From: a virus
Length of the DNA: 42,525 nt
Virus record (IMG/VR): IMGVR_UViG_3300024518_002195
Coordinates: 1-42,525 of that record
Strand: one strand, 5' to 3'
Made by a program: the position numbers and the translations under genes. Below, one piece after another: positions 1 to 42,525 of this stretch. Position 1 is the first letter of the stretch, and each line of letters opens with the position of its first letter. The notes below the pieces were generated by a model. It was given only the letters and a program-made list of their open reading frames with translations. It was not told the origin of the DNA and made no database searches.

Positions 1-809
1 TCGACCCAGATATCTACTTCTTTTTCTGTTTTGTCAGGGTGAGTATTAGTATGATACATTTTTAAATAATTTCTTAAAGCGTCTGGATTATTTCTTAAAG
101 CTTTTATGTCATCTGGTTGCATGTTTTCAAACATTTGTGCACCCATTCCTCCTGCTACTGCTGCTGTGCCCCAGCCTAAAGCTGTTGGCATCATTGAGCC
201 TGCGCCTTTAGTTAATCCCCATTTACCTAATAGACCTTTTGTTAATGGAGCTCCTGTCCAAGCTGATGGACCTGCTCCTGTTAAACCTCCTATACCAGCA
301 GAAGTACCAATACCTCCTGGTGTTCCAAATAAAGCTGGTCCTATCTTGCTACCCCATCCCTGCCAACTTTTAGGGCCGAACCAACCAGCGTGAGTACCGT
401 AAGCTCCTAAACCTAATAGTGCTGCTTTACCTATTGGACTCTTAACAAATTTCTTAGCTGCTTTACCAACACTTTTAAATAGGCTTCCAAGACCGAAATT
501 AACTCTGCCTCCTGAAGCATATTGATAGTCCTCCATAAATTCGTCTTTAGTTACAAACTCTTGTTCTAGTTTAATTTGTTTGGCTTTATAATTCTGGTAA
601 ATCTGTTCCCATTCGTCTTCCCAACTTGGCTCGGAAGCTACTCTAATAGTTGTTTCTTCATCAATGACTTGATCTTTTGGATCTTCGTCCCAAGGATTCT
701 CTCTTTCCCATGGTGGGGTAGAGCGATCTGTCCTCATATCTCCTTCATATTTAATGCTTGGAGCGTCTCCGATTAATTTTTCTGAAATATCAATATCTGT
801 TATAGCCAT
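1..809 (-). CDS. Glycine-rich virion-type protein, cut by the window edge
   Basis: I do not recognise this gene. It opens at ATG 809 and stays open to base 1 (269 codons). The N-terminal 100 residues are acidic and Trp-rich, with many DE and WE pairs. The middle (about 100-220) is glycine-, alanine- and tryptophan-rich with repeated short hydrophobic runs, like phage internal or tail proteins that touch membranes. The last visible residues contain HPDK, as in J-domains, but without the rest of that fold. If the sequence is circular, the next codons across the ends are GAT TAA, so the protein would end after one more residue. It follows the glycosyltransferase genes in the same direction. Confidence 0.75.
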   Translation of the reverse strand, partial: MAITDIDISEKLIGDAPSIKYEGDMRTDRSTPPWERENPWDEDPKDQVIDEETTIRVASEPSWEDEWEQIYQNYKAKQIKLEQEFVTKDEFMEDYQYASGGRVNFGLGSLFKSVGKAAKKFVKSPIGKAALLGLGAYGTHAGWFGPKSWQGWGSKIGPALFGTPGGIGTSAGIGGLTGAGPSAWTGAPLTKGLLGKWGLTKGAGSMMPTALGWGTAAVAGGMGAQMFENMQPDDIKALRNNPDALRNYLKMYHTNTHPDKTEKEVDIWV

Positions 810-865
810 AATTATGTCGCAATTGGTGTTTGAGTGCAGGCCTTATTGTCCTGAATTATCACACT

Positions 866-1780
866 TTATTTGATTTTTTTATCTTCGTCAACACGTTTAA
901 AGGGTTGAGTACCTTGATATAGATCGTCCCAGAAACGACCACAGTATTGATACTCGCCGACATGAGTAATGTAATCTTTAATATAAATATGTACTTTTCC
1001 ACCCATATCACTCCATCGTTGACAGAACCCAAAGTCTTCACCGTAATATCTTTTAGTCTTAGGATCATGCAATGTATCAAAAAGATTATAAGTATGGGGA
1101 GTTTTAACTTCTTCTCCATTAATAATTGTAGGTTGGAACACCTCTAATTCAGGGTAGTGTTTCATCATTTTTTCTAGTACTTCTCTTTTAATTAACATGC
1201 ATCCAGTCGGAGCATGCGTAACTTCTACTACTCCTTTCTTAGATTCAATGACTTTCTGGTTCTCTACTTTTAAAGGAAATGTAAAACCTGCTTTAGATAG
1301 GTCATCTTTATTAGTAACCGCTCTGTCTCTGTCATGGGTTCTGTTCCATATCTTGTCCCAACTAATAGTCTTCATGGGGTAAGGACATGCAATAAGATCC
1401 AAGTCTTTCTCTAGCATAGAGAAAATAGTTTTACTTTGAAAGTCTATATCTGAATCTATAAATAATAGATGAGTATATTTATCTGCGTGGTTTAACATTT
1501 CAGCTACACATAGATTTCTTCCCTGTGTAACTAAAGAAGATTTCATTAGAGTAAAACTAACTAACATCTTTTTCAAGAGACATTCTTGTTGAAATTTTAA
1601 AACTGCTTGGCAGTAGTGCATACTCACATCACTATGAACTGGAGTACAGACCATTACTTTATAAGGAGATTGACCCCCTATATTAATAGTAGTTACTGCG
1701 CCACTAGAGTTAGTATTGTTTTGTTTGATGGTTTGATAAGTATCCTCATTAAACCATATAGGCTCATTGGGCTTTCGCAC
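866..1780 (-). CDS. GT-A fold glycosyltransferase (GT2-like)
   Basis: Probable nucleotide-sugar-dependent glycosyltransferase of 304 residues. A beta-strand-like start (KVMVCTPVHSD, 41-51) is followed by a DxD-type metal/nucleotide-sugar motif in LLFIDSDID (105-113), a C-terminal YYGEDFGFCQRW (245-256) that matches the acceptor-side ED motif of GT-A enzymes, and a late His (H273) that could complete metal binding. No signal peptide or membrane segment is visible, so it should act in the cytoplasm. Its start overlaps the end of the upstream GT4 gene by 17 bases, so the two are translationally coupled. The acceptor is unknown; virion proteins, host envelope and DNA are all possible. Confidence 0.8.
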   Translation of the reverse strand: MRKPNEPIWFNEDTYQTIKQNNTNSSGAVTTINIGGQSPYKVMVCTPVHSDVSMHYCQAVLKFQQECLLKKMLVSFTLMKSSLVTQGRNLCVAEMLNHADKYTHLLFIDSDIDFQSKTIFSMLEKDLDLIACPYPMKTISWDKIWNRTHDRDRAVTNKDDLSKAGFTFPLKVENQKVIESKKGVVEVTHAPTGCMLIKREVLEKMMKHYPELEVFQPTIINGEEVKTPHTYNLFDTLHDPKTKRYYGEDFGFCQRWSDMGGKVHIYIKDYITHVGEYQYCGRFWDDLYQGTQPFKRVDEDKKIK

Positions 1781-2732
1781 TTATTGCTCCTTCTAAAAAT
1801 TTAGTCCACGTAGTACCTATCTTGCCCCATCCATAATAGATGTTAGCATAATGAGATTGTGATTCTAAATGATTTAAAACTTCATTTTCATGTAATTTAT
1901 TTGCTGTTTGTTCTATAGCAAAAGCAAACTTTTGAGCCATCACCCTATGATCATTTTCGTATGGAACATACAAAGGAAACTCGGCTCCTGTTTCATATAA
2001 CGCACCGAAGTCATTAACTATACAAAATATACCTGCGGCCATACATTCTAATAAAGAGATACAAAAAGTTTCTTCAAAGATAGATGGATATACATACATT
2101 TGATATTGTTCTAAATTGTCTTTAATATGTTCATTGGGTTGATAACCTATGTAATTAACATTAGGTAATTTTGTAGCCTGCAAATATAACTCTTGGTAAT
2201 CTTTATCTGTTTCATTAAAAAAGTGTTCTCCATAAACCCTTGTAGAAGAATACACATCTAAAGTTATTAAAGGATTCTTAACCAACTGCATGGCTCCCAA
2301 TAGAACTGAGAGTCCTCTCCAGGGTGTGTTATGATGAATTATTTTAATGGCTTGACCTTTTTTATATGCAGGTGCTCTTTGGATACCACTGATTCCATTC
2401 TTAATAACCACACATCTATGCGTGGGTATATCAAATTTTTTTCTAAACTGTTCATAGTTCCAATGACTATTGAAAACATACCAGTCATATTTATGGTGAT
2501 TACTTTTATCACTAAACCAGGGATTTAAATTAGGTTGGTCCCATGAATTTTTCTGCCATAGAATATTAACTTTATCCTTATGCAAAGGAACTCGTTCAGG
2601 CACAGATGTACAAATCTGTACTTCTTCCAATAATTTAAAATCTACATTTCTTTTTAAATAATCGAGCTGTAGTTCTGTTCCACCTCTAGGTGATTTTGGT
2701 CTTAACGGATCACTTTGATTTGTTATCTTCAT
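1764..2732 (-). CDS. GT4-family (GT-B fold) glycosyltransferase
   Basis: Retaining glycosyltransferase of 322 residues. The donor-binding half carries the EX7E signature (E221 and E229 in FEETFCISLLECMAAG) typical of family GT4, preceded by VYPSIF. KNGI (111-114) and the HHNTPWRG segment (133-140) fit the GT-B interdomain region. The N-terminal domain is short, and GGTE at 17-20 matches the N-terminal glycine-rich donor loop. The start overlaps the end of the small upstream gene by 23 bases. Together with the downstream GT-A enzyme it forms a two-gene sugar-transfer pair in the late operon. Confidence 0.85.
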   Translation of the reverse strand: MKITNQSDPLRPKSPRGGTELQLDYLKRNVDFKLLEEVQICTSVPERVPLHKDKVNILWQKNSWDQPNLNPWFSDKSNHHKYDWYVFNSHWNYEQFRKKFDIPTHRCVVIKNGISGIQRAPAYKKGQAIKIIHHNTPWRGLSVLLGAMQLVKNPLITLDVYSSTRVYGEHFFNETDKDYQELYLQATKLPNVNYIGYQPNEHIKDNLEQYQMYVYPSIFEETFCISLLECMAAGIFCIVNDFGALYETGAEFPLYVPYENDHRVMAQKFAFAIEQTANKLHENEVLNHLESQSHYANIYYGWGKIGTTWTKFLEGAISAKAQ

Positions 2733-2898
2733 CTTTAAGCATTACTTTCTGTATAGCATTCATTCCTTTAGGGGACACTGTTACAGCACAGTCTTGTACT
2801 ATATCAGGCCCTTCTTTCTTCTCCAAAGAAGTCTCTCCGGTTTTTGTATTTCTATAAGTGATTACAGTTGTGCAATCTATTTTAGTTATCTCAACCAT
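2710..2898 (-). CDS. Small hypothetical protein (62 aa)
   Basis: Not recognised. The product is 62 residues, rich in Thr, Lys and Val, with no clear motif. An ATG two codons upstream (2904) is also possible, but the GGGAG sequence lies one base from that ATG and seven bases from the ATG at 2898, so I chose 2898. The gene overlaps the preceding gene by 8 bases and the following GT4 gene by 23 bases. Confidence 0.55.
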   Translation of the reverse strand: MVEITKIDCTTVITYRNTKTGETSLEKKEGPDIVQDCAVTVSPKGMNAIQKVMLKDEDNKSK

Positions 2899-3232
2899 TT
2901 TCATTCTCCCTATTTATAAGCGCATAGTTGCATACAACAGTAAGTTCATTAGCTGTTGCAGCTTGAGCTTTTATAGCATCTCCTGCTTCTAAATTCAACC
3001 CTTGAACTGTGGCATTTACTACCGAACTAGACAAAATATTATCTCTAAAAAATTCATAATTAGTAGTAGCTGAAAGATCATAAAGGCTGGCATTACATAG
3101 TATAGTTCCGGTACTTGCATTAGAAAAATAGCAACTTTTAACTATGGCCACGGCTGAGGTACTAATAGTAAGGACCGTCGTTAGAGCAGTGTTTGTTAAA
3201 GCTATGCTTTTATTTTTATATTGTATACTCAT
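2891..3232 (-). CDS. Probable small virion protein (beta-rich)
   Basis: The product is 113 residues, rich in Ser, Thr, Ala and Asn, with alternating hydrophobic residues that suggest a beta-sandwich, as in small decoration or tail-associated proteins. I see no catalytic motif. ATG 3232 overlaps the stop of the 54-aa upstream gene in an ATGA junction. The position in the late structural operon supports a virion role, but the family is not identified. Confidence 0.6.
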   Translation of the reverse strand: MSIQYKNKSIALTNTALTTVLTISTSAVAIVKSCYFSNASTGTILCNASLYDLSATTNYEFFRDNILSSSVVNATVQGLNLEAGDAIKAQAATANELTVVCNYALINRENENG

Positions 3233-3393
3233 GATAAGAAATAATTAAATGCGTCCTGTTCGTTTTTCATGTCTTGTTGAAATGAAAAATTTAATTGTGT
3301 TTTAACTGTGTCGAGAGCTTCTAGAACTTGTCTCTGGTTCTCCACCTTATACTCTTCCTGTGGTTCAGGTATGTATGCTGTTATCTTTGCCAT
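3229..3393 (-). CDS. Small alpha-helical hypothetical protein (54 aa)
   Basis: Short gene, 54 residues, beginning MAKITAYIPEPQEEYKVENQ. It is charged, Gln-rich and predicted helical, with a heptad-like run through the middle (VLEALDTVKTQL). It fits exactly between its neighbours: its ATG overlaps the TAA of the upstream gene (TAATG), and its TGA overlaps the next ATG (ATGA). This tight coupling is the main reason to believe it is real. Function unknown; a small tail or head-completion protein is plausible. Confidence 0.65.
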   Translation of the reverse strand: MAKITAYIPEPQEEYKVENQRQVLEALDTVKTQLNFSFQQDMKNEQDAFNYFLS

Positions 3394-4583
3394 TACGATA
3401 TCAATGAGTATGCCGATGCTGGTAAAGAAAGAGGTGTTCCTTTCTTCTCTTGATTTTGTTTATCCAGTTTCATTAACTGTTGTACATTCTCTAAACCGAA
3501 ACCAGTTTGGTTATAAGAATTGAATGCGTTCTTTAATTTTTTATCTAGGATACTACCCTCTGTAAAAGCTAATTGGCCTTCTAGCTCCTCTGTGTCTTGT
3601 AGATTACTTTGGTTGTTTCCTATCCCGTAAATTATACTTTGATCCGGATTTATATTATATTTTTTATCAAACCATTGTTTTCCTTTTTGCATACCCCAAG
3701 GTAGAAGTCCCATTGGACCCTGATCCTTAAATAACTTTATTAGACTCAGGGCGTTTTTACCTTTGTCAAATGTTTCAATTACATCAGAAATATCTAGGGT
3801 TGGACCTTGACCTTGATTATTTCCTCCACCCACATTTCCTGCGTGTAAATTTCCAGATGTAGTTGAGCCATGATGGAGAGCGCCTAGTCCTCTTGCTTGA
3901 GCTGCTCCCGGCGACATACCTAGTCCTTGGTCTTGATCTTGATGAGGATTACCTTGAGCATAACCTAATCTCATTATTCCACCTTGTGCCATAGGATCTC
4001 CAGCAGTTGCTATAGATTCTTTACTTCCTGGATGCTGATAGCCTACTCCCGTATTATTTCCTTGATTGCCTTGAGCAATTTTTGAAATGTTTGCTTTCTT
4101 AGTTTTCATTGCATCACTATAATGATCTATGTCTCCATATTTCTTCATCCACTTCTGTGCCATCTCTTGTGGAGTCGTAGAACCAAATGCAGAACTTCCT
4201 GGTGCATTCATTCCTTGGAATGGTCCGCTTGTCATTTGATATGGATTGTTTTGTGCAAATGATATGTTACCACCACCTACACCATAATTTTGTAAAAACT
4301 TTGTATTGGCATCAATATCAGCTTGGCTTAAATTCCCTGCATTGCCTTGCATAAATCTCATAAATTTTTCTAAAGGATTTTCTTCCTCCACCTCTTCTTC
4401 ATTTACTCTATAAACAGGGCCATCATCAACAGGGCGAATAGAATCTCCTTGAGCATAACCTAGTCTAGTAATTCCACCTGTATTAGATTCGATTCTACTT
4501 CCATAAGTATCGGTCCAATCACGAGCTATCTCTGGCTCGTTGGCCCATAAATATCTTCTTTGTTTTTCTGACTGAAATGGCAT
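3393..4583 (-). CDS. Gly/Gln-rich protein with repeated RLGYAQG motif
   Basis: Product of 396 residues, function unknown. The N-terminus (MPFQSEKQRRYLWANEPEIA) is a compact basic/aromatic segment. It is followed by a long low-complexity region rich in Gly, Asn and Gln. The motif GGI-(T/M)-RLGYAQG occurs twice (about residues 36-45 and 206-215). The C-terminal quarter is more ordered and helical. An in-frame ATG further upstream would lie inside the preceding gene; ATG 4583 forms a TAATG junction with that gene and was chosen. Probably an internal or tail-associated virion protein, judged from position only. Confidence 0.65.
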   Translation of the reverse strand: MPFQSEKQRRYLWANEPEIARDWTDTYGSRIESNTGGITRLGYAQGDSIRPVDDGPVYRVNEEEVEEENPLEKFMRFMQGNAGNLSQADIDANTKFLQNYGVGGGNISFAQNNPYQMTSGPFQGMNAPGSSAFGSTTPQEMAQKWMKKYGDIDHYSDAMKTKKANISKIAQGNQGNNTGVGYQHPGSKESIATAGDPMAQGGIMRLGYAQGNPHQDQDQGLGMSPGAAQARGLGALHHGSTTSGNLHAGNVGGGNNQGQGPTLDISDVIETFDKGKNALSLIKLFKDQGPMGLLPWGMQKGKQWFDKKYNINPDQSIIYGIGNNQSNLQDTEELEGQLAFTEGSILDKKLKNAFNSYNQTGFGLENVQQLMKLDKQNQEKKGTPLSLPASAYSLIS

Positions 4584-6541
4584 TATCTTCTTCCGTCCGC
4601 TTGTGCGTCTAATCTTAATGTTCCATATCGCCAAGTTTCACCTGTGGCGTCGTTAGCAATATTGATTGAAACCAATCTTCCTCTGGCTCTAGTATTTACT
4701 TTAGCAGTAGAAGAGGTAACTGTAAAGGGACCTAATGAAGAACTTACAGCTGTGTCATCAGGGTAAGAACTTACATATAAAGTCATCTTCGCATTTCCAG
4801 ATAAGTATTTAAAATCAGGGATAATTCGACTGACGGACATAAAGTATTCTCCATCTCCTCTAAAGTCTACGACCCCTGTGGGTGTTCCCATCATACTTTT
4901 TTTAGAAGTAATATCATAATCACCAGACCTAATGAAGGCATTAATAGAAGTAGTGCCTGAACTATTGACCTGATCAGTACCTGTTTCTTGTGCATAGTAC
5001 ATGCTGGATCCCGCCAAAGCTGTCGCTCCATAAATAGGATAGGTAGGAGTAGCTGTAGCATCATATTCTGTAGCATGTGGAAGATTGAAAATGGTAGCAT
5101 CAATGTAACTTGTTCTAGCTAATGAGGAAACAGTCCATATATTCTCTCCATAATTATAAGTAACGGATCTATCAATTTGTGTAGAGCCAGATTTTGGATA
5201 GAACCAGTTTATCTCAGTGAACAAACTATTGTGACTTGCAGCTACTATTAAATTGGAATCATAATTAATTCCTAAATTAGTTCCAGTGCTCTCAAATACA
5301 AAATCTTCTACTAAACAATCAATTGTTTTAACAGTACCATCATATCTATAAAATCCTCCAGCGTCTCCCATCCAATAGACTGCTCCGTCGGCTGCGATAG
5401 CTGCATTGGGTCCGATGCATCCGCAATTAGTTCCAACTTGTCTAAGACTAAATGTGTATGGTGGACCTACATATTGAGTTACATAAGCTGCTGTATCTGT
5501 TAAAATTAAAACATAGTCCTTACCGGCTATTGCGGCTCTGATTGTGTTACCAGAATCTAGTCGGAAGGTTCCAGCTGTATTAGTAGCTGTGGGTAAATAA
5601 GTATTTAAATCTTCTTGATTAGAAAATCTTACAAACATAGGGTCTTGAGTTGCGGGTGTACCAATAGTAGTCTCAGTTCCTAAGTGAAATAAATGTCTGT
5701 CTCTATCTGACACTAAGGTCATAAGAGAGGCTGTCGGATTATTCGACGTTAAATAACTTGTTGTAGCTGTAGAAGCTCTAATGGTTCTAGCATTAGCAGC
5801 GCCTGCGTTCCATGTGAAAGTTTTACCATTACGAATGGTAGCAATTAATACTTGTCCATAGTTGTCTAGGCTCCAGAGGCCTGGATCTAGAACTACATCA
5901 CTTGTTGTACGTTCCGTACCCCAAGTAGAATCACCCCATAGATAGGTACCCCAGCCATAACCATAAGTTTGAAAAGTAGGTCCTACAGTTTCGTAGGGAA
6001 GAATGCTTGCTGAACCGGTCCCTGTGGTAGTTCCACCAGATACCGTTGGCATTTCAATAGCGAATGTATTAGTAGCAATGGCAGATATTTCAAAGCCATT
6101 ATCACTAAAATCAGTGGTCGCCCATCCAGAACCTGTCGGGACGGTAACTGTTTCAAAAGTTATATAATCTCCAGCGGATAAACCGTGAGAAGTTTTATTA
6201 ACAGTCACAGTTGCACTCCCTGAAGAAGCTGTGAAAGTAGCTGAAGTTAAAGCTGTTTTTAAAGGGGTAATATCAAATACTTGGTCCGCGTAATACACGA
6301 ACAAGACTTTATTAGTTCCAATAGCTACATATTTTTCACCAGCTAAGCTTGTGAATGCGTGTTGAGATCTAGCGACTCCCGGTAATGTATAAGTGGGGTT
6401 AGTTAATTGTTGCCATCCACCTATTTTCTCAGGTAATCCATATCTAAATCTAATAAAATCTCCGTCTACCCACTGACCTTCAGCGCCAGACTCGGTGGCT
6501 TGTTTATTAAATCCTGGTACAAATTTTAGTTTCTGTAGCAT
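4583..6541 (-). CDS. Tail nozzle/propeller-type structural protein
   Basis: Large structural protein of 652 residues. The start (MLQKLKFVPGFNKQ, then DGDFIRFRYGLPEKIGGWQQ) resembles podoviral tail-hub proteins that begin with a 'binding-site then frame' segment before a repeated beta-propeller-like body. The body contains recurring short blades such as VAIGTNKVLFVYY and VLILTDTAAYVTQY, and is rich in Thr, Ser and Tyr. P22 gp10 and T7 gp12 do this job at the portal-tail interface; the equivalence here is inferred. The 35-base gap before it (6542-6576) is the only break with the oxygenase cassette upstream, so the cassette sits inside the tail operon. Confidence 0.7.
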   Translation of the reverse strand: MLQKLKFVPGFNKQATESGAEGQWVDGDFIRFRYGLPEKIGGWQQLTNPTYTLPGVARSQHAFTSLAGEKYVAIGTNKVLFVYYADQVFDITPLKTALTSATFTASSGSATVTVNKTSHGLSAGDYITFETVTVPTGSGWATTDFSDNGFEISAIATNTFAIEMPTVSGGTTTGTGSASILPYETVGPTFQTYGYGWGTYLWGDSTWGTERTTSDVVLDPGLWSLDNYGQVLIATIRNGKTFTWNAGAANARTIRASTATTSYLTSNNPTASLMTLVSDRDRHLFHLGTETTIGTPATQDPMFVRFSNQEDLNTYLPTATNTAGTFRLDSGNTIRAAIAGKDYVLILTDTAAYVTQYVGPPYTFSLRQVGTNCGCIGPNAAIAADGAVYWMGDAGGFYRYDGTVKTIDCLVEDFVFESTGTNLGINYDSNLIVAASHNSLFTEINWFYPKSGSTQIDRSVTYNYGENIWTVSSLARTSYIDATIFNLPHATEYDATATPTYPIYGATALAGSSMYYAQETGTDQVNSSGTTSINAFIRSGDYDITSKKSMMGTPTGVVDFRGDGEYFMSVSRIIPDFKYLSGNAKMTLYVSSYPDDTAVSSSLGPFTVTSSTAKVNTRARGRLVSINIANDATGETWRYGTLRLDAQADGRR

Positions 6542-6575
6542 AATTTCTCACTATATAGGCTATTTTTTAAATAGT

Positions 6576-7094
6576 CTAGACGTAGTTTATATTGATTAAA
6601 AACCGAGCTTTTGCATCGGTGCAGGTGCTCCCTGAATGCTCTATTGTCGCCGGAAAACTTAACATCCGGTTCTCTTTATTTACCACACTTTCCCCAATGC
6701 CAACAGCTTTTTCTCCTGTTTTTAAAAAAGTCTCAGCATTAGTAGTATTTAAAAAGAATATATTAGTTGTTATTCCCTCAGGCTTTTTTACATCCGTATG
6801 AAAAGGAAACGATAATTTTTCTGGAGTATATGGATTGCAATTGGCCTTAACCTTAACTAATGTTTTTACATTTAATTTATCAAAGATGGGTTGTAAGAGT
6901 TTAATTAAATAACTCATCTCTTTCCCATCCTTATAGAAGATATGAGTAAATTGATAGTAATCTAATCTAGACTGTTCATAAGCATCATTATTAACCTTAA
7001 ATGAATTATAGTACCAGGGAAAAGTATTACTCATCATAACCTGTTGAAGTTTTAAAAGCTCATCCTCTGGAAGAAAATTATCTCTAAGTTTCAT
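6576..7094 (-). CDS. 2OG-Fe(II) oxygenase-like protein
   Basis: Putative 2-oxoglutarate- and Fe(II)-dependent dioxygenase of 172 residues. The double-stranded beta-helix signature is complete: FHTD gives the HxD pair (H99, D101), IEHSG gives the distal His (H153), and R164 in AKARFLI is placed to bind the 2OG carboxylate. NRMLSFPA is the usual strand before the distal His. The start at 7094 makes a TGATG junction with the upstream oxygenase; a longer reading from 7121 would enter that gene. It is the last gene of the cassette. Substrate unknown. Confidence 0.8.
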   Translation of the reverse strand: MKLRDNFLPEDELLKLQQVMMSNTFPWYYNSFKVNNDAYEQSRLDYYQFTHIFYKDGKEMSYLIKLLQPIFDKLNVKTLVKVKANCNPYTPEKLSFPFHTDVKKPEGITTNIFFLNTTNAETFLKTGEKAVGIGESVVNKENRMLSFPATIEHSGSTCTDAKARFLININYV

Positions 7095-7642
7095 CAATAT
7101 GCCCACGAGACAAAAGTACAACGTGTGCCCTTTGTTATCTCATTAACATGATGAGGATACACAAAAGAAGAAGGAAATAATAAAATATCTCCTTGCTCCA
7201 TCTTGAAAGTATGCGGGCCGAGACAGAATTCTCCTCCTTCATAGTCATTATTTAAAGCGCCCACTATAGATAAAATAGGAATGCCCCTGTCTACCCCATC
7301 AAAGATATCATGGATATGATCGAAGTGTCTCCTCATCATACTGCCAGTAGGATATCTATTAAATCTTATTGGATTTATTTTATGAATAATTTTTTGTTTA
7401 AGCTTATCTTGATACTCATCTAAAGCCTGAATAACAAAAGGAGATAACTGATCGTGGAATTCTTTGTCTGCAGGAACCACTTCTAATTCTTTGGAATCAT
7501 GCGATCCAGTATTTCCACTGACAGTATTATACCAGGTATGGGTAGTCCACTTAAAATCAGGAAATGCATTCATGATTCTTACACATAAACCTTCCGGTAT
7601 CAGTTTCTCTTTATATATAAAGTCTTCTAGTCTAGGTATCAA
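7094..7642 (-). CDS. Prolyl-4-hydroxylase-type 2OG-Fe(II) oxygenase
   Basis: This is the clearest prolyl-hydroxylase-like member of the cassette, 182 residues. It has HFDH with the HxD pair at H106 and D108, then YEGGEFCLG, the strand GDILLFPSS, the distal His in YPHHVNEI (H164 or H165), and TKGTRCTFVSW, where K171 is expected to bind 2OG. This order is standard for P4H domains that hydroxylate proline or related residues in peptides. The protein is about the length of a bare catalytic domain. It overlaps the upstream gene by 11 bases. Confidence 0.88.
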   Translation of the reverse strand: MIPRLEDFIYKEKLIPEGLCVRIMNAFPDFKWTTHTWYNTVSGNTGSHDSKELEVVPADKEFHDQLSPFVIQALDEYQDKLKQKIIHKINPIRFNRYPTGSMMRRHFDHIHDIFDGVDRGIPILSIVGALNNDYEGGEFCLGPHTFKMEQGDILLFPSSFVYPHHVNEITKGTRCTFVSWAY

Positions 7643-8270
7643 TGGGCTGATCCGAATCTAAAGATATATTCCCAGCTACAGTAATTCTATCTTTAGTAGA
7701 AGTATAAAAAGGATATACCGTATGTTTTAAAGCTGCAGGAAAGAATAACATTCTTCCTTCTGCCTCCTTATCTAAATGATAATAATGAGGATTAAGACGT
7801 CCCAACATATCCATATAATAAAAAGAAAAAGACGAGGCTAAACGATTATTAGAATCCTTTATAAAAGGAAGCTCGTGCTCTTTTCTAAAGTCTGTAGGTA
7901 TCTTCATAAATACCACAAAGGAAAAAACCCCTTTATGATCATGCACTGGATTAAACTCATATCGTTTTTGAAAATTACACCATAATCTTTCTAAAATGTA
8001 GTTATGATTCTTAGTTAAAATAGAAGGGACAACAGTATGAGGAGAGAATGCTTTTTGATATTCTAGAATAGCTGGACCTAGAGTAGAGTTAAAAAACCAG
8101 TCATCTTTATCCGGCATTAAATGGGAACGAGTGATGTTACCAGCTAACTCTTTATTATATCTCTTTTTCTGAGCTGTAGCGATATAACCATTTAAACCTT
8201 TGATGACATTGTCCTCGAGTTGTATTTCTAACCAACCAGAATTAGGGGGAGATACTTTTTTATATTTCAT
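7632..8270 (-). CDS. 2OG-Fe(II) oxygenase-like protein
   Basis: Product of 212 residues with the cupin-like oxygenase layout. NPVHDHKG supplies the proximal ligands (H110 with D111 or H112), LFFPAALKHTVYPF supplies the distal His (H183), and DRITVAGNIS has the 2OG-binding Arg (R195). A 30-residue insertion between the two ligand motifs contains an Arg- and Tyr-rich stretch. The HxH spacing differs from the classical HxD, so the metal geometry may be unusual. It overlaps both neighbours by 11 bases. Confidence 0.75.
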   Translation of the reverse strand: MKYKKVSPPNSGWLEIQLEDNVIKGLNGYIATAQKKRYNKELAGNITRSHLMPDKDDWFFNSTLGPAILEYQKAFSPHTVVPSILTKNHNYILERLWCNFQKRYEFNPVHDHKGVFSFVVFMKIPTDFRKEHELPFIKDSNNRLASSFSFYYMDMLGRLNPHYYHLDKEAEGRMLFFPAALKHTVYPFYTSTKDRITVAGNISLDSDQPIDT

Positions 8271-8796
8271 AGTTCCAAAAGTTAGAGTTAAAAGAAATAA
8301 CGATTTTAGTTTTAACCCCCATGTTAATAGGAGACTGATGAATAATATTTCCAGGGAAGGTTAATACTTGTCCCTCTTCCATTGGAATAGCATAGGTCTG
8401 ATTAAGAATGGGATCGTATAATTGAGTTTCTGTTTGTGGTCCTCCGTCTTGTATGTAATAAACATTAGCCCAACTACTCTCTGGGTGTACGTGCCAGCTA
8501 TGATAATCTCCTGGTTCATATTTTTGAAACCAACCATTGGTTATATTCCATTGAGTTAGTTTTAATTTTTTAGATATGGCATCCATATGAGGGGGAACTA
8601 ATTTATAAAAATAATCTAAATATTTTCTTTTAGCTTTTTTAGATACTTTCCAATCTGATTGACTAATTAGTTCCTCAGAATTTTGACGGACAGGGGCGTT
8701 CATCTCTTCTATATACTTAAGTATTTTTTTATTATGTTTTTTATAATCCTTTATTGCGGATAAAAACATATAGGTTTGTATGGCCTTATGTTTCAT
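8260..8796 (-). CDS. 2OG-Fe(II) oxygenase, TIGR02466/2OG-FeII_Oxy_5-like
   Basis: Product of 178 residues. The core WHVHPESSWANVYYI contains the HxHP ligand motif (H102, H104) that I associate with the family of putative 2OG-Fe(II) oxygenases named TIGR02466 (Pfam 2OG-FeII_Oxy_5). QVLTFPGNIIHQSP gives the distal His (H153). The basic residue that should bind 2OG is Lys (K162 or K164) instead of the usual Arg. The N-terminal 80 residues are helical and lysine-rich. It starts in an ATGA overlap with the gene before it. Confidence 0.78.
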   Translation of the reverse strand: MKHKAIQTYMFLSAIKDYKKHNKKILKYIEEMNAPVRQNSEELISQSDWKVSKKAKRKYLDYFYKLVPPHMDAISKKLKLTQWNITNGWFQKYEPGDYHSWHVHPESSWANVYYIQDGGPQTETQLYDPILNQTYAIPMEEGQVLTFPGNIIHQSPINMGVKTKIVISFNSNFWNYEI

Positions 8797-9413
8797 ATTA
8801 CTAAATGAGTCTTTCTAAAATCCGTTCCAAGAGAGCCTCTCATAAAAGTATTGAAGGATAGGGATACTCGTTCCTGTTTAGACTTATTAGGTTCTACAGA
8901 ATGAGGTAAATAAGAAGGAAAGAATAAAGCAGAATACTGAGGAGGCTCTATGCTAAAGTCACTACAGTTCATCATATCTATTTCTTTAAATTCGTATTCA
9001 ATGCCGCCTGTAAGAGCCTGGGGTTTATCAAAAAATATCTTAGGGTTGTTATCTGTAATATAATATGTCCCTGAAAATAAACTATTGGCGTGCCAGTGTC
9101 GATGATGAAAACTACCTGGTGGGTTATAATTAAACCAGCTTTGAGTAATTACAAATTTAGTGTGGTCTTTTATCTTTAATAATTCATGAGTATAGCTATT
9201 CAACATCCCCTGCATAGCTTGTTTCATCTTAACCAATTCTTTAGACTCTAAGGCATAGCCATTGAGAGAACTATAATTATTACCTGTATTAGGACGTCTC
9301 TTTAACTCATGTATAAACTTTAGTTCTTTTTTAGTAGGTATATAAATTTTATTTGCCTGTAGAACAGGGGTTGGAAATAATGGATAAACTCCATTATCTT
9401 TAGGGTCTCTCAT
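8793..9413 (-). CDS. 2OG-Fe(II) oxygenase, TIGR02466/2OG-FeII_Oxy_5-like
   Basis: Product of 206 residues and the best match in the cassette to the TIGR02466 pattern: SWFNYNPPGSFHHRHWH (H106, H108), then LFSGTYYI, then ALFFPSYLPHSVEPN with distal His H171, and ERVSLSFNTF with Arg R182. This motif order is common in putative oxygenases of marine T4-like and other phages. The start overlaps the stop of the halogenase-like gene as TAATG; the end overlaps the next gene by 4 bases. Confidence 0.82.
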   Translation of the reverse strand: MRDPKDNGVYPLFPTPVLQANKIYIPTKKELKFIHELKRRPNTGNNYSSLNGYALESKELVKMKQAMQGMLNSYTHELLKIKDHTKFVITQSWFNYNPPGSFHHRHWHANSLFSGTYYITDNNPKIFFDKPQALTGGIEYEFKEIDMMNCSDFSIEPPQYSALFFPSYLPHSVEPNKSKQERVSLSFNTFMRGSLGTDFRKTHLVI

Positions 9414-10900
9414 TAATATATTGTCCTTTCAGTGTTCTTTAGGTTTTTGGTATGAATTAATTTAAGCATTTCTTTATGAGATATTCTTAAACAGCTCTCC
9501 TCCCAGTCTTTCGTCTTCTTTAATTCCTTACTTATCCAAACCCTTTGACCGTAGGAGTATAATCTTGCCTCCTCTTCATAGCGTGCTTTGGTATATAAGT
9601 CTAGTCCTGCAATTAAATTAATGAAAGAAAGAGGTCCAAACATCTTTAACCGATGAGTAAAATCCCTGTCTCTAGGTAATCTAACTTGCCAACGAGGTAA
9701 CATTTCTTTTAAAAAATCTGTTTGTTTTATTTCTTTTTTCCAAAAAGGTTCTTTTCTTTGAGTAAGGTAATGCATTTGAACATAAGATAAAATATTGTCC
9801 ATTAAATCATTGTAGTCTTCATTAACAGATTTCTTATCTTTGCTGGGCAATGCATTAATAAGACAATTAGTTTGTAATAAACTAAGCATTACATTTAAAC
9901 CTTCTAGGGGTTCTAGCAAAGAACTACTTTGACCTATCAGTATTATATTACCATTCCACATCTTATCAAAACAACCTACAGGATATTTATTGGACTTAAC
10001 TTTGTATTCAATTGGATGTTTATATATTTTCTCTAATACCTTATGGATATCAGGTCCATTCTTAGATTGTAATTCATAATTATGAGTAATACCGTTTGCC
10101 GTTCTACCATACAAAGGAGCACGCCACAGGTAACCAATATCTAACGCCTTATAAAAAGTAAATAAATTATATTCTTCCATTGCAGGGGTTTCAAAATAAA
10201 TATGACTTGAAGCTGGAGTATGTGCTTCCCAACTCTTCCATTTAAAATCTATAAAAGAAGATAGAAGCCTACGTGGACCAGTATTATCAATCCACCAGTC
10301 AGACGTATAATAATTTCCATCTGTGCCATGTAGTCTTTTAATTTGCTGATGATTATCTAATTCTACTCGTGTGTATATAGCTTTATCAATGTATACTCCA
10401 TTCAGTTCACAAATTTCCAACAGATAGTCTCTAAACTTAGCTGTATCAAATGTATAAGACATGGGGAAATTATCTTGTATCAATGGAATATCTCCATCAT
10501 AAAAATGATTAGGAGCTAACCATTTATTTTTAAGTTGTTTCCAACCTAAGATATATCCCTGGAAACAATGGTATTCATTATGGGAATAGAATAAAGGATA
10601 AGAACCTAAGTGATTTGGAAAATCTATTTTACCGAACCCACTGTAATATGAGCCAGCAGTATAAGTAGCATCTGTCTTGATCATGAAGTCATGCTCATTG
10701 AGATTAAGTCTATTTAAAAATTGTTCTTTAAACATGTAACCGGAACTTTGAGATGGAGTACGACATTCCCAATCCTCAAACCCATGTATCACTTTAATCA
10801 GCTTAGTAGGAAAATTGTGCTTCAATAATAAAGCAGTCATTAACCCATCTATTTCAGTTCCTACAATAGTTATTATATCTGTATCATCGTCTGTTCTCAT
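9413..10900 (-). CDS. Tryptophan-halogenase-family flavoprotein lacking the catalytic lysine
   Basis: FAD-dependent protein of 495 residues, full length for the flavin-dependent tryptophan halogenase family. Matches to PrnA recalled from memory: IGQSSSLLEPLE (322-333) against IGLSSCFLEPLE, with the catalytic Glu kept at E333; GYLWRAPL (256-263) against the WxWxIP motif; WIDNTGPRRLL (203-213); and YVQMHYLTQRKEPFW (373-387). Differences: the N-terminal FAD loop is VGTEIDG instead of GGGTAG; the GVGEAT segment is not visible; and the residue matching the PrnA catalytic Lys79 is Thr81 (TDATYTAG). Halogenation is therefore doubtful; FAD-dependent oxidation or a reductase-coupled role is possible. 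ATG 10900 was chosen because it overlaps the preceding TAA. Confidence 0.85.
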   Translation of the reverse strand: MRTDDDTDIITIVGTEIDGLMTALLLKHNFPTKLIKVIHGFEDWECRTPSQSSGYMFKEQFLNRLNLNEHDFMIKTDATYTAGSYYSGFGKIDFPNHLGSYPLFYSHNEYHCFQGYILGWKQLKNKWLAPNHFYDGDIPLIQDNFPMSYTFDTAKFRDYLLEICELNGVYIDKAIYTRVELDNHQQIKRLHGTDGNYYTSDWWIDNTGPRRLLSSFIDFKWKSWEAHTPASSHIYFETPAMEEYNLFTFYKALDIGYLWRAPLYGRTANGITHNYELQSKNGPDIHKVLEKIYKHPIEYKVKSNKYPVGCFDKMWNGNIILIGQSSSLLEPLEGLNVMLSLLQTNCLINALPSKDKKSVNEDYNDLMDNILSYVQMHYLTQRKEPFWKKEIKQTDFLKEMLPRWQVRLPRDRDFTHRLKMFGPLSFINLIAGLDLYTKARYEEEARLYSYGQRVWISKELKKTKDWEESCLRISHKEMLKLIHTKNLKNTERTIY

Positions 10901-11622
10901 TAGTATGATGCCTTCCAACTCCCTAAGTTACTAACCCTATTTTTTTCAGGGATAGGAAATGAACCCGCTTTAATTTCGGAAAAGAAAAAAGTTTGTATTA
11001 TTCTATTTTTCTTTATTGAACCATATCCATTGGACGCATGAAAGTGAGATGAGTCAAATACAATAGCTCTGTTTGGAATAAAAGGTACTTCTAAAATTAA
11101 ATCATAAGAAGAATTATGTTCGGCTAACATTTTATTATACAACTTAGGATCAACTTTTTCTCCACCATATAGTTTTTCTTTTATATCCATATGGTGAAAG
11201 GTGTCTGGAGCGGGTGATTTTTTAAATTTAAAAAAGCTTGTTCCTTCATCTTGATCTCCTTGAATATAAAATAGACAACTTAACATATTGTCATCATCTG
11301 AATGGACAAAGCCATGCTTATCATATTCATTTCCATAGGGAACGATCTTTTCAAATTTAGTTAAACACTTATAAGGGGTATCATGTATTTGAAAGCGGTT
11401 ATAGAATAGAGATAAAATTTTCTCTGTAGAGTATCTAAAATAATCTGGTTGAATTTCATGTAGGGGTTTTGTAACTGACCCAGGCATTGTATAATTTTTA
11501 TGCCATGTATTATTAAAAACATAGTGTCTTTCTTTTTGGTCATAAGGAAGACTTTTAGCTAGCTTTAATACATAATCAAAATCATCAAAAAAGTTATCTA
11601 CAATGGTAAGTGGAAAATACAT
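10900..11622 (-). CDS. 2OG-Fe(II) oxygenase-like protein, DUF6445-like
   Basis: Product of 240 residues. GFVHSDDDN carries the HxD pair (H107, D109), IVFDSSHFHASNGYG the distal His (H193 or H195), and KKNRIIQTFFF the 2OG-binding Arg (R207). The 40-residue insertion between HxD and the distal His contains DTFHHMD. Its size and motif order resemble the DUF6445 group, members of which I recall near tryptophan halogenase genes in bacteria; here too the halogenase-like gene is immediately downstream. The link is by memory of the family and not by a search. Confidence 0.78.
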   Translation of the reverse strand: MYFPLTIVDNFFDDFDYVLKLAKSLPYDQKERHYVFNNTWHKNYTMPGSVTKPLHEIQPDYFRYSTEKILSLFYNRFQIHDTPYKCLTKFEKIVPYGNEYDKHGFVHSDDDNMLSCLFYIQGDQDEGTSFFKFKKSPAPDTFHHMDIKEKLYGGEKVDPKLYNKMLAEHNSSYDLILEVPFIPNRAIVFDSSHFHASNGYGSIKKNRIIQTFFFSEIKAGSFPIPEKNRVSNLGSWKASY

Positions 11623-12212
11623 TAATAGCTATCTCCCCATGGTTTATCGAAGGACCAGTTCCACGCTAGTGTAACTCTTTTTCCAGGGATATTTACGGGA
11701 TCAACCCAGTGCTGAACATACGAAGGAAAGGTAATAACTATACCTCTTTGGGCACTTAATTGCCTCGTATAATTAGCGCTCTTATCAGTAGAATCTATAT
11801 TTATTATAGAGTCCCCAAAATATAAAACACTGGCAAAATCTGTACCTAAGTGGTCATGTCTTCTTACAAAGTCTTTCTTGGTTAGAATACTTCCCCACGA
11901 ATTAACTATGTTACATTTATACATCCTAGTTTTTTTATTCATGTCCTCATAAAACAAACTGTCTTGAGACCATCTAAAAAACATACTCTCTAAGAATAGT
12001 TTAAAATCAGGATCACTATTAAAAAAGTTAAAGGCTGTCATCTTCCCTTGAACATTAGTTAAATAATTATTATTTTTGTCAGGTTGTTTCTCAATACCTG
12101 TAATAATTTTTTTCTCTAAAGCTTTAAGCAGTTCTTCTTCATGAGCCATGTTGAGCTCCGTAATAGCCATATTCAGGGTGTAATTAATTCTAGTTACTTT
12201 CGAACGAAACAT
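11622..12212 (-). CDS. 2OG-Fe(II) oxygenase-like protein, first gene of the cassette
   Basis: Product of 196 residues. RRHDHLG supplies the proximal ligands (H119 with D120 or H121), VITFPSYVQHWVDP the distal His (H168), and GKRVTLAWNWSF the 2OG-binding Arg (R179), in the TIGR02466-like order. Its ribosome binding site (AAGGA) lies in the 3' arm of the 12211-12232 hairpin and the start codon follows directly, so translation of the first cassette gene may be controlled by RNA structure. Internal ATGs at 12170 and 12149 are possible alternative starts without a better binding site. Confidence 0.78.
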   Translation of the reverse strand: MFRSKVTRINYTLNMAITELNMAHEEELLKALEKKIITGIEKQPDKNNNYLTNVQGKMTAFNFFNSDPDFKLFLESMFFRWSQDSLFYEDMNKKTRMYKCNIVNSWGSILTKKDFVRRHDHLGTDFASVLYFGDSIINIDSTDKSANYTRQLSAQRGIVITFPSYVQHWVDPVNIPGKRVTLAWNWSFDKPWGDSY

Positions 12213-12232
12213 AAATCCTTTTCAGGATTTAT
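12211..12232 (-). promoter_or_regulatory. Hairpin covering the ribosome binding site of the oxygenase cassette
   Basis: An 8-bp perfect stem (ATAAATCC / GGATTTAT) with a 6-base loop in the leader of the first oxygenase gene. The AAGGA binding site runs from the loop into the 3' arm and the ATG begins at the base of the stem. It also lies just after the tail gene ending at 12257, so it could act as a weak attenuator. Confidence 0.5.
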
Positions 12233-12256
12233 AACATAGGGGATTAAAAAATCAAA

Positions 12257-12646
12257 TTAAAACTGTGGGTCGGTAAGAACCCAAGATAAAGTATCTTCAT
12301 CCCAACCGTATGACTGACCATCAGTTGGATAAGGAGTAGGTGCGTCCCACTGCCATGTAGTAGTATTTAACGTGTAACTAGGCCACGCAAAAGGTGGTTC
12401 TTTTGGTTTAATAAGTTTATCGTTTGCACGATCATAAGTTCCACCAACTCCAGGTTCATTAACTCTAGAGTCTTTGTATATTATATATAAATTTGTATCA
12501 GTTGAAGGTCCGTAGATTTCTAATATACGTGCAGAACATTTAGCGTCACTTGGAGTGCCACCATCGTCTACATCAGATGATTTTAATCCTATGACGTTTA
12601 TAATGTTATCACTACCATCTAAAACTGCTATGGGTGTTGTTGCCAT
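12257..12646 (-). CDS. Tail-fibre accessory protein (WDE-type C-terminus)
   Basis: Product of 129 residues. The C-terminal half (PPFAWPSYTL, then WQWDAPTPYPTDG, then YGWDEDTLSWV) repeats a W-rich pattern found in small proteins next to phage tail fibres. No catalytic motif is visible. The start overlaps the stop of the glycine-rich adhesin-like gene as TAATG, which ties it to that protein, perhaps as a chaperone or an attached tip subunit; this is inference. It is the last structural gene before the oxygenase cassette. Confidence 0.65.
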   Translation of the reverse strand: MATTPIAVLDGSDNIINVIGLKSSDVDDGGTPSDAKCSARILEIYGPSTDTNLYIIYKDSRVNEPGVGGTYDRANDKLIKPKEPPFAWPSYTLNTTTWQWDAPTPYPTDGQSYGWDEDTLSWVLTDPQF

Positions 12647-13512
12647 TATCCCTCCGAATCAAATCTAACGATTACTATTCCACTACCGCCATTACTTCCA
12701 CTAGGAGAGTCTGCTGATCCAGCGCCGCCTCCACCTGTATTGGCTGGTGCAGGAGAAATTCCTCCACCGAATCCAGTAGAGCCTGGCATTCCACCGCCTT
12801 GGCCACCAGCTCCGCCACCACCGGTTTGGTTTCCACCACCACCGCCTCCAGCGTAATAAACTTGTGAAGCGGCTACTAATATATCGTTTTGTCTTCCTAT
12901 ACCACCAGGGCCAGGAGTTCCTCCTGCACCGCCAGCTCCGCCGCCACCGCCAGCTCTTGCCATGCTGCCGCCACCGCCGACATTTCCATAACCGATTCCG
13001 GCTCCGGAATTTGAATTTTGTGCAGTTGCTGATCCGCCTCCTCTTGCGCCTCCGCCTGAAGAGCCTCCAGCTTTTCCTTGTGGTCCTGGTCCCATTCCTG
13101 GTCCACCTGAACCTCCGCCACCACCGATAGCTGTAACTACGCCACCTGTAGGTGCTGATCCTGGAGCAGACCAAATTGATTGTCCACCATTTATGCCACC
13201 CGGACCTGAGCCACCAGTTCCAACTGTCACTGCGTAATTTGTTCCTACTCCTAATCCTGAACTTGATCCTTCTTGATATCCTCCTGCGCCACCGCCGCCG
13301 CCGTCTCCGCCGCCGTCAGCACCACCGCCTCCTCCAGAGACAGTTAAAAATTCTACGGGTAATGTTGCTACAGAACCTCCTGTAAATGCGAATTGTCCGC
13401 CTGCTAAAAAAGTGTGAATGCGATAAGTTCCGTCTTCAGTCATATTACCGCCAGTTGCTGCTGCCGGTCCTCCGCCTCCAGAACCGAATCCTAATACTTG
13501 ATATCCAAACAT
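12646..13512 (-). CDS. Glycine-rich tail adhesin-like protein
   Basis: Product of 288 residues, extremely rich in glycine with GGGG, GGPG and GPGP runs from about 50 to 280 and a short ordered N-terminus (MFGYQVLGFGSGGG, then TYRIHTFLAGGQFAF) and C-terminus (SGIVIVRFD). The composition is that of glycine-rich adhesins with stacked polyglycine II helices, such as the receptor-binding tips of some T-even-like phages, and of Pfam glycine-rich domains on fibre ends. Pro in Gly-Pro and Gly-Pro-Gly steps makes it a candidate substrate for the prolyl-hydroxylase-like enzymes encoded just downstream; that is inference. Confidence 0.75.
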   Translation of the reverse strand: MFGYQVLGFGSGGGGPAAATGGNMTEDGTYRIHTFLAGGQFAFTGGSVATLPVEFLTVSGGGGGADGGGDGGGGGAGGYQEGSSSGLGVGTNYAVTVGTGGSGPGGINGGQSIWSAPGSAPTGGVVTAIGGGGGSGGPGMGPGPQGKAGGSSGGGARGGGSATAQNSNSGAGIGYGNVGGGGSMARAGGGGGAGGAGGTPGPGGIGRQNDILVAASQVYYAGGGGGGNQTGGGGAGGQGGGMPGSTGFGGGISPAPANTGGGGAGSADSPSGSNGGSGIVIVRFDSEG

Positions 13513-13529
13513 GTTTCCTCCTCTATTTA

Positions 13530-14738
13530 TTATGCGTCGTTAGGTGCATTTGTAGTGAAGTGTAGTTTGATTCCTATAAGTCTGGCGTCTGCCGAAAACG
13601 TATCACCCGCTGCATCTGCATCTCTGTAAAAATTAAAAAAGCATTGTTCGCCTGCAGCTGGAGAGCCAGCGATTGTCATTGCTGTACTTTCAGATGAGAC
13701 GTCTAAAAAATCTGCTGTACCTGTGTGAGCATCCGTCACAGTAATTGCTGTTCCGAAAGCTGTATCAATATCTGCTCCATTAGCAATAGCTACTCCTTTT
13801 AATCCCCAAATACAGTCACCTGTGTTAGTAGAATTACCTGTCCAGAAAACCTGGTAGGTAACAGTACCTAGATTCCAAGATTTTGGAAGGGCTACTGTAA
13901 ATTGAGCGTTTTCTTCTGTTGCAGCATCAAAATCGATTGTGTTAATTTCTGGAGTTCCTGCAGTTAACTCAGTTAAAGCTATTGCATTCGCACCCGCTGT
14001 AGTCGTAGGATACATAGTAGTTGCCGGTACCCATATAGTTTCTTTACCAGAAACACCCATAGCTACACCACCTGATGTAACTTGACCTGTTCCTTTTGGA
14101 ATTAAATCTATAGAAATATCTGTATCATCACCAGTTGCAGAAAGTGACGGTTCGCCGCCTGCTGCTTTGTTGGTAATAGTAAATTCATTAACTGCTGTTC
14201 CTGTTTTAACAAATTTAAGGTATTCGTTATTGGAATCATCTTGAATAGAGTTTCCACTATCCATTATAATATCTTGTGCATTACAATCTAAATCTGCTGA
14301 AAGTTGTGGTGAGTAGTCAGATGATAAATCTGTAAATGCTGTATCTACAATGTTAGTACCATCAGAATATACTTCTTTAATACCTTTGTCCGTAGCTAAC
14401 CAAGTTACTCCAGTTCCTGAAGTAGTCTTAACTGTTACAGCATGCGAACCAGTTGTAGAGTTTTGAATAATGTAAGTTTTTTCAACAGAATCTGGAACAA
14501 CTACGTTAATCGCCCCTACAATAGTTCCTGTTAATTTTAAAATTTGATTTTTACCATTAGAAACTGCACCATTAGTGAACGTTAAAGTTGCACCAGATGT
14601 AACTGCAATCGATTGATATCCACCGATAGCTTGTTCTAAGATTAATAAGTTTGTGTTAGTTATTTGTCCCCATGTTCCTGAGTTTTCCCCAGTCGCTTGG
14701 ACAGTTAGTTTTAAACTAGCTGATGTTGAATTCGCCAT
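13530..14738 (-). CDS. Tail fibre/structural protein
   Basis: Product of 402 residues, rich in Thr, Ser, Ala and Gly with alternating hydrophobics. The start (MANSTSASLKLTVQATGENS, then GTWGQITNTNLLILEQAIGG) is a pattern that I associate with tail fibre proteins of marine podo- and myoviruses. The middle (about 150-220) repeats short NSIQDDSNNEYLKF-type segments used in fibre shafts, and the C-terminal part has a beta-sandwich-like composition, possibly a receptor-facing domain. It precedes the glycine-rich adhesin-like gene by 17 bases. Confidence 0.7.
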   Translation of the reverse strand: MANSTSASLKLTVQATGENSGTWGQITNTNLLILEQAIGGYQSIAVTSGATLTFTNGAVSNGKNQILKLTGTIVGAINVVVPDSVEKTYIIQNSTTGSHAVTVKTTSGTGVTWLATDKGIKEVYSDGTNIVDTAFTDLSSDYSPQLSADLDCNAQDIIMDSGNSIQDDSNNEYLKFVKTGTAVNEFTITNKAAGGEPSLSATGDDTDISIDLIPKGTGQVTSGGVAMGVSGKETIWVPATTMYPTTTAGANAIALTELTAGTPEINTIDFDAATEENAQFTVALPKSWNLGTVTYQVFWTGNSTNTGDCIWGLKGVAIANGADIDTAFGTAITVTDAHTGTADFLDVSSESTAMTIAGSPAAGEQCFFNFYRDADAAGDTFSADARLIGIKLHFTTNAPNDA

Positions 14739-14778
14739 AATTTTTATGCTCCAATAATCATATATTATTTAATTTATC

Positions 14779-14799
14779 AATAAGTGTCAAACACTTATT
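14779..14799 (-). terminator. Hairpin after the WG-repeat gene
   Basis: Perfect 8-bp inverted repeat (AATAAGTG / CACTTATT) with a 5-base loop immediately after the stop codon of the WG-repeat gene on the minus strand, followed by AT-rich sequence without a clean T tract. It may be a weak terminator or an RNA-processing stem between two tail genes. Confidence 0.4.
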
Positions 14800-16043
14800 T
14801 AAGCAGCGCTAGTATCGACTTCCTGCCATCCTGGCGGGTCTACCGGTGCTGTGCCGGTTGGGACTTCGTTCCAAATCAATACATTTGTAGCTGTACCAAG
14901 CGCGAATGTCAAGGTATTTCCAGTTAAATCTACCTTAGCATTTCCACTAGTATCTTCATCACCTTCTTGCATTACTAAAGCAAAACCAGTGATATCAGGG
15001 TGTGTATTGGCGTCGGCTACAACGGTGCCAAGACCCATAGCTAAACTAAATGTAAAGTTAGGATCTGCAAAATAAACACCATTACCCCATTTAGATTCAC
15101 CCCACTTACCATTGCCCCAGCCCATAGCTGTTTCAATAGTTACATTTGCATCACCGGTAATATCATAAGAACTACCTGGTGTTAAATTAGCAGCCATTGC
15201 TTGACCAATAGGATTTGCATCAGGACCAGGATCAGCTCCGCTAAAGTTTTCCTGCATCGCCATAACAAGAGTATTAACTTGTTGGTTACCATAAACACCG
15301 TAACCCCAATTAGAATTACCCCATGTAACAGCGGATGTGGCCGACACTTCGGCTATAGTAATATTGTCTGCGACTGCTGTACCTAAAGCAGCGGTCATCG
15401 CAAAACCAGTTGGACTCACATACTCAGGATCAAAACTTAGGTTCATGGTCATCGCAATACCAGTAGGTTCTGCGACAAATGATGCGTAAGCAATAGCAGC
15501 GCCAGTTGTTACTGTCGCCGTTCCTGCAGATGAAAGAGTTAAAGAACTATCTCCGTAAGTAGAAATACCTGCTCCACCTTCGGCCACCACCATCGCAATA
15601 CCAGTAACGTCTACTGCTAATAAAGATTGACCCCATGCTTCAATGCCCCAAGGATCAGAACCCCAACCAATGTTAACTTCAGCAGTTACGGAAACACTGT
15701 TAAGTGCAGTGCTCATAGCTTGACCTGTTAAGAATACATCGCCGGCAATTCCCCAAGCCACGCTTCCCCAAGTGGATCTACCCCACCCTACATTAATTTC
15801 TGTTGTGATTGTTTCTTCACTAAGAACCATTGGCAAAGAAAAGCCAGTTGGTATTTCTGTAATGTTAGAATAATAAACGCCGTAAGATAGCTCGCCCCAG
15901 GCGTATCTTCCCCATCCTGTTGTAGAAAAAGATGCGGGAGTACCTAAGTTAGCTGTTAATGCTATTCCGCTAGGAATAATTAAATTAACTTCTGTGTTCC
16001 AAGAATTGCTGCCCCACGTAAATTGACCCCAAGTGGTTGCCAT
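14799..16043 (-). CDS. WG-repeat structural protein
   Basis: Product of 414 residues built from about six modules, each with a WGxxxWG core (for example GWGRSTWGSVAWG at 86-98 and GWGSDPWGIEAWG at 126-138). Modules are joined by segments that end in a small hydrophobic strand such as PSGIALTANLG or PTGFAMTAALG. Spacing between modules is about 40 residues in the first half and longer in the second. The regular aromatic repeat suggests a fibrous or solenoid virion part. I do not know a function for it. It lies between the fibre and neck genes. Confidence 0.7.
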   Translation of the reverse strand: MATTWGQFTWGSNSWNTEVNLIIPSGIALTANLGTPASFSTTGWGRYAWGELSYGVYYSNITEIPTGFSLPMVLSEETITTEINVGWGRSTWGSVAWGIAGDVFLTGQAMSTALNSVSVTAEVNIGWGSDPWGIEAWGQSLLAVDVTGIAMVVAEGGAGISTYGDSSLTLSSAGTATVTTGAAIAYASFVAEPTGIAMTMNLSFDPEYVSPTGFAMTAALGTAVADNITIAEVSATSAVTWGNSNWGYGVYGNQQVNTLVMAMQENFSGADPGPDANPIGQAMAANLTPGSSYDITGDANVTIETAMGWGNGKWGESKWGNGVYFADPNFTFSLAMGLGTVVADANTHPDITGFALVMQEGDEDTSGNAKVDLTGNTLTFALGTATNVLIWNEVPTGTAPVDPPGWQEVDTSAA

Positions 16044-16061
16044 AGGAAGTTACCTCCCCGA

Positions 16062-16502
16062 CTAACCCGAGATTCTTAAAATAGCGGCAGTTGATGTTGG
16101 TGCTGGAAACTGAATTGTAAACGTACCAGAAGTAGCTGTTTTATCTGCTCCAAAATCTAAAGCACAAACTGACGCTTTAGTAGTATCAGATGAGTTGTTA
16201 TAGATTAAAGCTCCTCTTGCAGTTAAAGTCACACCAGTAAATGATCTGTCTCCAAAATCTACTCTTGCTACACCAGCTGTGATTGAAGTTCCACTATTAA
16301 CTAGTAGACCACCACCAGCAGCGTAAGTGCCTGTGTTGGGTACTTCACTTGAAGCCGTGTAAGCAGTAGTTGCTGAGTTTAGAGTTGCTGTAGAGGAATA
16401 TAGAGCTATGTAAAATTTGTCGCCACCAGATGATTTAAAATTCATATCTGCTTCTAGTAACTGCTTCTTAAACGCATTACAAATTGCCTGTGTTATTGCC
16501 AT
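16062..16502 (-). CDS. Structural protein, tail/decoration type
   Basis: Product of 146 residues. The pattern KFYIALYSSTATLNSATTAY, followed by GGLLVNSGT and a late strand-rich part, is common in small structural proteins of marine phages, located between adaptor and fibre genes. The predicted fold is beta-rich with no enzymatic motif. The gene has a good AGGAG-type binding site just upstream (TAAGGAGAT). Confidence 0.65.
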   Translation of the reverse strand: MAITQAICNAFKKQLLEADMNFKSSGGDKFYIALYSSTATLNSATTAYTASSEVPNTGTYAAGGGLLVNSGTSITAGVARVDFGDRSFTGVTLTARGALIYNNSSDTTKASVCALDFGADKTATSGTFTIQFPAPTSTAAILRISG

Positions 16503-16521
16503 AGTTTTTTATCTCCTTAAC

Positions 16522-17172
16522 TTATTTTCCTATACGAGGAACACCACTTTGGTATTCATCGCGTCTTCGTCTTCCCATTTGTTCTATTGAGAATCCTTCA
16601 AGTACTTGTTTATACTTTTGTTCGTATAATTGCAAGAGATCTTGTGGACCCTTTAAAAAACCATAAGCCTCCACTAGGCATGCATATAAAAGTCCATTGG
16701 GAAAATTCAAACTGATATATGTTGTTGTATTAGTACTAGATAATCCAGCGTCTTTCAAGACATAATTTAACTGAATTGTATAGGTAGCATCGGGAGTAGG
16801 AGCAAAAACCAACTCGTTCTTATTCCACCAGCTATAGTACTTGGGAACCCCTGTAGCATTGGTTGGATTAAATTCCGACATAAAACTTGTGTCTCTCCAT
16901 TGTAAAAAATCTCTATTATCAGCCGAAGCCGTGCCATCTGAGTCTACAATCTGAGCTGATCTAATAACCAAAGCATTGTCTGGAGCCTGTATAAACCTAG
17001 TATTAAGTACTAAAGACGCTGTTGCATATCTTCTGTTGCTGTCAGCATCCACATCTCTTAGAATTCTCCACTCAGCATCTTCAATAAATCCATCTACAAT
17101 AGTAGAAGTCAAAACATTTGAGTCTACTTCTGTATAATTTCTAATTTTTGTTACTAATTCTGCGTATGTCAT
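16522..17172 (-). CDS. Head-tail adaptor protein
   Basis: Product of 216 residues. The start MTYAELVTKIRNYTEVDSN, the ITDAEW-type helix (EDAEWRILRDVDADSNRR) and the terminal helix FLKGPQDLLQLYEQKYKQ match the helical adaptor family attached below the portal in podoviruses (SU10-type adaptor). It would join the portal ring to the tail. It lies 1 base after the preceding gene, in a row of neck genes. Confidence 0.72.
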   Translation of the reverse strand: MTYAELVTKIRNYTEVDSNVLTSTIVDGFIEDAEWRILRDVDADSNRRYATASLVLNTRFIQAPDNALVIRSAQIVDSDGTASADNRDFLQWRDTSFMSEFNPTNATGVPKYYSWWNKNELVFAPTPDATYTIQLNYVLKDAGLSSTNTTTYISLNFPNGLLYACLVEAYGFLKGPQDLLQLYEQKYKQVLEGFSIEQMGRRRRDEYQSGVPRIGK

Positions 17173-17173
17173 A

Positions 17174-17989
17174 TTATCCTTGTTGGAAATCCAAAGGTCC
17201 TGCTAAGACTTGAAATCCTCCTCCTATTGCACTCGCTGCCGCATTTGCCACTAATGGGAAAGTATAACTATTTTCTTCTGTTCTAGTAGTTGGCATTCCT
17301 GGTTGTGGTATACCGGTTGTTTGTACCATGGTTATTGAATAACCACCATAAACATTTGCCCCTGAAAGATGTGAAACTGCCTCAGTATTACTGGGAACCG
17401 TTCCTCTAAATTGAGCATTTGTTCCTCGTACTAATCCAGTTAAAGTATTTGTTGCGTTTCCAGTGTATCTAATAACTTCATTTTTATAATGAGAATCTCC
17501 TGCCGCACCAGTAGTTTGTACTTTTTCAACTACAATCCATCCAGATGGAGGAAATGCAGATGAATCAGTGAGAATTAAAGATGTAGCGTTGGCTGTAATA
17601 TCTCCATTTAAAGTAGTGGATAATTCTAATCTAGCAACACTTACTCCACCTACTGGAGATTTAACTGCAGTGAATCTAACAATATCCTCATCCGATCTAG
17701 CACTAAAAGGTTCTGAAACTGTTACTTGTTTAGAAGCCGCTGCCATTGTAAATGGATTTTTTGGTAAAATATCTTGAGTACCAAACTCAGTTCTTGCTGG
17801 TCGCGCTTGATCTAAACCCTGAGGATCAGATACAAATGGTTTTGGGTTAAGTTGTGGTTGCTTGGGTTCGAATTCTGAATAATGAACAAAAGCTCCATTC
17901 CATTCTGTAACCATTTGTCTCCATGGATATGCTAATCCACTTCTGTCTGAAATTGCTAGTGCGTATTTTCCTTTTGCAAATTTTGCCAT
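17174..17989 (-). CDS. Neck/structural protein
   Basis: Product of 271 residues with a conserved-looking start (MAKFAKGKYALAISDRSGLA, then YPWRQMVTEWNGAFVH). Residues 95-200 are a Thr/Ser/Gly-rich beta domain. ATG 17989 makes a TAATG junction with the repeat gene upstream and is preferred to the ATG 9 bases earlier. I do not recognise the family with certainty; position between two adaptor-type genes suggests a neck protein. Confidence 0.6.
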   Translation of the reverse strand: MAKFAKGKYALAISDRSGLAYPWRQMVTEWNGAFVHYSEFEPKQPQLNPKPFVSDPQGLDQARPARTEFGTQDILPKNPFTMAAASKQVTVSEPFSARSDEDIVRFTAVKSPVGGVSVARLELSTTLNGDITANATSLILTDSSAFPPSGWIVVEKVQTTGAAGDSHYKNEVIRYTGNATNTLTGLVRGTNAQFRGTVPSNTEAVSHLSGANVYGGYSITMVQTTGIPQPGMPTTRTEENSYTFPLVANAAASAIGGGFQVLAGPLDFQQG

Positions 17990-18189
17990 TACTTCCAACC
18001 TTTCTTAGCTAGTTTAGGCTTTCCTTTAATTACAAGCCCACCTTTTTTTAACCAATGTTTTCTAGGCGGTTGTTTTTTATCTTCTTTAGGATTGCCTTCT
18101 TTGTCAACTAACCAATGTTTTTTAGGTGGCTGTTCTATAGCTTTTTTAGGATTGCCTTCTTTGTCAACTATCCAATGTTTTTCAGTCAT
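17989..18189 (-). CDS. Basic protein of three KHWxVDKEGNPK repeats
   Basis: Product of 66 residues, very basic. Two full copies of KHW-(I/L)-VDKEGNPK (4-15 and 24-35) and a third degenerate copy (KHWLKKGGL, 44-52) are separated by QPP-(K/R) linkers. The DNA repeats are also nearly identical, so the expansion is recent. I know no function; a small nucleic-acid-binding or head-packed protein is possible from its charge. Confidence 0.6.
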   Translation of the reverse strand: MTEKHWIVDKEGNPKKAIEQPPKKHWLVDKEGNPKEDKKQPPRKHWLKKGGLVIKGKPKLAKKGWK

Positions 18190-18191
18190 AA

Positions 18192-19130
18192 TTAAATACT
18201 CGGGTAATAAGTTTTAGGAGAAATATAAACACTCGCTGGAGAGCCGTCCTCTTGAAGTGCTCTGTTTAGTTCATCCTCATAAATTAATTTCATTTCTTGT
18301 GTTCTCTGTGGAGCTTTTTTCATCGACATGTAAAAAGATAAGCCCGCACACATTGCCGGGACAAATCTATTAACTATATCAGCTTCATTAGTATAGGCCC
18401 CTGCATCTTGAATTCTTTTTACATAATAGAAATACATAAAGTCACCATTCTGAGTACTACCTGGGGTTAAATATAAAGTAACTGTAGTTCTATCTATAAA
18501 TCTTTGAACCCAATATTGAGAGGGTTGCCCTGTTGCTATTTTATTTGAAAAAGCAGAATACTGTGATCTATTTACTTTTGATAAAGGAGTATCTACATTT
18601 GAAGTTGTTCTAAAACTTGACTCAAGAATATCTGAGCACATCTCTGCAATATTTGTAACTGTGTCTGCAGAAGAATGACTCGCTGCTGTTGTACTATCAA
18701 TTCCTCTATTTGCAGTTGAAGAAACGATTAAATTTAAACTTGAAATAGAAGAATATTTTATAACTTCAGAATTAATTCTAATTTTTCCAGAAGAAGGCAT
18801 CTGGGCCACGGAAGCAACTGGAATAGTTAAAGCCGTTGCATTAATTCCAGCTGTTAATGTAGTTGTGATTCCATCAGAGTCTCCATCGGTTGGTGAACGA
18901 TAGATAACATAATTATTTTGATCTGTTGCTAATGTAAATGCGTGTTCAGCTATTTCCCAAAAGTGTACACCTCTATTGTCCCACTCCTGAAATAAAATAT
19001 TTAATGATCTTCTAGCTGATCTTAAATCATTTCCAGAATAATCAAAAAATCCTAATCTTTCAAAAGACTCAGTAATAATTTCATCTATCGAGAATGTCTT
19101 CTCGAATGTAGTTGTGCCAGAAAAAGCCAC
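18192..19130 (-). CDS. P22 gp4-like head-tail connector
   Basis: Product of 312 residues. The N-terminus (FSIDEIITESFERLGF, then SGNDLRSARRSLNILFQEWDNRG) is the helical pattern of podoviral tail accessory/connector proteins that bind under the portal (P22 gp4 type). A beta-rich insert (about 75-160) is followed by a second helical part (NRFVPAMCAGLSFYMSMKKA). It would act with the 216-aa adaptor in closing the filled head. Assignment is by pattern memory. Confidence 0.68.
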   Translation of the reverse strand: MAFSGTTTFEKTFSIDEIITESFERLGFFDYSGNDLRSARRSLNILFQEWDNRGVHFWEIAEHAFTLATDQNNYVIYRSPTDGDSDGITTTLTAGINATALTIPVASVAQMPSSGKIRINSEVIKYSSISSLNLIVSSTANRGIDSTTAASHSSADTVTNIAEMCSDILESSFRTTSNVDTPLSKVNRSQYSAFSNKIATGQPSQYWVQRFIDRTTVTLYLTPGSTQNGDFMYFYYVKRIQDAGAYTNEADIVNRFVPAMCAGLSFYMSMKKAPQRTQEMKLIYEDELNRALQEDGSPASVYISPKTYYPSI

Positions 19131-19139
19131 TTAGTCCTC

Positions 19140-19445
19140 CTAGTTGCTACTTCCACCACTATGAAAAACTGTCGCTGCTACAACGTGTTCCGTAGTGAAG
19201 GCTGTGTAAACTCCACCTTTACATAAAATCGGTTGCGGAAAATTTATTGTAATCCCTTCAGCTATAGCAGGGGTCTTACATCTAAACATTACTGTACCAG
19301 TGGAATTTTCATTATGGATAGAAAAATTTCCAGCAGTTGTATGACTGTCTAGATAAACTCCATAAACTCTTGTTCTTCCTACTTGCACGGTAGTGCCTTC
19401 AGTATTTATATAACTGGCCTGTATATTTGGCGATTGAATCGTCAT
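19140..19445 (-). CDS. Small structural protein
   Basis: Product of 101 residues, beta-rich, without known motifs. The pattern GVYLDSHTTAGNFSIHNENS and the C-terminal strands fit a small head or tail surface protein. A strong cUUCGg hairpin sits just upstream. Function unknown. Confidence 0.6.
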   Translation of the reverse strand: MTIQSPNIQASYINTEGTTVQVGRTRVYGVYLDSHTTAGNFSIHNENSTGTVMFRCKTPAIAEGITINFPQPILCKGGVYTAFTTEHVVAATVFHSGGSSN

Positions 19446-19466
19446 AATTTGTATCTCCTATTCTTG

Positions 19467-19488
19467 TAAGCTCCCGAAGGAGCTCACA
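19467..19488 (-). terminator. UUCG-tetraloop hairpin between structural genes
   Basis: Read on the minus strand, GTGAGCTCC and GGAGCTTAC form a 9-bp stem (one G-U pair) closed by TTCG, giving the very stable c(UUCG)g tetraloop. There is no T run after it, so it more likely protects or processes the mRNA, or reduces downstream expression, than stops transcription fully. Confidence 0.55.
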
Positions 19489-19503
19489 AAATTTATTTAT
19501 CTA

Positions 19504-20058
19504 TTAACTCCAAGGGGTAACCATTGTGCCGTTACCATTTAAAGCGCAGTGGATAAGCCAAACGCCATCCGCAGCCGCTCTACAATAAACTATTGAACCG
19601 CCGAGTCCACCTCGTGTACTACCGTCCAAAGTTAAAGTATCAGCTCCTGCCGCATTAAATCCTTCCATAGAATTATCTCCAGTATCAACATACTGAGCAG
19701 TTCCTTGAAATACATCAGCATTACTTCTACCTGCTGCAGTTCCTGCATTCAAAGTAAAAGTTTCACCTGATAGATTTGCCGTTAACAGAAATGTGATTTC
19801 ATATCCAACTCTGTTAAGAGAGTTTGGATCATCTGATCCTGCTACATTAGCTGTAGTTGTAGTTATGATTTCAGGTAGGTTGAAAACAACTGTGTTGTTT
19901 GCCAGTTGTACTACTTTGCCTTGATACAAATCGATGCCAGTTATATTCGTGCCACCATCAACAGTACCTGCTCCTATTGTCCCTGTCGCCATGTCTGGAC
20001 CTGATCCTAAGAATCCTCTTAAAGATCTTATTGGTCCACTAAACGTTGTTCTTGCCAT
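19504..20058 (-). CDS. Structural protein, head-decoration or fibre type
   Basis: Product of 184 residues. The basic start (MARTTFSGPIRSLRGFLGSG) is followed by a beta-rich Gly/Thr/Asn domain (about 50-180) resembling proteins that coat phage heads. No enzyme motif. It is the first gene after the promoter at 20143-20171, so it starts a new transcription unit for the neck and tail genes. Confidence 0.6.
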   Translation of the reverse strand: MARTTFSGPIRSLRGFLGSGPDMATGTIGAGTVDGGTNITGIDLYQGKVVQLANNTVVFNLPEIITTTTANVAGSDDPNSLNRVGYEITFLLTANLSGETFTLNAGTAAGRSNADVFQGTAQYVDTGDNSMEGFNAAGADTLTLDGSTRGGLGGSIVYCRAAADGVWLIHCALNGNGTMVTPWS

Positions 20059-20142
20059 TTTATTCTCCTAGTTTGTAGGATATCGTCTCTAGGCCGTCGA
20101 CTATACGCGTCGATATCCAATTAATAATTGTATAGTAATTTG

Positions 20143-20171
20143 TTTATAGCTTAATTTTTGATTGAGTGCAA
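20143..20171 (-). promoter_or_regulatory. Sigma70-like promoter for the neck/tail operon
   Basis: Minus strand: TTGCAC (20171-20166), a 17-base spacer, then TATAAA (20148-20143), about 85 bases upstream of the structural gene starting at 20058. An inverted repeat GGATATCG/CGATATCC at 20078-20118 lies between promoter and gene and could be an operator. Confidence 0.6.
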
Positions 20172-20215
20172 GAGATCCTACGGCAAAAGTACGATTTCAG
20201 CGATGTGGCGTTTAT

Positions 20216-20425
20216 TTAAGTGGCCACAGAAACTTCGGGTGCTGAATTACTGATCTTAATTTCTCTGTCAGCAATTTTGAACTCTTCAGCTTTGATCTGG
20301 GTGATGATAGATCTAATCTTTTCATCAATCTCGACCATATTAAGAGTATATTTTCCATGTTGATTATACTCATACTGCCACCCTAACTCCAAGGACCTCT
20401 TTTGTTTGTATAGGTCTTCGGTCAT
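20216..20425 (-). CDS. Small coiled-coil hypothetical protein
   Basis: Product of 69 residues, helical and charged, with no known motif. The start at ATG 20425 is set by a strong AGGAGG six bases upstream; a longer reading from 20440 places the first ATG in front of that site. It overlaps the end of the previous gene by about 56 bases in another frame, unusual for this genome, so one of the two genes may be extended wrongly. The 160 bases after it hold the 20143-20171 promoter. Confidence 0.55.
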   Translation of the reverse strand: MTEDLYKQKRSLELGWQYEYNQHGKYTLNMVEIDEKIRSIITQIKAEEFKIADREIKISNSAPEVSVAT

Positions 20426-20612
20426 GACTAACCTCCTCATAGGTTATTCTGTTAGGAACATCTCTAAACATTCCCGATGATTCCCACTTTACACTTTTTT
20501 CTCCTAATTTGTCAACAATAGATTTTTCAATAGATTCGCGATTATCTTCAGCTGAAATTTGAAATTTAGCGTGATAATCATATGCCCAGATGTGTACAAG
20601 ATATTCCTTCAT
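20370..20612 (-). CDS. Small hypothetical protein
   Basis: Product of 80 residues with an aromatic start (MKEYLVHIWAYDYHAKFQIS). This could be a compact alpha/beta fold. The last 18 residues overlap the next gene in another frame. It lies between the capsid gene and the neck operon; function unknown. Confidence 0.5.
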   Translation of the reverse strand: MKEYLVHIWAYDYHAKFQISAEDNRESIEKSIVDKLGEKSVKWESSGMFRDVPNRITYEEVSHDRRPIQTKEVLGVRVAV

Positions 20613-20632
20613 TTATTCTTTCTATTTGTAAA

Positions 20633-20659
20633 TTGTGGCGGAACTATGTCCCGCCACAA
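20633..20659 (-). terminator. Hairpin downstream of the major capsid gene
   Basis: Perfect 9-bp stem TTGTGGCGG/CCGCCACAA with a 9-base loop, 15 bases after the capsid stop on the minus strand, followed by TTTAC. A GC-rich hairpin after a capsid gene is typical of phage late terminators or mRNA-stabilising stems. Confidence 0.65.
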
Positions 20660-20673
20660 AATATTATTTTATA

Positions 20674-21585
20674 TTAAGCACCTTGAACGCCAAAGATACC
20701 TCTATAGTCGGATACACCAAATCTGTATCTTTCTCTAGCTTTGTATCTTACGTTGCCAGTATCGAAATCACCTTCCATCGCTGTTTTGATGGGAGTTCTC
20801 TCGAAGTACTTCATTCCATTTGGAACATCAGTGATAACATACCAAGAATCTGCATCAGTTAAGAAATTGTTCACTCTGTAACCTTGAGGAACCATTCCCA
20901 TAGAAACGATTGCATTGATATCATTATCAGCTGTACTAGTTCTACCTTGTGACTTCATAAGTCTCTCAGCATTAAATTGGCCGGCAGGTGGAACGATCAT
21001 TTTCATTCCTCTTGCAGCAATTTTTAAACCTCTTTCGTCCGTCATTGCAGCGATGTCTATTAAAGACTGCTCCAATGATGTTTCGTTAAGGTCCGCTTGA
21101 GTTGTCAAAGTATTACTAACTGTTCCAGCGATTGTTGGGTGATTAGTCGCAAATAATGCAGACCCATCTCCTGAGAGATAAGTTGCCGTTTGCGGTAACC
21201 CATTAATCAATGGATCAACTGCTTTGATTTGTTTAGTATTCGCCATGGATCTAGCTAATGCTTTTGTATATCTAGACGCGAGTCTATCGTACAAATTATC
21301 CTCGATCGCTTCTTCAGTGATCGCGAATGCTAATGCAATTGTTTCCATAGTGTAACGTGCTGTGTAAGTCTCTTGAGCATTGTCAAAAGTTACTGCACCA
21401 CCTTCCGGTTTAACCGCTGCATTTGCAAAACCAGATAACATAACTTCTTCTTCGAACGCTCTGTCCGAAGTTTCTGTTACGTATACCTCAGCATGCTGAT
21501 TTTCATAACGTTTATATTCCAGGCCGAATAAAGCATTCAAACCTGGCTCTAGTTCTTTAACTAGTTGTCCTCGTGATATAGCCAT
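20674..21585 (-). CDS. Major capsid protein (HK97 fold, Mu gpT-like)
   Basis: Main shell protein, 303 residues. The start MAISRGQLVKELEPGLNALFG, the central ALAFAITEEAIEDN and LFATNHPTIAGTVSN, and MIVPPAGQFNAERLM with a late RFGVSDYRGIFGV form the pattern of Mu gpT-like major head proteins. No N-terminal delta domain is visible, which fits the presence of a separate scaffold gene. It is flanked by a decoration-like gene (10 bases upstream) and a hairpin downstream, so high expression is expected. Confidence 0.85.
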   Translation of the reverse strand: MAISRGQLVKELEPGLNALFGLEYKRYENQHAEVYVTETSDRAFEEEVMLSGFANAAVKPEGGAVTFDNAQETYTARYTMETIALAFAITEEAIEDNLYDRLASRYTKALARSMANTKQIKAVDPLINGLPQTATYLSGDGSALFATNHPTIAGTVSNTLTTQADLNETSLEQSLIDIAAMTDERGLKIAARGMKMIVPPAGQFNAERLMKSQGRTSTADNDINAIVSMGMVPQGYRVNNFLTDADSWYVITDVPNGMKYFERTPIKTAMEGDFDTGNVRYKARERYRFGVSDYRGIFGVQGA

Positions 21586-21594
21586 GTTATTCTC

Positions 21595-22170
21595 CTATAC
21601 TCCATTCACCGCTGATTTTAACCAGTGTTCATTAACAGTAACGACCCAATTTACATTGGCTGAGCCAATTTCGTTGTCCGCTATGTTTTTTGAAACGCCT
21701 AGTACTTTAAGTTGACCGCTTGCCGTAGAAGCAGTTGCGTCATCCAAACTAACTTTTGAAACATAGTTAGCTGAATCTCCTGCTACGTAAGAGATATCGA
21801 AGTTCATAAAAACATCCGTCTGTGCTGACGCACCTGCGTTGTTCGATTTGATCTCGAATCTCTCATAAGGGTCATCTGCTACGAAACCAACAATATCAGT
21901 TGCCGCATTTGATGCAGCGAGATTGTTAGCCCACGTAGGCTTGCTTGTTGTTGAATCAGTGTAGAAAATACCGTTCAATCCACCTAAGATAGTTTCGCCT
22001 GCTATCGCTCTTACTATTACTCCATTGGAACTAGCTTTCACTGGATCCTGGAAGAAAATAGCACTAGTCGTACTAGCCGCTACTGTATACTCAGATAAAC
22101 CTTGGTTATCATCATTCTGTCCAACTTTACCGATTGCTCTTAAGCCGAATCGGTTACTTGTATTTGCCAT
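21595..22170 (-). CDS. Head decoration-like protein
   Basis: Product of 191 residues. MANTSNRFGLRAIGKVGQND, then a run of beta strands with GNSA-type loops, is the usual look of the protein encoded just before the Mu-like capsid gene in marine podoviruses. It likely binds the outside of the head. The start has an AGGAGG-like sequence upstream (GGAGGCC). Function is inferred from pattern and place. Confidence 0.68.
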   Translation of the reverse strand: MANTSNRFGLRAIGKVGQNDDNQGLSEYTVAASTTSAIFFQDPVKASSNGVIVRAIAGETILGGLNGIFYTDSTTSKPTWANNLAASNAATDIVGFVADDPYERFEIKSNNAGASAQTDVFMNFDISYVAGDSANYVSKVSLDDATASTASGQLKVLGVSKNIADNEIGSANVNWVVTVNEHWLKSAVNGV

Positions 22171-22251
22171 GATGGCCTCCTTAATTGACCTGCCCTTTCG
22201 AGCCTCCAGTCATTGTTTATCTTACCTTTGTGGTTGGGAATCGTTAAAAAA

Positions 22252-22710
22252 TTAACTTTTCTTTGAGCCACCAAAAGTTACGCGAGATTGTCTATCAATA
22301 TTGATAGGCATACTCTGATGCTCTTCCTTCATAAGATCGTTGTCTAGCGCTTCTACTTTATCATTATGTTGTTTTGCATAATAATCAGCTCTGGCTTGCA
22401 CGATCTCGTCCGGTACTCTAGCGAGCACTAGGCCGCCAACTCCGATCACTCCCTTATATTTGCCGTCCTCAACTACTGGATAACCGCCGTCTGGATATTC
22501 ATCAGATCTAACTAATTCATATCCTGATCTAATCCGACCTTGGACATTTTTAACGTCCTGAAAGCCCATAGACTCAGCTCTTATCCACCTGTGCTGAAAA
22601 CCTGTTGGCGCAGGGGGTGCATCTAAAGATGATGGTGGAGACCAAACTTTTTTTTGAGATTCCTTTTCTCTAGTTTGACTCGCACGGGGGGTTTTTTTAT
22701 CTGTACTCAT
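22252..22710 (-). CDS. Hypothetical head-region protein
   Basis: Product of 152 residues. The first 40 are basic and disordered (Lys, Arg, Ser, Pro), then comes a compact domain with GFQHRWIRAESMGFQ and VGGLVLARVPDEIV. It sits between scaffold and decoration genes, so a head-assembly role is plausible. Family not recognised. Confidence 0.6.
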   Translation of the reverse strand: MSTDKKTPRASQTREKESQKKVWSPPSSLDAPPAPTGFQHRWIRAESMGFQDVKNVQGRIRSGYELVRSDEYPDGGYPVVEDGKYKGVIGVGGLVLARVPDEIVQARADYYAKQHNDKVEALDNDLMKEEHQSMPINIDRQSRVTFGGSKKS

Positions 22711-22714
22711 ATGC

Positions 22715-23716
22715 TTATGCCTCCTTCGTGATGTTTAATTGTTTCGCATACTCTTCAAGTGGCACACCTAATTTTTTAGCGATTGTAACTTGTGAGGGTG
22801 TGAGTCTCACGGTTTTGCGACCGGGTTTTACGCTTCGCTTCGCTGAAGCTACTGTTTGCGTCGGCTTGGTCGTTCCTTCCGCTAATGTTGTTCTATCAAA
22901 TTTATGGGGGAAATCAAGCTTTATTCTCTTGTCTATTTCCGCATAATATTCGTCACTTGATGGATCAAAGCCTTCTTTTTCAGTTAGTGTTTTATGAAGA
23001 TCAAAGGCAGTATAGGTCATGGCATTATTTTGGCCAAACCATTCATTTTTTTCTGCCCAGGCTTCTGCTTTAGGATCGGGTGTCCCTTTAGCTGCTAACG
23101 ATCTAGCAAGACTTGGTTCCTTTATCTTGGCTTGTTGATGTTTATTATACTCTTCTTGTGCAGCTTTAGTGTCTCTAAGTTGTACATTTCTAACACCTAA
23201 TTCAGATATATCCTGCAAAGCGGTTGCTTCTGCACCTAGATCATTTGCTTCTCTAGCGGCAGCAAGTTTTGCTTTCGCAGCTTCTAAACCGGTTTTAATA
23301 CCTTCTTCAGAAACAGACAAATAGCTTGGTTCAAGCTTAGCAATTTTAGCATCAGTTTTTTCTTTTGCTTGAATCACTCTCTGCGCATAACCGATGGCTT
23401 CATCTTTTTGCCGTTCTGCTTCACGCATTTTTTTAGTTAGCTTAGCTATTCTTTTCTGAACACTGTCAGAGTATTGCTCTAATTCTTTTTCTTTTTCATC
23501 TTTAAATTCTTTTTCTACTTTTACTTCTTTCACTTCTTCAACCACTGGTTCTACAGCGGGTTTTTCTTCAACTACTTCTCTAACCGTAGGTTCTTCTTTT
23601 TGAACAACCTCTTTTTCTTCGATAGCAGCTTCGTCTTTTTTTTCAGGGATATCAACATCCATTGCTGGACCGGATGTATCAATATCTACTGTTTTCTTTT
23701 CTTCTGCTTCTGGCAT
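22715..23716 (-). CDS. Scaffolding protein
   Basis: Capsid scaffold of 333 residues. The first 85 residues are acidic, Val-, Glu- and Lys-rich repeats; the middle is a long coiled coil (YSDSVQKRIAKLTKKMREAE, about 80-200); the C-terminus has AWAEKNEWFGQNNAMTYTAF and a basic tail (KRSVKPGRKTVRL) suited to binding the shell. No protease motif is visible. The position just before the head genes fits. Confidence 0.75.
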   Translation of the reverse strand: MPEAEEKKTVDIDTSGPAMDVDIPEKKDEAAIEEKEVVQKEEPTVREVVEEKPAVEPVVEEVKEVKVEKEFKDEKEKELEQYSDSVQKRIAKLTKKMREAERQKDEAIGYAQRVIQAKEKTDAKIAKLEPSYLSVSEEGIKTGLEAAKAKLAAAREANDLGAEATALQDISELGVRNVQLRDTKAAQEEYNKHQQAKIKEPSLARSLAAKGTPDPKAEAWAEKNEWFGQNNAMTYTAFDLHKTLTEKEGFDPSSDEYYAEIDKRIKLDFPHKFDRTTLAEGTTKPTQTVASAKRSVKPGRKTVRLTPSQVTIAKKLGVPLEEYAKQLNITKEA

Positions 23717-23730
23717 AGTTATCTCCTATG

Positions 23731-24198
23731 TTAATATTGATGAAATATATCTGAGGGATTATCGATGGTTGCTAAAATTTCATCGTCGTTTAGCAATCTT
23801 ACTTCCCCTCCATCTATCAGGATTCTTGATCCTGCATATCTTGCAAAGATTACCCAGTCTCCCTTTTTACACCAAGGGCCTTCTGGGAATTTTTCTTTGT
23901 CGTAGCAATGTGGTCCTGTTTTTAAAACAAGTCCACAAGTTGAAGCGACTTGTGATCGCTCAATAGTTTCATCGGCTAAATGTATGCCGCCTTTAGTTTT
24001 TTGTCCCATCTTAAATGGTAAAATCAACATTCTCCACCCAGTAGGGGTTGGAAGTTTAGTGGTTTCTTTATTTTGTAAAGATTCGAAAGAATCTTTTTGT
24101 TTTTTAGTTTCTGTTTCTTGAAAATCTTTGTATTTATCTAATAATGCTGTTTTATTAGTCTTCTTCTGAGGTGTTGAACTTAATAACGGTTCCTTCAT
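23731..24198 (-). CDS. GroES-like co-chaperonin with N-terminal extension
   Basis: Product of 155 residues. Residues 50-146 form a Cpn10 fold: GWRMLILPFKMGQKTKGGIH, then the mobile-loop region (66-85) with GGIHLAD in place of the bacterial GGIVLTG that contacts GroEL, then GDWVIFARYAGSRILIDGGE and DDEILATI at the C-terminus. It should cap host GroEL and help fold viral proteins, as T4 gp31 does for its capsid protein. Two unusual features: a charged 49-residue N-terminal extension, and an insert GPHCYDKEKFPEGPWCKK (95-112) with two Cys. It overlaps the upstream gene by 44 bases and lies beside scaffold and capsid. Confidence 0.85.
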   Translation of the reverse strand: MKEPLLSSTPQKKTNKTALLDKYKDFQETETKKQKDSFESLQNKETTKLPTPTGWRMLILPFKMGQKTKGGIHLADETIERSQVASTCGLVLKTGPHCYDKEKFPEGPWCKKGDWVIFARYAGSRILIDGGEVRLLNDDEILATIDNPSDIFHQY

Positions 24199-24388
24199 TT
24201 TTTTGCTCCTTCTTGTTTAGCAGGCTAGAGATATCCTGTGATATTTTATAGTAGGCATGGGCCTGTCCCATCATATATTTGTATTTCTCCATATTGTCAA
24301 CCCCTCCTGCGATCATTGCATCGCCGATTTGTTGATAGAGTTCTTTCAGATTTCTTTGTACTTTTTGCAGTATTGCTAATTCATCCAT
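24155..24388 (-). CDS. Small helical protein upstream of the co-chaperonin
   Basis: Product of 77 residues, fully helical, beginning MDELAILQKVQRNLKELYQQ with GGVDNMEKYKYMMGQAHAYY in the middle. This pattern occurs in small genes beside phage head modules. The last 44 bases overlap the co-chaperonin gene. Function unknown. Confidence 0.65.
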   Translation of the reverse strand: MDELAILQKVQRNLKELYQQIGDAMIAGGVDNMEKYKYMMGQAHAYYKISQDISSLLNKKEQKNEGTVIKFNTSEED

Positions 24389-24407
24389 TTTATTCTTTCT
24401 TGAATTT

Positions 24408-24647
24408 TTATACCATTCCTTTGTAATATTTAGCGTAGGATTTATTTCCTACTTTTACTCCGCCTAAATCTCCACGAATATAACTACCGTTATAATTTTT
24501 CTGAGCTTGTCTTATCATAGAGTTAGTTCCGCCATGTTTAAAGTGTTTTCTACCTTCTAGGGCTGCTTGTCTTGCAGTTTTAACAGGGGGCTTCTTCTTC
24601 TTCCCCTGCATCAGTTGCTGGAGTTTTTGAACGTCTTTCTGAGCCAT
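24408..24647 (-). CDS. Small basic protein
   Basis: Product of 79 residues, strongly basic with a QGKKKKPPVK segment and KHGGTNSMIRQAQKNY in the middle, no acidic clusters. Charge suggests nucleic acid binding or packing in the head. It starts in a TAATG junction with the gene before it, in a run of five tiny genes. Function unknown. Confidence 0.55.
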   Translation of the reverse strand: MAQKDVQKLQQLMQGKKKKPPVKTARQAALEGRKHFKHGGTNSMIRQAQKNYNGSYIRGDLGGVKVGNKSYAKYYKGMV

Positions 24648-24871
24648 TAGACTTTTGTTCTAGCGCCAATCAAAGTAATATTAGCATTAGAAGCTGTATT
24701 ATCGATTGCTCTTCTACCTTTATTAATTGTGATGGCATTTGCACCTAATGTACCAGTTTGTGGTAAACCCGGATTCGCTGCTGGTGGTTGAGTTATTCCT
24801 CTACCGTTCCCTGCACTTGTAGGTCCGTTTTTAATTAAAATTGAAGTGTTTATTCCTCTTTTATTTGTCAT
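24647..24871 (-). CDS. Small Gly/Asn/Thr-rich protein
   Basis: Product of 74 residues, low complexity, rich in Gly, Asn, Thr and Ala (NPGLPQTGTLGANAITINKG). It overlaps each neighbour by one base. I cannot assign a role; coupling to both neighbours is the best evidence that it is a gene. Confidence 0.55.
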   Translation of the reverse strand: MTNKRGINTSILIKNGPTSAGNGRGITQPPAANPGLPQTGTLGANAITINKGRRAIDNTASNANITLIGARTKV

Positions 24872-25065
24872 TATTTGATCTCCGCTCCGAAACCTCTAAG
24901 AGCCGCTCCTACAGAACCGCCATGTGAATGTAATTCACGTACAATTCTTTTTTTCTCAGATTTTAAATTTCTTTTGCCTTTTCTTGAATAAGCTTTTTCA
25001 GAATCAACACGACCAAGTTCTTCTAGTCTGTTTTCTCTGCTAGTGTTTTTTCTTTTTTTAGCCAC
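24871..25065 (-). CDS. Small lysine/arginine-rich protein
   Basis: Product of 64 residues, about a third Lys plus Arg (MAKKRKNTSRENRLEELGRV), with a short HSHGGSVGAALRGFGAEI tail. A DNA-binding or head-internal role is possible. It starts with a good GGAGG site (AGGAGGACACG before ATG). Confidence 0.55.
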   Translation of the reverse strand: MAKKRKNTSRENRLEELGRVDSEKAYSRKGKRNLKSEKKRIVRELHSHGGSVGAALRGFGAEIK

Positions 25066-25074
25066 GTGTCCTCC

Positions 25075-25263
25075 TTATGCTTTTGACGCGCCTCTAGACT
25101 CGTCTCGTCTAGATTTGTAGCTTTGTGTTTTTGTAGACTCTGCGCCACGTCTTTCACCTAAAGATTCGTCTAGTTTGTCATTAGCTGTTTGCTTCTTGAC
25201 AGACTTTCCGCTCTTGTAAGGGAATCTGGGTGCAAAGGGTCTTGTTCCAAAATCGTTTCTCAT
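25075..25263 (-). CDS. Small basic low-complexity protein
   Basis: Product of 62 residues, rich in Arg, Lys, Ser and Glu, probably disordered (DESLGERRGAESTKTQSYKS). It has an AAGGAG-type site before ATG 25263. Function unknown; it belongs to the same run of tiny genes. Confidence 0.5.
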   Translation of the reverse strand: MRNDFGTRPFAPRFPYKSGKSVKKQTANDKLDESLGERRGAESTKTQSYKSRRDESRGASKA

Positions 25264-25311
25264 AGTTTTCTCCTTGATTGTTTATATTGTTTTTATTAAT
25301 TGATGTCTAGC

Positions 25312-25695
25312 TTATTTTTTACCACCCCTAAATATTTGAGTGCCTTTTATACCAAATATGCTCGCGCATACTAAAATCCATAAATTTGTAAACCATGAGG
25401 GAAGCGCCTGAAAATGCTCAAAGAACACTTTTATCTTCTCCATAGCCGCCGGATCGTCTGACCATACTCCCCAGGCCAAAATTATTATGGGCAGTGTGAG
25501 AATCGCCAAAACTACCTCGTCCTTATAATCGTTTTGCCGAGCCTCTAAAAGTTTGCCTTGGTATTGTTCTTCGCCGCTGGCCATCTTTCGCGCATGCATA
25601 TGTTGTGCATCCGCCATAGCCATCTTTGTCTCTTGACGCTTTTTGTAAATGTGAGTTCCAGCGTTAAGAGCTAATTTAATAGCACCAAACCACAT
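25312..25695 (-). CDS. Holin-like membrane protein
   Basis: Product of 127 residues. A soluble, amphipathic N-terminal helix rich in Met, Ala and Lys (1-58) is followed by two hydrophobic segments at about 61-78 (VVLAILTLPIIILAWGVW) and 105-119, with a basic tail (FRGGKK). The layout matches small phage holins, including the GTA-type family with a C-terminal ASFGIRG-like segment (here ASIFGIKG). If it is the holin it would open the inner membrane at lysis, but no endolysin was found to pair with it. Confidence 0.6.
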   Translation of the reverse strand: MWFGAIKLALNAGTHIYKKRQETKMAMADAQHMHARKMASGEEQYQGKLLEARQNDYKDEVVLAILTLPIIILAWGVWSDDPAAMEKIKVFFEHFQALPSWFTNLWILVCASIFGIKGTQIFRGGKK

Positions 25696-25696
25696 A

Positions 25697-25921
25697 CTAA
25701 TACCAAGTTGCGGTCTTGCTTTTCGATTTCAGCATTCTTTTAGTTCCTTTGACCTCAACTTTGTCGCCAGTTGGTATTACATTCCACTGCATACCATCAG
25801 CAAGAGTTTTTGATCTAGAATCTCTCTCCAAATTTTGACTTGGAGTTTCAATATCGATGCCACCTTTTTGGTAACCATCTTTATTAATACCTAATGCTTT
25901 GTTTGTATCTACTTTAGCCAT
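25697..25921 (-). CDS. Small hypothetical protein
   Basis: Product of 74 residues, polar, with no motif. It begins MAKVDTNKALGINKDGYQKG and ends in a basic SKSKTATWY. It has an AAGGAG site and lies one base from the holin-like gene. Function unknown. Confidence 0.5.
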   Translation of the reverse strand: MAKVDTNKALGINKDGYQKGGIDIETPSQNLERDSRSKTLADGMQWNVIPTGDKVEVKGTKRMLKSKSKTATWY

Positions 25922-25930
25922 TTTTTCTCC

Positions 25931-26107
25931 TTATTTTTTACGTAACTTACCCAATGTTACAGCAAATCTAGCTCTTTGTCCAAGTTTTCCTGGTTTCTTA
26001 GCTGCTGCTCGTAACTTAGATGCTGGAATTGTATCCCCTTTTTTAATTCCAAGGGACTTTCTCAATGCTCCAGGCTTTTTTATCGCTTTTTTAATGTTTA
26101 GCGTCAT
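25931..26107 (-). CDS. Small basic protein of 58 aa after the portal
   Basis: Lysine-rich 58-residue product, starting MTLNIKKAIKKPGALRKSLG and ending RARFAVTLGKLRKK. Two KKPG motifs (11-14 and 38-41) suggest an internal duplication. ATG 26107 overlaps the portal stop in an ATGA junction, and AGGAG precedes it. Likely nucleic-acid binding by charge; family unknown. Confidence 0.65.
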   Translation of the reverse strand: MTLNIKKAIKKPGALRKSLGIKKGDTIPASKLRAAAKKPGKLGQRARFAVTLGKLRKK

Positions 26108-28602
26108 TTGTTTTCTCCTTTGTATTTTTCAATCTCAACACTAGGTATCATTTTATCCACACTTGGGAGAGTCTTACCTAAAATTGTTTTTTCAATCGAA
26201 GTATCTGCTCTTAAATGAGCTAGATCTTCATTTTGTTCTAACTTCTCTTCTTGAGTGCGTTGATTCATCATTGCCTTCATCCGATCAAGATTAATTCTCT
26301 CATCATCTTGTTGTTTTTTTCTAAAATTATCGGCTGCTCTGAGATCTAACTCTCTTGATCTTAATTTAGCAATTGGATCATGATCAAATTGAGAAGTAAT
26401 TTTCTTTTCTTCAGTCATGAACTCTTCCATCATCTCTGCAATCAAGATTGCTTTTCTTGCTTCAATTTTTTGTTGCAACATCATTAATTGCGTCTGTATT
26501 TGCGGATTCTGTTGAGCCATTTGTTGCATTTGCTGTAATTGCGGAATCTCTGCTCTAAATTCTAATTCAATTTGTTCTTGAGCCATTAAGGAAATGTGTT
26601 CCATTATATTTTTTTCCATTGAAGCCATAACCATTGGATTATTTCTAGCAATATTAGTTGCCATAAAATTTAAATGGGTTGTTATGTGTGCTCTATGGTC
26701 TTGACCAGGGAAAGCTTGAAATGGTTTTCCACTAAGAGCTAAAATATTTTCTAACGCCGGATCCATAGGTGTTGGTTGAGGTGGTTTTACTAATAATTGA
26801 TCAATATCTTTTACACCTAACGCTTCATACATGTTTCGATAAGCTTGATACATGTTGTGCATCTGTGGATTTGCTACTGCCAATTGCAACTCTGTTTGCG
26901 CAAGGGAAATACGCTGAGTTTGAGAGAAAATGTTAGGGTCAGCAACTGGCAGTATATCTACCCGATCATCAAAGTCTGTTTGTTTAATCATTCTTTGACC
27001 CCCAACTACGTCGTACGGATATTCCGGTGGTAAATATAATTTAAATACTCTAGCTAATAATTTGAATTCCTGTTTAAGAGCTGAGTAAATTCTTTTATGT
27101 ATTGCTGACATCGTTCTACTGCCTCTTTCAAGTAAAGCAACAGTTGTACCGACGGCTGCTTGTTGATTGCCATCGCCAACTTGTAGATCAGCAATTGATG
27201 CAAATCTTTGTCCGGCTTGGACAACAATACCCATTAATTGTAATAAAGTTTGAGAAGGCTCTTTAAATGGTAACATCATAAATGAATCTTTTAAGTTACC
27301 ACCAGGAGCATCGACATCTCTAAACTCGCCTGGTTGAATTGATTGCGCGTCATCTCTAATTCTAATGCCACGCATTTTAAATCCGGCGGGTAAGTTGGAG
27401 AGCGTACCCGCATCCAATAATTGACGTAGAGCTGCAGTTGCAGTTCTTGATAGACCACCAATCATATGGATGAGACCGAAGCCATAGAAACCTAGTCCAG
27501 GTAAAAATTTAAAATGAACAAAGTATTCTATTTTATTTTTCTTCGGATCCCCAATTTCATAATTTCGTTTAATAGCTAAAACTTGTCTTGACGCTTCTTC
27601 AATGGTTACAATGTAAGGAATTTTAATTCCAGATGGTTCACCTGTTTCTTGATCAGTGTCTTCAAAACCTTCTAGGTCTAAATTAATATGACATTCTAAA
27701 AGAGTATAAACATCGTCATCTTTAGTTTTTCTTTGACCTTCTAATTCTCTCTCTTTTTTCTTAACGTCATCTTCTATTGAAGAAGGAGTCCCTAGTTCTA
27801 TATCTTTATAGAAACCTGCGACTTGTTGTTTTCTTAATTCGTTTTTAGAAACTTTAACTCGATGTATGATTGCTTCCGCTTCGTCTAATGAGGTAGCCGT
27901 ATACGGAACAATCAAATCATCTGCAGGAACAAACTTTGAAGTTGCTCTTTCTGCTAGTTCATCATAATAAACTTTTTTAAATGCTGAACCTGCTAGAGGT
28001 AAGTAAAACAACATTTGATCAAAATCGGGCTCATAGTCTTTCATTTTTTCCATGAGCTCGTAGTTCATGTAATCTTTTACTCTCTCTGCTTGTTTTGTTT
28101 TTTCTGGGTTTGGTGCACCGATGGATTGTGTTCTGACAGGCCCATCAGCTGGTAATAATTCTTTATATGCCAACGCTTGAAACTGCGTAACAGCTTCTGC
28201 AAGAACTGGGTGAGTAGCACCCGATGCTCCTTGGAAAGGTTCAGTTCGCATATCATATTTAAATCCTAATAAATCTAAACCGGTAGTATAAGTTCTTTCC
28301 CACTCTTTTCTACCCATATTATAATCCATGTATTTTCCGGATAGGTCTGAGCCTATTTCGGATAGAACTTGGTCTGGTAAAAATTCTGCTAAATTTGCGT
28401 AGTGTTCATCGCTGCCTTCCATTGATGCAGCTGCTGGATCAAAGTCAATGTCAACTGATCCGTCTTCTTGTTCTGTTACTTCAACGCCGTCAGGAGTTTC
28501 TGCAATCTCTTCTTGTTGAGCTTCAACAACTTCTTCTTCTGCCGGAACGTGAATATTCTTACGTGGCTCGTTTGGTAGAGCTTTGTCTATTTTGTCTGCC
28601 AT
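26104..28602 (-). CDS. Portal protein, P22 type
   Basis: Dodecameric head vertex protein through which DNA enters and leaves, 832 residues. The length and pattern fit the P22-type portal family: after an acidic 60-residue start come MDYNMGRKEWERTYTTGLDL, RTEPFQGASGATHPVLAEAV and a long DYEPDFDQMLFYLPLAGSAF clip/stem part, and a Gln-rich helical C-terminal barrel (MQQMAQQNPQIQTQLMMLQQ). It follows a promoter and stem-loop region after the 631-aa gene. The P22 barrel helps govern packaging and ejection. Confidence 0.82.
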   Translation of the reverse strand: MADKIDKALPNEPRKNIHVPAEEEVVEAQQEEIAETPDGVEVTEQEDGSVDIDFDPAAASMEGSDEHYANLAEFLPDQVLSEIGSDLSGKYMDYNMGRKEWERTYTTGLDLLGFKYDMRTEPFQGASGATHPVLAEAVTQFQALAYKELLPADGPVRTQSIGAPNPEKTKQAERVKDYMNYELMEKMKDYEPDFDQMLFYLPLAGSAFKKVYYDELAERATSKFVPADDLIVPYTATSLDEAEAIIHRVKVSKNELRKQQVAGFYKDIELGTPSSIEDDVKKKERELEGQRKTKDDDVYTLLECHINLDLEGFEDTDQETGEPSGIKIPYIVTIEEASRQVLAIKRNYEIGDPKKNKIEYFVHFKFLPGLGFYGFGLIHMIGGLSRTATAALRQLLDAGTLSNLPAGFKMRGIRIRDDAQSIQPGEFRDVDAPGGNLKDSFMMLPFKEPSQTLLQLMGIVVQAGQRFASIADLQVGDGNQQAAVGTTVALLERGSRTMSAIHKRIYSALKQEFKLLARVFKLYLPPEYPYDVVGGQRMIKQTDFDDRVDILPVADPNIFSQTQRISLAQTELQLAVANPQMHNMYQAYRNMYEALGVKDIDQLLVKPPQPTPMDPALENILALSGKPFQAFPGQDHRAHITTHLNFMATNIARNNPMVMASMEKNIMEHISLMAQEQIELEFRAEIPQLQQMQQMAQQNPQIQTQLMMLQQKIEARKAILIAEMMEEFMTEEKKITSQFDHDPIAKLRSRELDLRAADNFRKKQQDDERINLDRMKAMMNQRTQEEKLEQNEDLAHLRADTSIEKTILGKTLPSVDKMIPSVEIEKYKGENK

Positions 28603-28619
28603 TTATTTTCTCCAATTTG

Positions 28620-28639
28620 ACTGTTTTAACAGTATTATA
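28620..28639 (-). promoter_or_regulatory. Promoter -10 and palindrome before the portal
   Basis: On the minus strand TATAAT (28639-28634) is followed directly by the palindrome ACTGTT-TT-AACAGT (28633-28620), 18 bases upstream of the portal ATG. No good -35 hexamer is seen. The palindrome overlaps the expected start of transcription and so could be an operator. Confidence 0.45.
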
Positions 28640-28653
28640 ATTAATATTCAAGC

Positions 28654-28678
28654 CCTGAGGCATGGGCCCTGCTTCAGG
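28654..28678 (-). terminator. Stem-loop between the 631-aa gene and portal
   Basis: Minus strand CCTGAAGCA and TGCCTCAGG form a 9-bp stem (one mismatch) around GGGCCCA. There is no T run after it. It separates the terminase unit from the portal unit and may be a partial terminator. Confidence 0.4.
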
Positions 28679-28694
28679 CGGCAGGAGCCAGGTC

Positions 28695-30590
28695 TTAGGA
28701 TATTTTGAGGTTTTTGATTTGGTCGGCATATTTGCCATATACTGGTCCTCCCTGTGCTTTTTCTAAGACTCCTTTTTTAGAATGTGTGCCTTCACTAATT
28801 GTTTCTTTAATATCTTCTATTTCCCCTTTTCCGTAACCAACTTCTTTGTAGATTTTTCCTATCATTTTTAAGTACTGATCATTTAAATTTGCTCGATATA
28901 TTTCTTTTTGGTTGTCATTTAAATCATCAAATTTTTTAGCCTTAGAATTAATAAGATCTACATTCCCCATAATCCATCTTTTATCCACTTTTGAAAGATC
29001 AGCTACAATATTATTACCCGTGAATGCTTCCCCTTTTTTAGGAAGATTTATTTTAATTCGGGCAATTCTTTTATCTTGGTTTTTTCCTATGGTGTATTCT
29101 TTATGATCCCTAATTTGTTTTTGAGTTTTTTTAAGTCTGGCATCTATTTTCTCTTGGATTTTAATTAATTCCTTATTAATATTTTTTTGCCCCCTTAATG
29201 CATCTAGTTCTTTATAGATAGATTCCATGTCCCCTGCATGGCCTTTGTTTTGAATAATGTCTTTATTTACAAAGCCATCTTGAAAAATCATATCTTGGAT
29301 TGTATTTAGATTTTTGAATAGGTCTTGGTATCTCTCTTCAGTTCTTAGAGATTCAAGGTGACCGGCATGTTCTATTTGCTCCAGATCTTTATCATAAGTT
29401 CCTTCTGCTTTAGTTAGGTCTGCGATTCGTGTTTTAATCGTGGTAAGTTCTTTACTTAAAGGAGCATCCTTTGTTTGCTCAAATTTATATCTTTTACTTG
29501 TAGAAGGCTCTCCCCCCACTATCTGTTTGTCGCTGCTCCATTCTTTTACTTTGTTTACCACATCATCAATATGATATTTTTTTGCTAGGGAACGACCTTC
29601 ATCTGTTTTTCTCACGTTTTCCATTAGTAAATCTAAAAGTTGATTTTTGGGTCCTTTCTTAGAAATATCCATCCCTATAATATTAGCTACATCTTTAATG
29701 TTGTAATATTTTTCTTCTTTTTTAATTCTTCCTGTTTCAAGAGCTTCGTTATAAATTGTATCGATAATCGAAGAATCTTTATTGATATCATTTGTATAGT
29801 CTTTGAATATTTTTGTAATTTCTAAAGGCTCAATTGTTTCAGTTATTTGTCCTCCCGTTCCTTTGATTTCTTGATCCCGCTGATAAAATTTTGCTCTTAT
29901 ATATTCTCTATCAAGCCCGGATGATCTTATGGCTTTTGCTACACTTCCCTCATGAAAATCAACCAACTCCCTAAATGCATTTAAATATTCATCACTAGCC
30001 TGTTCTTTATGTTTTGGAGCATTCTTTTGAATCCGATCTTTAATAACTTCTTCTACTGTTCTTTTAACTAATTCAGATTCATCCGGATCTTGAGGTGGTT
30101 CTACTAAAGGGGGAGGACCTCCTCCCTCGTGTTGAATAATTTCTCTTGTACCGTCATCGTCAGGTTTATTTAATTGATTAATTCCTAAAGCTAGAGTTGC
30201 TGCTCCTTCATGTTTTAAAATGTCTGCCATCCCAGTTTTACCTCTAGGAGCTTTTAAAATTTGGTTAGGACCTGTTGTTCCTCTAAATAAAGGATTACTT
30301 GCTATAGCCATTCCAGCTCTATTAAAACCAGTTCTACCCCCGGCAGCTTTTAATTCTACTCCTAGTTCTTCTGCTTTCTTTAAAATTAAATCTTTAACAA
30401 ACCATTCAGGCATCTCAGCACCAGTTAAGTAGTGTTTCATTCTACCTACATAGTCATAAAATACTTTTTGATTTCGTTCTGTTGGTGATAATGGATTTGG
30501 TTGGGGAAGAATTGTTGCGTCTCCACCCTTTGAAAACTTTTGGCGTTGCGTAAGATGCGCCATCATTTGATTGTAATGATGCAGCTTCAC
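28695..30590 (-). CDS. Large hypothetical protein (631 aa) between terminase and portal
   Basis: Product of 631 residues, not recognised. The N-terminal 150 residues are Gly-rich with GGRTGFNRAGMAIASN. A helix-turn-helix-like segment (about 200-240: VDFHEGSVAKAIRSSGLDRE) and a second (295-315: YYNIKDVANIIGMDIS) suggest DNA binding. The middle is coiled coil with two related motifs, HAGHLESLRTEERYQDLF and HAGDMESIYKELDALRG, so the part from 405 to 470 may be a duplication. The C-terminus (AQGGPVYGKYADQIKNLKIS) is short. Its place just after the terminase suggests a packaging or internal head role. A 92-base gap holds control elements before the portal. Confidence 0.6.
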   Translation of the reverse strand: MKLHHYNQMMAHLTQRQKFSKGGDATILPQPNPLSPTERNQKVFYDYVGRMKHYLTGAEMPEWFVKDLILKKAEELGVELKAAGGRTGFNRAGMAIASNPLFRGTTGPNQILKAPRGKTGMADILKHEGAATLALGINQLNKPDDDGTREIIQHEGGGPPPLVEPPQDPDESELVKRTVEEVIKDRIQKNAPKHKEQASDEYLNAFRELVDFHEGSVAKAIRSSGLDREYIRAKFYQRDQEIKGTGGQITETIEPLEITKIFKDYTNDINKDSSIIDTIYNEALETGRIKKEEKYYNIKDVANIIGMDISKKGPKNQLLDLLMENVRKTDEGRSLAKKYHIDDVVNKVKEWSSDKQIVGGEPSTSKRYKFEQTKDAPLSKELTTIKTRIADLTKAEGTYDKDLEQIEHAGHLESLRTEERYQDLFKNLNTIQDMIFQDGFVNKDIIQNKGHAGDMESIYKELDALRGQKNINKELIKIQEKIDARLKKTQKQIRDHKEYTIGKNQDKRIARIKINLPKKGEAFTGNNIVADLSKVDKRWIMGNVDLINSKAKKFDDLNDNQKEIYRANLNDQYLKMIGKIYKEVGYGKGEIEDIKETISEGTHSKKGVLEKAQGGPVYGKYADQIKNLKIS

Positions 30591-31082
30591 TTAAACTCCT
30601 AATAGGCCTGATAATCCTCCAGCTGCACCCATTTTAGGCTCTTGCTGCATTTGAATAAATTCATCAATTTCCATTACAGGGAAACCAGGTTTTTGTTCGT
30701 TCATGTCGAATTTATATCTCTCATACTCTTCGACCATGATAGGATCATAGTTTCCTGGCTCATAAGCAACTCTTTGAGGTTCACCTGAACCACCTGCACC
30801 GCCCGCCATTTCTTTAAAATAAAATTCTTTAATCTCTTCGAGAGATCGTGGTTTACGACCTTTTCTTCTAACAAATTCTTCTACAACTACTTCAATATTT
30901 ATATCAGGATTGATTCCTGAAGCCTGTCTCTTGTCTAAAGACCCAATGCCTCCAGGGGCTTTTATTTCATGTGGTAACATTAATTCCTCCTCACTTTGTA
31001 TATCAAACATTTTGTCGTCTTCCACCGGATAATCATCTGGATCCGTCCAATCATAATCTTGTTTCCAGTTATACGGTTTCAT
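30591..31082 (-). CDS. Acidic hypothetical protein near terL
   Basis: Product of 163 residues, acidic and Pro/Met-rich (VEEFVRRKGRKPRSLEEIKE in the middle is the only basic part). A helix-turn-helix-like RKPRSLEEIKEFYFKE could bind DNA. It overlaps terL by one base and abuts the 631-aa gene. Function unknown. Confidence 0.55.
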   Translation of the reverse strand: MKPYNWKQDYDWTDPDDYPVEDDKMFDIQSEEELMLPHEIKAPGGIGSLDKRQASGINPDINIEVVVEEFVRRKGRKPRSLEEIKEFYFKEMAGGAGGSGEPQRVAYEPGNYDPIMVEEYERYKFDMNEQKPGFPVMEIDEFIQMQQEPKMGAAGGLSGLLGV

Positions 31083-32560
31083 TAATAATAAGTCCTTTGC
31101 GTCTTGACTACTTTTTCTTCTTTGTAGTCTTCTGGGTGGCTGATTAACCCGCCCTGTCTAAATCGCATTACGGCTTGTGTCATACTATCGACCAAGTCAT
31201 CATGATCCCCGTACGGAAACGCTGCACATTCTTCTATTACGTCCTGAGCAAACTCCATTTCTTTGGGCGCCCATATTCGGCCACTCTCAAACAGAGGTGA
31301 TACCGAGTTCACTCTAGTATGTTTATCGTTTCCTTTACTAGGTGTGAAATTTATAACAGGTATTCCCATTTTACGCAACTCATATGTTAGTGGGAGTCCT
31401 GAAGCCTTAGCCTCGACTATAACGGTCTCAGGATTCCAGTAACCGTATTGCTCCAGAGCAATTCTTCTGAGCTCAGGAAACTCGAACCTTCCTTTTAATG
31501 CATCTACTAAAATTAATTCAGGGGCGCTATCTTCGTTTGGAGTAAAAACTCCCCAAGTGGTAATTGCACTAAAATCCGCTGTTTCTTTTTTCATAAAAGC
31601 TGTATCATAAGATTGTATGACGTGTTGTAGGGGCGGCAACTCTTCATCTTCCCAATCTTTCCACCATTCCCTTTTAATTAAGGCTCCTTCTTCAGAAGTT
31701 GGGTTCTGCATGTATTGTGCATTCCATTTACTTCCAGGAATAGAGGCTTTAACCCCATTTAAATCTTTTAGACTCCAATATTCAGGCCAAACAGGTTTAC
31801 CTGAGGGTAGAATTGCAGGGAACTCTATTATTTCCCATTTATCCGCTCTAGGTTCTTTTTGAGATCCAATTAAACGACCAGTTAAGTCTTTTTCATTCCA
31901 TCTAGTCATTACCACAACAATTGAGCCGCCAGGTTGAAGACGTTGTCTAGGTCCTGATGTATACCACTCATAAGTTCTATCCAAAGCTTGTGCATTCATT
32001 GCATCTTGCTCAGTATGGGGATCATCAATGATTAATAAGTCTGCACCCCTTCCAGTGATGGCAGAACCAACACCGGCAGCATAATATTCTCCACCTTGTT
32101 GGGTTTCCCATTTCCCCGCAGCTTGAGAATCTTCTTTGAGTCTAGTTTTAAAAAATTGCTGATATTCTTCCGAATCAATCAGTTGTTTAGCCTTACGACC
32201 AAACCTAACTGAAAGCTCAGTGGTATTCGTAGATTGTATTATTTTTAATTTAGGATTCTTTCCAACCATCCATGCAGGTAAAAGAAAAGAAGCAAATTCA
32301 GATTTAGTATGCCTAGGAGGCATATTGATGATGAGTCTCTTGATTTTTCCCTCGGCCAGATCATTAAATTTATTAGCAATCTTTTTGTGATGGGATCCCT
32401 CTATAAATTCAGGCCAGACATGCTTTACGAAGCTTAGGAAGTCAGATTTAACCTTTATGCCCTTTTTCTTGTCTTTCCACTGATTCATGTAAAGAGAAAA
32501 CTGTCTTCTTACATCCTCAGGTAGTTTTTCAAAATTCTTTAGTTTTTCTCTCTCTATCAT
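31082..32560 (-). CDS. terL: Terminase large subunit (ATPase-nuclease motor)
   Basis: DNA packaging motor, 492 residues from ATG 32560. The ATPase has MPPRHTKS as Walker A (about 80-87; the usual Gly is Thr) and LLIIDDP as Walker B (175-181). GSIVVVMTRWNEKD follows as the coupling motif. The nuclease domain has SYDTAF (D319), VIVEAKASG (E383) and a final YGDHDDLVDS for the third acidic site. A TTG at 32641 opens a longer frame, but it adds a hydrophobic, unconserved-looking tail and lacks a ribosome site, so I prefer the ATG. It heads the late operon; the small subunit is far away on the other strand. Confidence 0.92.
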   Translation of the reverse strand: MIEREKLKNFEKLPEDVRRQFSLYMNQWKDKKKGIKVKSDFLSFVKHVWPEFIEGSHHKKIANKFNDLAEGKIKRLIINMPPRHTKSEFASFLLPAWMVGKNPKLKIIQSTNTTELSVRFGRKAKQLIDSEEYQQFFKTRLKEDSQAAGKWETQQGGEYYAAGVGSAITGRGADLLIIDDPHTEQDAMNAQALDRTYEWYTSGPRQRLQPGGSIVVVMTRWNEKDLTGRLIGSQKEPRADKWEIIEFPAILPSGKPVWPEYWSLKDLNGVKASIPGSKWNAQYMQNPTSEEGALIKREWWKDWEDEELPPLQHVIQSYDTAFMKKETADFSAITTWGVFTPNEDSAPELILVDALKGRFEFPELRRIALEQYGYWNPETVIVEAKASGLPLTYELRKMGIPVINFTPSKGNDKHTRVNSVSPLFESGRIWAPKEMEFAQDVIEECAAFPYGDHDDLVDSMTQAVMRFRQGGLISHPEDYKEEKVVKTQRTYY

Positions 32561-32826
32561 AGCAAAATTTATCCACAAAATTTTTTGCAGAATTTTTTGG
32601 GAACTTATTAAGTATTTTAACGCTTTAAACGTATGAATCAAGGTCTAAAGTCAAAACTTTGGGACCCCTTTTTTAAAGGGGGGAAAAACCCATTATGGAC
32701 GTTTCAAATTCCTGGATTGACTTGGTACCTCTATGGAAAAAATTTAGGCGGGCGCGAAAAATTTTGGGGGTGCAAAAAATTCAACCTATGATTGATGCAT
32801 AAACTGCATGGCCTGCGACAATATGC

Positions 32827-32841
32827 TCCTATAATATCCCA
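32827..32841 (-). promoter_or_regulatory. Shared motif TGGGATATTATAGGA (late promoter candidate)
   Basis: Minus strand. It differs by one base in 15 from TGGGATAGTATAGGA inside the promoter at 35391-35405 on the plus strand, and faces terL 267 bases away. It includes TATAGGA or TATTAT as a -10; the -35 is weak. Most likely a promoter with a phage-specific activator or operator half-site. Confidence 0.5.
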
Positions 32842-32874
32842 TGATATTACTTGACACACTACGCGTGGTATCTT

Positions 32875-32901
32875 GAAGCGTGGCGCATGGCGCCACGCTT
32901 C
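32875..32901. repeat. Perfect 12-bp inverted repeat
   Basis: GAAGCGTGGCGC, a 3-base loop ATG, and GCGCCACGCTTC. It is GC-rich in an AT-rich region. There is no T tract on either side, so it is not a standard terminator. It could be a protein binding site, a cruciform or a bidirectional stop between the 32918 and terL transcription units. Confidence 0.65.
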
Positions 32902-32917
32902 ATGGTTGGACGAACTG

Positions 32918-33289
32918 TTATGTATTCAATGTGTACTCCTCGTCATTGTATTGTTGTTCTGTTATATCTCGTTCCTCGTTGGTACATACATTACGAAAGT
33001 AATAAGTTGATGTGTGTCTATCTTCTTCCCAACTATATCTCTCACGTTTAATCCAAGAGTTCTCAGGTGTCATTGCTTTACGTTCTCTTAATCTACCAAA
33101 GTAATCTATTGCCTGGTCCATGTTTTCTTTTGCCCAATCATTGTAACAACTTAAAGTACAAAAGTTTCCATTGCCATAATTGTAAGTTCCAACATTACGA
33201 GTTACATTTCTTTTGTTTCCTTTTGGTCCACGTTTCCTGTCGGTCGTGTCGTACATATGACACGACGGACCTTGACAAAGCTTACTCAC
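32918..33289 (-). CDS. Small zinc-binding protein
   Basis: Product of 123 residues. CQGPSCHMYDTTDRKRGP and GNFCTLSCYNDW provide four Cys (C5, C10 and a CxxxC pair in the 40s) that can bind zinc, followed by a helical part with NYF-type aromatic residues and the end EERDITEQQYNDEEYT. The pattern occurs in marine phage hypotheticals. A nucleic-acid or regulatory role is plausible. It overlaps the upstream gene by 8 bases. Confidence 0.65.
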   Translation of the reverse strand: MSKLCQGPSCHMYDTTDRKRGPKGNKRNVTRNVGTYNYGNGNFCTLSCYNDWAKENMDQAIDYFGRLRERKAMTPENSWIKRERYSWEEDRHTSTYYFRNVCTNEERDITEQQYNDEEYTLNT

Positions 33290-33476
33290 TTTTTATCTTC
33301 CAACTATCTCTCGCACATCTATAATCATTCGCGTCGATATCAAAATAAGTACAAAGTAATCTGCCAGCTTTAGATGTCCAATATTTACATTGGTCATTCC
33401 AAAGCGCATTTCTTGTTATGTGCTTTTTATCGCTTGCTGAAAAATAACTAATAATAAAAGATTTGCCGTTTATCAT
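33282..33476 (-). CDS. Small hypothetical protein
   Basis: Product of 64 residues with a patch of aromatic residues and Lys (WTSKAGRLLCTYFDIDANDY). A role cannot be given. It is joined to its neighbours by overlaps of 4 and 8 bases in a three-gene operon behind the 33713 promoter. Confidence 0.55.
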   Translation of the reverse strand: MINGKSFIISYFSASDKKHITRNALWNDQCKYWTSKAGRLLCTYFDIDANDYRCARDSWKIKSE

Positions 33477-33676
33477 GCAACCTCTCTTACGTTGTATTCT
33501 ATTTGTCCTAACTCATTGTATAGAATGTAACTTACTTCTTTACTTGCATTTAAAGTTTCAAGAGCAACTTTATATCTTGTTGCTTCCTCTAAACTTTGCG
33601 CAACTTTCTCGATGTCGTATCTTGGTGCCAAGTTAGAGTATTTGCAACGTCTAACTACTAGTATTGTTTTTTCCAT
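33473..33676 (-). CDS. Small hypothetical protein, first in the 33676 operon
   Basis: Product of 67 residues with a mixed alpha/beta pattern and no motif. It begins MEKTILVVRRCKYSNLAPRY. It is the first gene after the strong TTGACA/TACTAT promoter, so it should be expressed early. Function unknown. Confidence 0.6.
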   Translation of the reverse strand: MEKTILVVRRCKYSNLAPRYDIEKVAQSLEEATRYKVALETLNASKEVSYILYNELGQIEYNVREVA

Positions 33677-33699
33677 ATTTCGTCCTTTTTGTTAGTTTG

Positions 33700-33741
33700 T
33701 TATTATGGGATAATAGTATCATATCCCATAATAAATGTCAA
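33700..33741 (-). promoter_or_regulatory. Strong promoter overlapped by a 13-bp palindrome
   Basis: Minus strand TTGACA (33741-33736), a 17-base spacer and TACTAT (33718-33713). A perfect 13-bp inverted repeat, TTATTATGGGATA and TATCCCATAATAA (33700-33712 and 33722-33734), spans spacer, -10 and start, which is the expected layout of an operator for a dimeric repressor. The start of the 67-aa gene lies about 24 bases downstream. Confidence 0.75.
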
Positions 33742-33744
33742 TAG

Positions 33745-34725
33745 CTAATTTATTTGTTTTGCTTCGTATGCCTTTCTTAAAGCTATCTTTTGTTCTCTTG
33801 TTATTGTTGTGTTCTTCATACCCTTAATCATACTAGCTAAATTAACAGGATTATAAATAACAAGTCCTGTTGAATTAGTTCTGATTAATTCTGCTTCATC
33901 ACAAGTGACACCAAGTTCTGACATTAACTCAACACCCTCACTTAAATAACGATATGCTTTCAACCCTGTTTTCATAGCTTCACATTGTTTCGTAATACTA
34001 TCAATCCATTTTTGATGACATACTATTAATTGTCCTTTAGCTTGTTTTAACATTTTGAAGATTAAAAACTCCTGGTCAGTACAAGCAATCGTTCTTGACC
34101 TACAATGTGAAGTACCAATGATGTCTAACTCGTATTGCTTATCAAAGTCTTTAGCAATTCCGACATTATTATCTCGGTCATGATTATAACTAGAGTAGCC
34201 ACTATAACCCAAAGCCCTATCATTTAAATCCATGTGCTTTGTTTTATGTGGGTTGTCATCTTTGCCATTTTGTTTTGCCAAGATGTCTGCGTCAAGGTCT
34301 TTTGCTTTTAACTCATCACGATAATAAGCATAAGCAAATTGCTTTCCACTTTCGTTGCGATAATTATTTCCATTATCGGTATCACCAAATAAACCAAAGT
34401 CAAAATGTTCTGAAACATTTTTATCTTCATCTTCACCAGGGTTTTCTCTTGCATAAGAAAAATAAAAGCATTTATCTTTTGCAACAACGTCTAAAGGTTC
34501 ACCATATTTTTGCTTCAATGTTCTACACGTTTTAACATCTTCACTCGGATATGACCTTTCAACGACCTGGCGTGCAAGTTCAAAAGTTGATGGATAAATC
34601 ATATCCACTTGTTCTCTTGCTTGCTTCATGGCTTCAAGTTCCTGTGTGTTTTCTTGTTCTGCACTTTCTCTATATCGGTTAAGAATTTTAGTTCTTAACT
34701 CGGTGTTCATACGTATCTTACTCAT
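33745..34725 (-). CDS. Hypothetical protein of 326 aa
   Basis: Not recognised. It begins with a helical, charged stretch (MNTELRTKILNRYRESAEQE), continues with VKTCRTLKQKYGEPLDVVAK and FYFSYARENPGEDED, and has a Cys-containing middle (GTSHCRSRTIACTDQEFLIF) and a helical C-terminus. No enzymatic motif stands out. An AAAGG site precedes ATG 34725. Its stop lies just upstream of the 33741 promoter, so it and the 33676 operon are separate units. An early-gene role is likely from place only. Confidence 0.6.
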   Translation of the reverse strand: MSKIRMNTELRTKILNRYRESAEQENTQELEAMKQAREQVDMIYPSTFELARQVVERSYPSEDVKTCRTLKQKYGEPLDVVAKDKCFYFSYARENPGEDEDKNVSEHFDFGLFGDTDNGNNYRNESGKQFAYAYYRDELKAKDLDADILAKQNGKDDNPHKTKHMDLNDRALGYSGYSSYNHDRDNNVGIAKDFDKQYELDIIGTSHCRSRTIACTDQEFLIFKMLKQAKGQLIVCHQKWIDSITKQCEAMKTGLKAYRYLSEGVELMSELGVTCDEAELIRTNSTGLVIYNPVNLASMIKGMKNTTITREQKIALRKAYEAKQIN

Positions 34726-34749
34726 TGTTTGCCTTTCTTTATTATTTGC

Positions 34750-34767
34750 ATTGGGATAATCCTATAC
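34750..34767 (-). promoter_or_regulatory. Candidate promoter for the 326-aa gene
   Basis: Minus strand AAGTATAGGATTATCCCA; its AGTATAGGATTA is identical to the plus-strand -10 region at 35398-35409, forming an inverted pair about 640 bases apart. A weak TTAAAA lies 17 bases upstream of TAGGAT. The gene start is 25 bases downstream. Confidence 0.4.
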
Positions 34768-34801
34768 TTGAAATGTGGCTATTTTAAGGCGCGATTTTTG
34801 C

Positions 34802-34820
34802 GCACAACCTGTGGTTGTGC
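34802..34820. repeat. Hairpin GCACAACC-TGT-GGTTGTGC
   Basis: Perfect 8-bp stem with a 3-base loop at the left side of the non-coding region. The same core (ACAACC-TNT-GGTTGT) recurs at 35320-35336, and ACAACC again at 35825. It is followed on the plus strand by TTCTTCT, so a terminator role for rightward transcription is possible. Confidence 0.5.
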
Positions 34821-35054
34821 TTCTTCTACTACTAACCACCATCCCCAGCCACCTGCCAAGTGTATAGGAAAAAATAGGAGATGTCAAGAAGTTTATTTTT
34901 TTTTATTTAAGCTCTTGCCTTATTTCTGCCTTAATTCTCCTATAATCTCTCAACTAGGCTCCTGAGGTATGAGCCTTAATAATAACTGCCTCAAGATCAG
35001 ACCAAAGCCGGTGCGCGTATGTCGCGAAACGACGTTAAATATCGGGTTGCCGGC

Positions 35055-35141
35055 CTGATCCCTGATCCAATGGTCTAGGGGAGCATCGTACCCGAATACG
35101 GCCCATGAGAAATCATGCGCGATTGTTGGATCTGGGATCAG
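35055..35141. repeat. Long imperfect inverted repeat with inner GAAA-loop stem
   Basis: CTGATCCCTGATCCAA (35055-35070) pairs with TTGGATCTGGGATCAG (35126-35141) with one mismatch in 16; flanking GCCGGC (35049-35054) and GGCCGGCC (35157-35164) sequences could extend the structure. The 55-base loop contains CATGA-GAAA-TCATG. Nested helices with a GNRA tetraloop are what a folded RNA would show. Confidence 0.55.
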
Positions 35142-35319
35142 TAATCACGAAGTTAGGGCCGGCCTAAGAAAATAAGCACGCAAACGTTTTCACTGGTTAC
35201 TGGTCCAAGGAATTTGATAAACAGCCGACCATAAGGCATGCCTCTGGCAGCCCTCTTTATCGGTGGAGTTTTGCCAGCGTTGCTGGGTTCCCTGATCAGG
35301 AAGCGCGCTGGTTACAGGA

Positions 35320-35336
35320 TACAACCTCTGGTTGTA
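35320..35336. repeat. Hairpin TACAACC-TCT-GGTTGTA
   Basis: Perfect 7-bp stem with a 3-base loop, partner in sequence of the hairpin at 34802-34820. Together they bracket the GC-richer non-coding region. Confidence 0.5.
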
Positions 35337-35377
35337 GGGGAAAAAATATTAAAAGCTCAGAGCCTCAAGCTTCAAGC

Positions 35378-35406
35378 TTGACAGTTGAGATGGGATAGTA
35401 TAGGAT
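35378..35406 (+). promoter_or_regulatory. Rightward sigma70-like promoter
   Basis: TTGACA (35378-35383), a 17-base spacer and TAGGAT (35401-35406). The spacer contains TGGGATA, the half-site of the 33700 palindrome. The AAGGAG ribosome site and ATG of the 41-aa gene follow at 35416-35428. It should drive the rightward genes up to the terminator at 36739. Confidence 0.72.
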
Positions 35407-35425
35407 TAATTAAAAAGGAGAAAAA

Positions 35426-35551
35426 ATGAGTGAAGCAAGTGAAGAGTTAAAAAGAATAGCTGTTGCAATAGAAGAGATCTTGCGACTAGTTAAAAAAGAT
35501 CAAGAAGACAGCGCAGCAAGACAAAGACAATGGGACAAGGAGAAAAAATGA
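35426..35551 (+). CDS. Small charged helical protein (41 aa)
   Basis: Product of 41 residues, helical and charged, beginning MSEASEELKRIAVAIEEILR and ending QRQWDKEKK. It has an excellent AAGGAG site 6 bases before ATG and is the first gene after the promoter. It overlaps the next ATG as ATGA. Function unknown. Confidence 0.65.
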   Translation: MSEASEELKRIAVAIEEILRLVKKDQEDSAARQRQWDKEKK

Positions 35552-35787
35552 ATATAAGAGAAATAAAAAAAGGTGATAAGATCCTGCACAGTCACATGGG
35601 CAGCAATCCGCCAGTCTCTGGCATTGTTAAGGAGTCACCAATTGTAGGCCGGGGCATCCGCAGCACATTGCTGGTCGATGTTAAAGGTTCTGAAGTTGGT
35701 CTCTTCGATGAGATCGGATCCATCTATACCAAAGAAATATTGAAAGTTTTCAGAGATGATAACTGGTTACCTGTAGAGCATGCATAA
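35548..35787 (+). CDS. Small beta-rich hypothetical protein
   Basis: Product of 79 residues. MNIREIKKGDKILHSHMGSN, then GIVKES and a run of strands (RSTLLVDVKGSEVGLFDEIG) suggest a small SH3-like or beta-barrel domain. ATG 35548 is preferred to the upstream in-frame ATG because AAGGAG lies just before it. Function unknown. Confidence 0.6.
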   Translation: MNIREIKKGDKILHSHMGSNPPVSGIVKESPIVGRGIRSTLLVDVKGSEVGLFDEIGSIYTKEILKVFRDDNWLPVEHA

Positions 35788-35805
35788 AACTATAAACTGG
35801 AAGAC

Positions 35806-35823
35806 CGGGCCCGCAAGGGCCCG
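35806..35823 (+). terminator. GC-rich hairpin with GCAA tetraloop
   Basis: CGGGCCC-GCAA-GGGCCCG is a perfect 7-bp stem with a GNRA loop, 19 bases after the 79-aa gene. No T run follows. It may stabilise the 3' end of the first cistrons or partly stop transcription before the GP88-like gene. Confidence 0.55.
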
Positions 35824-35915
35824 ATACAACCTGGAATTGAAGAAAAATAAAAATAATAAAAAGCATCAAGCAGCAAGCAGCAGGCGCCTTAAAAAAAACA
35901 CAATTAAAAAATAAT

Positions 35916-36530
35916 ATGAATTTAGAAAGTATGAAAACAAGTGAAGCATGGGATCTGGTCGGAGGCCTAAGCAAGCCGTCAAAAATGCCTGGCTGGGCAT
36001 ATGGCCTGCCGGCTAAGGAATGCAAGACCGGCTCCAAGCTCCGAGCGGTCAAGGGCTCGACCTGCCATGGCTGCTACGCCTTAAAGGGTTGTTATGTTTT
36101 TCCCGTGGTGCAGGCTGCACAGTATAAGAGACTGGCAAGCATTACACATGAGCTCTGGACGGGGGCCATGACATTATTAATCAATAGTAAAAAATCAAAA
36201 GTTTTTAGGTGGCATGACTCAGGGGATGTCCAGAATGAAGATCACCTAACAAAAATTTTTTCAGTTTGCAGGTTAACGCCTTCAGTCAAGCACTGGCTAC
36301 CGACGCGTGAGGCCTGGGTGAAGCACTTCCTGCCGCTGGCACCTGATAACTTAGTTATCCGGTTCAGCATGCCAATGATCAATCAACCTGCAGCGGGCGG
36401 CTGGGACAACACGTCGACAGTCGTAACAGCAGGCGCCACGTGTCCAGCTCCTAAGCAAAACAACGAATGCAAAGATTGTAGAAATTGTTGGAATCCTGAA
36501 ATAAAAAATGTTAGTTATGGAAAACACTAA
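35916..36530 (+). CDS. GP88-like cysteine-rich protein
   Basis: Product of 204 residues matching the phage GP88 family pattern (Pfam GP88, named from a mycobacteriophage): CKTGSKLRAVKGSTCHGCYA (36-55), GCYVFP, then RWHDSGDVQ (98-106) and HWLPTREAW (126-134). Eight Cys are grouped as CKTG, CHGCY, GCY and a C-terminal CPAPKQNNECKDCRNCW cluster, suggesting metal or Fe-S binding. The enzymatic function of the family is not known to me. The coding sequence is distinctly GC-richer than the rest of the genome, which points to a different origin. It starts with no strong ribosome site. Confidence 0.75.
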   Translation: MNLESMKTSEAWDLVGGLSKPSKMPGWAYGLPAKECKTGSKLRAVKGSTCHGCYALKGCYVFPVVQAAQYKRLASITHELWTGAMTLLINSKKSKVFRWHDSGDVQNEDHLTKIFSVCRLTPSVKHWLPTREAWVKHFLPLAPDNLVIRFSMPMINQPAAGGWDNTSTVVTAGATCPAPKQNNECKDCRNCWNPEIKNVSYGKH

Positions 36531-36707
36531 ATGACTCACGTATTCAAATCACCGAAATTTTTTAAAGAATTAAGAGCTTCCCTGAGGAAGAAGGCTATTA
36601 GCCCCGACATGTCGACGGACATAGAAGGGCGTACGCCAAAAAGCCTCAAGCAGCAAGCATCAAGCTCTAAAGAGCCTCAAGCGTCAAGCAAGCATCAGGC
36701 AGGCTAG
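36531..36707 (+). CDS. Small protein with a repeat-encoded tail
   Basis: Product of 58 residues, starting directly after the GP88-like stop. The first 36 residues are basic (MTHVFKSPKFFKELRASLRK). The last 21 (from LKQQASSS) are encoded by the CAAGC repeats. The tail of the opposite-strand nuclease gene overlaps it from 36667. It may be a short real gene whose end has been replaced by repeats. Confidence 0.45.
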   Translation: MTHVFKSPKFFKELRASLRKKAISPDMSTDIEGRTPKSLKQQASSSKEPQASSKHQAG

Positions 36708-36748
36708 AGCACCTTGGTTCCAGATTCAGGCCGCAAGCATCAAGCTCC
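36640..36748. repeat. CAAGC-type dispersed repeat cluster
   Basis: AGCCTCAAGCAGCAAGCATC, then CCTCAAGCGTCAAGCAAGC and, after a gap, GCAAGCATCAAGC. Shorter copies are at 35362-35379 and 35861-35884. All are in the GC-richer plus-strand segment and two clusters lie outside or at the ends of genes. Confidence 0.6.
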
Positions 36749-37035
36749 TTGATATTTTTTCCCTCATAAAGTTTTACACCCTTGTGTAAGGCACCAAGGG
36801 CCTTGATCAGAATGAAAGTGTTTTGTTTATGACTGAGGTGGAATGAGAATTGATGTGGTGAGAAGCGGACGGTGTTTCCCCTAGTAACTTTGAGCTCCAC
36901 AGTGAAAAAGGTCCCATTAGCATTATAGCCCAATAGATCAGGAGTACCAAAAGATACAGAGTTTTCAATCCTTGTCCAGCAAATTTGTGGAGTATTTTTC
37001 TTAAGCTCATGCCAAAATTTTCTTTCTGGTTTCAC
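36667..37035 (-). CDS. PD-(D/E)XK (VRR-NUC-like) nuclease
   Basis: Product of 122 residues. SVSFGTPDLLG gives the first acidic residue (D33), TVELKV the E-x-K pair (E47, K49), and HQFSFH (Q62) the downstream Gln; E24 in RIENS may complete the site. This is the compact nuclease core seen in VRR-NUC and Holliday-junction-resolvase-like phage enzymes; it probably acts on phage or host DNA in recombination. The last 25 residues are antisense to the CAAGC repeats, so the natural end may have been overwritten. The plus-strand terminator at 36739 lies inside it. Confidence 0.75.
   Translation of the reverse strand: MKPERKFWHELKKNTPQICWTRIENSVSFGTPDLLGYNANGTFFTVELKVTRGNTVRFSPHQFSFHLSHKQNTFILIKALGALHKGVKLYEGKNIKELDACGLNLEPRCSSLPDACLTLEAL
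36739..36760 (+). terminator. Rho-independent terminator of the rightward operon
   Basis: ATCAAG-CTC-CTTGAT stem followed by ATTTTTT on the plus strand, inside the 3' part of the convergent nuclease gene. It is well placed to end the transcript started at 35378. Confidence 0.6.
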
Positions 37036-37037
37036 TA

Positions 37038-37262
37038 CTACACCTTCTTAATAACTTTACCCATCTTCCATGTTTCGGGAGTAACTGTAAACACCAGTCT
37101 ATGAGATTCTCTTACACCTATTAATTTATTTTGCAAGAGTTTCATGCCATTGATGTCATAAAATTCTCCATTCGGGAGTAGAACTTGAACACGCGCTTGT
37201 CGCGCAACTTCTGCTTTACAAAACTTTCCTATAACTTGTCTTAATAACTTTCCGGTAAACAT
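37038..37262 (-). CDS. Small basic hypothetical protein
   Basis: Product of 74 residues, basic (MFTGKLLRQVIGKFCKAEVA, ending WKMGKVIKKV). Two short beta-rich segments follow the helical start. It lies 2 bases from the nuclease gene and may act with it. Its promoter (TTGAAA/TATAAA) is so close that the mRNA would have almost no leader. Function unknown. Confidence 0.55.
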   Translation of the reverse strand: MFTGKLLRQVIGKFCKAEVARQARVQVLLPNGEFYDINGMKLLQNKLIGVRESHRLVFTVTPETWKMGKVIKKV

Positions 37263-37269
37263 AGGTTGC

Positions 37270-37298
37270 TTTATAGACTAAGTTGTATTATATTTCAA
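37270..37298 (-). promoter_or_regulatory. Promoter with near-leaderless start
   Basis: Minus strand TTGAAA (37298-37293), a 17-base spacer and TATAAA (37275-37270). The predicted start of transcription is at about 37263, next to ATG 37262. Confidence 0.6.
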
Positions 37299-37301
37299 CC
37301 C

Positions 37302-38045
37302 ATGGATCAACGACAATTTATAATGAAGAGAAAAGTACTTAATAAAGCCCAATGTAAGAGACTTATAGATGAGTATGAACACCGCAAAGCAGAGAAAGCA
37401 GGCGAACATTGTTATCATGCCCTTACTGGCGTAGACACAGAGTCTACATTTAATCTAGTTCACCTACTGCATGGAAGTGAGACTTTTCACATAGTACATG
37501 AGGCTATGAAAGGAATGATCGATGAATGGATGGATCATTTAAAAAAACTAAATTGTGTCTCGGTTAATATATTTGCAGATGAAGTTAACTACGCTCATAT
37601 CTATAGATTAATGTGTTATGAAAATGGTGGTAAGCTTCACCCTCATATCGATGGTCATGACTTTGTTACAGCCAGCTGTACTATTCAGTTGAATAACCAT
37701 TTTAATGGTGGACAGTTTAAATTCTTTAATGGTCAACACAAAGAAGACTTAAAAGAAGGAGAATGTTTAATCTTTCCCGCCGGTTGTTTTTGGATACATC
37801 AGGTCACACCTGTCACCAAGGGCAAGAGATATGCTGTTAATACTTTTCTCTGTTCTATACCAAATGAAAAGATGGAAAGACTTACACGAATCAAAAACTG
37901 GATTAAAGAAAAAGAAATTGAACCACATTATTTTGATGGGGACTGGGCTAGAAAATATGGCTCAGCTAAAATAAATAATCATTATGTTAAAACATTAACT
38001 CAGGAAGAAGTTAACGTACTTGGAGTGAAACATTTAAAGGTATGA
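37302..38045 (+). CDS. Prolyl-4-hydroxylase-type 2OG-Fe(II) oxygenase (eighth oxygenase)
   Basis: Product of 247 residues from ATG 37302 (ATG 37323 is an alternative; an upstream TTG frame reaches into the divergent promoter). GGKLHPHIDGHDF holds the HxD pair, FNGGQFKFFNGQ the inner strands, ECLIFPAGCFWIHQV the distal His, and TKGKRYAVNTFL the 2OG-binding Lys. This is the P4H order, closest within the window to the 7094-7642 gene. It stands alone on the plus strand next to terS, far from the cassette. The C-terminal 60 residues (RLTRIKNWIKEKEIE onward) are extra to the domain. Its end overlaps the next gene in an ATGA junction. Confidence 0.85.
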   Translation: MDQRQFIMKRKVLNKAQCKRLIDEYEHRKAEKAGEHCYHALTGVDTESTFNLVHLLHGSETFHIVHEAMKGMIDEWMDHLKKLNCVSVNIFADEVNYAHIYRLMCYENGGKLHPHIDGHDFVTASCTIQLNNHFNGGQFKFFNGQHKEDLKEGECLIFPAGCFWIHQVTPVTKGKRYAVNTFLCSIPNEKMERLTRIKNWIKEKEIEPHYFDGDWARKYGSAKINNHYVKTLTQEEVNVLGVKHLKV

Positions 38046-38179
38046 TGAAGTGGGATGGCAAGTCCAGAGTGGCTAATGATAAATACAGAAAACGATTTGA
38101 TGAAATCTTTAATCAGGCAAGAAAGTTTGTCTACAAACAACACAGGAAGAAAAATGGGACTACCAAAAAGGCTGACTGA
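38042..38179 (+). CDS. Small basic protein overlapping terS (45 aa)
   Basis: Product of 45 residues, basic and helical, beginning MMKWDGKSRVANDKYRKRFD. ATG 38042 forms an ATGA junction with the oxygenase gene and the stop lies 26 bases inside terS. KWDGKSRV-type starts recur in small genes of marine phages, in my memory. Possibly a packaging or regulatory factor. Confidence 0.6.
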   Translation: MMKWDGKSRVANDKYRKRFDEIFNQARKFVYKQHRKKNGTTKKAD

Positions 38180-38726
38180 ACAGCAAATTAAATTTGCTAA
38201 CGAGCTTATAATAAATGAAGGAAGAGAGACAGCTACGCAATGCGCTATCAACGCAGGTTTTAGTAAAGACTCTGCGCGTCAGTACGCAAGTAAATTACAG
38301 AATCCAAAACTTTATCCATTAGTAGTAAAACACATTGGAGAGTTAAGAGAAGAGTGGCAAAAGAAATATGAAGTAAACTATGGAAGACACATCGCTGAGT
38401 TAGGAAAGATTAGAGCAGAAGCACTTAAGAAGGGTGCGTGGTCAGCGGCAGTAAACGCTGAAGTAGCTCGAGGAAAGGCGGCGGGTTTGTATATTGAACA
38501 AAAGATAATCCGAACTGGTAAGCTAGAAGACTTAACCACAGAAGAGTTAGAAAACAGAATGAAACAAATAATAGATGATTATTCTCCGATCCTAGAAGGC
38601 GTCGGAGTTGAAGAATTAAAAAGCAAAGTGAGACGTAAACCAAAGTCAACTGAAAATAAATCAAAGAAGGATCCTCTCCATCTTAGTGATGCATCCAATG
38701 GGAAAGACATTCCGGTCGGAGAATAG
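38154..38726 (+). CDS. terS: Terminase small subunit
   Basis: DNA-recognition subunit of packaging, 190 residues from ATG 38154, chosen for the AGGAAG site upstream; an upstream in-frame ATG lies in the overlapping small gene. LTEQQIKFANELIINEGRET and AINAGFSKDSARQYASKLQN form the Terminase_2-type helix-turn-helix, followed by a long coiled coil for oligomerisation (EEWQKKYEVNYGRHIAELGK) and a charged tail. It is 5.5 kb from terL and on the other strand, which is unusual. The 3' end overlaps the convergent gene by 66 bases. Confidence 0.82.
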   Translation: MGLPKRLTEQQIKFANELIINEGRETATQCAINAGFSKDSARQYASKLQNPKLYPLVVKHIGELREEWQKKYEVNYGRHIAELGKIRAEALKKGAWSAAVNAEVARGKAAGLYIEQKIIRTGKLEDLTTEELENRMKQIIDDYSPILEGVGVEELKSKVRRKPKSTENKSKKDPLHLSDASNGKDIPVGE

Positions 38727-38945
38727 CTCATCATTCTCCTCGAAACTAGCAAACGTCCAAAGATTCTTTCTATCTTTTTTAAACACATAACCGTGCGTAA
38801 TCATTACACTTGTTTTAAAATTATTGAACTCATCTAACGTGGCGTGCGAGCTGTCCCCCGTGATGTCGGTCCACGTTATTTTATAAAAATAGTAACGTTT
38901 CTTCTTAATTATAATATGTTTGTACTTAGATTTCTTTGATGTCAT
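38661..38945 (-). CDS. Small hypothetical protein, WxDITGDS type
   Basis: Product of 94 residues. ITWTDITGDSSHATLDEFNN and YVFKKDRKNLWTFASFEEND, then FPIGCITKM, are a pattern that I associate with small marine phage proteins of unknown role. ATG 38945 overlaps the preceding stop in ATGA, and the 3' end converges on terS. Confidence 0.65.
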   Translation of the reverse strand: MTSKKSKYKHIIIKKKRYYFYKITWTDITGDSSHATLDEFNNFKTSVMITHGYVFKKDRKNLWTFASFEENDELFSDRNVFPIGCITKMERILL

Positions 38946-39142
38946 GCTTCCTTAGTAGTTTTTATACCTAAAAATGCTTTTGAAAAAGCATTTTCATGTG
39001 CGCGCGAAGGGTTTTCCCCTGAAGCAGCGTGAAGCACAATGAAGCAGTTGTGAAGCATACTATTAGTCAATGATACCAACCATAGTAAGCCATTGTCACA
39101 TTGTAACACCCTCTTCTCCCGATTAAAAAAATATTTTATCAT
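38942..39142 (-). CDS. Small hypothetical protein over iterons
   Basis: Open frame of 66 codons; a shorter start at an internal ATG (MLHNCFIVLHAASGENPSRA) is also possible. An ATGA junction with the next gene supports it, but the frame contains four TGAAGCA repeats and a 10-bp hairpin (38971-38994), so it may instead be a control region with a chance open frame. Confidence 0.4.
   Translation of the reverse strand: MIKYFFNREKRVLQCDNGLLWLVSLTNSMLHNCFIVLHAASGENPSRAHENAFSKAFLGIKTTKEA
39020..39057. repeat. Iteron-like array of four TGAAGCA repeats
   Basis: TGAAGCA begins at 39020, 39030, 39040 and 39051, so the spacing of 10, 10 and 11 bases puts all copies on one face of the helix. The spacing is not a multiple of three, so it is not a protein repeat. 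This is the layout of iterons or of a cooperative regulator site. Confidence 0.65.
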
Positions 39143-39151
39143 TTACCTAAA

Positions 39152-39832
39152 TTAGATACTATGGTAGCGATCAACCCTTCTTAAGAATTCCCACATAAAA
39201 CCTTGAAATTGCTTATCTTTTACTATAAATCGCTGTACTTCACCCCCTTCAACGCTGACTAAGATCACACCTTGTTGTATTTTAGTACCATGCATTAAGT
39301 TGTGGGCCATCGCGTAGGCTGCCGCCTGAACATAGTAATCTTTTACAAGACTCTCTGTTTTACGCTTGTTGGCCTGTTTAAAATCTAATATACTTTCGCG
39401 TCCATCATAAATACCTATCACATCAGCTGCGCCACCATAAAGACCATCATAACATAGCATCATTTCAGTGCCCCAGACCTCCGTTAAGGCCTCTAGAAGC
39501 CCATCATCGATCAATGCCTGGGCCATGGTCCCTGCTTCCTGACCCATGTCTGAGAGGTCCATATGGGGCTTCCCAGTAATCACTCCTTCAAGGATTCTAT
39601 GCATAATTGTACCACGCTTGGCTGCATTATCACGAATTTCGTCCGCTCTCTTATCACCGACATTTTGTCGCCATCTTTCGAGCCCTAGTGTTTTACCATA
39701 ATCTTGGGTCGCTTGTAGAATAGTCGTCACACTTGGAAGCTTCTCTCCAAAATAAGTGTAATGCCTACCAGCGGGAGTAGTAACTCTATTCTCTTCAGGG
39801 ATTAAATATTTAAATTTATTCTGTATTATCAT
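39152..39832 (-). CDS. PD-(D/E)XK exonuclease (RecB/MGME1-like)
   Basis: Single-strand or recombination exonuclease, 226 residues. Motifs of the RecB/MGME1 group appear in order: KRGTIMHRILEG (H78), GTEMMLCYDGLYGGAADVIG (D137), ILDFKQ (D150, K152) and DYYVQAAAYAMAHN (Q169, Y173). P-S-V-T-T-I-L near 33-39 is the usual leader strand. It may process ends for replication or recombination. Its start overlaps the homing endonuclease gene by 4 bases. Confidence 0.82.
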   Translation of the reverse strand: MIIQNKFKYLIPEENRVTTPAGRHYTYFGEKLPSVTTILQATQDYGKTLGLERWRQNVGDKRADEIRDNAAKRGTIMHRILEGVITGKPHMDLSDMGQEAGTMAQALIDDGLLEALTEVWGTEMMLCYDGLYGGAADVIGIYDGRESILDFKQANKRKTESLVKDYYVQAAAYAMAHNLMHGTKIQQGVILVSVEGGEVQRFIVKDKQFQGFMWEFLRRVDRYHSI

Positions 39833-40233
39833 TTATAGTCCTCCAGACTAAACACATTATCATCGGAAAATTCCGGTTCGTAATGATCTATTATTTGTTC
39901 TAACTTATGCAATTTCACCTGAGCGTATGGCCATATCAGTTTAGCAACTTGATAGGCATCTCGGTGACTACACCTCCAGCGCCATTGATCTTTCCAATGA
40001 GATTTAGAACTGGGAGATTTGTTTTTAACATTGAGTTTAAGAGTTCCACATTTAACTAAGTCATATACCCATTCCATAACGGGTTTGTCAGTCATGGACA
40101 TCTCCAAAGCAATTCTCCAAACTTTATAGCGTTTTGGCCTGTCTTTACGTTTTGTATCTAAATGTTGTTTATAAATAACACAACCTTCACCATCAAATAG
40201 TCCAGCCATGTAGGCAGCATCATTTGGCGTCAT
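39829..40233 (-). CDS. LAGLIDADG homing endonuclease
   Basis: Product of 134 residues with one LAGLIDADG motif, AAYMAGLFDGEGCVI (6-20), so it should act as a homodimer. The rest keeps the fold: LEMSMTDKPVMEW and SHRDAYQVAKLIWPYAQVKL. It is a free-standing gene placed between the methyltransferase-like operon and the exonuclease, overlapping the exonuclease by 4 bases, with no intron or intein seen. Typical of phage selfish nucleases that cut rival genomes. Confidence 0.85.
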   Translation of the reverse strand: MTPNDAAYMAGLFDGEGCVIYKQHLDTKRKDRPKRYKVWRIALEMSMTDKPVMEWVYDLVKCGTLKLNVKNKSPSSKSHWKDQWRWRCSHRDAYQVAKLIWPYAQVKLHKLEQIIDHYEPEFSDDNVFSLEDYK

Positions 40234-40387
40234 TCTTCACCCACTTTCCTTGATAGACGTATCTCCTACGCTGAAGAGGATAGCCATTATCTTTACACCA
40301 TTGATCAGCGTATTGTTCAATTCGTTTAGATTCTTCTTGGGCACCACCGTGCTTAGGTTTCTTTACTCCATTCTTTCCAACATGCAT
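40220..40387 (-). CDS. Small basic protein (55 aa)
   Basis: Product of 55 residues, basic and Gly-rich at the start (MHVGKNGVKKPKHGGAQEES), then a YVYQGKWVKNDAK tail. It overlaps the preceding methyltransferase-like gene by 25 bases and the endonuclease gene by 14. Function unknown. Confidence 0.55.
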   Translation of the reverse strand: MHVGKNGVKKPKHGGAQEESKRIEQYADQWCKDNGYPLQRRRYVYQGKWVKNDAK

Positions 40388-40953
40388 TTATGGTCCCCCA
40401 TGTGTTGTGTTCTATATCCGAAATAGGTTAGCGCAAAAGCAATCTGATCCATTCCGTATTTAAGATAATCGTCGAATACCATTCTACTCCCAACCCTTGA
40501 TCGGTTGGCAAACCAGATGGCTTCAGTAAAAACATCTTTGGTCATGTGAGGTCCATCTAAATGAACAAAATCAAATGGTACCTTGTGGTCGTACCATGCT
40601 CCCATAAATTCAGTATCTGTCATGTGAAGATATTTGTATTGATGGTAAGGAAGAAAATCCTGGACCATCTGCTTCATCATTTGAGGTGAATAGTCAGCGG
40701 TGTAGGCCGGCGTATTGTCGTAATGTTGGTATTTTAAATCATCGTAAGGATCAACGCCTACATGTTTAAAGTTAATTCGTCCCTTAGGTATTCGTTTTAT
40801 AATTTCGTCTAGAATAATTTTGGAGCCTAAGCCTTCCCTGACTCCTATCTCACAAGTTAGTATCCGATCTGGCCACGGATCCGTGCTTAGTTTTAACTCT
40901 CTCACCCATTTGGCCAGTAAGTCATAGTCACTACTGTCACCTTGGATGGTCAT
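40363..40953 (-). CDS. Class I SAM-dependent methyltransferase-like protein
   Basis: Product of 196 residues. ILTCEIGVREGLGSKIILDE has the motif I glycines of a Rossmann methyltransferase, HVGVDPYDD the acidic end of strand 2, and FVHLDGPHMTKDVF (about 127-140) the substrate-side D/H motif of Methyltransf_24-like proteins; MVFDDYLKYG follows. Substrate unknown. It overlaps the lipoprotein gene by 4 bases. Confidence 0.75.
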   Translation of the reverse strand: MTIQGDSSDYDLLAKWVRELKLSTDPWPDRILTCEIGVREGLGSKIILDEIIKRIPKGRINFKHVGVDPYDDLKYQHYDNTPAYTADYSPQMMKQMVQDFLPYHQYKYLHMTDTEFMGAWYDHKVPFDFVHLDGPHMTKDVFTEAIWFANRSRVGSRMVFDDYLKYGMDQIAFALTYFGYRTQHMGDHKCMLERME

Positions 40954-41075
40954 TTACTTATTCCATAGCTAAACCTTAGCGCCGTTACAATTGGATTGTT
41001 GAAACCCTGACCTGTTTGGCATGCTACCAACAGAGTGCAGAGCATTAAAAAGATGATAGTTTTATGTGGCATCAT
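40950..41075 (-). CDS. Small lipoprotein (41 aa)
   Basis: Product of 41 residues with a clear lipoprotein signal: two basic or polar residues, a hydrophobic stretch IIFLMLCTLLVA and a Cys in LLVAC (lipobox). After the Cys about 22 residues remain. Such tiny lipoproteins in phages act as outer-membrane spanin partners (Rz1 type) or as superinfection-exclusion factors; neither partner is identified. It overlaps both neighbours by 4 bases. Confidence 0.7.
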   Translation of the reverse strand: MMPHKTIIFLMLCTLLVACQTGQGFNNPIVTALRFSYGISK

Positions 41076-41242
41076 AGTCCTTTCGCTCTCAGTTCATCGA
41101 GGGGTCCTTCTAGTTTGGTGATCTCCCCCTGCGAATCACACATGGTGCACTGTACTACAATTTCTTTTTCTTCTCTAGTATCCTTCTGAACTTTGATGTA
41201 ACCGTTACCAAAGCATCTAGGACAAATCTGTTGTTCCTTCAT
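41072..41242 (-). CDS. Small zinc-ribbon protein with DnaJ-like CxxC pairs
   Basis: Product of 56 residues. CPRCFGNGYI and CTMCDSQGEI form two CxxC pairs of the DnaJ type (CxxCxGxG), with a charged strand pair between. It probably binds one zinc and may bind protein or nucleic acid. Overlaps: 26 bases with the gene before, 4 bases with the lipoprotein gene. Confidence 0.65.
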   Translation of the reverse strand: MKEQQICPRCFGNGYIKVQKDTREEKEIVVQCTMCDSQGEITKLEGPLDELRAKGL

Positions 41243-41525
41243 GTATCTTTTCCCTCACTTTCTTCCTAACATATAGGTGGTCAAAACCAGCTAGCTGGCA
41301 CACCATTTGGAAATCCCTACTAGGTTCCAGAAAATAATTACGTGCAGATTCTTTTGATAAGTGGCTGTAATAATTCTTATTAGCCCACACACTGCCGCCA
41401 TTAACTCCTTTCCCCATTGCATCTTCTAGAGCTACGATTAAAACGTTTCTCCAAAGACTTCGAATAGGATCCTTAAGTTCTTCGCCTTCGCTACTTGCTC
41501 TTGGAAATACGCTTAATTTTGCCAT
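41217..41525 (-). CDS. Hypothetical protein (102 aa)
   Basis: Product of 102 residues. The helical middle (DPIRSLWRNVLIVALEDAMG) and PSRDFQMVCQLAGFDHLYVR at the end are a pattern I associate with small marine phage proteins of unknown role. It overlaps the ribbon-helix-helix-like gene by 35 bases. Function not known. Confidence 0.6.
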   Translation of the reverse strand: MAKLSVFPRASSEGEELKDPIRSLWRNVLIVALEDAMGKGVNGGSVWANKNYYSHLSKESARNYFLEPSRDFQMVCQLAGFDHLYVRKKVREKIHEGTTDLS

Positions 41526-41676
41526 TCAATTTCTTCGCTTTCTCATCTACTAACATTCTAATTACTTGCGCTCTACTAAGTTTGACCCCTGGGGCCAGAA
41601 TCTGAGAGAGTTTATCAATTATTGCATAGCAACTAAGATCGACTGCAAGACTTTTATATTTACTTATGTCTGTCAT
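41491..41676 (-). CDS. Ribbon-helix-helix-like small regulator
   Basis: Product of 61 residues. SKYKSLAVDLSCYAIIDKLS, then GVKLSRAQVIRMLVDEKAKK resembles the beta-strand plus two helices of Arc/CopG-type DNA binders. A palindrome CATTTG-TAT-CAAATG (41690-41704) just upstream of its start may be its own site. Autoregulation is inferred. Confidence 0.6.
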   Translation of the reverse strand: MTDISKYKSLAVDLSCYAIIDKLSQILAPGVKLSRAQVIRMLVDEKAKKLNGKIKRISKSK

Positions 41677-41712
41677 TGTTATATCCTTTCATTTGTATCA
41701 AATGATATAGGA

Positions 41713-41741
41713 TATTTATATAAATTTTCAAGGACTGTCAA
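41713..41741 (-). promoter_or_regulatory. Leftward promoter for the small-gene operon
   Basis: Minus strand TTGACA (41741-41736), a 17-base spacer and TAAATA (41718-41713). The operator-like palindrome at 41690-41704 lies just downstream. The -35 overlaps the start of the divergent plus-strand gene. Confidence 0.6.
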
Positions 41742-41962
41742 TGATAAAGTTTACATTAATAATATGGGTGTGCTCTTTTTTAGGGGCTCAACCAGCTTGT
41801 TTACCCCCTATGCAGTTTCCCAAGACTTTTGACAGCTGGTATGAGTGCTCAAAAGCGGCCCATACAGAGGCAGCCATGTTGCTGTCCAAAATGGGTTATA
41901 AGTATGTTAATGATAATAAGATAGCTATGAGTTATAGCTGCAGAGAAGGTCCCACTATCTAG
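41741..41962 (+). CDS. Small secreted or membrane-associated protein
   Basis: Product of 73 residues with a signal-like start (MIKFTLIIWVCSFLGAQPAC) and four Cys in total, two in the mature part, suggesting a disulphide. The remainder (WYECSKAAHTEAAMLLSKMG) is helical. AAGGA precedes the ATG. A periplasmic role is likely, but no known family is certain. Transcribed opposite to its neighbours. Confidence 0.6.
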   Translation: MIKFTLIIWVCSFLGAQPACLPPMQFPKTFDSWYECSKAAHTEAAMLLSKMGYKYVNDNKIAMSYSCREGPTI

Positions 41963-42089
41963 CTCTTCCTTGGCCCACGTAATATTTAAAATTACGCCTT
42001 TCAGATTTATTCATGTTTTTTTTATGACGTCCTATCTTTTTGCGCGTTCTATCACGATAGGTATTGACTCCGTACGTTCCTTTAGCCAT
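41955..42089 (-). CDS. Small very basic protein (44 aa)
   Basis: Product of 44 residues, about half Lys, Arg, Asn and Gly (MAKGTYGVNTYRDRTRKKIG). It converges with and overlaps the plus-strand gene by 8 bases and overlaps the zinc-ribbon gene before it. Probably binds nucleic acid; family unknown. Confidence 0.6.
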   Translation of the reverse strand: MAKGTYGVNTYRDRTRKKIGRHKKNMNKSERRNFKYYVGQGRAR

Positions 42090-42309
42090 TCTTTATTTCA
42101 GGTTTGTTTTCCGGTACATGGGTCTTAACATTAAAGGGAATATATTTTATAATGCCATTTATTTTTTGTTCAAGATCAGCACCACAAGTGATACATCTAT
42201 AGAAATCTCTCGCCACCGATACTAGCATAGTATATTGATGACATGTGGGACATTTGCCACTAGTAAGCTCGGCTTTAAGAGCTTCTCCTCTTTTAAAGAA
42301 GTCAGTCAT
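42082..42309 (-). CDS. Small zinc-ribbon protein
   Basis: Product of 75 residues with KCPTCHQYTMLV and FYRCITCGADLEQKI, two CxxC knuckles that form a zinc ribbon. The rest is charged. ATG 42309 shares TAATG with the stop of the gene before it and is preferred to the ATG 6 bases upstream. A role in transcription or replication is possible. Confidence 0.65.
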   Translation of the reverse strand: MTDFFKRGEALKAELTSGKCPTCHQYTMLVSVARDFYRCITCGADLEQKINGIIKYIPFNVKTHVPENKPEIKNG

Positions 42310-42437
42310 TAACAACCGGTGTAGTGAGCATGTAATAAATATATCACTGCTACCAGAACAAAGATTCTGTATTCGAATGCATATCTATTAAGCCAGCAGT
42401 CCACTGTGTGTATTATTTTTTTGATTTTATTTAACAT
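42309..42437 (-). CDS. Small membrane protein (42 aa)
   Basis: Product of 42 residues with one hydrophobic segment near the C-terminus (YRIFVLVAVIYLLHA) after a basic start (MLNKIKKIIHTVDCW). The positive N-side predicts cytoplasmic N-terminus. Coupled to its neighbour by TAATG. Function unknown; small lysis or superinfection proteins have this shape. Confidence 0.6.
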   Translation of the reverse strand: MLNKIKKIIHTVDCWLNRYAFEYRIFVLVAVIYLLHAHYTGC

Positions 42438-42504
42438 ATCTATCCGTACTTAATCCTAAGATTGGTTTGTACTCTGTTTTACCAGATTCGGCTTTAATTG
42501 CCAT
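42427..42504 (-). CDS. Short open frame at the right edge (25 aa or partial)
   Basis: From ATG 42504 it encodes 25 residues (MAIKAESGKTEYKPILGLST and five more), with AGGA 11 bases upstream. The frame is also open to the window edge, so it may be the end of a longer gene. It overlaps the next gene by 11 bases. Confidence 0.4.
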   Translation of the reverse strand: MAIKAESGKTEYKPILGLSTDRYVK

Positions 42505-42525
42505 CAAATATTCTTTCCTATTTAA

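Follow-up and report, generated by a model that had tools for sequence, protein, structure and literature searches.

A variable oxygenase locus beside the tail adhesin region of pelagiphages, with a halogenase-family member that lacks the catalytic lysine

Phages related to the SAR11 phages HTVC027P and HTVC023P have a hot-spot of conserved location and variable content, bordered by the tail adhesin region and by the gene of a 652-aa virion protein. The strand and content of the enzyme array found there track the type of adhesin far more than they track the virion protein, which lies just as close. In the window analysed here, the whole of a 42.5-kb IMG/VR virus record (42,525 nt), the site is occupied by seven contiguous oxygenases of the 2OG-Fe(II) type and by P6, a halogenase-family protein that is very unlikely to halogenate. 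The ever-changing enzyme sets at this position suggest chemical tailoring of the phage tail or of the host surface. It is proposed tentatively, at somewhat below even confidence, that the cassette represents one state of a hypervariable tail-tailoring locus in HTVC027P/HTVC023P-like pelagiphages, whose enzymes would modify a phage surface protein.

The oxygenase cassette

HTVC027P and HTVC023P are the closest annotated relatives of the window. The former shares 77% nucleotide identity with it, in pieces, across 16-24 kb, as well as the order adhesin region, variable interval and 652/654-aa gene. By the sequence and order of its structural genes, the window is assigned to the HTVC023P/HTVC027P type of pelagiphages, and its host, judged from these relatives only, is probably SAR11, the ocean's commonest bacteria.

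Eight consecutive, gap-free ORFs run through 6576-12212 on the minus strand, inside the structural (tail) module (Table 1). Successive ORFs from P1 to P8 overlap by 1, 11, 11, 4, 1, 1 and 1 bases (with ATG starts at 7094 for P1 and 10900 for P6), which bears out the one-direction run with overlaps of 1-11 bases in the original prediction. The placement of the run in a tail region was also correct, with a Gly-rich tail-region gene on one side and a virion structural gene on the other, as was the eighth 2OG oxygenase, P9, whose ORF spans 37266-38045. The Gly-rich protein is a candidate adhesin by its position and also a candidate substrate, and the 129-aa gene next to it is a neighbour common to relatives of the Gly-rich type. 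The same module contains a glycosyltransferase gene at 1764-2732.

Table 1. Features of the cassette, its borders and the outlying oxygenase
Feature	Coordinates	Strand	Evidence
P1, 2OG-Fe(II)-oxygenase-fold, HxD	6576..7094	-	phrog_274 2.5e-41; AF2 pLDDT 86
P2, 2OG-FeII_Oxy_3, HxD	7094..7642	-	Pfam 9.2e-11; ligands conserved
P3, 2OG-FeII_Oxy_5, HxH	7632..8270	-	Pfam 3.4e-9; ligands conserved
P4, 2OG-FeII_Oxy_5, HxH	8260..8796	-	Pfam 6.9e-11; ligands conserved
P5, 2OG-FeII_Oxy_5, HxH	8793..9413	-	Pfam 4.1e-18; PDB 3BVC, 2RG4 match
P6, Trp_halogenase-family (PF04820) without catalytic Lys79	9413..10900	-	Pfam 7.8e-43; motif census; tree
P7, DUF6445, 2OG-oxygenase fold, HxD	10900..11622	-	Pfam 8.7e-10; AF2 pLDDT 85
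P8, 2OG-FeII_Oxy_5, HxH	11622..12212	-	Pfam 1.4e-6; ligands conserved
P9, 2OG-FeII_Oxy_3, HxD, outside cassette (ATG at 37302)	37302..38045	+	Pfam 1.7e-11
129-aa gene, directly upstream of cassette	12257..12646	-	phrog_7759 1.2e-12; synteny
Gly-rich tail-region protein (40% Gly)	12646..13512	-	PF21722 Gly_rich_2 1.4e-5; phrog_2295 1.5e-23
652-aa virion structural protein, downstream cassette border	4583..6541	-	phrog_3287 3e-79

Five cassette proteins (P2, P3, P4, P5 and P8) match 2OG-oxygenase families in Pfam above the curated cut-offs, and the fold assignment of these five and of P9 rests on such matches; P5 also matches two PDB sequences (3BVC and 2RG4, E 6e-6). P1 has no Pfam match and is recognised by PHROGs alone, under the name 'DNA endonuclease V'. 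The metal ligands, consisting of HxD or HxH, a distal His and an Arg or Lys, are near-invariant for each protein in ~105-245 viral homologues. Those of P1 (H108, D110, H162 and R173, numbered from a TTG at 7121) are invariant in 28 aligned homologues and kept in 91-103 of ~105 in a larger set, those of P7 (H107, D109, H195, R207) are invariant in 32 aligned homologues, and those of P3 are found in 144/144 (H110), 144/144 (H112), 148/148 (H183) and 143/145 (R195) viral homologues. The ligands of P2 (H106, D108, H164, R174), P4 (H102, H104, H153, K164), P5 (H106, H108, H171, R182) and P8 (H119, H121, H168, R179) are likewise conserved among viral homologues, and the distal Arg or Lys for 2OG is conserved in all eight oxygenases, P9 included.

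Sequence searches of the PDB with profiles of P1 and P7 yielded no useful match, and fold comparison was therefore used for both. In Foldseek, the top PDB folds for the AF2 model of P1 were PHD2 and the Pseudomonas prolyl hydroxylase P4H (E 6e-8), and those for the model of P7 were EvdO2, PHD2 and SnoN (E 3.5e-6 to ~1e-5), with moderate TM-scores (~0.4-0.64) that indicate the fold class, not the function. The expected double-stranded beta-helix fold was, thus, found in the two least recognisable members. Together, the Pfam matches, the ligands and the P1 and P7 models place P1-P5, P7, P8 and P9 in the 2OG-Fe(II) oxygenase superfamily, and the seven 2OG-type proteins of the original prediction are borne out by Pfam or PHROG matches, near-invariant ligands and the P1 and P7 folds. 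As to ligand detail, P1, P2, P7 and P9 carry the HxD triad, whereas P3, P4, P5 and P8 carry three His, as HxH...H, throughout their viral homologues; since these four depart from the canonical HxD/E, even their use of 2OG is not certain.

Profiles built from each cassette protein share matches, with 0-1 among reversed-sequence decoys. Recent tandem duplication was rejected as the origin of the cassette because the best paralogue pairs are only 19-27% identical, with P9 closest to P2 (24% identity). The name 'DNA endonuclease V' was rejected for P1, which has a 2OG fold and invariant ligands; phrog_274 also matches P4, P7 and P9, and its cyanophage members match 2OG-FeII_Oxy_3, weakly. This name and that of 'minor coat protein', also given by PHROGs to 2OG-fold proteins, are probably wrong.

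The hot-spot in related phages and its covariation with adhesin type

Related contigs, many of them fragments, were gathered from the 652-aa virion protein (80 in all), and the counts refer to the 70 loci with >3 kb upstream of its gene, among which close variants of one phage are not independent. Oxygenases in relatives were labelled with in-house profiles (E <= 1e-4, 0-1 decoy matches, Pfam spot checks). The interval between the adhesin region and the 652-aa gene contains 1-7 oxygenases in 63/70 loci. In HTVC027P there are three, on the opposite strand (gp72-74). Further enzymes accompany the oxygenases in some sister loci, namely sulfotransferases, methyltransferases, a JmjC/cupin-like protein, or one or two Lys79-intact halogenases. 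The gene order of the cassette, expected to be conserved, is kept in L002-L005 and, over the part that its contig covers, in L175, all five of them near relatives, but beyond very close relatives content and strand vary.

When the Gly-rich/phrog_7759 adhesin region is present, the array is co-directional in 28 loci and antisense in none, whereas loci lacking it split into 10 with a co-directional and 24 with an antisense array (Fisher 1.4e-9, uncorrected for phylogenetic non-independence). With the virion protein controlled for, array content correlates with adhesin content at a partial Mantel r of 0.71 (p 0.002); its correlation with the virion protein, with the adhesin controlled for, is much weaker (partial r 0.20). 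As both neighbours adjoin the array, this difference is not explained by simple linkage. Within adhesin classes the partial r is weaker, at 0.33 (p 0.006) and 0.18 (p 0.08); the covariation is mostly a split between two adhesin types and could be caused by the exchange of whole adhesin modules. Aromatic residues were not clearly enriched in the Gly-rich proteins of halogenase-bearing loci, and the proximity of Gly-rich genes to halogenases or oxygenases in unrelated contigs did not differ from shuffled gene order (p 0.98), in a test without power.

Larger arrays exist in other marine viral contigs, where four or five halogenases and many oxygenases can lie next to Gly-rich proteins. Examples are L018 and L038, with five halogenases and about nine oxygenases adjoining three Gly-rich proteins, and L068 and L073, with three halogenases and about eight oxygenases. 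Across 80 halogenase contigs plus cyanophages, an oxygenase lies within two genes of 108/150 halogenase genes, compared with 260/904 unlabelled genes.

The halogenase-family protein P6

P6 matches PF04820 over nearly its full length, with a score of 146 bits compared with ~270-350 for the other viral members searched. In a motif census that placed the catalytic Lys at the ATYK/ATFK position, Thr replaces Lys79 in five members (P6 and those of L002-L005), whereas Lys is found in 148/148 other viral members. Moreover, the P6 lineage has GTEIDG or GTEIEG in place of GxGxxG, and P6 has RTPSQS in place of GVGE and YLWRAP in place of WxWxIP, a motif that also varies in some active halogenases (PMC8407142); the Glu of EPLE is retained. 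Among the aligned viral members, the loss of these three motifs is confined to the same five proteins. In the halogenase Thal, any substitution of Lys79 abolishes halogenation, although the Lys79Thr variant still forms the flavin hydroperoxide (PMC7948982). Thus, the original assignment to the tryptophan-halogenase family stands, but that of a working halogenase or flavoprotein is unsupported because neither the catalytic Lys nor the motif for flavin binding is left in P6.

Gene decay was rejected, as P6 has 501 intact codons and differs from its L005 counterpart by 100 synonymous and 85 non-synonymous changes, with a dN/dS of 0.16, similar to that of the oxygenase neighbours, which implies purifying selection. 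The tree groups P6 with viral sequences only (a clade of 39, support 0.97), on a long branch of 1.88, a placement open to long-branch error; descent from bacterial Lys-less members was rejected by this position among viral sequences. The halogenases that related phages carry at this site keep the Lys (L021, L042, L048, L055, L061, L089, L117, L230 and others) and, therefore, its loss in the P6 lineage is the simplest reading. From these features P6 is predicted to be a maintained pseudo-halogenase, a warning that a PF04820 match alone need not mean a halogenase.

Two known systems resemble this arrangement. VirX1 of cyanophage Syn10 (PDB 6QGM) is also a PF04820 protein, and its gene lies beside those of 2OG oxygenases and of a tail-region protein of the Gly_rich_2 family, in a cluster with two halogenases in all; however, VirX1 is active and has GxGxxG, Lys79 and WxWxIP, whereas P6 (22% identity) lacks all three. 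In bacterial TonB-receptor clusters (Sphingomonas, Asticcacaulis, Shewanella and others), a halogenase-family gene lies beside a DUF6445 gene, as P6 does beside P7, and a member without Lys79 is often included (in bacterial PF04820 arrays, 20/166 members have another residue at this position and one further member is unaligned). Nevertheless, no Oxy_5/Oxy_3 series was found in these clusters and their Lys-less members are not closely related to P6 in the tree.

Proposed tail tailoring and competing explanations

That marine phages can carry many 2OG genes, that these co-locate in HTVC023P-type phages and that viral halogenases exist was already known. Wittmers et al. (2022, PMC9599517) described expansions in pelagiphages of the HTVC023P type, and others are known from cyanophages (PMC3037559, PMC9602691, PMC9146016). 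The Wittmers pelagiphages belong to the same group by sequence and also carry many non-orthologous 2OG genes per genome, but these are near one another without being adjacent, often accompany ferrochelatases, and the text does not mention halogenases (PMC9599517); here, seven contiguous oxygenases share one adhesin-linked site with a pseudo-halogenase. In the open-licence literature, no description was found of a contiguous seven-member array at an adhesin-linked hot-spot, of halogenase mega-arrays or of a conserved pseudo-halogenase, nor any paper that deals with DUF6445, links halogenases to TonB/SapC clusters or links prolyl hydroxylases to cyanophage tails. Within that literature, neither the pseudo-halogenase nor the locus linked to the adhesin seems to have been described.

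If the cassette tailors the tail, P1-P8 would be produced together with the structural genes, presumably late, and the seven small iron oxygenases, likely using 2OG and iron, would act by hydroxylation, or some other oxidation, on residues of a protein at the phage surface; the foremost candidate substrate is the Gly-rich tail protein encoded next to them. The modification would take place in the infected cell before assembly; for two cyanophages that carry 9 and 24 oxygenase genes, the consulted passages on the virion proteome name no 2OG oxygenase among the detected proteins (PMC9146016, PMC9602691), which makes action inside the cell likelier than in the particle. P6 could serve as a non-catalytic partner, for example in substrate binding or presentation, and the phage might benefit through a change in receptor binding or by escaping host resistance. 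Tail tailoring is favoured by the layout of the cassette, whose co-directional, overlapping genes are flanked by the adhesin region on one side and a virion protein gene on the other, by the recurrence of oxygenases and their companion enzymes at the site, by the covariation of the array with adhesin type, by the protein hydroxylases nearest to P1 in fold, and by the grouping of Gly-rich proteins, halogenases and oxygenases in Syn10 and other marine contigs. Doubt comes from the weak covariation within adhesin types, which whole-module recombination could produce overall, from antisense arrays, which need not share transcription with the tail, from Gly-rich proteins not clearly richer in aromatic residues near halogenase loci, and from the HxH ligands of four oxygenases. 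The fuller version, in which marine phages use such a hypervariable locus to hydroxylate, halogenate, sulfate or methylate their own tail adhesins after translation, so diversifying receptor binding chemically and not through sequence alone, and the halogenase has in this lineage become a non-catalytic partner of the oxygenases, is rather unlikely as a whole.

The main rival is modification of the host surface, also rather unlikely, in which the target of the enzymes would be part of the host envelope or a small molecule inside the infected cell, for instance for receptor masking or superinfection exclusion, and adhesin proximity would come from joint selection on receptor and adhesin. It would accommodate the glycosyltransferase gene of the module, the sulfotransferases and methyltransferases of sister loci, the small-molecule oxygenases EvdO2 and SnoN among the nearest folds of P7, and the bacterial PF04820 arrays with DUF6445, which adjoin TonB-dependent receptors, SapC and Cupin_8. 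However, the structural-module location suggests late timing, when receptor masking would be less useful, and no envelope-pathway genes were found in the interval.

A metabolic role, in which the many oxygenases would draw down 2-oxoglutarate and alter the nitrogen or energy balance, has been proposed for cyanophages (Sullivan 2010, PMC3037559) and agrees with the multicopy 2OG genes of marine phages, up to 24 in S-SCSM1 (PMC9602691). It seems improbable here, as bulk 2OG turnover would not need the conserved ligands and folds of several families, and the adhesin linkage and the companion sulfotransferases and halogenases would be left unexplained. The original proposal of a dedicated multi-step pathway, leading to one oxidised product, is weakened to a similarly low standing. 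The tight overlapping operon, its seven different, non-redundant enzymes and the order fixed in near relatives would suit such a pathway; nevertheless, members are freely swapped, lost and inverted in relatives, no precursor-forming or transport genes were seen, and P6, the putative halogenase, is not competent. Oxygenase number, mix and strand differ at the same interval in ~70 related phages, a pattern more easily reconciled with interchangeable tailoring enzymes than with a pathway of fixed order, and a variable surface-tailoring locus is therefore favoured. DNA repair or nucleotide modification, taken from the database names and from a real Pyr_excise gene adjoining phrog_274-type genes in one cyanophage, is highly improbable given the breadth of phrog_274, the 2OG fold and ligands of P1 and the tail-module location.

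Among the unexplained genes of ocean phages, those for 2OG oxygenases rank with the commonest, and the products have mostly been interpreted as metabolic helpers or repair enzymes. Their concentration in a variable locus tied to adhesin type, with halogenases and sulfotransferases as alternative members, points instead to surface tailoring, a question that can be tested by mass spectrometry on the cultured phage HTVC027P.

Sequence change among near relatives

In P4, the HxH-type 2OG-FeII_Oxy_5 protein of the cassette, 15 codons differ from the near relative L003, almost all of them non-synonymously (16.5 non-synonymous vs 0.5 synonymous changes, uncorrected for multiple tests), and the excess against L175, another near relative, is similar. 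Diversifying selection may act on P4, as far as these uncorrected sequence comparisons indicate. The 414-aa gene also changes at an unusually high rate (dN/dS of 0.4–0.5), and its product is a candidate for another tail/receptor protein.

Locations of the features (hot-spot, variable oxygenase site between the tail adhesin region and the 652-aa virion protein gene)
Feature	Location	Remark
414-aa gene	window 14799-16043	fast-evolving among near relatives
P4	window 8260-8796	
P4 comparison, L003	11081-11617	
Sulfotransferase-family gene	L109 1892-2680	within or beside hot-spot interval of related phage
Second sulfotransferase-family gene	L109 6307-6921	within or beside hot-spot interval of related phage
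PHROG-named proteins	L093 (HTVC008M) 9215-12035	
Bacterial array member lacking catalytic Lys	L262 9508-10974	example

Names on oxygenase-fold proteins

Through PHROG (phrog_274, phrog_1644), proteins that probably have the 2OG-oxygenase fold, among them those of HTVC008M, have come to bear the names 'DNA endonuclease V' and 'minor coat protein'.

Halogenase arrays in viral and bacterial contigs

The IMG/VR contigs L018, L023, L031, L038, and L040 each have an array in which about ten oxygenases are interspersed among four or five PF04820 (Trp_halogenase) genes with intact halogenase motifs; Gly-rich proteins adjoin most of these arrays. L068, L073, L076, and L087, also from IMG/VR, have three halogenases in direct succession, the third reading IAGES at the GVGE motif. 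After these come oxygenases on the opposite strand, numbering about eight in L068 and in L073. In the halogenase arrays of bacterial contigs (L257-L330), some of them adjoining TonB receptors, one member without the catalytic Lys recurs, a loss apparently independent of that in the phage P6 lineage.

Follow-up and report, generated by a model that had tools for sequence, protein, structure and literature searches.

In an ocean virus, a gene whose product looks like the distal receptor-binding tip of a tail fibre is accompanied by a codirectional cassette of tightly spaced genes that encodes seven 2-oxoglutarate/Fe(II)-dependent (2OG-Fe(II)) oxygenases and one tryptophan-halogenase homologue. 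The interval that harbors these genes is a swappable receptor island, and the pairing of tip and oxygenases recurs across many ocean phages. The best explanation we can offer, one in which our confidence falls a little short of even, is that the island represents a module built around the receptor-binding protein, its oxygenases serving to hydroxylate the tip or the proteins that partner it; this explanation builds on the observed gene order and gene coupling, intact iron-ligand residues, fold, recurrence, non-redundancy of the enzymes, and one co-transfer. The DNA studied here, referred to as the window, is the entire 42,525-nucleotide stretch of the IMG/VR record IMGVR_UViG_3300024518_002195. 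Its terminase is 82% identical to that of the Pelagibacter phage HTVC027P, which identifies the window as a fragment of the genome of an HTVC023P-type pelagiphage, a virus infecting SAR11-type ocean bacteria; no nucleotide-level relatives of the window were found among GenBank phages. The genes relevant to the following discussion are:

14799 to 16043, minus strand: u414, protein of the virion type with WG repeats (GWGxxxWG), encoded ahead of the receptor module, recognized by sequence and relatives
13530 to 14738, minus strand: F402, tail-fibre stalk-like protein with a conserved N-terminus (phrog_31104), anchor gene in 92 loci
12646 to 13512, minus strand: putative Gly_rich_2 receptor-binding tip ("adhesin"), assigned by Pfam, AlphaFold2 and Foldseek
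12257 to 12646, minus strand: u129 (phrog_7759), small partner gene, 129 aa, found directly after most Gly-rich tips
11622 to 12212, minus strand: Oa, 2OG-Fe(II) oxygenase (PF13759), triad H119xH121..H168
10900 to 11622, minus strand: DUF6445 2OG-type oxygenase, triad H107xD109..H195, entering the 2OG superfamily in iterated HMMs
9413 to 10918, minus strand: homologue of flavin-dependent tryptophan halogenases (PF04820), catalytic Lys, GxGxxG and WxWxIP lost
8793 to 9413, minus strand: Ob, 2OG-Fe(II) oxygenase (PF13759), triad H106xH108..H171
8260 to 8796, minus strand: Oc, 2OG-Fe(II) oxygenase (PF13759), HxH..H
7632 to 8270, minus strand: Od, 2OG-Fe(II) oxygenase (PF13759), HxH..H
7094 to 7642, minus strand: Oe, 2OG-Fe(II) oxygenase (PF13640, P4H/PKHD-like), HxD..H
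6576 to 7121, minus strand: Of, 2OG-type oxygenase (phrog_274, labelled "endonuclease V"), HxD..H
4583 to 6541, minus strand: S652, conserved virion structural protein that closes the island (phrog_3287, E 3e-79), anchor of the comparative set
1764 to 2732, minus strand: glycosyltransferase (GT1; PF00534, E 5e-12), apparently a conserved backbone gene, not island-specific and present with both tip types

Reading from the tip, the same-strand order is u129, Oa, DUF6445, the halogenase homologue, Ob, Oc, Od, Oe, Of and S652. The order given in the initial annotation, in which a single small gene separates the adhesin from the oxygenase cassette, is thus correct, with all members on the same strand, and it generalizes beyond the window. 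Intergenic gaps from the tip through the cassette range only from -28 to +44 nt, so that the whole segment looks like one coupled transcription unit.

The minus-strand open reading frame at 12646-13512 was confirmed as a real gene; it encodes a 288-amino-acid protein with a glycine content of 39.6%. It passes the Pfam model Gly_rich_2 (PF21722; 25.7 bits against a curated cut-off of 24.3, E 1.4e-5), and its AlphaFold model, computed from 25 sequences, reaches a pTM of 0.80. Searches with this model by Foldseek retrieved the Bxb1 tail tip (9d93; E 3e-5) and the Pam3 fibre (7ypx; E 6e-4), with TM scores of only 0.37-0.47; judged by these E-values and at such low TM scores, the tip is predicted to adopt the packed polyglycine-strand fold of Pam3 and S16. 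Host recognition has been assigned to the Gly-rich domain of the Pam3 fibre (PMC9608196). The adhesin-like character proposed in the initial annotation is therefore backed by both PF21722 and a Pam3/Bxb1-like fold, and the product of 12646-13512 looks like a receptor-binding tip at the distal end of the tail fibre. Purifying selection acts on all genes compared, with the tip being the least constrained among them (dN/dS 0.40, window versus L093). The protein encoded by u129, for which neither a homologue in the PDB nor a Pfam match was found, is possibly a fibre chaperone or partner. Homologues of u414 are hypervariable and, in most relatives, immediately precede the stalk gene; the GWGxxxWG motif that is repeated in u414 is also found in S652 (YGWGTYLWGDSTWG).

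When eight enzymes of the window were used as independent HMM seeds, all searches converged on one set of about 600 open reading frames. The predicted iron-ligand residues HxD/E/H..H are intact in 535 of the 586 aligned oxygenases (91%), with 172 of the 586 carrying a conserved variant, HxH..H, instead of HxD/E..H. In the window, HxD..H ligands are present in DUF6445, Oe and Of, and in Og, which lies outside the cassette, while Oa to Od possess HxH..H. The three histidines are invariant in 18 diverged relatives of Ob, which suggests a three-His iron site across the whole PF13759 subfamily. The window oxygenases are under purifying selection (dN/dS 0.14-0.32). The eighth 2OG oxygenase of the window (PF13640; 37266-38045, plus strand) is found outside the receptor locus, adjoining the terminase small subunit.

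An AlphaFold model of Ob (pLDDT 89.6) displays a double-stranded beta-helix. Its best structural match is 3bvc (E 7e-11); 3bvc/2rg4 are followed by HIF-PHD2 and bacterial prolyl hydroxylases (P. putida P4H), among other 2OG enzymes. A prolyl/protein-hydroxylase fold is thus supported for the cassette enzymes by the one member, Ob, that was modelled. At the level of amino acid sequence, Oe alone among the seven members of the cassette is of the PF13640/P4H type, and its solved relatives are PiuC-type PKHD chains rather than P4Hs; Oe matches no characterized prolyl 4-hydroxylase by sequence, while a family of relatives designated c1 does match P4Hs. The earlier description of these genes as prolyl-hydroxylase-like consequently holds for the fold of Ob but, as regards sequence, not beyond Oe. 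No DUF6445 protein was found in cellular genomes. Three PHROG labels fall on 2OG-type oxygenases of the window: "DNA endonuclease V" (phrog_274; 6576-7121), "minor coat protein" (phrog_1644; 10900-11622) and "DNA endonuclease" (phrog_2297; 7094-7642). These three labels are probably misleading.

The initial annotation did not mention the halogenase homologue located inside the cassette. The protein encoded at 9413-10918 is recognized by the Pfam Trp_halogenase model (E 8e-43). A Thr residue replaces the Lys that corresponds to K79 of VirX1, an active iodinase with Lys79 (PMC8407142), and the sequences GTEIDG and YLWRAP stand in for GxGxxG and WxWxIP. Loss of the catalytic Lys is confined to the window and four close relatives (L090-L093); it is kept in the other 25 aligned viral homologues. 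With a dN/dS of 0.16, the gene is under purifying selection, and its product is probably a conserved non-halogenase derivative, as judged from these sequence features. Across 92 intervals, halogenase homologues occur in 10 loci with a Gly-rich tip and in none without. Trp, Tyr and His were considered as halogenase targets in the tip; Trp is missing from five of the 10 tips in halogenase loci, the window tip contains a single His, and all three residues were rejected. Gly-rich tips in halogenase loci do contain more His than others (1.27 versus 0.51%; p 0.002 before any correction for 20 residues), a rise that the window tip does not share.

The comparison set consists of 92 distinct complete intervals between F402 and S652. 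A Gly-rich tip is encoded in 61 of them; the other 31 mostly possess tail-collar (PF07484) tips. Collar-type tips are often tandem paralogues that differ mainly in one variable segment (L049, L039, L064, L072), as if several tips were stored. At least one oxygenase is present in 80 of the 92 intervals, the number ranging from 0 to 11. The co-occurrence of adhesin and oxygenase genes does recur (55 of 61 Gly-rich loci, with six Gly-rich tips having none), but oxygenases are about as common in loci lacking such a tip (25 of 31); the link is hence with the receptor-binding locus and not with Gly-Pro. Their orientation differs between the two layouts: oxygenases are on the strand of the tip in 51 of the 55 Gly-rich loci, and mostly on the opposite one in the absence of a Gly-rich tip (21 of 25). 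Three genomes were read over 47-50 kb, namely those of the isolates HTVC027P and HTVC023P and that of 023Pt, which stems from a metagenome; all 2OG genes found there (3, 5 and 5, respectively) reside in receptor loci.

Within islands, none of 792 oxygenase pairs falls into the same 45% cluster, compared with a mean of about 42 and a minimum of 28 in shuffled data. This non-redundancy supports distinct substrates for the individual enzymes, the alternative being that close duplicates are lost by recombination between paralogues. One clear modular co-transfer of a tip with its oxygenase block was observed: in L145 and L176 the tips (77%), the u129 proteins (91%) and five oxygenases in the same order (82-87%) are far more similar than the flanking stalk and S652 proteins (42-47% identical). 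Other pairs of loci have three or four oxygenases in common and different tips; the blocks thus often move without the same tip. When the phage backbone is controlled for, the correlation between oxygenase repertoire and tip sequence is weak and of borderline significance (partial Mantel r 0.17, p 0.053).

A related arrangement is found in cyanophages. In Syn10, the source of VirX1, a tail fibre gene is followed by genes for Gly-rich proteins, two halogenases and a run of 2OG genes; P-TIM40 and Sf-FP1 exhibit the same order, and in S-H38 it is looser, with all genes within a few kb. The halogenase of S-SRM01 adjoins an annotated adhesin without oxygenases, and those of S-RIM44, S-PM2 and S-B64 have no such setting. 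P-SSM2 possesses 25 oxygenases that are scattered and not near Gly-rich genes. Whole-genome tests for clustering of 2OG genes near Gly-rich genes in five cyanophages gave p values of 0.04, 0.07, 0.12, 0.28 and 0.99. The association of receptor genes with oxygenases in several cyanomyoviruses is accordingly recurrent, not universal.

The Gly-Pro steps of the tip had been put forward as the substrate of the oxygenases. The window tip contains six Gly-Pro dipeptides against 5.5 expected from its composition, with no Gly-X-Y or triplet periodicity, and in 61 related tips Gly-Pro lies below expectation (median z -1.04), the number of oxygenases being unrelated to any excess; Gly-Pro or Gly-X-Y repeats of the type used by P4Hs are likewise not found beside the cassette. 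The Gly-Pro argument has to be abandoned. The proline content of the tips does correlate with oxygenase number over all loci (rho 0.51), but among loci with at least two oxygenases the correlation vanishes (rho 0.07), which marks the trend as a clade effect caused by a Pro-poor group with at most one oxygenase. A more specific lead is a loop, G-N-x-P-P-x-S-P-x-Q-G, present in the tips of many relatives. Its diproline form (PPxSPxQG) is accompanied by both the oxygenase family c0 and the P4H-like c1 in 24 of 24 complete islands (21 discovery, three new), compared with c0 in two of eight complete islands with a single-Pro form, L188 (loop PSTVPSQG) included. The split was noticed in the discovery set and later put to the test on new loci, where the association was present in three of three diproline complete islands against none of two single-Pro ones, all small numbers. 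Associations of oxygenase clusters with tip motifs are significant over all loci, and mostly not within islands of at least three oxygenases; large islands frequently include c0 and c1 in any case, so that the loop association may reflect shared descent, and we regard it as a suggestive lead on proline. The window tip lacks the conserved loop and the phage lacks both c0 and c1, so that the substrate of its own enzymes cannot be read from this association.

Two glycosyltransferases had also been placed in the tip operon. The gene at 1764-2732, further down the same strand past three virion-type or unknown genes, does have Pfam support, but the second one (866-1780) has none and corresponds to phrog_1574, of unknown function. 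All 17 of the island-bearing loci that were examined have homologues of both at the same place, whichever the tip type, as does one of two loci without oxygenases; the two look like backbone genes.

The family c0 includes proteins known under another name. HTVC023P gp67 and its 023Pt counterpart, annotated as "ferrochelatase" (phrog_2954), belong to c0 (E 4e-98 and 9e-98), and neither has a Pfam ferrochelatase match. Against a target cleared of c0 and c1 members, the c0 profile aligned to the other oxygenases over the HxD motif with a probability of 98.5%. The pelagiphage "ferrochelatases" of phrog_2954 hence seem to belong to this 2OG oxygenase family too, and the published pairing of a 2OG oxygenase with a ferrochelatase (PMC9599517, PMC11561400) probably consists of two oxygenases. 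Such phrog_2954 genes are located at L008:33402-34022 and L007:34439-35095. The "ferrochelatase" phrog_3531 may be a fusion, its N-terminal half being matched by c0-type and its C-terminal half by c1-type proteins.

We envision an exchangeable receptor module in which the stalk, the tip and the partner gene would be joined by 2OG-Fe(II) oxygenases, a set private to each phage and free of redundancy among its members. These enzymes would hydroxylate side chains of the tip or partner proteins during the assembly of progeny virions, and different oxygenase sets would then lend different chemistry to the receptor-binding surface, even where the underlying polyglycine or collar scaffold is the same. 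We infer both that the receptor-binding protein is the substrate and which of its residues might be modified; if one hypothesis is to be singled out, it is still that the tip is hydroxylated. As a bolder proposal, which we put forward with reserve, the islands may embody a combinatorial post-translational code, in which per-phage sets of hydroxylases, some with halogenases, decorate the common scaffold, specificity stems from the enzyme repertoire as well as from the protein sequence, and the module travels between phages. Several observations count against the module, among them the six Gly-rich tips without oxygenases, the weak correlation of repertoire and tip, the oxygenase blocks that move without the same tip, the absence of the loop, c0 and c1 from the window, and the scatter in P-SSM2; moreover, beside tips that are not Gly-rich the oxygenases lie on the opposite strand and could be expressed independently of the tip. 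A search of the open-access literature found nothing relevant on the hydroxylation of phage tips, and the accessible parts of the literature on HTVC027P state no timing for the expression of its oxygenases.

The oxygenases might instead modify the host surface (a receptor glycan, a lipid or an outer-membrane protein) and thereby block superinfection or the wasteful adsorption of progeny; their genes would then adjoin the tip because neither the tip nor the matching receptor modification could be exchanged without the other. This proposal accounts just as well for the linkage to the receptor locus and for the co-transfer, the opposite strand beside collar tips would allow separate, earlier expression, and a glycosyltransferase is encoded nearby; we nevertheless deem it unlikely, given that the Gly-rich layout has the oxygenases embedded in, and overlapping with, a structural-gene operon and that the nearest characterized folds of the modelled enzyme are protein and proline hydroxylases. 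The view that the oxygenases serve metabolism as auxiliary metabolic genes, by processing small molecules of the host or by depleting 2-oxoglutarate, and reside where they do merely because receptor loci are recombination hot spots, follows published readings for cyanophages and seasonal pelagiphages, as far as the accessible portions of these reports go (PMC3037559, PMC11561400, PMC9599517), and draws on the hot-spot character of metaviromic islands (from the available part of PMC3909814) and on the 25 scattered oxygenases of P-SSM2. Up to 11 non-redundant enzymes per interval without any close paralogue pair would, however, be unexpected for interchangeable metabolic genes; their orientation follows the tip type, and in isolates they are located near-exclusively in receptor loci, all of which makes a purely metabolic role rather improbable in our eyes.

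The scheme originally proposed, taken literally, in which Gly-Pro steps are prolyl-hydroxylated and two downstream glycosyltransferases then add sugars, could still point to the existence of the P4H-like c1 in this phage group and to the PPxSPxQG loop conserved in many tips. With Gly-Pro not enriched, the window devoid of loop, c0 and c1, the glycosyltransferase homologues belonging to the backbone, and oxygenases equally common without Gly-rich tips, this sequence of events is not indicated for the window phage, and we hold it to be very doubtful. Still harder to credit is a modification of phage DNA bases by TET/JBP-like or base-oxidation chemistry: phrog_274 and phrog_2297 are named as "endonucleases", the accessible part of PMC9599517 reports genes for DNA hypermodification elsewhere in the phage group, and c0 has a sub-threshold TET-like match (E 0.11), but the cassette yields no TET/JBP Pfam match, it is located among tail genes, and the proteins labelled as endonucleases carry 2OG-type domains.

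Marine phages very often encode 2OG oxygenases. Should their arrays act on receptor-binding proteins, as the module that we favor would have it, this would explain their high number, their mutual difference and the rapid variation of the host-binding surface by a small phage; VirX1, characterized in vitro, would also gain a candidate natural context.

HTVC023P-type pelagiphages have been described by Wittmers et al. (2022; PMC9599517, accessible portion) to possess eight non-orthologous 2OG genes, often near "ferrochelatases". These clusters stem from the same phage group and contain the same kind of genes as the window; the portion in question counts them among the auxiliary metabolic genes and makes no connection to receptor tips, and our reading differs in this respect. 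Fe(II)-oxygenase genes have also been noted in the hypervariable metaviromic islands of marine phages, with "host recognition" as the inferred function; unlike the present analysis, the available text (PMC3909814) describes no array structure, non-redundancy or tip pairing. The P4Hs of anthrax, PBCV-1 and P. putida, and PHD2, share their fold with Ob and are related in sequence to the c1 family of relatives. In comparison with known P4Hs, four of the seven cassette enzymes have HxH rather than HxD, a collagen-like substrate is missing, and the window lacks c1. S16 gp38, Pam3 gp24 and the Bxb1 tail tip resemble the window tip in combining Gly-rich motifs with variable tips, and the position of the window gene after a stalk gene and before a small partner gene is that of other polyglycine-tip systems. 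In contrast to S16/Pam3/Bxb1-type systems, u129 has no detectable homology to any solved chaperone, and the Pam3 paper describes no oxygenase array beside the tip, whereas the window tip has one. VirX1 keeps Lys79, while the window homologue has lost this residue and two other motifs; the Syn10 locus of VirX1 nevertheless shares with the window Gly-rich proteins, halogenase-type gene(s) and a 2OG array, all in a row.
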